DNA of 30,203 bases from the IMG/VR virus record IMGVR_UViG_3300025133_000441, positions 1-30,203 of that record; one strand, written 5' to 3'. Source of the DNA: a virus. The notes under the pieces were generated by a model. It ran no database searches. It was not told the origin of the DNA and was given only the letters and a program-made list of their open reading frames with translations. The stretch's first letter is position 1, and each line of letters starts with the position of its first letter. A program made the translations under genes and the position numbers. This document shows positions 1-30,203 of this stretch, piece after piece.

Positions 1-792
1 GTAAACATCCACGCCATATAACCTAAATAGATCGCTTATTTTAAACTCTTTTTCCTTGGCATCATTATCAAGGGCAATATACACCTTATCGCAGTTAGCT
101 ATAATCTTTTGAAAAATATAGCTATTTTCGCGTAGTGTAGAGCCAAGCAGTGGAATGGCGTTTCCTGCCACGATTGCATCGAAGACGCCTTCAACAATTG
201 TGATGTCTTTGTTCCAATCCAAGTATAGTTCATTAAAGATAAAATCTCTTTCTGCTGGTGGATTCTTGTATCGTTGCCACGTGCCTGGTGTATATGAGCG
301 AGCAATAAAATAGTTTAATTCTCCTTCCAGATCAAAGGATGGAATAATAATTCTTTTATCATATTCTCCATCTGGGCAATATCCTATCTTCCACCAAACC
401 AGATCGTCCCTGGTCAATCCACGACTCTTGAGATATTGGCGAACCGTAATTGATAGTGGGCTTACTTTTTTGGAAGTTAAGCTAATAAATTCTTCTGGTA
501 ACTTAACAACAATGTTTTCTTCTTCTGTTTCGTCAACTTCAGAAAAATCAACAACACCAGTTAGAGTTCTCCACTGACTTTTAGAATCTCGGTTTCCATA
601 AGAATAAACAAGGCGGCTAATGTCTTTGCCCACATAATCACAAATCCAACATTTAAAAACATTCTTATCGAAATTTAAAGAAAGTTTTCGTTTATGATGT
701 TTGCACTTTGGGCAGTGAAAAAGAAACTCATCTTTTGATTTAAAAAAGGATCCGAGGAATTCCTTAATTATTTTGAGTTTTCGGTCAGACAT
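1..792 (-). CDS. DNA primase (zinc ribbon + TOPRIM), C-terminus cut by window edge
   Basis: Only the first 264 residues are in the window; the frame is still open at base 1. Residues 27-51 form a zinc ribbon with paired cysteines C27/C30 and C48/C51 (CPKC and CWIC), as in the template-binding domain of DnaG-type primases. Further on, EGVFDA (E201) and ALDNDA (D242, D244) are the conserved acidic motifs of a TOPRIM catalytic core. The protein would make RNA primers for lagging-strand synthesis of phage DNA, usually together with a replicative helicase. The reading frame begins with ATG at 790-792, inside the end of the resolvase gene (25-base overlap), so the two are probably translationally coupled. 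No helicase domain is visible in the part shown; whether one follows, as in T7 gp4-like fusions, cannot be told. The family assignment is solid, the exact subfamily is not. Confidence 0.92.
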   Translation of the reverse strand, partial: MSDRKLKIIKEFLGSFFKSKDEFLFHCPKCKHHKRKLSLNFDKNVFKCWICDYVGKDISRLVYSYGNRDSKSQWRTLTGVVDFSEVDETEEENIVVKLPEEFISLTSKKVSPLSITVRQYLKSRGLTRDDLVWWKIGYCPDGEYDKRIIIPSFDLEGELNYFIARSYTPGTWQRYKNPPAERDFIFNELYLDWNKDITIVEGVFDAIVAGNAIPLLGSTLRENSYIFQKIIANCDKVYIALDNDAKEKEFKISDLFRLYGVDVY

Positions 793-1301
793 ACTAAGCC
801 TGCCCTGGCCATAACAAGTGCGTCTGCACGATCATAATATTGTGGTTTTGGATTTCCATGCTTTGTATATTCAACAGTATATCCGAATTGAGGCTCATTG
901 TCAATCATAAATTTAAAAACCTGTTCCTTGGCTTTCGTCCCTCGTTTAATGGTAATCCCGCACTTCTTTCTAGCTGAAATTGCTGGGATAAATTGTGGTT
1001 GAATTCCAAATTCTTCAAAACACATCCAAGAGGTAATACCATTAAACTTAATTAATGTTGAGATTGTATGAGAAGATGATTTACCCATCATAAACATATT
1101 GAGAGCTGGCTCGATGAAAATGTGATCAATTGGATAATCAATTTCTTTAAGCTTTTCCTTAATAAATAATGATTTTGAAAACATGTCTGGAAAATGGTTT
1201 TTGTTGCGCATGTCCCAACTTCCGACTTCTTGTAGCTTTCCCTCTAAATTAATGATGGCATAGCCAGTTATAGAAGTAGAAATATCAAGTCCGAGGATCA
1301 T
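768..1301 (-). CDS. RuvC-like Holliday junction resolvase
   Basis: A 177-residue protein of the RNase H-like/RuvC fold, close to the 170 or so residues usual for RuvC. It opens with the signature ILGLDISTSITGYA, giving the first catalytic aspartate D6. A second acidic site, E64, sits in HIFIEP at the end of a beta strand. The C-terminal motif DRADALVMA supplies D157 and D160. These four acidic residues match the metal-binding set of RuvC. The enzyme is expected to cut four-way or branched DNA during phage recombination and before packaging. Its start ATG (1299-1301) overlaps the TGA of the upstream gene as ATGA, and its end overlaps the primase gene, so it sits in a tightly coupled three-gene set. 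Substrate preference (true Holliday junctions versus other branched DNA) is not readable from sequence. Confidence 0.9.
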   Translation of the reverse strand: MILGLDISTSITGYAIINLEGKLQEVGSWDMRNKNHFPDMFSKSLFIKEKLKEIDYPIDHIFIEPALNMFMMGKSSSHTISTLIKFNGITSWMCFEEFGIQPQFIPAISARKKCGITIKRGTKAKEQVFKFMIDNEPQFGYTVEYTKHGNPKPQYYDRADALVMARAGLVCLTENSK

Positions 1302-1654
1302 GTATCACTTATTTTTTCAAAACCGTTGTCTCGTTGGATTCCCAAACCTTTAATGGAATTAAGTCTTGGCTTTAATTGTCTGTGATAGTATGAATTAGAA
1401 TCCGCCGCAGTAGGAAGAATAAAACGAATAATATATTCGCCCACGAAAGAAGCCTTAGACGTTGATACTTCCCTCTCGCGATATACTGTTGTTACTTCAG
1501 GAATCGCTCGAATCTCATTCATAACCTCAGTTCGATCAATTGGTTTTGATTGGTCAATAGATAAAAAAAGAACAGCCTCATAAATGTCATGAGCCTTCTT
1601 GTCTTTCTCAAGCAAAAATTTTCTCCATTTTTTAAATTCTTTTTTCATTACCAT
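1298..1654 (-). CDS. Small protein of unknown function at head of the replication/recombination group
   Basis: I do not recognise this 118-residue protein. It begins with a highly charged, Lys-rich helix (roughly residues 1-22). The rest alternates as strand (EAVLFLSID), helix (EVMNEIRAIPEV), strand (TTVYRERE), strand (YIIRFILP), helix (RQLKPRLNSIKGL), strand, which fits a beta-alpha-beta-beta-alpha-beta, ferredoxin/ACT-like fold; this is my reading by eye. It contains no cysteine or obvious catalytic signature. It is the first gene after the structural block and its stop overlaps the resolvase start (ATGA), so a role in DNA metabolism is possible by context only. The first ATG is at 1652-1654, with a second in-frame ATG two codons later (1646-1648). 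Neither has a good Shine-Dalgarno sequence, so the true start is uncertain by two codons. Confidence 0.75.
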   Translation of the reverse strand: MVMKKEFKKWRKFLLEKDKKAHDIYEAVLFLSIDQSKPIDRTEVMNEIRAIPEVTTVYREREVSTSKASFVGEYIIRFILPTAADSNSYYHRQLKPRLNSIKGLGIQRDNGFEKISDT

Positions 1655-1660
1655 AAATAG
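1653..1660. promoter_or_regulatory. Recurrent intergenic octamer ATAAATAG, copy 1
   Basis: The plus strand reads ATAAATAG here, overlapping the first start codon of the 118-residue gene. The same octamer lies in the gaps before the 380-residue and 321-residue genes. Read on the plus strand it matches the core of the T4 late promoter (TATAAATA); read on the coding strand it is CTATTTAT. Its role is unknown. Confidence 0.3.
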
Positions 1661-1666
1661 ACTTAC

Positions 1667-1695
1667 ATTATATCAAAAATCCACTTTTAATTTAA
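1667..1695 (-). promoter_or_regulatory. Candidate sigma70-type promoter at the structural/replication junction
   Basis: On the minus strand a perfect TATAAT (bases 1667-1672) lies 17 bases downstream of TTAAAT (1690-1695), which keeps three of six bases of the -35 consensus. Transcription would begin near 1660, only a few bases before the start codon at 1654, giving an almost leaderless message; starting at 1648 would leave slightly more leader. It is positioned to drive the 118-residue gene, resolvase and primase independently of the structural genes. The local DNA is AT-rich, so a chance match is possible. Confidence 0.35.
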
Positions 1696-2815
1696 ATGTA
1701 ATATTGTCATTCTCTCTTTTCCTAACAGGATTTGCCATTTTCGCAATTGCAATTAAATTCTTTGACTCATCATAAATCCCGACATAGTTTATAAAGGTTG
1801 TTTTTTGGAAAGTTGCCTGGGTGTCAGAAAAAGAACTGCTCACCACATTTACTATAGAACTTTCTCTTTCTCGAAAAGATGCGCCACCAGATATATAATT
1901 TGTAAAATTTGTTTGAGCATCGTATTTCTTATACGTTGGGTTGTTAGAGTGGTTAAGCTCTCCCTTACCAGCTGCGGCGAACATTGTCATCGTTGGGACA
2001 TAATGGGTTCCGCTGAAATTCAGAGCAAAACTTGAACCAGTCAGCCCATTTCTCATGGTTGCGAAATCAATCCATCGTGGGGCTGCTGCACCGTCGCCAG
2101 TATAATCTTCGGTGTGAGACGCAAGACCCCAACTTCCAGTAAGGATGATGAATCCTTCATTGTACATAACAATGCCACCAACAGTTCCTGCGCCAGCGCC
2201 GGACCCAGATGCAACTTGTTTGAGTTGACCGTTTCGTGTGTTATCTTTTAATTCTGCAACCTCAGTGCCCGAGACATAAAACTTTAATGAAACCGTTCCT
2301 TTCTGGATGGAAGAGCCATAGAAGATTGATGGAATGCTTATGAGCCGCAACTCTTGAGAACTTTTGTCGCCAAGGCTTGAGCTATAAGAATAATCATAAT
2401 TTAATATCTCATAAGAATTCAGAGCATTTCTTAGCGCATTTATCTTTGGTCTTGCTGCGCCTTCCGCATAACGTGTGGAAGTAATGCTCGCAGACAAAGG
2501 ATAACTTCCTGTGATTTTCTCTCCATAGGCGAAGTCACTATTGAACTTTGATGTACCTACCGTGCTAAAGGATGCTAAACTTCCATCTTTAGTGACATAA
2601 GGATATATTAAATTATCTGATTTTCGATCAACGTTTAATTCGTATAAACTAATATAACCAGAAGGAACAAGCGTAACATTGGAAGTGTGCGAACCTGTGG
2701 TGTTTCCTTTGTTGTTATAAAAGAGTTGATTATCGTAAATGATAAAATTTGACTGAGGGTGTGTCTTCAGTTGGTTGTATAAAATATCATTTGAGCCGAA
2801 CTTATAATAAGGCAT
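1673..2815 (-). CDS. Virion (tail/baseplate-associated) protein, paralogue of the upstream 367-residue protein
   Basis: A 380-residue protein rich in Ser, Gly, Thr, Tyr and Asn, as expected for a beta-rich phage surface protein. Its last 45 or so residues (VGIYDESKNLIAIAKMANP, then an Arg/Lys-rich turn and a closing beta strand ending KVDF) match the C-terminus of the preceding gene product (VGLYSADNELLAVAKLSEP, ending RLDY). A central stretch (KGTVSLKF, later GGIVMYNEGFIILTGSW) also has a counterpart there (KGSFSLTL, GLIFYQAGIAVVSS). The two genes are therefore a tandem duplication that has diverged strongly. There is no signal peptide, membrane segment or enzyme motif. Its position at the end of the tail gene block suggests a minor tail, fibre or decoration protein. 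The start ATG (2813-2815) follows a 6-base inverted repeat and has no clear ribosome binding site. Confidence 0.82.
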   Translation of the reverse strand: MPYYKFGSNDILYNQLKTHPQSNFIIYDNQLFYNNKGNTTGSHTSNVTLVPSGYISLYELNVDRKSDNLIYPYVTKDGSLASFSTVGTSKFNSDFAYGEKITGSYPLSASITSTRYAEGAARPKINALRNALNSYEILNYDYSYSSSLGDKSSQELRLISIPSIFYGSSIQKGTVSLKFYVSGTEVAELKDNTRNGQLKQVASGSGAGAGTVGGIVMYNEGFIILTGSWGLASHTEDYTGDGAAAPRWIDFATMRNGLTGSSFALNFSGTHYVPTMTMFAAAGKGELNHSNNPTYKKYDAQTNFTNYISGGASFRERESSIVNVVSSSFSDTQATFQKTTFINYVGIYDESKNLIAIAKMANPVRKRENDNITFKLKVDF

Positions 2816-2833
2816 AACTATTGATAAATAGTT
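2816..2833 (-). repeat. Short inverted repeat just before the start of the 380-residue gene
   Basis: AACTAT and ATAGTT form perfect 6-base arms around a 6-base loop, directly abutting the start codon at 2815. The stem is AU-rich and weak, with no U-run after it, so it does not look like a terminator. It includes the octamer ATAAATAG (2824-2831), so the symmetry may be a by-product of that site or a small operator-like element. Confidence 0.3.
2824..2831. promoter_or_regulatory. Recurrent intergenic octamer ATAAATAG, copy 2
   Basis: Second copy of ATAAATAG (plus strand), in the 23-base gap between the 367- and 380-residue genes and inside the inverted repeat at 2816-2833. On the plus strand it is followed by TTT, as is the copy at 4938-4945. 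Confidence 0.3.
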
Positions 2834-2838
2834 TCATG

Positions 2839-3942
2839 TTAATAATCAAGACGAACACGAACTGTCATTTCATTTGTTGGATCTTTCTTTAACGGTTCGG
2901 AAAGTTTTGCAACAGCCAAAAGTTCGTTATCTGCGGAATATAATCCAACAGTTGTAATATAGGAAACCGGAGCATCTTGAGTATTATTCTTTACAACAAT
3001 CTTACTTGAACTTAAATATGTTGGGTTCGCGCTATAGTTATAATCGTTGTGATTAATTCGACAAAAGTGAATTGTAGAATTCAACTCTGTGGTATTGTTG
3101 AAACTCATATTATAAATGCGGTGGCGAAAGTCGTCACATGAGCCGCTTATAGCAGAACCACTCATTACTTGTCTTATTGATGCTGCACCAGCTGTGTTTC
3201 CAAAGTCTACATATCCAGCGCCTGCTTTAGAACCAGAGGTTGAGTTCAATATTCCTCCGACAGTTGTTTGTTGAAAGACCGAACTTGAAACAACTGCTAT
3301 TCCAGCCTGATAAAAAATTAAACCACAACTTGGTGTCCCTGATGCACCGCTTGAACATGAAAGAATTCCATATTCGCCCGCAGGTGAGTTTACTCGAAAA
3401 TCATTTTGGGCATTTGTATCTTGAATTACAATCCTGCTATTGTTCGCGCTAGCATAGGAGCCAGTGCCCAGAGTAAGAGAGAACGAACCTTTCTTTAATT
3501 CGTCTTTCCCCAATAGGCGACCAAAATTAATAAACACTGCGTCGAGCATTTTTTCCCCGCCGCCAGTAATATTGCCATCACGATCAAATGGCAGGATGTT
3601 TCCATTTTGATCATACCCCATCAAGACTTGCGCCATTTGGTTATACATGTTTATTTTTTTGGAATTTTGGATATTGCTAGAAGAAGATAGAGCACTTTTT
3701 GCACCTGTAATTCCGGAGTATCCAACAGTCAAATCAAAGATATGATTCGCAGAAGAACTTAAATAAGGATAATCATAAATACTCTGGAACATTCCGTGGG
3801 CATAGTTTTTAATGTTGTCGCCATTTGGAAACGTACCATAAGTACCGGACACTAGTGCGCCGGTCAAAGGGATTGCTTCGTGCAATAAAGTCTTTGTTGA
3901 GGTGATGTCGTTATTTAAAAATGTTTTATATGTGGTTGCCAT
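2839..3942 (-). CDS. Virion (tail/baseplate-associated) protein, first member of the paralogous pair
   Basis: A 367-residue Ser/Gly/Asn-rich protein of predicted beta structure with no recognised enzyme motif. It begins MATTYKTFLNNDITSTKTLL. Its C-terminal module, about residues 325-367 with VGLYSADNELLAVAKLSEP, a basic/acidic turn and a final RVRLDY strand, is shared with the next gene product. The phrase describing 'x-ity of a variable, stored state' is typical of small beta domains at the end of phage tail proteins, but I cannot name a family. The start ATG (3940-3942) has a good Shine-Dalgarno sequence (AAGGGG) formed by the last bases of the preceding gene and the 10-base gap. Likely role: tail, fibre or baseplate periphery component, by position and composition. 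Confidence 0.82.
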   Translation of the reverse strand: MATTYKTFLNNDITSTKTLLHEAIPLTGALVSGTYGTFPNGDNIKNYAHGMFQSIYDYPYLSSSANHIFDLTVGYSGITGAKSALSSSSNIQNSKKINMYNQMAQVLMGYDQNGNILPFDRDGNITGGGEKMLDAVFINFGRLLGKDELKKGSFSLTLGTGSYASANNSRIVIQDTNAQNDFRVNSPAGEYGILSCSSGASGTPSCGLIFYQAGIAVVSSSVFQQTTVGGILNSTSGSKAGAGYVDFGNTAGAASIRQVMSGSAISGSCDDFRHRIYNMSFNNTTELNSTIHFCRINHNDYNYSANPTYLSSSKIVVKNNTQDAPVSYITTVGLYSADNELLAVAKLSEPLKKDPTNEMTVRVRLDY

Positions 3943-3952
3943 TTATTTCCCC

Positions 3953-4918
3953 TTATACCTTTCTAGCAAACCTTACAGGAATGCTGATTGAATATCCGGT
4001 TGTTGCGCCAGTGACTTTGATGATTGAATCAATATATCTCAAAGATTGTACTGTTGCTGCGTTTCCTTTGAGGGTATAACCCGTTGTGCCCAGCTGCTCA
4101 AATAAATATGTGCTTGTTGCTAAGTCAGTTGATGCTTGAATTTTAAATCTCAATGAAGTTCCACGCGGACCTGCGATGGTGCTTGCGTCAGAAACATCAA
4201 CAATAAATTCTGGATCTGTATTTTTCGATAAATAATAACTGGCGATATTATCGTCATCAATATAAGAAACGTTGGCGGATTTGGCTGCTACACTTTGTCC
4301 GATTGAAACAATTGATCCAAACCTATTATCCATTTCAATAATATATTGTGTCTCATTAAGATCTGCATCAATTGTGTAAGTGTTGGCAATCTCTCCCGTA
4401 TCAAGACCTTGGTCGATACGAATATATGATCCGACTCCAGTGAATGGCTCATAACCGTTCATGACACCTTTGATCGCTGGCGAGCCAGTCCCAACCCAGC
4501 CATCCTTACTATCAAGAATACCATTGTTGTTGGAATCACCAGCAGTTGCCAAATTGGTTAAAACAGTGAAACTTCCATCAAACTGTCCTGAGCCGCTTGT
4601 TTCTGATTCTGTTGGTCCAGATAGCTTCATTACCGGCAAGTATAACAAATTTGTTCGCGGAATAGAAATCAATTTAGATTTCATCGTGGAGGTATTGTTT
4701 GTGAAAGCTTCCAAAACAGGTGTTTGCAAGATTTCTAAATCGTAATATGCACTCGCGCTTGGATGGCTTTTATTATATGAACCATAATTAATTTCATCGT
4801 CGCCAAGAGCAAATTTTACGATCTTAAATGACCCGTCGCCCTTTGCTAACCTAAATCGTCCAGTATCAGTTAATACTGCATCGAGAATAATGTCTCCACT
4901 ATTATCTAAAAATGCCAT
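3953..4918 (-). CDS. Virion structural protein with the 'LT-G-LAKG-FALGDDE' N-terminal module
   Basis: A 321-residue protein. Its N-terminus (residues 8-48) contains DIILDAVLTDTGRFRLAKG, then FKIVKFALGDDEINYGSY. This pattern is related to the N-terminus of the 362-residue protein encoded at 11586-12674 (QLTQYGKRLLSKG, then YYAFFDDGILYDS), so the two proteins probably share an assembly or attachment domain. The remainder is Ser/Thr/Gly-rich and beta-predicted, with a basic C-terminus ending VRFARKV. The N-terminal module most likely docks the protein on the tail or baseplate; that is inference. A strong ribosome binding site (AGGAGA) lies 7 bases before the ATG at 4916-4918, in a 42-base gap that also holds the third ATAAATAG copy. 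Confidence 0.85.
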   Translation of the reverse strand: MAFLDNSGDIILDAVLTDTGRFRLAKGDGSFKIVKFALGDDEINYGSYNKSHPSASAYYDLEILQTPVLEAFTNNTSTMKSKLISIPRTNLLYLPVMKLSGPTESETSGSGQFDGSFTVLTNLATAGDSNNNGILDSKDGWVGTGSPAIKGVMNGYEPFTGVGSYIRIDQGLDTGEIANTYTIDADLNETQYIIEMDNRFGSIVSIGQSVAAKSANVSYIDDDNIASYYLSKNTDPEFIVDVSDASTIAGPRGTSLRFKIQASTDLATSTYLFEQLGTTGYTLKGNAATVQSLRYIDSIIKVTGATTGYSISIPVRFARKV

Positions 4919-4937
4919 AAATATCTCCTATCTTCAT

Positions 4938-4945
4938 ATAAATAG
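4938..4945. promoter_or_regulatory. Recurrent intergenic octamer ATAAATAG, copy 3
   Basis: Third copy of the octamer, in the 42-base gap before the 321-residue gene. On the plus strand it reads TATAAATAG followed by TTT, which is an exact match to the T4 late promoter core, although it points away from the genes here. On the coding strand it is CTATTTATA, about 20 bases before the start codon and just before the ribosome binding site. Confidence 0.32.
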
Positions 4946-4960
4946 TTTGTTTTTTTACTT

Positions 4961-7900
4961 CTAACATATTTTTTGTCCTTGTAAGCTTCCCTGATTGGTT
5001 GCTTCTTCGTGCTCTGTTTTGAATTCTACTTTAAAATCTATTTTCTTGCCAGTCTTTTTCGAAACCAACCGAATCTTAAATTTTTTCCCCCATACTACTT
5101 CCTCTGTCAAACCAAGCGCAGGCTTAGTTCCTGCTGGGATTGCGGAAACCTTGCCACCAGTTACAGAATCTATTAAGCCCGATTCTTGTCGATTCAATTG
5201 CAATTGCGAAGTATTCGGAGTAATATAAATGTATTTTTTCGCACACTTGGATGGTGCTTGTGGTGGTTCTTTGCGTCTGATTAATGGGTAAACTTGCGTC
5301 AATAAAACTGGCGCACCACCATTATCAGAAATCTCAACTTCATAAACTGGTGATGGATTGGAAGTGTGCCCATGCACATCCACACTCCTAAACATATAAT
5401 AATATTTAGTGTTTGGAACTATGTTGTCCACGAACCCGGCTGAAGTTGCCGCCTTTAATGGCTGTAGCGGAGTCGCAGCGTTAGTTTCAACATCTCCCAT
5501 TTTCCAGTTGGAAAAGTCTTGATATGTTGTTGGGGCGATGGTTGTCCTAAACACTTCAAACTTGCTGGCTTGGTCGTCACTCTTGTATTCAATTGGACCG
5601 CGAAACAAGTCTTGTGCCTCTCTTAATTTTATAACTTCATCATAATCGTCTCTTAAGACATTAATTGGGTCTAATCTATAGTTTCCGACGTTGCCTTGAA
5701 AAAGAAACAAGACTTGATTGTTTTTCTTCATGTAAGGAAGAATATTCACGTCTGGCCAGATTGGTGGAGAATCCATTATAACGACATCTTGATCGGTGTA
5801 TGGAACTTCAATCAATCTAACGGATGGTGCTGTAAAGACACAAATCTCTGCTTGACCTGCGTCTATAACGCCGGTTCCTTTAACATCAATTGCATCACTT
5901 GACCCTGGGACTTCAGTTGTATTTGGAACTCTGTTTAAAACATAACGATATCTTGTTCCAAAAACTGCCTGATAAGCAAAAACTTTATACCGATATTTCT
6001 TTCCATACTTGATTTGAGTATCAATATATCTGTGGACATCAACATCATTTGAGTTCGGCAAGTAAAAAGACTGAATTGGTTTAGATCCTGTTTCATCGCC
6101 AGCGTTATTTAAAGCCCACTTCTCAACCTTATAAAAAACAGTCTCAGAATAAGCCTTTTTTCCATCCAATATTTGCGCGAAGGTTCTGGTCTTTTCATCC
6201 ACTAGTTGTTGAAATTTTCCCGCTAATATGACAGTTAATAAGGTTCTTAAGAAGTTCTGGCTTCCTTGCCCTTGAGCCTCTTGGATTTCTTGACTGTATG
6301 GACCAAGATAAGTTATCTCTGACATGTCATGGTTGCCATATGTAGGATCTGTCGCCAAGTTGTCTATCCAAGTGGTAATGTCCCACTGCTTGTATGTTGA
6401 ATAAGAAATTTCATTTTCTGGTTTTTTTATAGCGACGGCTTCTACAGACATGGGGGCGAAAGTGGCTATTTCGCTTTGATTGCGGCGAGATTTAGAAAAA
6501 TCATGCCATCGAGTTTTTCGACCAGCACGAGCCACAGTGCTTAATGATTGGGCGGGCAAAAAATCTGCGCCTTGCCAGTTATTGATATCAGAAGCGCGGG
6601 TCCATCCCAAAATCATCATTGATGTTTGAGTAGTGGCGAAGTTTACCATTTGAGGCGCAAGACTTGTCACGGCAAAATCGCTAACCTCTATTTCATCCCC
6701 GATATAAAAGGGTGGTGTGATAAATTGTTCATCCAAGTCGGGCATATCACGGAACATTCTTTGTCGTCTAATAGAAAGCGCACCCATAGGGACGGAAAAC
6801 ATTACTCCAGAAGCGAAGTGGTCTTGACTACCGGGACCGGCAAACACTAAGACATGAGAGGCGTCTGATGGAACTATCCAGGCTTGTTGTTCGGCTGTAG
6901 GAAAATTTAGGGATTCGTTTGGTGCAGTCTGGATTTCTGATCCGGCAATAATAGAACTTGCAAACAGACTACTTAACCTAGAGTCTTTTAGGGCTGTCGC
7001 AAATTGTGTATTTACATCGGTGGAAAAAGAAACGTCAACTGCCATCGGGAAGTTAAACTTCTTTTCATTAAAATCTTTATACAAGTTTAAGTCAGACATG
7101 GGAACGACCAAGTTTGTAAGCTTTTTCGTGTAGGCTTGGTCGGAAGTGTTATTTCCAAATCCATGGTAGTTGTTGGCATATTTATCGAAATACTGCCCCT
7201 CACTTGAGGCTTTGCCCAAAGATTTGCCCTTATTTTGCATGTCTGCCAAGGTTGTTTGTGTAAGAGCAACGCCATTTGCGTCTGTGGCAAATAAGCTTCC
7301 GGAGATTCTTTTATTAAGCGTCACGTTTTGCTCGAACACGGTGTCAATCGAGGACGGATCGTTTTTGATTATAACATTGTCGGCACTCTGTTGAACCAAC
7401 AAGAAGGCATATAGGTTGGGCAACACTCTTTCATCAACTGCTGGTTCATCGATAATACATTCATATGACCCAACATAGAAATTATAAAAGGATTTAATCT
7501 CCTCATATGCGACTCTCACTGAACCAAATTCAACATTATCAATAGTTTTTTTCTTGTGTGGAATTTCTAATTCACACACATGATCATAAAAAACTTTTCC
7601 TCGAACGCCGACAGATGGGTTTCCGAAAACAGAGACTCCCTGTTGACCTCCGAAACTTGGCGCTCCTTGTGATACTTGTTCAGGGGAATAATATGTGTTC
7701 TGATCTGAATCGACAACCCATAGCCAAGCAGCATCACCATTTGGAGGATTATTAGAGTCTATAAGTCCATATCTTGTGTTTCTCTCTACCTTTATTAATT
7801 CTTTTTTCTCGCCTTGTGCGCAAGGTGCGTTGGGAGTTCCACATGGTTCGGTCGAGGATGTTATAAATTTCCAAATAGTGTTGGGGGCATTACCGATATT

Positions 7901-8131
7901 TCCCCACTCATCAAGTGTATAACTCCAATCACCCTGGTTAGTCCAATATCTTCCCAACTTCCATCGAATAAGGTCTAAATTCTGAGGTGCATAAGATTGA
8001 ACATTGTTTGCTCCTCGTGAAGTTTGCGAACGAAAATCGTTAATATCGGTTTGGATAGTTGGATTTATCACAGATAATTTTTTAATTTCTGGATGTATTG
8101 CCGATGAAAATTGTCTTCTAAAATCTACCAT
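4961..8131 (-). CDS. Large virion protein with fibronectin type III-like modules
   Basis: A 1056-residue protein. Two stretches look like fibronectin type III sandwiches: about residues 655-735 (FYKVEKW, later IKYGKKYRYKVFAYQAVFG) and about 850-940 (VPNTKYYYMFRSVDVHGHTS followed by NPSPVYEVEIS). The pattern 'G/N-x-x-Y-x-Y-x-V/F-x-A/S' before the G strand is characteristic of FnIII. Such modules are common in tail fibres, tail-tip and baseplate proteins, where they act as spacers or bind cell-surface sugars. The N-terminal third holds a Cys-Pro-rich loop (CGTPNAPCAQGEKKE). There is no signal peptide or membrane span. The ATG at 8129-8131 has TAGGA as ribosome binding site and lies 8 bases after the preceding stop. 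A role as fibre or baseplate-peripheral protein is likely but unproven. Confidence 0.82.
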   Translation of the reverse strand: MVDFRRQFSSAIHPEIKKLSVINPTIQTDINDFRSQTSRGANNVQSYAPQNLDLIRWKLGRYWTNQGDWSYTLDEWGNIGNAPNTIWKFITSSTEPCGTPNAPCAQGEKKELIKVERNTRYGLIDSNNPPNGDAAWLWVVDSDQNTYYSPEQVSQGAPSFGGQQGVSVFGNPSVGVRGKVFYDHVCELEIPHKKKTIDNVEFGSVRVAYEEIKSFYNFYVGSYECIIDEPAVDERVLPNLYAFLLVQQSADNVIIKNDPSSIDTVFEQNVTLNKRISGSLFATDANGVALTQTTLADMQNKGKSLGKASSEGQYFDKYANNYHGFGNNTSDQAYTKKLTNLVVPMSDLNLYKDFNEKKFNFPMAVDVSFSTDVNTQFATALKDSRLSSLFASSIIAGSEIQTAPNESLNFPTAEQQAWIVPSDASHVLVFAGPGSQDHFASGVMFSVPMGALSIRRQRMFRDMPDLDEQFITPPFYIGDEIEVSDFAVTSLAPQMVNFATTQTSMMILGWTRASDINNWQGADFLPAQSLSTVARAGRKTRWHDFSKSRRNQSEIATFAPMSVEAVAIKKPENEISYSTYKQWDITTWIDNLATDPTYGNHDMSEITYLGPYSQEIQEAQGQGSQNFLRTLLTVILAGKFQQLVDEKTRTFAQILDGKKAYSETVFYKVEKWALNNAGDETGSKPIQSFYLPNSNDVDVHRYIDTQIKYGKKYRYKVFAYQAVFGTRYRYVLNRVPNTTEVPGSSDAIDVKGTGVIDAGQAEICVFTAPSVRLIEVPYTDQDVVIMDSPPIWPDVNILPYMKKNNQVLFLFQGNVGNYRLDPINVLRDDYDEVIKLREAQDLFRGPIEYKSDDQASKFEVFRTTIAPTTYQDFSNWKMGDVETNAATPLQPLKAATSAGFVDNIVPNTKYYYMFRSVDVHGHTSNPSPVYEVEISDNGGAPVLLTQVYPLIRRKEPPQAPSKCAKKYIYITPNTSQLQLNRQESGLIDSVTGGKVSAIPAGTKPALGLTEEVVWGKKFKIRLVSKKTGKKIDFKVEFKTEHEEATNQGSLQGQKIC

Positions 8132-8139
8132 GTTTATTC

Positions 8140-11100
8140 CTAAAGCTCCATAATAAAATATTCTTCATACAAAGGGAGCTGAGAGCTTCTATCAACTGTT
8201 ATACCATACTTTTCATTCTCGTATCTTCTTAATCTGCAAAGACGGCGGTCAGTTCTTGTGCTGCCAATGTTGTTTCGATTTAACGGTTCCCACTTTTCTA
8301 CTAAAATAGGTTTACCTTCTGAGTCTGAATCATAGCCTTTGAAATATTCTAGAATAAATATTGTTTCAAATAAATATCTCATCGCACTTTTTGTGTTTTC
8401 GTCGCCGCGAAATGCACCGTTTGTAAAAATTTTAGTAATGTTGTCTGCGAAAATCGCCTCGCCGCCTGGACTGAGTTGGGCACCGGGTTGAAAATCAGTA
8501 TAATACTGAAACAGAGCTTTCGTTTGATTCGGCAACTTCTGTACTTCAGACACGCTGTTATCTGCTTGGTTTATATAACCATTAGGATTTGAGGGATCAT
8601 ATAGGCTGATGTCTGTCTTTATCTTTCCCTTAAATGCGTTTAAAAACTTTACGAATGTTCCATATGCTTGCTTTTCGTTAAGAGAGGCTTCAGATCGGGA
8701 AGCATCGTAGCTATCCGCCCGATTGGGTGGAATATGACTGATCAGCCCTACCTGAAAACTAGTGTCTGGTAACGGCTCAACTTTCGGAACCACAATTAAG
8801 TCATAATTATCAGCCACATAATCTGTAAGAAGTGCGGCAAGCTCAATGCTTTTTTTACGAGTTTCTGGGCTCACCCCAAAACTATCAATAACCTGCGTTG
8901 CTCCAAAAGCCTGCTCAGTTGGATTCGCGGCATCACTATTAAGATTGATAGTTTGCTGTTCCGTTTTTAGAATTGATGGTGTAAAATAGGTATAGTCTAC
9001 AGCTGTTACACCATAAGTTTGCATTGTGTTGCCAACCTTAAAGTTCAACACCATGGTTGTATTCGGTTGAATATTAAAGATTTTTGCCTTTTCATTGTAA
9101 ACATAAGTTTCAAATTCTGATTTTCTTATTTTTCGGAAACCACTGCTGGGTAGTGTTTGGAGATTTCCCAATGGAAAGACTTGGATGCCAACATTTTTGG
9201 GCAAATTAGAATTAAAGACATTGCCGAATGTATAATCCACCCTTGTTACTGGTATTGTAGAATCCTTCGATTCTAAAGGAGCTGCCATCACCGTCTTGCC
9301 AGAAAGGGTTAATCTTTTGTTTTGATTTTGGTTGGCAGGTTTAGAAGACAAGCCATCCGGTGCTGATGTAGATACTCCGATTTCTTTGCTCAAGATATTC
9401 TGCAAAGTGTCAATCAGTTGAAAAACTTTTAAAATTCCTTCAATGTTGCCCGTTTCGGGTGACATATAATTGGTGAGAGAGTCTATCAAATTTGTTTCTT
9501 CAGTGTAATTGGCGTTCTCATAATCACCAAGTTTAAAAATAATGTTTACATAAGTTTGTGCGACAGTTTTCCAAGGGGGATCGAGTGGTAAGTCGGCATA
9601 CCAAGAGGGCGTAAAGGTTTGTGTGCCGTCGATTATGGGACCATGCCTTTGTGTGGTGGCAAACCCCCGAAACTCTTCAGTGAACCGATTTGTCGCAGGA
9701 TCAAAAAATCCTGGCTTCTGAACGTTTGCTGGTTGCGAATATGCTTGCTGAATGTGGGGGTTGGTACGAGCTGTCTTAATTTGTGAAGATCCAAGCTTTG
9801 ATGCCTGCGAATAATATTCTGTTAGCTTTAATTTTGCTTCGTTTAATTGATTGATCCTGTCCACAAGGTATTGAACAGCTCCGTCTTCAAGTTCCAAAAC
9901 AAGTCTATACTGATAGTATCCATCCGTTTTATGTTTGACCGACATATCAGTTCCAGAAAAGAATTTGATATATTCTTGACCTGCTGTTGGGTTTATTCCA
10001 ATTTCTTCTTGAATTACGGAGCCTTGACCATCCCGAGATATCGACACAAGATCTCCCACATTGTTATAGCTTGCTTCCAAGATTAAATCGTCACCATCGG
10101 TTGTATAATTGTTTACTGGCGAGTTTTGACCTTGGACCGTTAAAACTGTTCCGTGAAGATCTGATGGTTCAGAAAACTTCTTTGGCTTACCTGATGGTCC
10201 CCGAAGCACTGACGAACCGGCTTCAGGAGATCCCTTAACTCTTACTCTGTGCAATTTCATGGAAAGAATTTTAGTATTGGTGACACATTCGCTTTTCGTC
10301 GTTGGCTTGACAAACAAATTGCCAAACATTGAATTATTTTGCATAATTGAAGCAATATCTACAGAGAAAAGAAATCTACAATTATTAGACATATCTCTGG
10401 TTAAGGAAATATCGGAAAAGTATTTTACCGGGGATTCCAAACTAACATTGGCAGTCCGCATTTTGGCAGCTAAAGGCAAATCTTTTTTCAACTTATTTTC
10501 CAAAATTGAAAAGTCTAAACTTAATTTATCAATCTTTTCAGAAGTTCGAAAATCTTGAATTTTAATATCGGAGACTCTTTCTCGCGTAACCAAGACTTTC
10601 TCAATTGGTTCTGATTGAGCACGATGAACGCCATCAGTCATAAATGTTCCATCTGGCATTTGGCGATATCCAGCTGGTGAAGTGCTCTGAAATCGGCTTC
10701 CGTTTGATTTTGTCCATTCTCCCCACCACATTGGATGGAGTCGTTGTCTTGCCGTTGGAGAAGTCCATTCGCCTGCCCAGGCTACATTGTTTTCTTCGTC
10801 ACGAATATCGCCTTCCCAAATTTTTCCAGATGGAGTTTTATAAACGTCAACGAACTTAACCGTATTTCCGCCCCTTATCACAACCTGATGTTTTATTTTT
10901 GAACGGATAGCCGAGATTCCAAGTGACTGGGCATCAAAATTAAAACGTTCGGCAAGTTCGACCAAATCTAATTCTGCCCAGCAAAAATAACACAAATAGG
11001 GTGGGTTTTTTTTCGTTAGTGCAAAGCTTAAAGAATAAGGAATATTGAAAAAAGCTGGTTGATTTGCAACCGAAACTGACGACTTGGTAGGATCCCCAAC

Positions 11101-11583
11101 TATATCTGACAAAGATTTTTCTTTCAAATCCAATTTGCCGTCATATTGTGTTTGTGCAATATTGCCCCAACCGTCCAGCAAACCATCTAACGGATCGGTG
11201 GACGTGGAAATAGAGTTTAAAATCTGTTCAGTTAGTCCTGTGTCAGTGTTTTGCAAAACTTTAATTTTGACATACTCTGCTAAATCCAAAGGTGGGGCGG
11301 AATTTCCTTGTGTACTTTGAAGATTGTTTAGTGTGCTCAACCACGAATTCTGCAAATTTCTTGCCAACTCTTTTATTGTCACATTCAAAAGGACGTTCAA
11401 GTTGGATGGATTTGAGGTTCTTTCTGAACCTTCTGTTACTCCGAGCGTGGATGTTTCTCCTGGTGGATCAATGTGCGGATTTAATCGGCGAGGAGGATTG
11501 CCGGATAATTGAAGTGTTATTTTCGATATTGATGGAGACGGAAGGACCGAACCGAAAAATTCCTCATTACTTGGGAGTGCCAT
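8140..11583 (-). CDS. Large virion protein of unknown family
   Basis: An 1147-residue protein that I cannot assign to a family. The first 60 residues are rich in Pro, Ser and Asn and look disordered. A motif-rich segment at about residues 195-330 contains YLCYFCWAELD (a CxxC pair) and a Trp-rich stretch (WAGEWTSPTARQRLHPMWWG). About residues 565-600 include a charged helix (RINQLNEAKLKLTEYYSQASK). The C-terminal region is acidic and basic by turns and ends YEEYFIMEL. No catalytic motif, signal peptide or membrane segment is apparent. The gene lies between two structural genes with only 2 bases separating it from the preceding stop, and has a strong ribosome binding site (GAGGGG). Size, position and lack of enzyme signatures argue for a structural component of baseplate or fibre; the exact role is open. 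Confidence 0.8.
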   Translation of the reverse strand: MALPSNEEFFGSVLPSPSISKITLQLSGNPPRRLNPHIDPPGETSTLGVTEGSERTSNPSNLNVLLNVTIKELARNLQNSWLSTLNNLQSTQGNSAPPLDLAEYVKIKVLQNTDTGLTEQILNSISTSTDPLDGLLDGWGNIAQTQYDGKLDLKEKSLSDIVGDPTKSSVSVANQPAFFNIPYSLSFALTKKNPPYLCYFCWAELDLVELAERFNFDAQSLGISAIRSKIKHQVVIRGGNTVKFVDVYKTPSGKIWEGDIRDEENNVAWAGEWTSPTARQRLHPMWWGEWTKSNGSRFQSTSPAGYRQMPDGTFMTDGVHRAQSEPIEKVLVTRERVSDIKIQDFRTSEKIDKLSLDFSILENKLKKDLPLAAKMRTANVSLESPVKYFSDISLTRDMSNNCRFLFSVDIASIMQNNSMFGNLFVKPTTKSECVTNTKILSMKLHRVRVKGSPEAGSSVLRGPSGKPKKFSEPSDLHGTVLTVQGQNSPVNNYTTDGDDLILEASYNNVGDLVSISRDGQGSVIQEEIGINPTAGQEYIKFFSGTDMSVKHKTDGYYQYRLVLELEDGAVQYLVDRINQLNEAKLKLTEYYSQASKLGSSQIKTARTNPHIQQAYSQPANVQKPGFFDPATNRFTEEFRGFATTQRHGPIIDGTQTFTPSWYADLPLDPPWKTVAQTYVNIIFKLGDYENANYTEETNLIDSLTNYMSPETGNIEGILKVFQLIDTLQNILSKEIGVSTSAPDGLSSKPANQNQNKRLTLSGKTVMAAPLESKDSTIPVTRVDYTFGNVFNSNLPKNVGIQVFPLGNLQTLPSSGFRKIRKSEFETYVYNEKAKIFNIQPNTTMVLNFKVGNTMQTYGVTAVDYTYFTPSILKTEQQTINLNSDAANPTEQAFGATQVIDSFGVSPETRKKSIELAALLTDYVADNYDLIVVPKVEPLPDTSFQVGLISHIPPNRADSYDASRSEASLNEKQAYGTFVKFLNAFKGKIKTDISLYDPSNPNGYINQADNSVSEVQKLPNQTKALFQYYTDFQPGAQLSPGGEAIFADNITKIFTNGAFRGDENTKSAMRYLFETIFILEYFKGYDSDSEGKPILVEKWEPLNRNNIGSTRTDRRLCRLRRYENEKYGITVDRSSQLPLYEEYFIMEL

Positions 11584-11585
11584 TG

Positions 11586-12674
11586 TTAGTCACACCCCTC
11601 AACATCTTCTAAGGTCGCATCTGTTCCAAACAAATTTTTAACACTTGGTTTTTGTTGTTTTTGGGAAACATCACAATTCAAAACTCTTTGTGAGAATATT
11701 CCCTCTCCATAATCATTCGTTTTGTCACACAAAATATTTGGATTAATTTCATTGTCCACTTCGATGTTCATGTAATACTCCACATAACTAGGATCTAAGC
11801 TCAAATTCTGATTTTGATAGGAAGGTGGTGGCGCATCTTTTATTATTCCATTTTCGATCATTGATTCTTTTTTCGTAAAATAAAGAGGAATAAGAACTTC
11901 TCTCTTGGTTACATCATCGCACAAAGACACTCCGGGCTGAACTTCCTCTTTAATTTCATACACTTCTATGTCGAAATTCTCATTATGAAAGTTGGAATTT
12001 TTCTCCTGCACTTGTAGTAAGAGCGCAGAATTAACCTCGAATACATTTATAACTTGAGCAGGATCTGTTCCATAAACTCCATCGAGTTCTCTTGCTCCGG
12101 GCTCATAATTTGAAAGTTCTGCTGCCGAAACATTGTTTATCTTTGTCTTATAGGTGATCGGGAGTGGAGTGATTTCGGGAATATTTATAATTTGGTTTGT
12201 ACAACTGGAAGTGTTTTGCATTATAACTGAACCAGAAATTTGTCCATTCAAAAAGTCCACACTCCATACTGGTGTTAAATTATTTGCCAAAGTTGAAGTT
12301 CCGAGCATATAATTCAAAGAATATAACTTGTCTTCTGATTGTTGAAAATACTGTCCTTGGTCAAGCGTGTCAAGAACTCCTGGTTGTTCTGATTTTTCTT
12401 CTGGTGTTGAACGAATGAGTTGGTTTGCTCGTTTAATCGTGGATTCCACTCCACCAAAATTATATTGAGCTTGTATCGAAGGTGTTTCTTTTATAATTCG
12501 TGCTTGTGAATCGTTTTGATTTTCTTCGGTGCCACCATATTGAGAGTCATATAAAATCCCATCATCAAAAAAAGCATAATAATACGGCTTGAAGCGACCC
12601 TTTGAAAGAAGGCGTTTTCCGTATTGAGTTAATTGAATATCAATTACTTGCTCTTTTTTGTTAAAGAATTTCAT
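11586..12674 (-). CDS. Virion structural protein with N-terminal module shared with the 321-residue protein
   Basis: A 362-residue protein beginning MKFFNKKEQVIDIQLTQYGK, with RLLSKG and YYAFFDDGILYDS shortly after (residues 21-44). This N-terminal pattern is related to that of the 321-residue protein at 3953-4918, suggesting a common docking domain. The middle is acidic and beta-predicted, with many Glu and Asn. The C-terminal 60 residues contain three cysteines and a short KNLFG motif that also occurs near the N-terminus of the giant protein encoded just upstream. The start ATG overlaps the giant gene's TGA as ATGA, with no strong ribosome binding site of its own, so its translation is probably coupled to that of the giant. 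It most likely sits beside the giant protein in the particle; that is inference from gene coupling. Confidence 0.83.
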   Translation of the reverse strand: MKFFNKKEQVIDIQLTQYGKRLLSKGRFKPYYYAFFDDGILYDSQYGGTEENQNDSQARIIKETPSIQAQYNFGGVESTIKRANQLIRSTPEEKSEQPGVLDTLDQGQYFQQSEDKLYSLNYMLGTSTLANNLTPVWSVDFLNGQISGSVIMQNTSSCTNQIINIPEITPLPITYKTKINNVSAAELSNYEPGARELDGVYGTDPAQVINVFEVNSALLLQVQEKNSNFHNENFDIEVYEIKEEVQPGVSLCDDVTKREVLIPLYFTKKESMIENGIIKDAPPPSYQNQNLSLDPSYVEYYMNIEVDNEINPNILCDKTNDYGEGIFSQRVLNCDVSQKQQKPSVKNLFGTDATLEDVEGCD

Positions 12675-15600
12675 TTCTTAAATTTGGTTCCCACTTCTAA
12701 ATTTGCCAATTCAACTAATGAAAAATAGTCATATGGCCAATTATAACTATAAGGTATTTCGCCATTTTTAGTTGTAAAAAAGTCTTTACTGAATTTTTCG
12801 TCATCTGTTACGTCAGCAGTCAATTTGTAATAATCTTTGTTTGCCTTTTTCTTTACCTTAAATACCATCCAACGTATGTCCTCTGGTATCTCCCTGTCTC
12901 CAAAAAATTCAATAATTGGATATCTTTTGTGGGAAATCGCAGTCGAGTCTAGTTTGGCATCAGTTGAAATTTTGGGCATCAATCCTTGCCAAATATCAGC
13001 TAAATCTTGTTGGTCAAGATGATGTTTAAATTCAAACATATACATCACAAAAGGTTCAATACGATCATTTCCACTATTATAGGTGTTAAAGTCTAATTCT
13101 GGCGGTATGACATAATTGCCCATTTTTTCAATCATTTGAGCAACGCTAGATTCTGATTTTGGGATTGCTCTTTGTCGAGTTCCAAGATATTTTTCATTGA
13201 ATATACTGAAAAACTGATTAGTTGCGGTGTCTTCAGTGGCTGCCAAATGTCCATCACTGGCTTCCAAACTTTCTTTTATGAGATCATAAACCTCTGTCGC
13301 TTCTAAATAATTGGGGTAAGATTTCAATGAAAAGAAATAACGATCATCAAGAAAAGTGTTTTCTGTTGTAAATGCTTCGCGATCCGCCGATGGGCGAGTG
13401 AGATATGGAATTGCGACAATAGCTTCTGAAATGTCTTTACCGAATTGATTAACTTGACCGAGTTTTTGTTCTCGTTTATCGGAATTTCCGTCGAACATCA
13501 AAGTTGTCAGGTCTGTGCCTGTGCCATAAGGGGGCAGATTTGATAAAGATGGTTTAATGCTTAAAACAATGCCCTTGGCGGAAAGTGGGATTTCTCCATA
13601 GCCCGACCACATTCCACGAGGACCAGTAGCTGCTGGATAACTATTGGCACTAAAATCAAGGACTGGGGTTTCCATAAAAGGACTGATAACCCATCGATCT
13701 TTGTCTGCCACGATTTCACCAACCGTATCAACGTTTCCGGCTTTAGTTTGATCTGTCTTGCGTTCTTTAGAAATACCTCTCCAATTAATCGAAGAAGAAA
13801 GGTTCATAGCGCTAATTTTAGCTGGTGCTGGGTTTGAACTATTATAAGACGAACCAGTGATATCCTCAAACATCTGGTCCATCCCGTCATTAATAAAACT
13901 TGCAGTAGATTCGTTAAAAAAGGTGGACCAAGAAAAATTTTCATTACTGTTATTGGTAGTTGCCACAAACTTAAGTGTCATTCGTGATTCTCCATAAAAA
14001 TATGGAGGAGTATATGGGGCATAAGCGGGGGCTGAAGCTTTCGGATAGCTGGAGCCATTAGAGAGAGACGTTTTCCCCCAGACATTAAGATCCCCCGCAA
14101 TTGTGGGGGGACCAAACAACCTTCCATCAAAAAATGGTACACCACCAGTCAAGGGAAACACCCTTTCGTCTTCTTTGAGCATGACCAATTCAGGCGTTTT
14201 TGAAAGAGAGATATCTATATAATAAGTTTCACCAGGAATTATTTTGGGACCAACATCAGATTGGTGATCAGAATAAATTGTAGATAATTTATTATTCGCT
14301 AAGAAAAAATTCGGAATTTCAGCAAAAAAATTATTGACCGATGCTTTATATGATTTATAATTACGATCTGCCATGGCATCGGCGCGAATCGGACCGTCAA
14401 TGGATACCCAAGGAGTGCGCGGGCTCGTGACTTGCGAGTATAACGAATCATCCATCGTGTTGTTCCCTCTTTGATAAGATGGGTTTAACAAAAACAACTT
14501 AGAGTCTCCAACTGACTGACTGGGAGGAAGACCTACGTTACCAAGGGGATCTAAAATTGATTCAAAGGGGATTCTATAGTTTGCAGTCCCACTAAGTATG
14601 CCAGTGTCAGAAAAGTTACTAGCAAGTGTTAGATCAATGGTTGACCCGGTAAATGCTGCCCAATCCACTGAAAGTCCTGACTTGATAGTATTATACATAA
14701 TACCCGGTGCATAATATGGCTGAAGCAGTGATTGGACCGCAAGCGCACCCGAGTGGGTAGAACCAGCCGATGTATACGAGCCGCTTCTCCATCCGATTCC
14801 GTTTATATATGGAGCAATTGATTGAGAAAGCAAAGAAGCCAACTGTAAACTTCGTTGTTGTGGATAAAAACCGTCATAAGGGAGTAGCTTTTTAACCCCA
14901 TTACAGCGCAAAGTTATTTCAGATTTTTCATCAGGATATGAGCCTTCAAATTCTCCAAAATATTTTTGGAAATCGGAATTAGAATAATCATTAAAGAATT
15001 TTTCATCAAAAACACGCTCATCAGTAAAGATAGTCCAGCCAGCACCAGACTGAACTTTCAATCCGCCTTCCGCATTTGCACTAGATGTTATATCACCACC
15101 AGGTAAAGATAAAACCTTATCATTCTGACTTCGGAAATTATTCTTTAAATAATATGGCATATGTTCAGAGATCTTAAACTCTGGAATAACTGTCAAGCTT
15201 TTTCCAAGACCTCGAATATCTTCTGCATACTCTTCATAAGAATCGAAAAACGGTTTTTTGCCTGAAAGTTCTTCTGTGCGCCATTCTAATGGTCGATTAG
15301 CAAAACCTTGATTCGTCGCGTAGTTCCCGCCGCCTGCTTGTATGTATGTTGGAACCGTGAGGAATCCGGTTCTCAATTTTGGAAAATGGTAATAATAAGC
15401 TGAAGCTGTAGGATAATTAGCAGTTAAATAAGGAAGCCCAGAACTGGCGAGGCTGCTGGAAAGACCTGTCCCAGCTAAACCGACCAAAGTCCAATAATTG
15501 GCAGAATTTAACTCGCCCATATCACCAAAGGAAGATGGAGGTAGAGAGCCACTGGTTCCCATTCCATCAAATCTTTGGCTAACAGTGTCATAGGTAGAAT

Positions 15601-18600
15601 ATTCAGCGACCATTGGAGTCTTGCCCATACCATAAATGCTCGTGGCAAAACCATCAGAATATCCCTGCGAGTTTGGAAGAGTCCCCGTAATTGCATAATA
15701 GGTCTTAGATGGTTTATAACGTCCCGGTGATGCGCCCGCTTGCCTATTCCTATACTTTGCTTGGTTTCTCCAAAACGTTCTTCTCTCAATTGGTCCACGA
15801 TCAATGCCGTTTGTTCCATTTGATAAGGACGCAGAAAATGTTCCATCAGCATTTAACGTTCCATTCGCAACTTCCGCGTAACTTGTTCTTCCGCGAGTTT
15901 GTGCCAAGCCAGTGTTAGTTGAGCGAGGATAAATGATTTCTCGATATTCCACCGATGACAAATCCGCGTCGAGAGAAGCGTCTGCAACGATCCGATCATA
16001 AACTTCTATTGAACCGTTTGTGTCGGACTGGAGCAACCAATTGGCAATCGACCCGCTATCGGAAGTTCCATCATTGGTCGGACCTTCAGAAAAGAAGCAT
16101 TTATTGTTACCGTAAGTATGTCTTAGTGTGATCGGTTGAGACACTGTTCCACCCGGTGGTGCCGAATGGACGGTGTTGAGTGGGCGATATTTGAACTCTA
16201 CGGGTGGTTGGACAAAATTTCTATATTGATCTGTTCGACCAGTTGAGCTAGATTTTAAAATTGAAAGAATGTTATTATTCTTATGATACCGCGCAACTGG
16301 AGTTTCACCAGTTCGAATTTGTTTCCAAGATGGATAACCGTAAGGACCGTTAAGGTTGTTGAAATGTGTATTAATTGCACCAGATGCTGCCAAGTCAGAG
16401 CCTGTAAAAAAGCAAAATCCTGGATAAACTATGTTGTTGTCACGATCAACATTAACTACTATGCCCGATATTGTGGCATCTTCGTTATAGATAGAGACAT
16501 CCGGCATCAATTTTGTGATAATTGGCTTAGAACTCTTATAAAAAGTCGTCCAAGAGTCCGTGCCATTGTCATGTTGGTAAAAGATATTGTTATATTGGCG
16601 AGTTATTCTAAATTTCCACCCAACTTGATAACTAATTGTTGTAATAAAAACTGCGGCTGTACTATTTTCCCAAACTTGTACAAGAGAACTCGGCGCTAAC
16701 TCAAGTGCATATTCTATATCGTTAAAGGCGTTATAACTTGGAGATCCGCCTTCAAACTGAAAAGGAGGGTTTTCATTCAACCCAACAAAAACATATGCGT
16801 CGGTTTGATCAGCGACAAATTCTAGATATCCATTACCATTTAGTTCTTGTGTCCCTGCTGCTGCGCCGTCCCAACCATCGGCTGATGTCTTGGTGAGTTT
16901 AGTGCCGTTCTCCGTTAAAGTGGCATTTTTTAGATCATACCACCCAGCTCTTACACGAGACTTTGAACCTATATTCCCAAAAAGACCATACTTGTATGCA
17001 GATGGGGATTTCAGTGATGTGGGCAACATCGGAAGCATATTTACATAATTAACGGGATAACTTGCTCCATTTGTAATTCCATCGAAGCCCCAATTGCTTG
17101 CAGATGAAAACTGAACTGCCGATGCAGTCATTGAAGTCGTCCCAGACGGAACAGTATATGGAACTAATCCATCATTATCGTGTGAACCACCAGTATAACC
17201 CAGAGGTTGATCTTTTGTGGCATCATATGAATCATTTATCCATGCATATTGCAAGTCACTTTGTGGAATTGGATGTTGAACAAACCAATTGTCATAACGT
17301 GGATTGGAAATGCGAGCGTTTTTAATTTCAAAGCCGTCCCTGAAAACGGCATAAGAAGGATATAAATCTTCTTCTGATGACACCGTAGAAGTATAAAATG
17401 TTTGCCATTTTACACTAGTCCCTAATAAATATTGATAATAAATTACCTTTTTGTCTCTAACAATTCTAAATCGATCACCTGCTGCATATGTTGTGTTTTC
17501 AAAATATACAGACGAGCCATTTTCATAAACATAGATGGCATTGGCGGGTGGACCGCCTCCGATATCACGCAAATAAATCGCATATTTCATGTCTGCCGAC
17601 GCTTCGACGGCGCTCGCCCCAGTCGGTGATCTTGAAGTTGCTGAAAGGCCAAAAAAGCACCAACCATCAGTTGATACTACTTCCATTCCAATATGCCCAT
17701 TTTTAGGTAATTTTTGGCTCGACATAGCAGCAGCAGACCAAGCATTACCAATCGTGGCTCTGGTTAACGTTTTATTATAATTGGAAAGTGTTATATTGGT
17801 TAAATTTATCCATTCGATTTCCCGATCATAATTTGATTTATAAAGAGATTGCTCTCTACCATTTCTATTAACCTTATGATAATTCGCCAATGTAGCATAA
17901 TCTTGCCAACGTGGTTGCCTATAACCTTCAACTGTTCCTGAAACTGACAGAATCCCAAATTGTCCACAATGATCTGTTTGCCAACTTTGTAATGCATTTC
18001 TGACAGTTAAGTTGCGATAATTCAGTTCATTATAAATTCCAAATTCTTCGGAATTAGTGTCCAAGTTGCCGCGAGTCACTTCAGGTCCACCAGGTGCAGA
18101 AAACCGTTCCACAAAAATAAACTTGTTACTTCCCGTCAGATCATATCGAGGCAGAGCGAAATCAATGACGCCTGAAATGTAAGTTGAGGAAGCTGTCACA
18201 AAATTAACATCAGGGACGAAACCTTCAGACTTTACAAAGTACCTATTGTTAATTTTTCTACCAGAAGTTTGTACAATCTGATAATCATGTTGATAGTTGC
18301 CCGCAACTTGAGAACCAGTTCCCCATTTAAGGTTGGCGATGTTTAATGGACGTTTTGCGTATGCATCGCGAAGCATTGTGGCGCGGGGTAGGGCGCTATT
18401 AAAAGTTCTTGAGGATATGGTTATTCTTTTATTTTCTGCTTCAAGTTCCCATGCCTCTGGGCGCGTGAGTGTGGTGTCTGAGGCATCAGTGTTGATATCC
18501 TGGTGTCTGTATTTCCACCCTCCCACATGGGCATTTGTGAACGGACCTTGAATCGGCGTCTCGTTATCATCACCATATGAATCCTCATGAAAGTTGGTAA

Positions 18601-21600
18601 GTTGCGTGTTACTTCTAAAGCCAGATAAATAAGAAGGGCTAACCGAGGAGCTAAATAAACTAAATGGGGCAAATATAGAAGACTTACCACCCTTATAACC
18701 AACGGAAGACTTTAAACCTGCACCAGCGTCTGATGTATCCACAAGCGCACCATCAAGGCGCGACTTTGCATTTGGATCAATTACATCGTTGCACTCAGAT
18801 TTAGAATCAATACTAGAGGCTGTAATCCTTAGCTTTAATCCTGATCTATCAAATGCTGATCTAGTTTTGATCTCTGTATGGGTATAATCAAGTCTTTTTC
18901 CTTTTGGAAAATTTGAACCACCATGAATTTCCGGTGATTCATCAACTGTTAATTTATAGGTTTTTGTAAAGTTTCTTAAGGCATATGCTTGTCCTGTATA
19001 AGTTGTTGTGGTGGATGTGGAATCCCTTGAAACTGCAAGAGTTGGACCGCTTCCGCTTTTAAAATCATTTGCCCTGCGAATTGTATTTCTGTCAGTATCA
19101 ACACTCGAAACGCCCGAAGTGATATTAGGATTATTTCGTTCTGTACGATCCAACCACCACTCACAGTTTGAATCTGTTGCGGTGGTGGGGATTGGGGCTA
19201 AGCCTCGTTTCCCAGAATAAAGCATTTCATTGATGCCGCGAAGACCAGCTTCCGGATCACTTGCTTTCATCTCAAGTGTTGGAAATTTATTCCAATATTT
19301 ATTTCGTTCTAGGACATGGCTTTCAACCATATTGCGTAGATCTTCAGTAAAATTGGCTGATGCTGGAATTAACTGTTGGAGCATTAACCCTATCGAAGAA
19401 TCAATCCACTTATAGTATTCCATAAACTTCTCAAAGTCAGGAGTGTTTTGCACTCTTTCGAAGTAAAGGGATCTTAATTTTTCTAAATCTTTATAATCTT
19501 GACGATAACGATTAACTGGCGCACCGATCAAGTTATTGAAAGCAACAATTGTTCCAAAATAATTAATAATTTGCTCTGAAACAATTCCATACATGCTCTT
19601 TTCAAATGCAAAATAGTAATCTATGGGGCGCGAGTCTCTTGCAAAAATCTGATTAGTTGTGTCATCAATGATCGAAACCATATCAGAGCTATTCCCAACT
19701 TCAGGTAGTTGCTGTTTCGCTGACTGAACATATCTGCGGTCAATGGAACCAGTGTCCGATGCTTCAAAGTCGTAGCCCAAGCCAGTGTGTTGATATTTGG
19801 CGATTGGTCCTAACCATCCCCAGCGATTTGCCAAGGACACAGAGCCCGAAGAAACATCGGGAACAACAAATTGTCCCGATGCATTGGAGGTTGTAATCGT
19901 TTCAAAATCCCAATAAAGCGCCAGTGTTTCCATCTGTGGGATGTTAACAACATTGTCTCCCAAAGACTTGCTCATTTGAGATATATAAGCATTTTTATAA
20001 GGATATTGAGAACCAAAATTCTCTACGTCTTGTGAATGAGCCTTAATAACACTATTGTCCAGATAATCCATCCAAACACGAGTAGAAGAAATTTTTGAAT
20101 CGGCTTTCTGTAATGTGCCGCCTGTGAAATTGGTTCTATGAGCACCAACAAAAAATCTTTTATTGGCTGACAGAAATTGCCTAGCGCCAACTGACGAAAT
20201 TGTTGAAGATGCTTGAAAGGAGTTTACAAGAACATCCAAGACGTAATTGTAGCCATTGAATTCAATATCGTAACTGCCAGTCGCACTTCCGCTAACGCCA
20301 TCAGCTTGAGGATACTTAGTGGGCTTTATCTTGACAGCGAAATTCCATTTTGAATCATCATAAACATCTTTGAACACGCTACTGGTTAACAGTGGGAAAT
20401 GTCCGCCTGACGTGCCAGTTAACTGAAAGTACGCATCAGGAGAATGAATATTTGGTCGGGCAGACTGAACTTGAAAGTTTCCAACATCCGGTGAGCCCCA
20501 GTTGCCTGATGTGCCTGAAGTGTGACAGCCGAAGATTGATGCTGTAACAAAATCATTTGAAACATAATAAGGGCTGTTGAAATCCAATTTGTCAGGAAAA
20601 ATTACTTCCGCTTCATATGTGTTCCCGCGAAACATCATCTCGGAACTGGAGCTGATATATTCTCTAGAATTGGTATTTAAACTGGACGTTTGTTGAAAAA
20701 CGGTTGCGTTGAATCTTGTAGACTTATTAAAATCAGCATAACGTTTCTTTATAACCCTAAAATCTTTGTTGTCTTCAAACTTATAAGAAATATTACTGGC
20801 ATATAAGTTTAACTTAACCAATTCCTCATCAATACCATAACATCTGATGAGATTTCTAAATGATTTCTCGGTGCCTTTTGTTTTGAAAATATAATTTAGG
20901 TTGTTGTAAATGTTTTGATAAATTATATTTTTTGTTTCATTTAGCTTTTTAGAATAGCTCTTGACATCGTTTCGGGATGCAAAATATTCTAATGCAGTTG
21001 CGTTCTCTAACACCTCCGATGTTACAAAACCTAAAGAGTTTACAAGTTTGTCGGCAAACGGGTACGGTTTATTACTCCCAGAAGGATATTTTAATTCTTT
21101 TAATTTAGGAACTGCCTCAATTTGCAGTTGCAGTGTATCAAAATAGCTGCCAAGAATTTGAGTAAGATCTTTCAGGCCATCGGAATTATTACTCTCATCC
21201 TCCTCGATTATCCATGCGGGGAAAGAGTGATAAAGGCTGGCGTTATTTTGCTGGTCATAGACCAAACCTTCAGCAGTTTTATCAATTCTTAAACTGGCTA
21301 CATCGGGTTGGTTGGGGTAAACAATCGGATCCTTAAATTCAGACTTTGCTGCTTTGGAAATAACCATCGCAGAACCAGTAAAGCGCGAACCATAAGTGTA
21401 TCCAGTCCAAGCGCCATTGGTGGTTCTACCCGAATAATCTAAAATTATTGCGTCATTTGGAGCTGATGAAGTCGTACTATTAATACCTTCATTGAACTTA
21501 TAGTACACACCCAGATCAAGAGGGTTCTCATAACTATATTTTGTTGACGCAGTTGCAGCATTCGTAACATCACTGTTGGTTCCACCGTTGATAGAAGTGA

Positions 21601-22690
21601 ACCAATATTTACCAATTTTTTCGGAAGTTCTTATCCTTCTCCAATACCGAAAATCGTCTAAAGAAGCTGACAGTTTTGCTGCGCCCAGCGCACCATATGT
21701 GCCTGAAACGGAAGTTACCAGAGAACCGATTGTGGCAATCATTGAACCTGTCACCTGTCCAATGTTTGAACCAGTTACCAAAGAATGTGCCAGTTGACCA
21801 TTGCAATATAACTTGCCCGACATTTGACTTCCAGTATTTTGGAAGGATAAGGCATAATGGTTCCAAGAGCCAGTTAGGGAAATACTGGAGCTTAGGGAAA
21901 TTGTTGTGCTGTGGGGACCAGTAATGTCGTTTCTATAAGAAAAACCTGCGGAGCCTGATCGTAATTCAATATTGAAAACAGGATCCAGAACATCAGCTGA
22001 AGCACCACCTGTTAATTCAACACGGAAGCGACCATAATCAGAATTACCAAAAGTTCCACTGTTCCATAAATCAAAAACAATTTCTTTTGATGACTCATCG
22101 GAGCTGTCATAGTCATCTTTATTTAGCCAAAATTCTAAAGTTAATCCATTATCACCCTGGATCTCAAGGTTATATCTGCCGAAACTAGAAGTGTTGTAAA
22201 GATTATAATCTTTCCAATTATCCCTTAAGCTTCCGTTTGCAGTAGTTGGGTGCGGGGAGCCCTTAACAAAAATATATTCTTTCGATGCGGCAGAAAAAGT
22301 GTCATAACCACCAACGTCTGAAACTGGTGAGCCATAATTTTTCCCAATTAAAATAAATCCATTTGTACGAGGATACTCATTATCAAATAAATGCTTATCA
22401 AAATAAGAGCCTGAGAGGTTCCAGTCGATTTTCTCTCGTAAAGAACCATCATAAGGATATTCATTAGAGATATAATTTATAGAATCAGTATAATATTTTT
22501 CGGCAGAACCATAACGAGCAAAATTGGAAGCCGAAGAGAAGTCGATATAAGGAATGAAGCGACGTTTTTGCTCCAAATTGCTTTTTAAGTAATCTACTGA
22601 TTCTATCTTTGTTCCTTCTTTTTGCAAAGAAGAATCAGATAAAACTTGAGCATTCTTGTTTTTTCCGAAAAGATTCTTTATATCAGACAT
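12671..22690 (-). CDS. Giant LamG / gpI-like baseplate-adhesin protein (3339 residues)
   Basis: One uninterrupted 10-kb frame. By eye, in order: LamG/concanavalin-like domain at about residues 180-370 (LTLEFWLNKDD; GSWNHYALSF; SLDDFRYWRRIRTSEKIG); a helical segment at about 455-640 that includes IYNNLNYIFKTKGTEKSFRN and LIRCYGIDEE, resembling the conserved core of P2 gpI/T4 gp7-type wedge proteins; a second LamG-like region at about 685-925 (NTYEAEVIFPDKL; STRVWMDYLDN); a helical block at about 1030-1145 (FEKFMEYYKWIDSSIGLMLQ); two related SPRY/concanavalin-like sandwiches at about 1640-1775 and 1922-2053; then long Ser/Gly/Tyr-rich beta regions and a more ordered C-terminus (about 3120-3339). 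It follows gp25- and gp6-like genes, which is where gpI/gp7 is expected. Probable role: baseplate wedge fused to glycan-binding, receptor-contacting modules. LamG assignment is fairly sure, gpI-like assignment moderate, overall role inferred. Confidence 0.85.
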   Translation of the reverse strand: MSDIKNLFGKNKNAQVLSDSSLQKEGTKIESVDYLKSNLEQKRRFIPYIDFSSASNFARYGSAEKYYTDSINYISNEYPYDGSLREKIDWNLSGSYFDKHLFDNEYPRTNGFILIGKNYGSPVSDVGGYDTFSAASKEYIFVKGSPHPTTANGSLRDNWKDYNLYNTSSFGRYNLEIQGDNGLTLEFWLNKDDYDSSDESSKEIVFDLWNSGTFGNSDYGRFRVELTGGASADVLDPVFNIELRSGSAGFSYRNDITGPHSTTISLSSSISLTGSWNHYALSFQNTGSQMSGKLYCNGQLAHSLVTGSNIGQVTGSMIATIGSLVTSVSGTYGALGAAKLSASLDDFRYWRRIRTSEKIGKYWFTSINGGTNSDVTNAATASTKYSYENPLDLGVYYKFNEGINSTTSSAPNDAIILDYSGRTTNGAWTGYTYGSRFTGSAMVISKAAKSEFKDPIVYPNQPDVASLRIDKTAEGLVYDQQNNASLYHSFPAWIIEEDESNNSDGLKDLTQILGSYFDTLQLQIEAVPKLKELKYPSGSNKPYPFADKLVNSLGFVTSEVLENATALEYFASRNDVKSYSKKLNETKNIIYQNIYNNLNYIFKTKGTEKSFRNLIRCYGIDEELVKLNLYASNISYKFEDNKDFRVIKKRYADFNKSTRFNATVFQQTSSLNTNSREYISSSSEMMFRGNTYEAEVIFPDKLDFNSPYYVSNDFVTASIFGCHTSGTSGNWGSPDVGNFQVQSARPNIHSPDAYFQLTGTSGGHFPLLTSSVFKDVYDDSKWNFAVKIKPTKYPQADGVSGSATGSYDIEFNGYNYVLDVLVNSFQASSTISSVGARQFLSANKRFFVGAHRTNFTGGTLQKADSKISSTRVWMDYLDNSVIKAHSQDVENFGSQYPYKNAYISQMSKSLGDNVVNIPQMETLALYWDFETITTSNASGQFVVPDVSSGSVSLANRWGWLGPIAKYQHTGLGYDFEASDTGSIDRRYVQSAKQQLPEVGNSSDMVSIIDDTTNQIFARDSRPIDYYFAFEKSMYGIVSEQIINYFGTIVAFNNLIGAPVNRYRQDYKDLEKLRSLYFERVQNTPDFEKFMEYYKWIDSSIGLMLQQLIPASANFTEDLRNMVESHVLERNKYWNKFPTLEMKASDPEAGLRGINEMLYSGKRGLAPIPTTATDSNCEWWLDRTERNNPNITSGVSSVDTDRNTIRRANDFKSGSGPTLAVSRDSTSTTTTYTGQAYALRNFTKTYKLTVDESPEIHGGSNFPKGKRLDYTHTEIKTRSAFDRSGLKLRITASSIDSKSECNDVIDPNAKSRLDGALVDTSDAGAGLKSSVGYKGGKSSIFAPFSLFSSSVSPSYLSGFRSNTQLTNFHEDSYGDDNETPIQGPFTNAHVGGWKYRHQDINTDASDTTLTRPEAWELEAENKRITISSRTFNSALPRATMLRDAYAKRPLNIANLKWGTGSQVAGNYQHDYQIVQTSGRKINNRYFVKSEGFVPDVNFVTASSTYISGVIDFALPRYDLTGSNKFIFVERFSAPGGPEVTRGNLDTNSEEFGIYNELNYRNLTVRNALQSWQTDHCGQFGILSVSGTVEGYRQPRWQDYATLANYHKVNRNGREQSLYKSNYDREIEWINLTNITLSNYNKTLTRATIGNAWSAAAMSSQKLPKNGHIGMEVVSTDGWCFFGLSATSRSPTGASAVEASADMKYAIYLRDIGGGPPANAIYVYENGSSVYFENTTYAAGDRFRIVRDKKVIYYQYLLGTSVKWQTFYTSTVSSEEDLYPSYAVFRDGFEIKNARISNPRYDNWFVQHPIPQSDLQYAWINDSYDATKDQPLGYTGGSHDNDGLVPYTVPSGTTSMTASAVQFSSASNWGFDGITNGASYPVNYVNMLPMLPTSLKSPSAYKYGLFGNIGSKSRVRAGWYDLKNATLTENGTKLTKTSADGWDGAAAGTQELNGNGYLEFVADQTDAYVFVGLNENPPFQFEGGSPSYNAFNDIEYALELAPSSLVQVWENSTAAVFITTISYQVGWKFRITRQYNNIFYQHDNGTDSWTTFYKSSKPIITKLMPDVSIYNEDATISGIVVNVDRDNNIVYPGFCFFTGSDLAASGAINTHFNNLNGPYGYPSWKQIRTGETPVARYHKNNNILSILKSSSTGRTDQYRNFVQPPVEFKYRPLNTVHSAPPGGTVSQPITLRHTYGNNKCFFSEGPTNDGTSDSGSIANWLLQSDTNGSIEVYDRIVADASLDADLSSVEYREIIYPRSTNTGLAQTRGRTSYAEVANGTLNADGTFSASLSNGTNGIDRGPIERRTFWRNQAKYRNRQAGASPGRYKPSKTYYAITGTLPNSQGYSDGFATSIYGMGKTPMVAEYSTYDTVSQRFDGMGTSGSLPPSSFGDMGELNSANYWTLVGLAGTGLSSSLASSGLPYLTANYPTASAYYYHFPKLRTGFLTVPTYIQAGGGNYATNQGFANRPLEWRTEELSGKKPFFDSYEEYAEDIRGLGKSLTVIPEFKISEHMPYYLKNNFRSQNDKVLSLPGGDITSSANAEGGLKVQSGAGWTIFTDERVFDEKFFNDYSNSDFQKYFGEFEGSYPDEKSEITLRCNGVKKLLPYDGFYPQQRSLQLASLLSQSIAPYINGIGWRSGSYTSAGSTHSGALAVQSLLQPYYAPGIMYNTIKSGLSVDWAAFTGSTIDLTLASNFSDTGILSGTANYRIPFESILDPLGNVGLPPSQSVGDSKLFLLNPSYQRGNNTMDDSLYSQVTSPRTPWVSIDGPIRADAMADRNYKSYKASVNNFFAEIPNFFLANNKLSTIYSDHQSDVGPKIIPGETYYIDISLSKTPELVMLKEDERVFPLTGGVPFFDGRLFGPPTIAGDLNVWGKTSLSNGSSYPKASAPAYAPYTPPYFYGESRMTLKFVATTNNSNENFSWSTFFNESTASFINDGMDQMFEDITGSSYNSSNPAPAKISAMNLSSSINWRGISKERKTDQTKAGNVDTVGEIVADKDRWVISPFMETPVLDFSANSYPAATGPRGMWSGYGEIPLSAKGIVLSIKPSLSNLPPYGTGTDLTTLMFDGNSDKREQKLGQVNQFGKDISEAIVAIPYLTRPSADREAFTTENTFLDDRYFFSLKSYPNYLEATEVYDLIKESLEASDGHLAATEDTATNQFFSIFNEKYLGTRQRAIPKSESSVAQMIEKMGNYVIPPELDFNTYNSGNDRIEPFVMYMFEFKHHLDQQDLADIWQGLMPKISTDAKLDSTAISHKRYPIIEFFGDREIPEDIRWMVFKVKKKANKDYYKLTADVTDDEKFSKDFFTTKNGEIPYSYNWPYDYFSLVELANLEVGTKFKK

Positions 22691-22696
22691 GCTTCA

Positions 22697-24208
22697 CTAC
22701 TCTTTTACACGAAATTTAAAAACTTCTGGCTGTTCTTCATACGCGCCGTTAATATAATAGAGAAATTTAATTCCATAAGAATATTTCGGTTCTAACAAGC
22801 GCATATCTAAGTCAAAATAGCTTCCTGATGTGTCATAAGAGAGTTTGGTGTGTTTTTCGCTACCAGTCCCATATGCCACTACATCATAGCTGTCGATTTC
22901 TCGATAAACCTTCCAATAAGCATCTTGAACGAAACTGTTCTCAATTTCTTTCGACGCTACAGAGTAAATAGTTGGGCTCCAATCTTTTAATCGAGTAAAC
23001 AAACGTAACCTCACAAGATCATTGTTGGAATATTCAGACACCAAATTGGTTATGGTTGTAACATAACTGGGGATAGAAAATATATTAGATGCGGCAAATG
23101 ATTTTGGCACAAATGTTCCAGTGTGATAATAAACACTCCCACTAAACCACCGATCATAAGCATAACTTGCAGTGGTAGAAAGCGCAAAGGACGCACTATA
23201 AACACCAGTAGAGACATGACCTCCTGTTACTGGTTGTTGTGGTGTTGTTGTTAATTGATCTCCCCCAGATGCCGAAGTATGGACGGTGACAAAAATACCA
23301 CCCGTGCCAACATCTGCTAGATTTGTGGGCTGACCTCTAACATAGTTGTATAAATAAAGAGTGTTAAGATTGTCTGCTGCGCTCAAATTAGAACTGGAGA
23401 CATAAAAATCTCCTCTATTATCTAGTGTGGAATTGTTCCAGCGAGCTTCAAGGACTGGTCGCTTAAAGAAATATTCGCTTTCTCGGGCAGAAAACCTCTT
23501 AGTATAATAAGAACGACTTCCGCTAGCCTGACTGGAAGTTAACATCAAGCCAATGCCATAATTTGAATAATCACCCGATAACCACTTCTCAACCAAGCCA
23601 GTGATCTTTATTTCGACATCTGCGGTTCCCTCGGTGTAAGATTGTTTATAATTAAATTCGTCATAAACAGACGTACCTGCACCCATCCACGATGCGCTTA
23701 AGAAACTTCCGCCCGAAGCAGTGACGCCCGGAACATTATCTTTGTCTACCCAGGGAGTGTGCGCAGAGGCATTAACCCAGTTAGAACCCGTACCGCCATA
23801 AGTCAGATCTGAATAATTCTCCAGATCGAGCCCGTAGCCCTCCTCCCATGATTGTGAAATCGGCGAAACGACTAGAGTAAAATCCGGTGGTAATGTTTTG
23901 TCGTGAGCAACATTAAAGACTCTTAAATAAAAATCAACACTTCCGCTTGCAGGAATCTTTCCCGCAGTGCGATCTGTTTGAATTTTATACAAACTATTCG
24001 GTGTTGTAATATCAGACGACACAACAGGAAATTGAAGAATGGTTTTTGCTTGCTCATTAGACGAAGAATTTGCTTGCGCATAGATCGAAAAAATCTCTAA
24101 AGAATCAGAACGACCCATGTTAGAACCTGATCCGCGAGTTATTAAGTTGGATTGAAAAGCATTTGTAAGTGTATTGTTCTTAATTGCTGTGTATCTTTTG
24201 ATAGCCAT
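22697..24208 (-). CDS. DNRLRE-type (CBM96-like) virion protein
   Basis: A 503-residue protein. The N-terminus (TAIKNNTLTNAFQSNLITRG, then SNMGRSDSLEIF) has the 'exposed Asn/Gly turn plus strand' pattern of DNRLRE domains. Next come a strand-rich segment (VDFYLRVFNV; VVSPISQSWEEGYG at about residues 110-128) and the hallmark ITGLVEKWLSGDYSNYGIGL at about residues 200-220, close to the 'I-T-x-L-V-x-x-W-x-x-G-x-x-x-N-Y-G' of that family. The C-terminal half is another beta-rich, Ser/Thr-rich region. DNRLRE domains are carbohydrate-binding or surface-adhesion beta sandwiches, so binding to host surface sugars or to a fibre is plausible. It lies 1 base after the gp6-like gene and 6 bases before the giant gene, so all three are likely made together. 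It has no enzyme residues that I can see. Confidence 0.82.
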   Translation of the reverse strand: MAIKRYTAIKNNTLTNAFQSNLITRGSGSNMGRSDSLEIFSIYAQANSSSNEQAKTILQFPVVSSDITTPNSLYKIQTDRTAGKIPASGSVDFYLRVFNVAHDKTLPPDFTLVVSPISQSWEEGYGLDLENYSDLTYGGTGSNWVNASAHTPWVDKDNVPGVTASGGSFLSASWMGAGTSVYDEFNYKQSYTEGTADVEIKITGLVEKWLSGDYSNYGIGLMLTSSQASGSRSYYTKRFSARESEYFFKRPVLEARWNNSTLDNRGDFYVSSSNLSAADNLNTLYLYNYVRGQPTNLADVGTGGIFVTVHTSASGGDQLTTTPQQPVTGGHVSTGVYSASFALSTTASYAYDRWFSGSVYYHTGTFVPKSFAASNIFSIPSYVTTITNLVSEYSNNDLVRLRLFTRLKDWSPTIYSVASKEIENSFVQDAYWKVYREIDSYDVVAYGTGSEKHTKLSYDTSGSYFDLDMRLLEPKYSYGIKFLYYINGAYEEQPEVFKFRVKE

Positions 24209-24209
24209 T

Positions 24210-26012
24210 TTATTTCACACTTCCCTTGATATCACTTTGAGGATATTTTATCTCCAAAACTGCATTTTTGGGAACCACTATATATCGGTCGTCTTCAGAC
24301 ATATTGTCATCAACATTAAAAAGAACTTCATTGGCATATCCTGTTCCTGTTTTTTGAAAAACCTTGACGCGGGTGGTGTCTAATATGCCGGGTGTTTTAT
24401 TTAAGTGTGAAAAGATTTCTCCAATATGGAACGGTTCACCAATTTCGAACTTCCTATCATAAAAAACCGATAGGCTCGCCACGGCAGTATTTAAGACCTC
24501 GAAAGGGTTTGATTCTACCGTTGAAACTGCATCAAATTCAATTCCAATGTTTATTATTTTAGCATCCAAAATATCAACTGTATCATTTATCATCCTCGAT
24601 TGATTCAACCATTGTTTTAAATTTTCTTTTATTGTAGAATTGGATCTAGAAAAATCTCCATTTGAATTCTCAGAGAGAATATAAATGTTCAAATTTCTTT
24701 TCAAAGAACCTTCGTCTTTAAAGATGGCGGCTCTTTTGACTGAGCCATATTGAGGTGGCATTGAATAACATAAGGATTTATAATCTAAAGCAGTAACTGC
24801 TCGATTTTGGGTAGAAAAGACGTTATTAATCCTTTGTTTAAGCTCATCAAGTGTTGGAAGACTTACATCTCCAACAATTGGTTCTTCATTGTTCACTTCT
24901 AAAGAGTTTACAACATTGGACATTTTAGATGTACTTAGCGAATTAGGATTCGCAAAGTCAAACCGAGGCTCTACAGTATTAACAAGAGAGTTCGCGGAAG
25001 CGTTCACATAGCCCATGGTATTCGCTCTATACGTTACTGTGAGGGTTGTGTTTGCCGGAGCTACTCCAAATTTATCTGTGGAAATTAAATTGGTAGGATC
25101 AAAAGAAACGTCAGGCACATAATCCTTTCCATGAACTTTCAAAACAGACTTGCTAGGATCGATTAGGGGATCTGTTGTAACATCCTTTTCACTGCCAAAG
25201 CCGAATTGAATAACTGTGGTGCTACCCAACAACTCAGAAGTGAATCTACGAGGAACTGCGAATGGTCGCATAAGCGATGTTGTTTCAGATGAATTTGCCC
25301 CTGTATTTTGCACTGAACGGTAAACCACATCTTGTGAGAGATAATCCACCTCATAATATTCATTACCCAAAGAATCCTCAATTGAGATAATTTCACTGAT
25401 ATTGGAACCTCCGAGTGAAATGCTAAGAAATTTCTGGAAATCTCCGATGGTAAACTTCTCCTCGTACTCTTGACCAGAGGCTACAAGACCAACAGCTTTA
25501 ATCGCATAAGAAGTGATATTTCCATTATCCTCATCGACAGTAGCAACTACTCTATCATTTTTTGGATCTGCAAAATTAATATCTTCATTCAGAGTAAAGG
25601 CAACTCCGTCAGCAGTCGATATTATGCTTCCCTTTTTTAATATTGGAATATAACTTTCATCGACTTCGCTAGTTGAAGCCCTAGATGGGATTATTATAAA
25701 AAAAGATGCCAAGCCCGATGAGACTGGAGTTCCTTTAAAATGAAACCCTAATTGCCTACCGATCCTTAAAACATTATTATATTCGATAGCCGTATCTAAA
25801 AAAGATTCGTTAACTTCATAATCGAGGTAGAAAGATAAAATGTCACCCACATAAGCCACCATATCGATCATCATTGAACCGAAACCGGCTTCACTAAAGT
25901 CCCTAAAAGTGTTGGGATAATATCGCTTCGCGTATTCTACCAAGTCGTTTTTGATAGTGTTAAAATCGCGAGATGTATATTTGATGGCTGGGTATTGTTT
26001 CTTGGTTGACAT
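24210..26012 (-). CDS. Baseplate wedge protein, gp6/gpJ-like (baseplate J family)
   Basis: A 600-residue protein clearly of the T4 gp6/P2 gpJ baseplate wedge family (T4 gp6 has 660 residues). The N-terminus carries the conserved block YPAIKYTSRDFNTIKNDL, then FRDFSEAGFGSMMIDMVAYV and a helix ending FYLDYEVNESFLDTA (residues 6-72). The baseplate J core at about residues 382-432 contains LPTLDELKQRINNVF and the typical AVTALDYKSLCYSMP. The protein would form the backbone of the wedge and, as a ring of dimers, the iris that opens when the tail contracts. The ATG at 26010-26012 has a good ribosome binding site (AGAGGA) in the 24-base gap after the gp25-like gene. No truncation or frameshift is seen. 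Confidence 0.95.
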   Translation of the reverse strand: MSTKKQYPAIKYTSRDFNTIKNDLVEYAKRYYPNTFRDFSEAGFGSMMIDMVAYVGDILSFYLDYEVNESFLDTAIEYNNVLRIGRQLGFHFKGTPVSSGLASFFIIIPSRASTSEVDESYIPILKKGSIISTADGVAFTLNEDINFADPKNDRVVATVDEDNGNITSYAIKAVGLVASGQEYEEKFTIGDFQKFLSISLGGSNISEIISIEDSLGNEYYEVDYLSQDVVYRSVQNTGANSSETTSLMRPFAVPRRFTSELLGSTTVIQFGFGSEKDVTTDPLIDPSKSVLKVHGKDYVPDVSFDPTNLISTDKFGVAPANTTLTVTYRANTMGYVNASANSLVNTVEPRFDFANPNSLSTSKMSNVVNSLEVNNEEPIVGDVSLPTLDELKQRINNVFSTQNRAVTALDYKSLCYSMPPQYGSVKRAAIFKDEGSLKRNLNIYILSENSNGDFSRSNSTIKENLKQWLNQSRMINDTVDILDAKIINIGIEFDAVSTVESNPFEVLNTAVASLSVFYDRKFEIGEPFHIGEIFSHLNKTPGILDTTRVKVFQKTGTGYANEVLFNVDDNMSEDDRYIVVPKNAVLEIKYPQSDIKGSVK

Positions 26013-26036
26013 ACTGTTCCTCTTTTTAAAAAATAA

Positions 26037-26426
26037 TTAGTTAATCGCCCCATTTACAATAATAGCATCGTTCAACTCTAACGGGATAATGCGATACTCT
26101 ACTTGCACATAGAGTGTGTTAGGTTCAGATGACGAATTCTGAGAAGCTGAATTAAAGACGATATCCGTTATTTCTAGGTAAGGTAAATATTTGTTAATCT
26201 GTTCTCTAATCCTGCTCGCAACTGAGTCATATATGGCGGGATTGTCGTTTTCAAAAAGAAATCTTTTAAGACCAATACCAAAATCAGGATTCATCATCTT
26301 TTCACCGGGAACCGTAAGAAGTAAGTTTTTTAAATTCTGTTTGACAAGAGTTACATAATCGCTTATCAAATCATATCCGGTGATGAGATTTCTGTTAATT
26401 GGCAGTCTTGGAGATAAATAAGGCAT
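26037..26426 (-). CDS. Baseplate wedge protein, gp25-like
   Basis: A 129-residue protein, nearly the length of T4 gp25 (132). It shows the family core: VPGEKMMNPDFGIGLKRFLF at residues 39-58, followed by a helix (YDSVASRIREQINKY) and ITDIVF strand. gp25-like proteins sit at the inner wedge, bind gp6 and contact the first sheath ring, linking baseplate opening to sheath contraction. Older annotations call the family lysozyme-like, but this is a structural protein; no catalytic residues are evident. The gene precedes the gp6-like gene as in P2 (W before J). The ATG at 26424-26426 has an AGAGGGA ribosome binding site in a 44-base gap that follows the large upstream gene. Confidence 0.95.
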   Translation of the reverse strand: MPYLSPRLPINRNLITGYDLISDYVTLVKQNLKNLLLTVPGEKMMNPDFGIGLKRFLFENDNPAIYDSVASRIREQINKYLPYLEITDIVFNSASQNSSSEPNTLYVQVEYRIIPLELNDAIIVNGAIN

Positions 26427-26470
26427 TAAAAATTCCCTCTGTAATAATTAGAACTTTCATTCATTTATTT

Positions 26471-29400
26471 CTAATAACCCCCAGACTGATTTCCAGAATC
26501 ATTGGTATTATCAGTGTCGGCTGCGGTAATTCCCTCCGGTGGAGATGAGCCAGCAGTTAATTGTTTGTTGTTCGTCTTTAACAACTTTTTAAGTTGGGCG
26601 GGGGTTGTGCCGAACTCTAGTTCATGATCAATGTCACACTCTTCAGTGAGAACTTCTACCTCTAAGTTATCCTTATTGTTTTGTAATTGACTGATCCAGT
26701 CATCTATATATGCATCAAGCCAATTCACCCGACTATCATCAAGAGCCCAATAAGCCAACCCATGAGGGAGTGTTATTGGTGGTCCCCACAACCATGGGGC
26801 AAAAATTGTTGCTGGCATCAATGATAAACCAATCATCCACGTCTCAGGTTCATATAGAAATGTCTCATCAACCGGATCAAACCAGTCATTTGGGGGTTTT
26901 TGTGTCGATTCTGGTGAGTGGATTCCGAATCCGCAATCCTGTTCCGTTATTTCAAGATTGGCAATCCTCTCGGCAGATGCCGCGAATGCCTCTGCTTGGG
27001 CTTTAACAGCATTTGCTTGGCGTTGTGCATCGGCGATAATACCATTCAAGGTTTGTATAGTTCTTTGAATATTTTTAGAGATCGCAATATTAATATCAGA
27101 TTGCTCCATAAATGACTTAAATATTTTTAAAGGAAACTTCAGTACAAGAGCAAGGAATGCTGCCCATGGAGGGTTAATACCGTTAGCAAATGCGTCAAGT
27201 AGATCTTTATTGCCCGTTTGACAAGCATCAGCATATTGTCCACTCCTCAAAGAGTTCAAGAAAATATACATCAAATTTTCCTTAGTTGGGGCAAACATGT
27301 TTTTGATATCTGGCAAGGACTCCAAATACATGGCTGAATAGATATTTGTTAAAGACAGCATTCGGTTTACTGGAAATACGTATTTAAACAAGAAAGAATA
27401 TTCATCTGTTCGTATTAGTTGTTGTTGCAAGTCATCACGAGGGCTTGAGAGTGGAATTGTGTCTCCTGCCATGTCTTCGCTTGCCTTTCCGAACATGTAC
27501 CGGAAATATCCCACCTTTTTCGTATCATCTGGTGTTTCTCTTTGTGTTCCGCATTTATTTAAAATTTCCGACACATCATTTTCCACAGAGTATCCTTGAG
27601 CCAAATTCATGTCACTTATTTTGGTAAACATGTTTGTCTCTTTTTCAACCGCAGTTAATGGAGTAACATAAATCCTTCTTTGTGTTCCGCCAGGAGTTTC
27701 CTCTATAAGTTCATATGTTTTTTCTTTTGCTGCGTTGATTCTCGCTATATCGTTACGAGGAGTCCAAAAACCCTGGGATGCGGCTGAAGTTTCAAAACCA
27801 TCTGGCAGAGAAGATACATGTGAAAGCCTTACTCCGAAATAAACACTTTTAAAGAAATCCCTCAGTTGAGGATCGGAAGGTTGAACGATTGGAGGATCTT
27901 GGGTTAAAATGTTAAAATCTGTTTGTCGATTGGGCAACGTGTCTCCGCAATCTTCTTGATTGATGGATGTGGCGATAAGTTCATCGGCAGGGAGTTTTTG
28001 AGTTGGGATTGAGCCTTCGAATCGTTTTTTCATATATTGATCCCACAAGTCAATATTGACAACTCCTTTTAACATATTTTGTTCAAGACCTTGCTGGGTG
28101 ACAGTTTCTTGAAAGGAGTTGTTAGTATTGATTTGACCGACTACGGGCTGGACGAGATTAATATTGCCAGCAGCATCCACTCCACGATTTTTAACAAAAT
28201 CAATGTTATCTTGAATGTTTGGATCTGGTTCATGATCTTCGACCCGAATATATGGCTCTAGGATGACTCCCCCATTTTCTAAATCGAAAGTCGGAGGTAC
28301 AAGCATTTCGTTTCTCGGCATCCTCCCGTTAGCAAGAAGTTCTCTTGCGGGCTCTGCCATGCATTGTCGTTGCTCCTCGGCTAATGTAAAGCGGTTGCGA
28401 ATCTCAACCATTTCGGCTATCCATTCGCCATATTTTGTTATGATATTATCATAATGATGATGAGTAGTGTTCAAGGGCGATTGGTGGCGAAAGGCTTCTA
28501 TTGCACTAATTGCTCGGAGCCTCAAATCAGGATCTAACGGAGCGTCGAGAATGGCACCGTTTTTCATCACTTTTAAACAGAAAGAAACTGGTTCAAAATC
28601 CGTAAGAACATCAGTAATTGACTTGTTGATCGCATCCTCTGTTTGGAACCATAGATAATCTGTTTTAAAATTTCTGTATTGTTCTCTCTCCCATTCTAAA
28701 GTTTTTATAATTGTCCGAACATCCAAATCTAACAAGCTTATATAGGGTATATCGTTCTTGTTGCAGTGATATATTGCCGATTCAACATTTTTAGTGATCT
28801 CACTATTTGTTCCTAGTGTGTAGTCTTGTTCAGTGTCTTTTCCTAACACATAATTGTGCCAATCAATCAAAAATGGGATCTGAGTCTCTGGTGTACCCAC
28901 AACTGTATGAGAGTATGTTCGAGCTATTGCATCTATAATAATTGTGGAGCTATAATCTTGACCTTTAATGCTCCCACTGACCATGTCTGTATATTCTTCG
29001 GGCCAAAACCTTGCGGAGTCTTGATATTCCAATAAATCTTTAACAAGTTCAAATGCTCCCACGCCGTTTGCCCATCTATTTCTACTTCCACGCCTCGATT
29101 GATTGCGACCATTATACCGAGACATCGCCCACAACAAGCTTCCTGGTCCGATCATGTTATAGCTGCGCAAGTAATTTACACGTTTTGTTCTGTTATCCAC
29201 GGTTTCACTTGTGTGTGTAGAGTCTGGATTTCCGAGAGGAAGAAAAGGATCAGCATACCACCAAGGTCTGAAGTCTTGAATTCTGACAACATACTCTCCC
29301 TGTGTGGTACGAGTGTCACCGCCGATGTTTTGCGCCACCAGGGATCGGTCACTCATATTGCGTGGATCCGATACGTTTATTGGTCCCATTGTCCAATTGG

Positions 29401-30203
29401 TTGCGGCTTCAATAAACCTTACGAGCCCGCCACGAATAGAGTCCCCATCACCAATCATACCCTCAATTTCGGCTTGAGAGACACCGAAAGGAAATGAACC
29501 GTTTAAGATTGTTTCGCGATCTGTGAGGGGGCTAACATCGTTCCAGTTGAGGATTGTCGTATCCAATGGAAAGCCATATTTACCGACAATTCCATTTTCG
29601 TAAGGCAAATAGAGTTCTAAGCCCACCTGCCCACCAGCATATCGAACATAAGGAAATTCGGACCAACCAAGTAAGAACCCTTCTCTAAAAGCGTTGCTGT
29701 TCGTGTCGGTGCCGCCGTTTTGTGCGGCAGATGTAACCGAGCCTGCGCCTGGTGTCCAAAGACTATTTGCGGCATCTCGGGCTTTTGATTTCAACTCGGA
29801 TGCTTTGGTAAAAGATCCTAAAAGATTTCTAGCTTTTTCATTTTTAATATCTGGTGCAAAATATTCTCTAAAGAAATAACCAGAAGCTTTCTGATAAAGC
29901 ATTCCCCAGACTTTACCTTTCGCGCCCGATCCGCCACGAATCAGGTTTATTCGCTTTTCAGACAAAGTACCATCTGGGCTAATGGCTGATATAATCTCGT
30001 CTGAGATAGTTGGGATTCCGGCGACTGTCTTATAGTTCCCTAGGGTTTTGTTTCTCCAAGTTTCTACGCCTGCTTCGTCTTCCACAAGTTCTGCGAATCG
30101 GATTTCATTTGGAGCCTTTACTGGTTCAACCGCTGGAATCCATTCGTCTACCAGAATACTATCGATAGAGCCATCACCCTTAAGTTTAACATGTTTTGCA
30201 AGC
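26471..30203 (-). CDS. Very large virion protein upstream of the wedge genes, 5' end outside the window
   Basis: The frame is open from the right window edge to a TAG at 26471-26473, so at least 1243 residues are present and the N-terminus is missing. The GTG at 30083-30085 is an internal valine codon: the frame continues upstream with sensible protein (for example VDEWIPAVEPVKAPNEIRFA). The central part is hydrophilic and mixed alpha/beta. Near the C-terminus are a hydrophobic stretch (PPWAAFLALVLKFPLKIF, about 27120-27180), a probable coiled coil rich in Gln/Ala/Glu (about 26935-27080, AQRQANAVKAQAEAFAASAE), and a second hydrophobic, Pro/Trp-rich stretch (about 26740-26850, IGLSLMPATIFAPWLWGPP). 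I do not recognise the family. Its place just before gp25 is where hub, spike or tape-measure-adjacent proteins lie in contractile phages, so a tail-tip or baseplate-hub role is possible but unproven. Confidence 0.82.
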   Translation of the reverse strand, partial: LAKHVKLKGDGSIDSILVDEWIPAVEPVKAPNEIRFAELVEDEAGVETWRNKTLGNYKTVAGIPTISDEIISAISPDGTLSEKRINLIRGGSGAKGKVWGMLYQKASGYFFREYFAPDIKNEKARNLLGSFTKASELKSKARDAANSLWTPGAGSVTSAAQNGGTDTNSNAFREGFLLGWSEFPYVRYAGGQVGLELYLPYENGIVGKYGFPLDTTILNWNDVSPLTDRETILNGSFPFGVSQAEIEGMIGDGDSIRGGLVRFIEAATNWTMGPINVSDPRNMSDRSLVAQNIGGDTRTTQGEYVVRIQDFRPWWYADPFLPLGNPDSTHTSETVDNRTKRVNYLRSYNMIGPGSLLWAMSRYNGRNQSRRGSRNRWANGVGAFELVKDLLEYQDSARFWPEEYTDMVSGSIKGQDYSSTIIIDAIARTYSHTVVGTPETQIPFLIDWHNYVLGKDTEQDYTLGTNSEITKNVESAIYHCNKNDIPYISLLDLDVRTIIKTLEWEREQYRNFKTDYLWFQTEDAINKSITDVLTDFEPVSFCLKVMKNGAILDAPLDPDLRLRAISAIEAFRHQSPLNTTHHHYDNIITKYGEWIAEMVEIRNRFTLAEEQRQCMAEPARELLANGRMPRNEMLVPPTFDLENGGVILEPYIRVEDHEPDPNIQDNIDFVKNRGVDAAGNINLVQPVVGQINTNNSFQETVTQQGLEQNMLKGVVNIDLWDQYMKKRFEGSIPTQKLPADELIATSINQEDCGDTLPNRQTDFNILTQDPPIVQPSDPQLRDFFKSVYFGVRLSHVSSLPDGFETSAASQGFWTPRNDIARINAAKEKTYELIEETPGGTQRRIYVTPLTAVEKETNMFTKISDMNLAQGYSVENDVSEILNKCGTQRETPDDTKKVGYFRYMFGKASEDMAGDTIPLSSPRDDLQQQLIRTDEYSFLFKYVFPVNRMLSLTNIYSAMYLESLPDIKNMFAPTKENLMYIFLNSLRSGQYADACQTGNKDLLDAFANGINPPWAAFLALVLKFPLKIFKSFMEQSDINIAISKNIQRTIQTLNGIIADAQRQANAVKAQAEAFAASAERIANLEITEQDCGFGIHSPESTQKPPNDWFDPVDETFLYEPETWMIGLSLMPATIFAPWLWGPPITLPHGLAYWALDDSRVNWLDAYIDDWISQLQNNKDNLEVEVLTEECDIDHELEFGTTPAQLKKLLKTNNKQLTAGSSPPEGITAADTDNTNDSGNQSGGY

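Follow-up and report, generated by a model that had tools for sequence, protein, structure and literature searches.

Late genes of phage T4 are read from the promoter core TATAAATA with gp55, gp33, and gp45; the parts of the published accounts available here put this core, of the -10 type, roughly one turn of the helix before +1, describe no -35 element, and show its bases at -12, -9, and -8 flipped out and read by gp55 pockets (PMC2988020, PMC7892883). T4 late transcription is also coupled to replication via the clamp. In Aeromonas phage Aeh1, the late promoter is CTAAATA beginning at -12, according to the part of the report available (Nolan et al. 2006, PMC1524935).

The DNA analysed here, referred to as the window, is a 30,203-nt stretch from IMG/VR (record IMGVR_UViG_3300025133_000441), the record being a 30-kb fragment of a phage genome. 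On its coding strand stands the word CTATTTAT, which, in a large uncultured phage group, most likely switches on the late genes, those of the virus particle. Judged from the sequence, it is most likely to be read as a T4-type late promoter with the core ACTAWTTAT at -13 to -5, its C at -12, and transcription running in the sense direction.

Exact copies of the plus-strand form, ATAAATAG, lie at 1653-1660, 2824-2831, and 4938-4945 (sites 1 to 3), as the initial annotation had described, with none elsewhere on either strand. Its remark that two copies are followed by TTT is also right, and these are sites 2 and 3. Its estimate that gaps make up well under 1% of the window is likewise borne out, the ten same-strand gaps amounting to 178 bp (0.59%). 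Its argument that three copies in gaps exceed chance stands for their placement, which is unusual, but not for their number: 1.84 copies are expected in 30 kb and at least three were found in 24 of 100 shuffles, so the case does not rest on the count. On the coding strand, CTAWTTA occurs in five of the ten same-strand gaps, a distribution for which none of 20,000 dinucleotide-preserving gap shuffles (taking in 8-nt flanks) gave more than three gaps holding the word. These five are all the gaps of at least 15 nt; no copy lies in the other five, none of which exceeds 10 nt. They include a sister word, CTAATTA, overlooked in the initial annotation, before the gp6-like and gp25-like genes (Table 1). 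The only other coding-strand copies of CTAWTTA in the window are at 24-30, 15414-15420, and 22965-22971, and the antisense strand has none.

Table 1. Putative late promoter cores and neighbouring features in the window.
Feature	Position	Strand	Remarks
Putative late promoter core CTATTTA, 118-aa gene	1654..1660	-	Predicted +1 at 1648, first base of ATG 1648-1646
Probable actual start codon, 118-aa ORF (Met3; 116-aa product)	1646..1648	-	Coincides with predicted transcription start
TATAAT	1667..1672	-	Directly 3' of the TGA stop of the 380-aa gene
Putative late promoter core CTATTTA, 380-aa gene	2825..2831	-	Predicted +1 at 2819; 4-nt leader, no Shine-Dalgarno
Putative late promoter core CTATTTA, 321-aa gene	4939..4945	-	Predicted +1 at 4933; 15-nt leader, AGGAG at 4929-4925
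321-aa gene	3953..4918	-	No match in PHROG or Pfam; preceded by the motif more consistently than any other window gene
Putative late promoter core CTAATTA, gp6-like gene	26034..26040	-	Predicted +1 about 26028
gp6-like baseplate wedge gene, 600 aa	24210..26012	-	phrog_219, phrog_10646, phrog_6
Putative late promoter core CTAATTA, gp25-like gene	26445..26451	-	Predicted +1 about 26439
gp25-like baseplate wedge gene, 129 aa	26037..26426	-	phrog_261, phrog_43

Conservation of the motif was followed upstream of orthologues of the window genes. It is present in the sense direction in all 57 distinct regions of the 321-aa gene, 23-50 nt from the ATG (antisense in 2), and in 52 of 62 regions of the gp6-like gene (antisense in 2). 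Many relatives lack it before the gp25-like gene, where it is present in 21 of 57 regions (antisense in 3), and before the 380-aa gene, where it is present in 21 of 44 and stands 14-16 nt from the ATG in 11 of those 21. Among the window genes scanned, those of 380, 367, and 362 aa had, like that of 321 aa, no match in PHROG or Pfam. The 118-aa gene, which heads a run continuing with RuvC and primase genes, has a single weak PHROG match of unknown function (phrog_13363, 3e-4). In all eight of its distinct regions, the window included, an in-frame ATG follows the C of the core at 12 nt (seven regions) or 13 nt (one region); the ORF finder's start, at 1654, overlaps the core and is not an ATG in four of the eight (L090, L102, L108, and L119). 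From the placement of the predicted +1, the mRNA of this gene is probably leaderless. The TATAAT after the stop of the 380-aa gene is kept in seven of the eight regions (L102 has TACAAT), and it is possible that it forms an extended -10 (TGATATAAT) of an early or middle promoter arranged in tandem with the late one.

Eight large relatives have 586 same-strand gaps, in which CTATTTA was counted 104 times in the sense direction versus 2 antisense, and CTAATTA 49 versus 4. Position 4 of the core tolerates any base and most other substitutions are not enriched; when C is replaced by A or T, the sense bias is lost. Ranking of gap k-mers returned CTATTTAT as the top-scoring 8-mer (66 versus 2.4 expected), with ATAAATAG absent (0). 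Across ten contigs, CTATTTAT occurs 165 times on the majority strand versus 15 on the other and CTAATTAT 75 versus 13 (a bias that is slight, 10 versus 6, in contig G003), whereas the reversed-word control gave 78 forward and 93 reverse. The word CTTGACA is also enriched in the gaps of the eight relatives (45 versus 2.35 expected), showing that a sigma-70-type class is present. The T4 genome has 10 CTAWTTA sites near starts, and thus single sites can be due to chance. When the gap k-mer ranking was applied to T4, the top ten 8-mers were terminator words and others, without TATAAATA; the ranking is therefore not a general late-promoter finder, and a direct ATAAATA scan served as the T4 control.

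The initial annotation had left two readings side by side: T4 late promoters on the plus strand yielding antisense RNA, here across the tail genes, or a sense-strand signal such as a promoter element of this phage. The former draws on TATTTATA being the exact reverse complement of TATAAATA, on the presence of TATAAATA on the plus strand at site 3, and on TATTTATA-like words before late genes in the related phage immuto. The plus strand reads CATAAATA at site 1 and GATAAATA at site 2, however, so the T4 core named in the initial annotation is found only at the third site. The C lies outside TATAAATA, yet its loss abolishes the sense bias, and the word tracks the downstream gene in 57 of 57 cases. 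Geometry likewise points to the sense strand. Among 56 orthologues of the 321-aa gene (the nearer motif being used where two are present), the distance from core to start has a median of 28 nt (IQR 27-30, sd 5.5), whereas that from the upstream stop to the core is loose (sd 15.8). Signals of a +1 also fall on the sense side, where called ATGs spike 11-12 nt after the C and purines peak at index 12, with 79% across the 86 sites whose starts are distant. Upstream on the same side is a weak element (information content 0.27 at index -15 versus a scrambled maximum of 0.047), resembling a -35 with G at index -21/-20 and W at -16 to -14. Because start spacing is tight, stop spacing is loose, and the +1 signals are sense-sided, transcription in the antisense direction is unsupported and highly improbable, and the reading of CTATTTAT as a sense-strand promoter element is the one upheld, as a late promoter.

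A signal acting in read-through mRNA, either as a processing cut about 12 nt downstream or as a hairpin, would fit the strand bias equally well, and processing could also yield leaderless mRNA. Site 2 does form a perfect 7-bp inverted repeat (AACTATT-TATC-AATAGTT) adjoining the ATG. This repeat is real but, by eye, only partly kept in some relatives (e.g., L086 and L088), and by eye it is missing from the gaps before the 321-aa and gp6-like genes and from most of those before the 380-aa gene; the hairpin reading of site 2 was thus rejected. The motif lies downstream of terminator-like hairpins 25 times and upstream 4 times (motifs within hairpins were counted to neither side, and a gap was left out only if its first 60 bases were identical to those of another), and sequence information is present at 14-21 nt before the core, the place of a -35 contact. 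Taken with the different promoter-like signals of early and late gene sets and the late-sigma homologue found in ten of ten large relatives, these observations leave an RNA-level signal with only a slim chance of being correct. The ATAG-like tract that follows many motifs arises from Shine-Dalgarno words, since TAGGAG (55 versus 20.7) and AAGGAG (84 versus 28.1) have a similar enrichment ratio. Motif counts in convergent (9/86) and divergent (19/90) gaps carry much noise, since crude ORF calling places spurious genes on the opposite strand.

A late promoter is expected upstream of virion rather than early genes, and this is largely the arrangement found. CTANTTA stands within 60 nt of head completion genes (7/7), gp6-like genes (6/8), tube genes (4/5), and PhoH genes (5/8), and before sheath genes in 3/7 within 60 nt and in 7/7 within about 90 nt. 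None of six genes examined for replication or early functions (DnaB, ssb, exonuclease, primase, GroEL, and RecA) has it upstream; there, TTGAC occurs in 5, 5, 3, 2, 4, and 0 of 8 each, respectively. There are exceptions: no motif occurs in the 60 nt before major capsid (0/7), portal (0/8), terminase (0/8), or protease (0/8) genes (one capsid and one terminase gene in that survey being truncated at a piece edge), so these, although prime late genes, would need transcription from upstream, and in the window the promoter of the 118-aa gene leads the non-virion RuvC and primase genes. On sequence alone, the word could also be an operator bound by a regulator of phage or host, or belong to a host promoter. 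Against this stand the tight geometry to the predicted +1 and to starts, the sigma-70-type class that these genomes already show, and the agreement of C-12, T-11, and A-10 with the Aeh1 motif as given in the available part of its report; such a reading is accordingly considered very unlikely.

At 31 of 371 sites, representing 23 families, the called ATG lies 11-12 nt after the C, and such sites, with the ATG at the predicted +1, probably give leaderless late mRNAs. ATGs in any frame form a weaker spike (11, 11, 20, 21, and 6 at 9-13 nt). No start lies 11-13 nt from the core in T4 (0/33) or Aeh1 (0/28), and in immuto 4 of 38 sites have starts at 10-13 nt. Shine-Dalgarno words are rare for starts at 11-12 nt (3/31), a low rate that is partly built in because the search window overlaps the promoter core. 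Among the papers listed in searches of the open-licence literature for the motif and for leaderless late mRNAs, none described this signal; a CTATTTA match in print for Felix O1 belongs, in the part of that source available, to a terminator table and not to a promoter.

A gp55-like late sigma factor, which the initial annotation had suggested looking for, is encoded as one divergent copy in each of the ten large relatives; a gp55-like ORF is present in 9 of 12 nearer, mostly shorter contigs, and at least 534 IMG/VR stretches are confirmed to encode such a protein. Many of the relatives' contigs are presumably marine, to go by project numbers. The gene is absent from the 30-kb fragment; in two contigs (L007 and L009) the gp6-like gene has it 10-12 kb upstream. 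Motif and sigma factor are linked only by co-occurrence. PHROG matches are weak (7.5e-8 to 9.8e-4), with phrog_234 matching all ten members (best 7.4e-7), in line with gp55/sigma2 homology, and Pfam sigma-70 region 2 matching two of ten (best 0.026). A second late sigma family, phrog_12791, matched none of ten, an uninformative result because its control matched nowhere. A PDB sequence search returned nothing relevant, and Foldseek with the predicted model gave no match at E <= 0.001, although seven of its ten best matches were sigma factors. Model residues about 2-111 align to sigma2 structures (e.g., Z 8.0-8.5, rmsd 2.5-3.4), a Z of 8-9 in a helical protein being one that may reflect a common arrangement. 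Residues 132-222 align to sigma4 of Fusobacterium sigma-H 3mzy (Z 7.6, rmsd 2.8, 74 residues), the only structural match for the C-terminal half alone, in a model with pTM 0.45. The protein is therefore predicted to carry an extra sigma-4-like domain, which the gp55 family lacks. In ten aligned clade members, no counterpart of the C-terminal clamp-binding motif (...LDFLYE in T4, ...LSFLED in Aeh1) was seen by eye. A T4-type gp45 clamp (phrog_223; T4 control 3.4e-86) was found in none of 13 relatives, where distant or host clamps may remain, and a clamp-loader profile gave weak matches in seven of eight (best 2.1e-17, others 1.7e-5 to 0.042).

Set beside T4, the clade has late genes behind a short A/T-rich -10-type core with +1, as computed, about 12 nt after -12, and a sigma factor distantly homologous to gp55; core-to-start distances in T4 are mostly 19-42 (own scan). 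It differs in its weak -35-like element, its predicted sigma-4-like domain, and the clamp features above, and its core departs from TATAAATA at precisely the three flipped bases described in the available parts of the T4 reports (PMC2988020, PMC7892883). In the eight relatives, TATAAATA is found in gaps near starts 0-2 times per genome. Aeh1, as far as the part of its report available goes, shares C-12, T-11, A-10, T-7, A-6, and a single short -10-type core before late genes, but has A-9 and A-8 where the clade has W-9 and T-8. It resembles the clade in having 68% A at index 12 (own scan, 28 sites), whereas its gp55 is short (an open frame of 186, or 173 aa counted from the first ATG), ends in a tail like that of T4, and lacks the extra domain. 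The cultured relatives Flavobacterium phage immuto and Microcystis phage Mel-JY01 have a TATTTAT core before virion genes and gp55-like proteins (30-32% identical) with the same C-terminal extension as the clade. Their base at -12 is mainly A (immuto A 34, C 12; Mel-JY01 A 18, C 3) in contrast to the C of the clade, and CTAWTTA occurs in 15/89 immuto and 3/76 Mel-JY01 gaps. At sigma position 57, R is found in T4 and Mel-JY01 (A-12), T in the clade and H in Aeh1 (both C-12), and T in immuto (mixed A/C); position 95 is H in T4 and Aeh1 (A-9) and F in the clade (W/T-9), and position 99 does not track base -8. The predicted sigma2-like and sigma4-like domains recall bacterial two-domain factors (ECF sigmaE/SigH), from which the clade sigma differs in being phage-encoded and tied to T4-type late genes, with a weak upstream element and a modest fold match. 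The -35 consensus of sigmaE is GGAACTT, which the GG-n3/4-WW pattern of the clade recalls.

It is highly probable that the word is the -10-type core of this lineage's late promoter, read in the sense direction with +1 about 12 nt after the C. The phage-encoded, gp55-like sigma would read the motif and bring host RNA polymerase to the core, starting transcription of the virion genes, presumably late in infection. Its C-terminal domain may contact the weak upstream element (GG-n3/4-WWW, around -33 to -26), activation may not need a T4-type sliding clamp, and sites with ATG at +1, such as that of the 118-aa gene, would give leaderless late mRNA. The fuller scheme, in which clade-wide a two-domain (sigma2 + sigma4) gp55 relative reads both a -10 core altered at the three bases that are flipped and a -35 element, independent of the replication clamp on which T4 relies and with promoter placement producing leaderless late mRNAs beside Shine-Dalgarno-led ones, is put at somewhat less than an even chance.

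The signal is apparently a new dialect of the classic T4 late promoter, read by a fuller-bodied phage sigma factor, and likely provides the late-promoter grammar of a common uncultured phage clade; with this grammar known, the sequence by itself would reveal late operons and true start codons. The clade further provides a natural experiment on how sigma factors and promoters co-evolve, in which promoter changes hit the three bases that T4 gp55, in the parts of the reports available, flips into pockets, and two pocket residues (57 and 95) change alongside promoter bases. The leaderless late class, if true, would be a sharp feature of the clade, and a clamp-free, sigma4-bearing version, if true, would mean that replication coupling is not intrinsic to gp55-type systems.

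The long genes of the 30,203-base virus record all lie on the minus strand. The octamer ATAAATAG stands at the three plus-strand positions given for it in the initial annotation, with no further copy on either strand of the window; the number of copies by itself falls within chance expectation. On the coding strand, the word reads CTATTTAT, and a sister word, CTAATTA, is present in the gaps preceding the gp6-like and gp25-like genes. CTAWTTA occurs on the coding strand in all five window gaps of at least 15 nt and in none of the five shorter ones; 20,000 dinucleotide shuffles of these ten gaps yielded at most three gaps with CTAWTTA.

Coordinates of features in the window
Feature	Position	Strand	Remark
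ATAAATAG	1653-1660	plus	gap before 118-aa gene
ATAAATAG	2824-2831	plus	gap before 380-aa gene
ATAAATAG	4938-4945	plus	gap before 321-aa gene
118-aa ORF	1298-1654	minus	called start overlaps promoter core
Met3 of 118-aa ORF	1648	minus	conserved start
TATAAT	1667-1672	minus	directly after TGA of 380-aa gene
Primase fragment		minus	
RuvC-like resolvase		minus	
Several large unassigned genes		minus	
gp6-like and gp25-like baseplate genes		minus	

Relatives were gathered by protein similarity, not by motif, from searches with the gp6-like gene (80 of 169 loci kept) and the 321-aa gene (80 of 215 kept); removal of near-duplicates, three window copies, and one locus of Flavobacterium phage immuto left 130 of 165 records. 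In their 356 same-strand gaps, CTATTTAT occurs 66 times against 2.4 expected—the highest score among all 8-mers—and ATAAATAG not once. In ten large related contigs, counts of CTATTTAT are 165 on its majority strand versus 15 on the opposite one (reversed-word control: 78 forward, 93 reverse), and CTAATTAT divides 75 versus 13 by strand, almost evenly in contig G003 (10 versus 6). Eight contigs, read in pieces with crude gene calls (longest ORF), gave 586 gaps, in which CTATTTA is sense 104 times and antisense twice; the corresponding counts are 49 and 4 for CTAATTA, 15 and 4 for CTACTTA, and 14 and 3 for CTAGTTA. Among the remaining single changes, only GTATTTA (16/4) and the low-count CTATCTA (8/2), CTATTGA (8/2), and CTATGTA (4/1) lean towards sense. 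CTTGACA forms a second class of word in these gaps (45 versus 2.35 expected). The top ten gap 7-mers of contig G006 lack TTGACA and include TTGAATA and CGTATTA, which suggests that its early promoter differs, and perhaps its host sigma factor too; in the gaps of contig G007, CCTACCC/CTACCCA words are strongly enriched (CCTACCC 11 versus 0.31).

Distinct upstream regions of orthologous genes, taking in the 70 nt that precede the start and the 9 nt that follow it, were scanned for CTANTTA. It is present for the 321-aa (57/57), gp6-like (52/62), gp25-like (21/57), 380-aa (21/44), and 118-aa (8/8) genes, scarce for the 367-aa (1/66), 3339-aa (2/59), and 503-aa (1/63) genes, and absent for the 1056-aa (0/6), 1147-aa (0/1), and 362-aa (0/3) genes. 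In 56 usable 321-aa regions, taking the motif nearer the start where there were two, motif-to-start distance has a standard deviation of 5.5, versus 15.8 for stop-to-motif. The antisense word appears in 0 to 3 regions per gene. The earlier proposal of T4 late promoters giving antisense RNA fails; its alternative, a sense-strand signal or promoter element, is supported, most likely as a sense late promoter.

Annotated proteins of immuto and of Microcystis phage Mel-JY01, both cultured relatives, served as baits in the eight contigs, with CTANTTA scored up to 60 nt from the start. The motif precedes genes for head completion (7/7), gp6-like protein (6/8), tail tube (4/5), tail completion (3/4), PhoH (5/8), gp25-like protein (1/2), and sheath (3/7; 7/7 at about 90 nt). 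It precedes none of the DnaB, ssb, exonuclease, primase, GroEL, and RecA genes (0/8 each, all genes found); TTGAC lies before 5, 5, 3, 2, 4, and 0 of these, respectively, often as TTGACA-N17-TATAAT. Against the late-promoter reading, CTANTTA is lacking before terminase, portal, and protease (0/8 each) and major capsid (0/7), genes mostly at tight junctions and two of them cut at a piece edge, and the window's 118-aa promoter leads the RuvC and primase genes.

Pooled CTAWTTA sites numbered 486, or 371 without near-duplicates. Counted from the C of the core, called starts in the 371 peak at 23–31 nt and show a further, distinct spike at 11 nt (15 sites) and 12 nt (16 sites), where every start is ATG; no called ATG start lies at 9 or 10 nt. 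These 31 sites represent 23 protein families, and SD-like words accompany 3 of them, versus 137 of 167 with starts at 23–31 nt and 537 of 1034 motif-less genes, a contrast partly built in, as the short-class SD window overlaps the core. ATGs in any frame give a weaker spike (11, 11, 20, 21, and 6 at 9–13 nt), and among 86 sites whose start is 36 nt or more distant, 79% have a purine at index 12. The late motif published for Aeromonas phage Aeh1, CTAAATA, is described as starting at −12 (PMC1524935), so that its +1 coincides with the one predicted here, at index 12. ATG lies at 12 nt in seven of eight 118-aa gene regions and at 13 nt in the other. These data predict a leaderless mRNA for the 118-aa gene, with Met3 as its start and a product of probably 116 aa, and a 4-nt leader for the 380-aa gene. 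A passing remark in PMC5312081 has phage transcripts as often leaderless. Direct scans place no start at 11–13 nt for 33 ATAAATA sites in T4 or 28 CTAAATA sites in Aeh1; in immuto, 4 of 38 sites have one at 10–13 nt. The window's TATAAT, kept in seven of eight regions, is possibly an extended −10 promoter that, in tandem with the late one, would give the 118-aa–RuvC–primase run early or middle expression.

In five related loci (L125, L141, L146, L149, and L160), the core sits inside the loop of a terminator-like hairpin, the composite ACTGCC-TATTTATTTTA-GGCAGT-TTTT lying immediately 5′ of an ATG. Its predicted +1 is at the 3′ arm, and late RNA would therefore be without the hairpin that stops read-through.

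The T4 gp55 family, phrog_234, matches one ORF in each of the ten large contigs and in 9 of 12 nearer, mostly shorter ones; the gene is absent from the window and lies 10–12 kb upstream of the gp6-like gene in loci L007 and L009. The ten members are 225–274 aa as read, with 54%–66% identity to the first, and at least 534 stretches with the protein were confirmed in IMG/VR. Modelled with AlphaFold2 from 50 sequences (pLDDT 80, pTM 0.45), the protein aligns, among 50 matches listed, with sigma factors or sigma-holding polymerase complexes, judged by titles. Among these, sigma2 aligns alone at an rmsd of about 2.5–3.6 and sigma4 once (residues 132–222 with 3mzy, Z 7.6, rmsd 2.8); many alignments are whole-length with rmsd above 10, and Z of this size can reflect a common helical-protein arrangement. 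Where T4 and Aeh1 gp55 end in LDFLYE and LSFLED, the clade, immuto, and Mel-JY01 have the predicted extra domain instead.

In T4 gp55, bases −12, −9, and −8 are described as flipped into pockets lined by N13, L54, R57, F86, H95, Y97, and T99 (PMC7892883). Exactly these three bases set the clade core apart from that of T4: each is A in T4, and in the clade they are C at −12, W at −9, and T at −8. Of the pocket residues, H95 is shared by T4 and Aeh1, with F in its place in immuto, Mel-JY01, and all clade members shown; R57 of T4 recurs in Mel-JY01, with T at that position in the clade and immuto and H in Aeh1; Y97 is retained. Position 99 is S in both Aeh1 (A at −8) and the clade (T at −8), against a simple residue–base match. 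Near starts, −12 is A 27 and C 0 in T4, C 23 and A 5 in Aeh1, A 34 and C 12 in immuto, and A 18 and C 3 in Mel-JY01; across the eight contigs, the base preceding TATTTA is most often C in 8/8 and that preceding TAATTA in 6/8 (G001 a tie, G002 none). Promoter bases and two pocket residues, 95 and 57, change alongside each other, a correlation across few lineages.

Over 334 sites, information content is 0.27 at index −15, 0.16 at −14, 0.12 at −16, and 0.11 at −20 (scrambled maximum 0.047), an upstream element with the approximate pattern GG-n3/4-WWW at −33 to −26; the late promoters of T4 are described as lacking a conserved −35 (PMC2988020, PMC7892883). The T4 clamp profile matches none of 13 relatives, immuto, or Mel-JY01 (T4 itself 3.4e-86). 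The clamp-loader profile matches seven of eight contigs, strongly only G002 (2.1e-17; the rest 1.7e-5 to 0.042), as well as Mel-JY01 (6.0e-77) and T4, with no match in G001 or immuto. These promoters may be clamp-independent; alternatively, a distant clamp or the host clamp may be used. Family-A DNA polymerase (seven over the cut-off) and GroEL-like genes match in all eight contigs (G001–G007 and G010), and the family-B polymerase of Mel-JY01, as bait, in none.

On these sequence statistics and homologies, the likeliest reading of the word is a T4-type late promoter on the sense strand, in a new dialect that a two-domain late sigma would recognise late in infection; a subset of late mRNAs is likely leaderless and would be translated as such.
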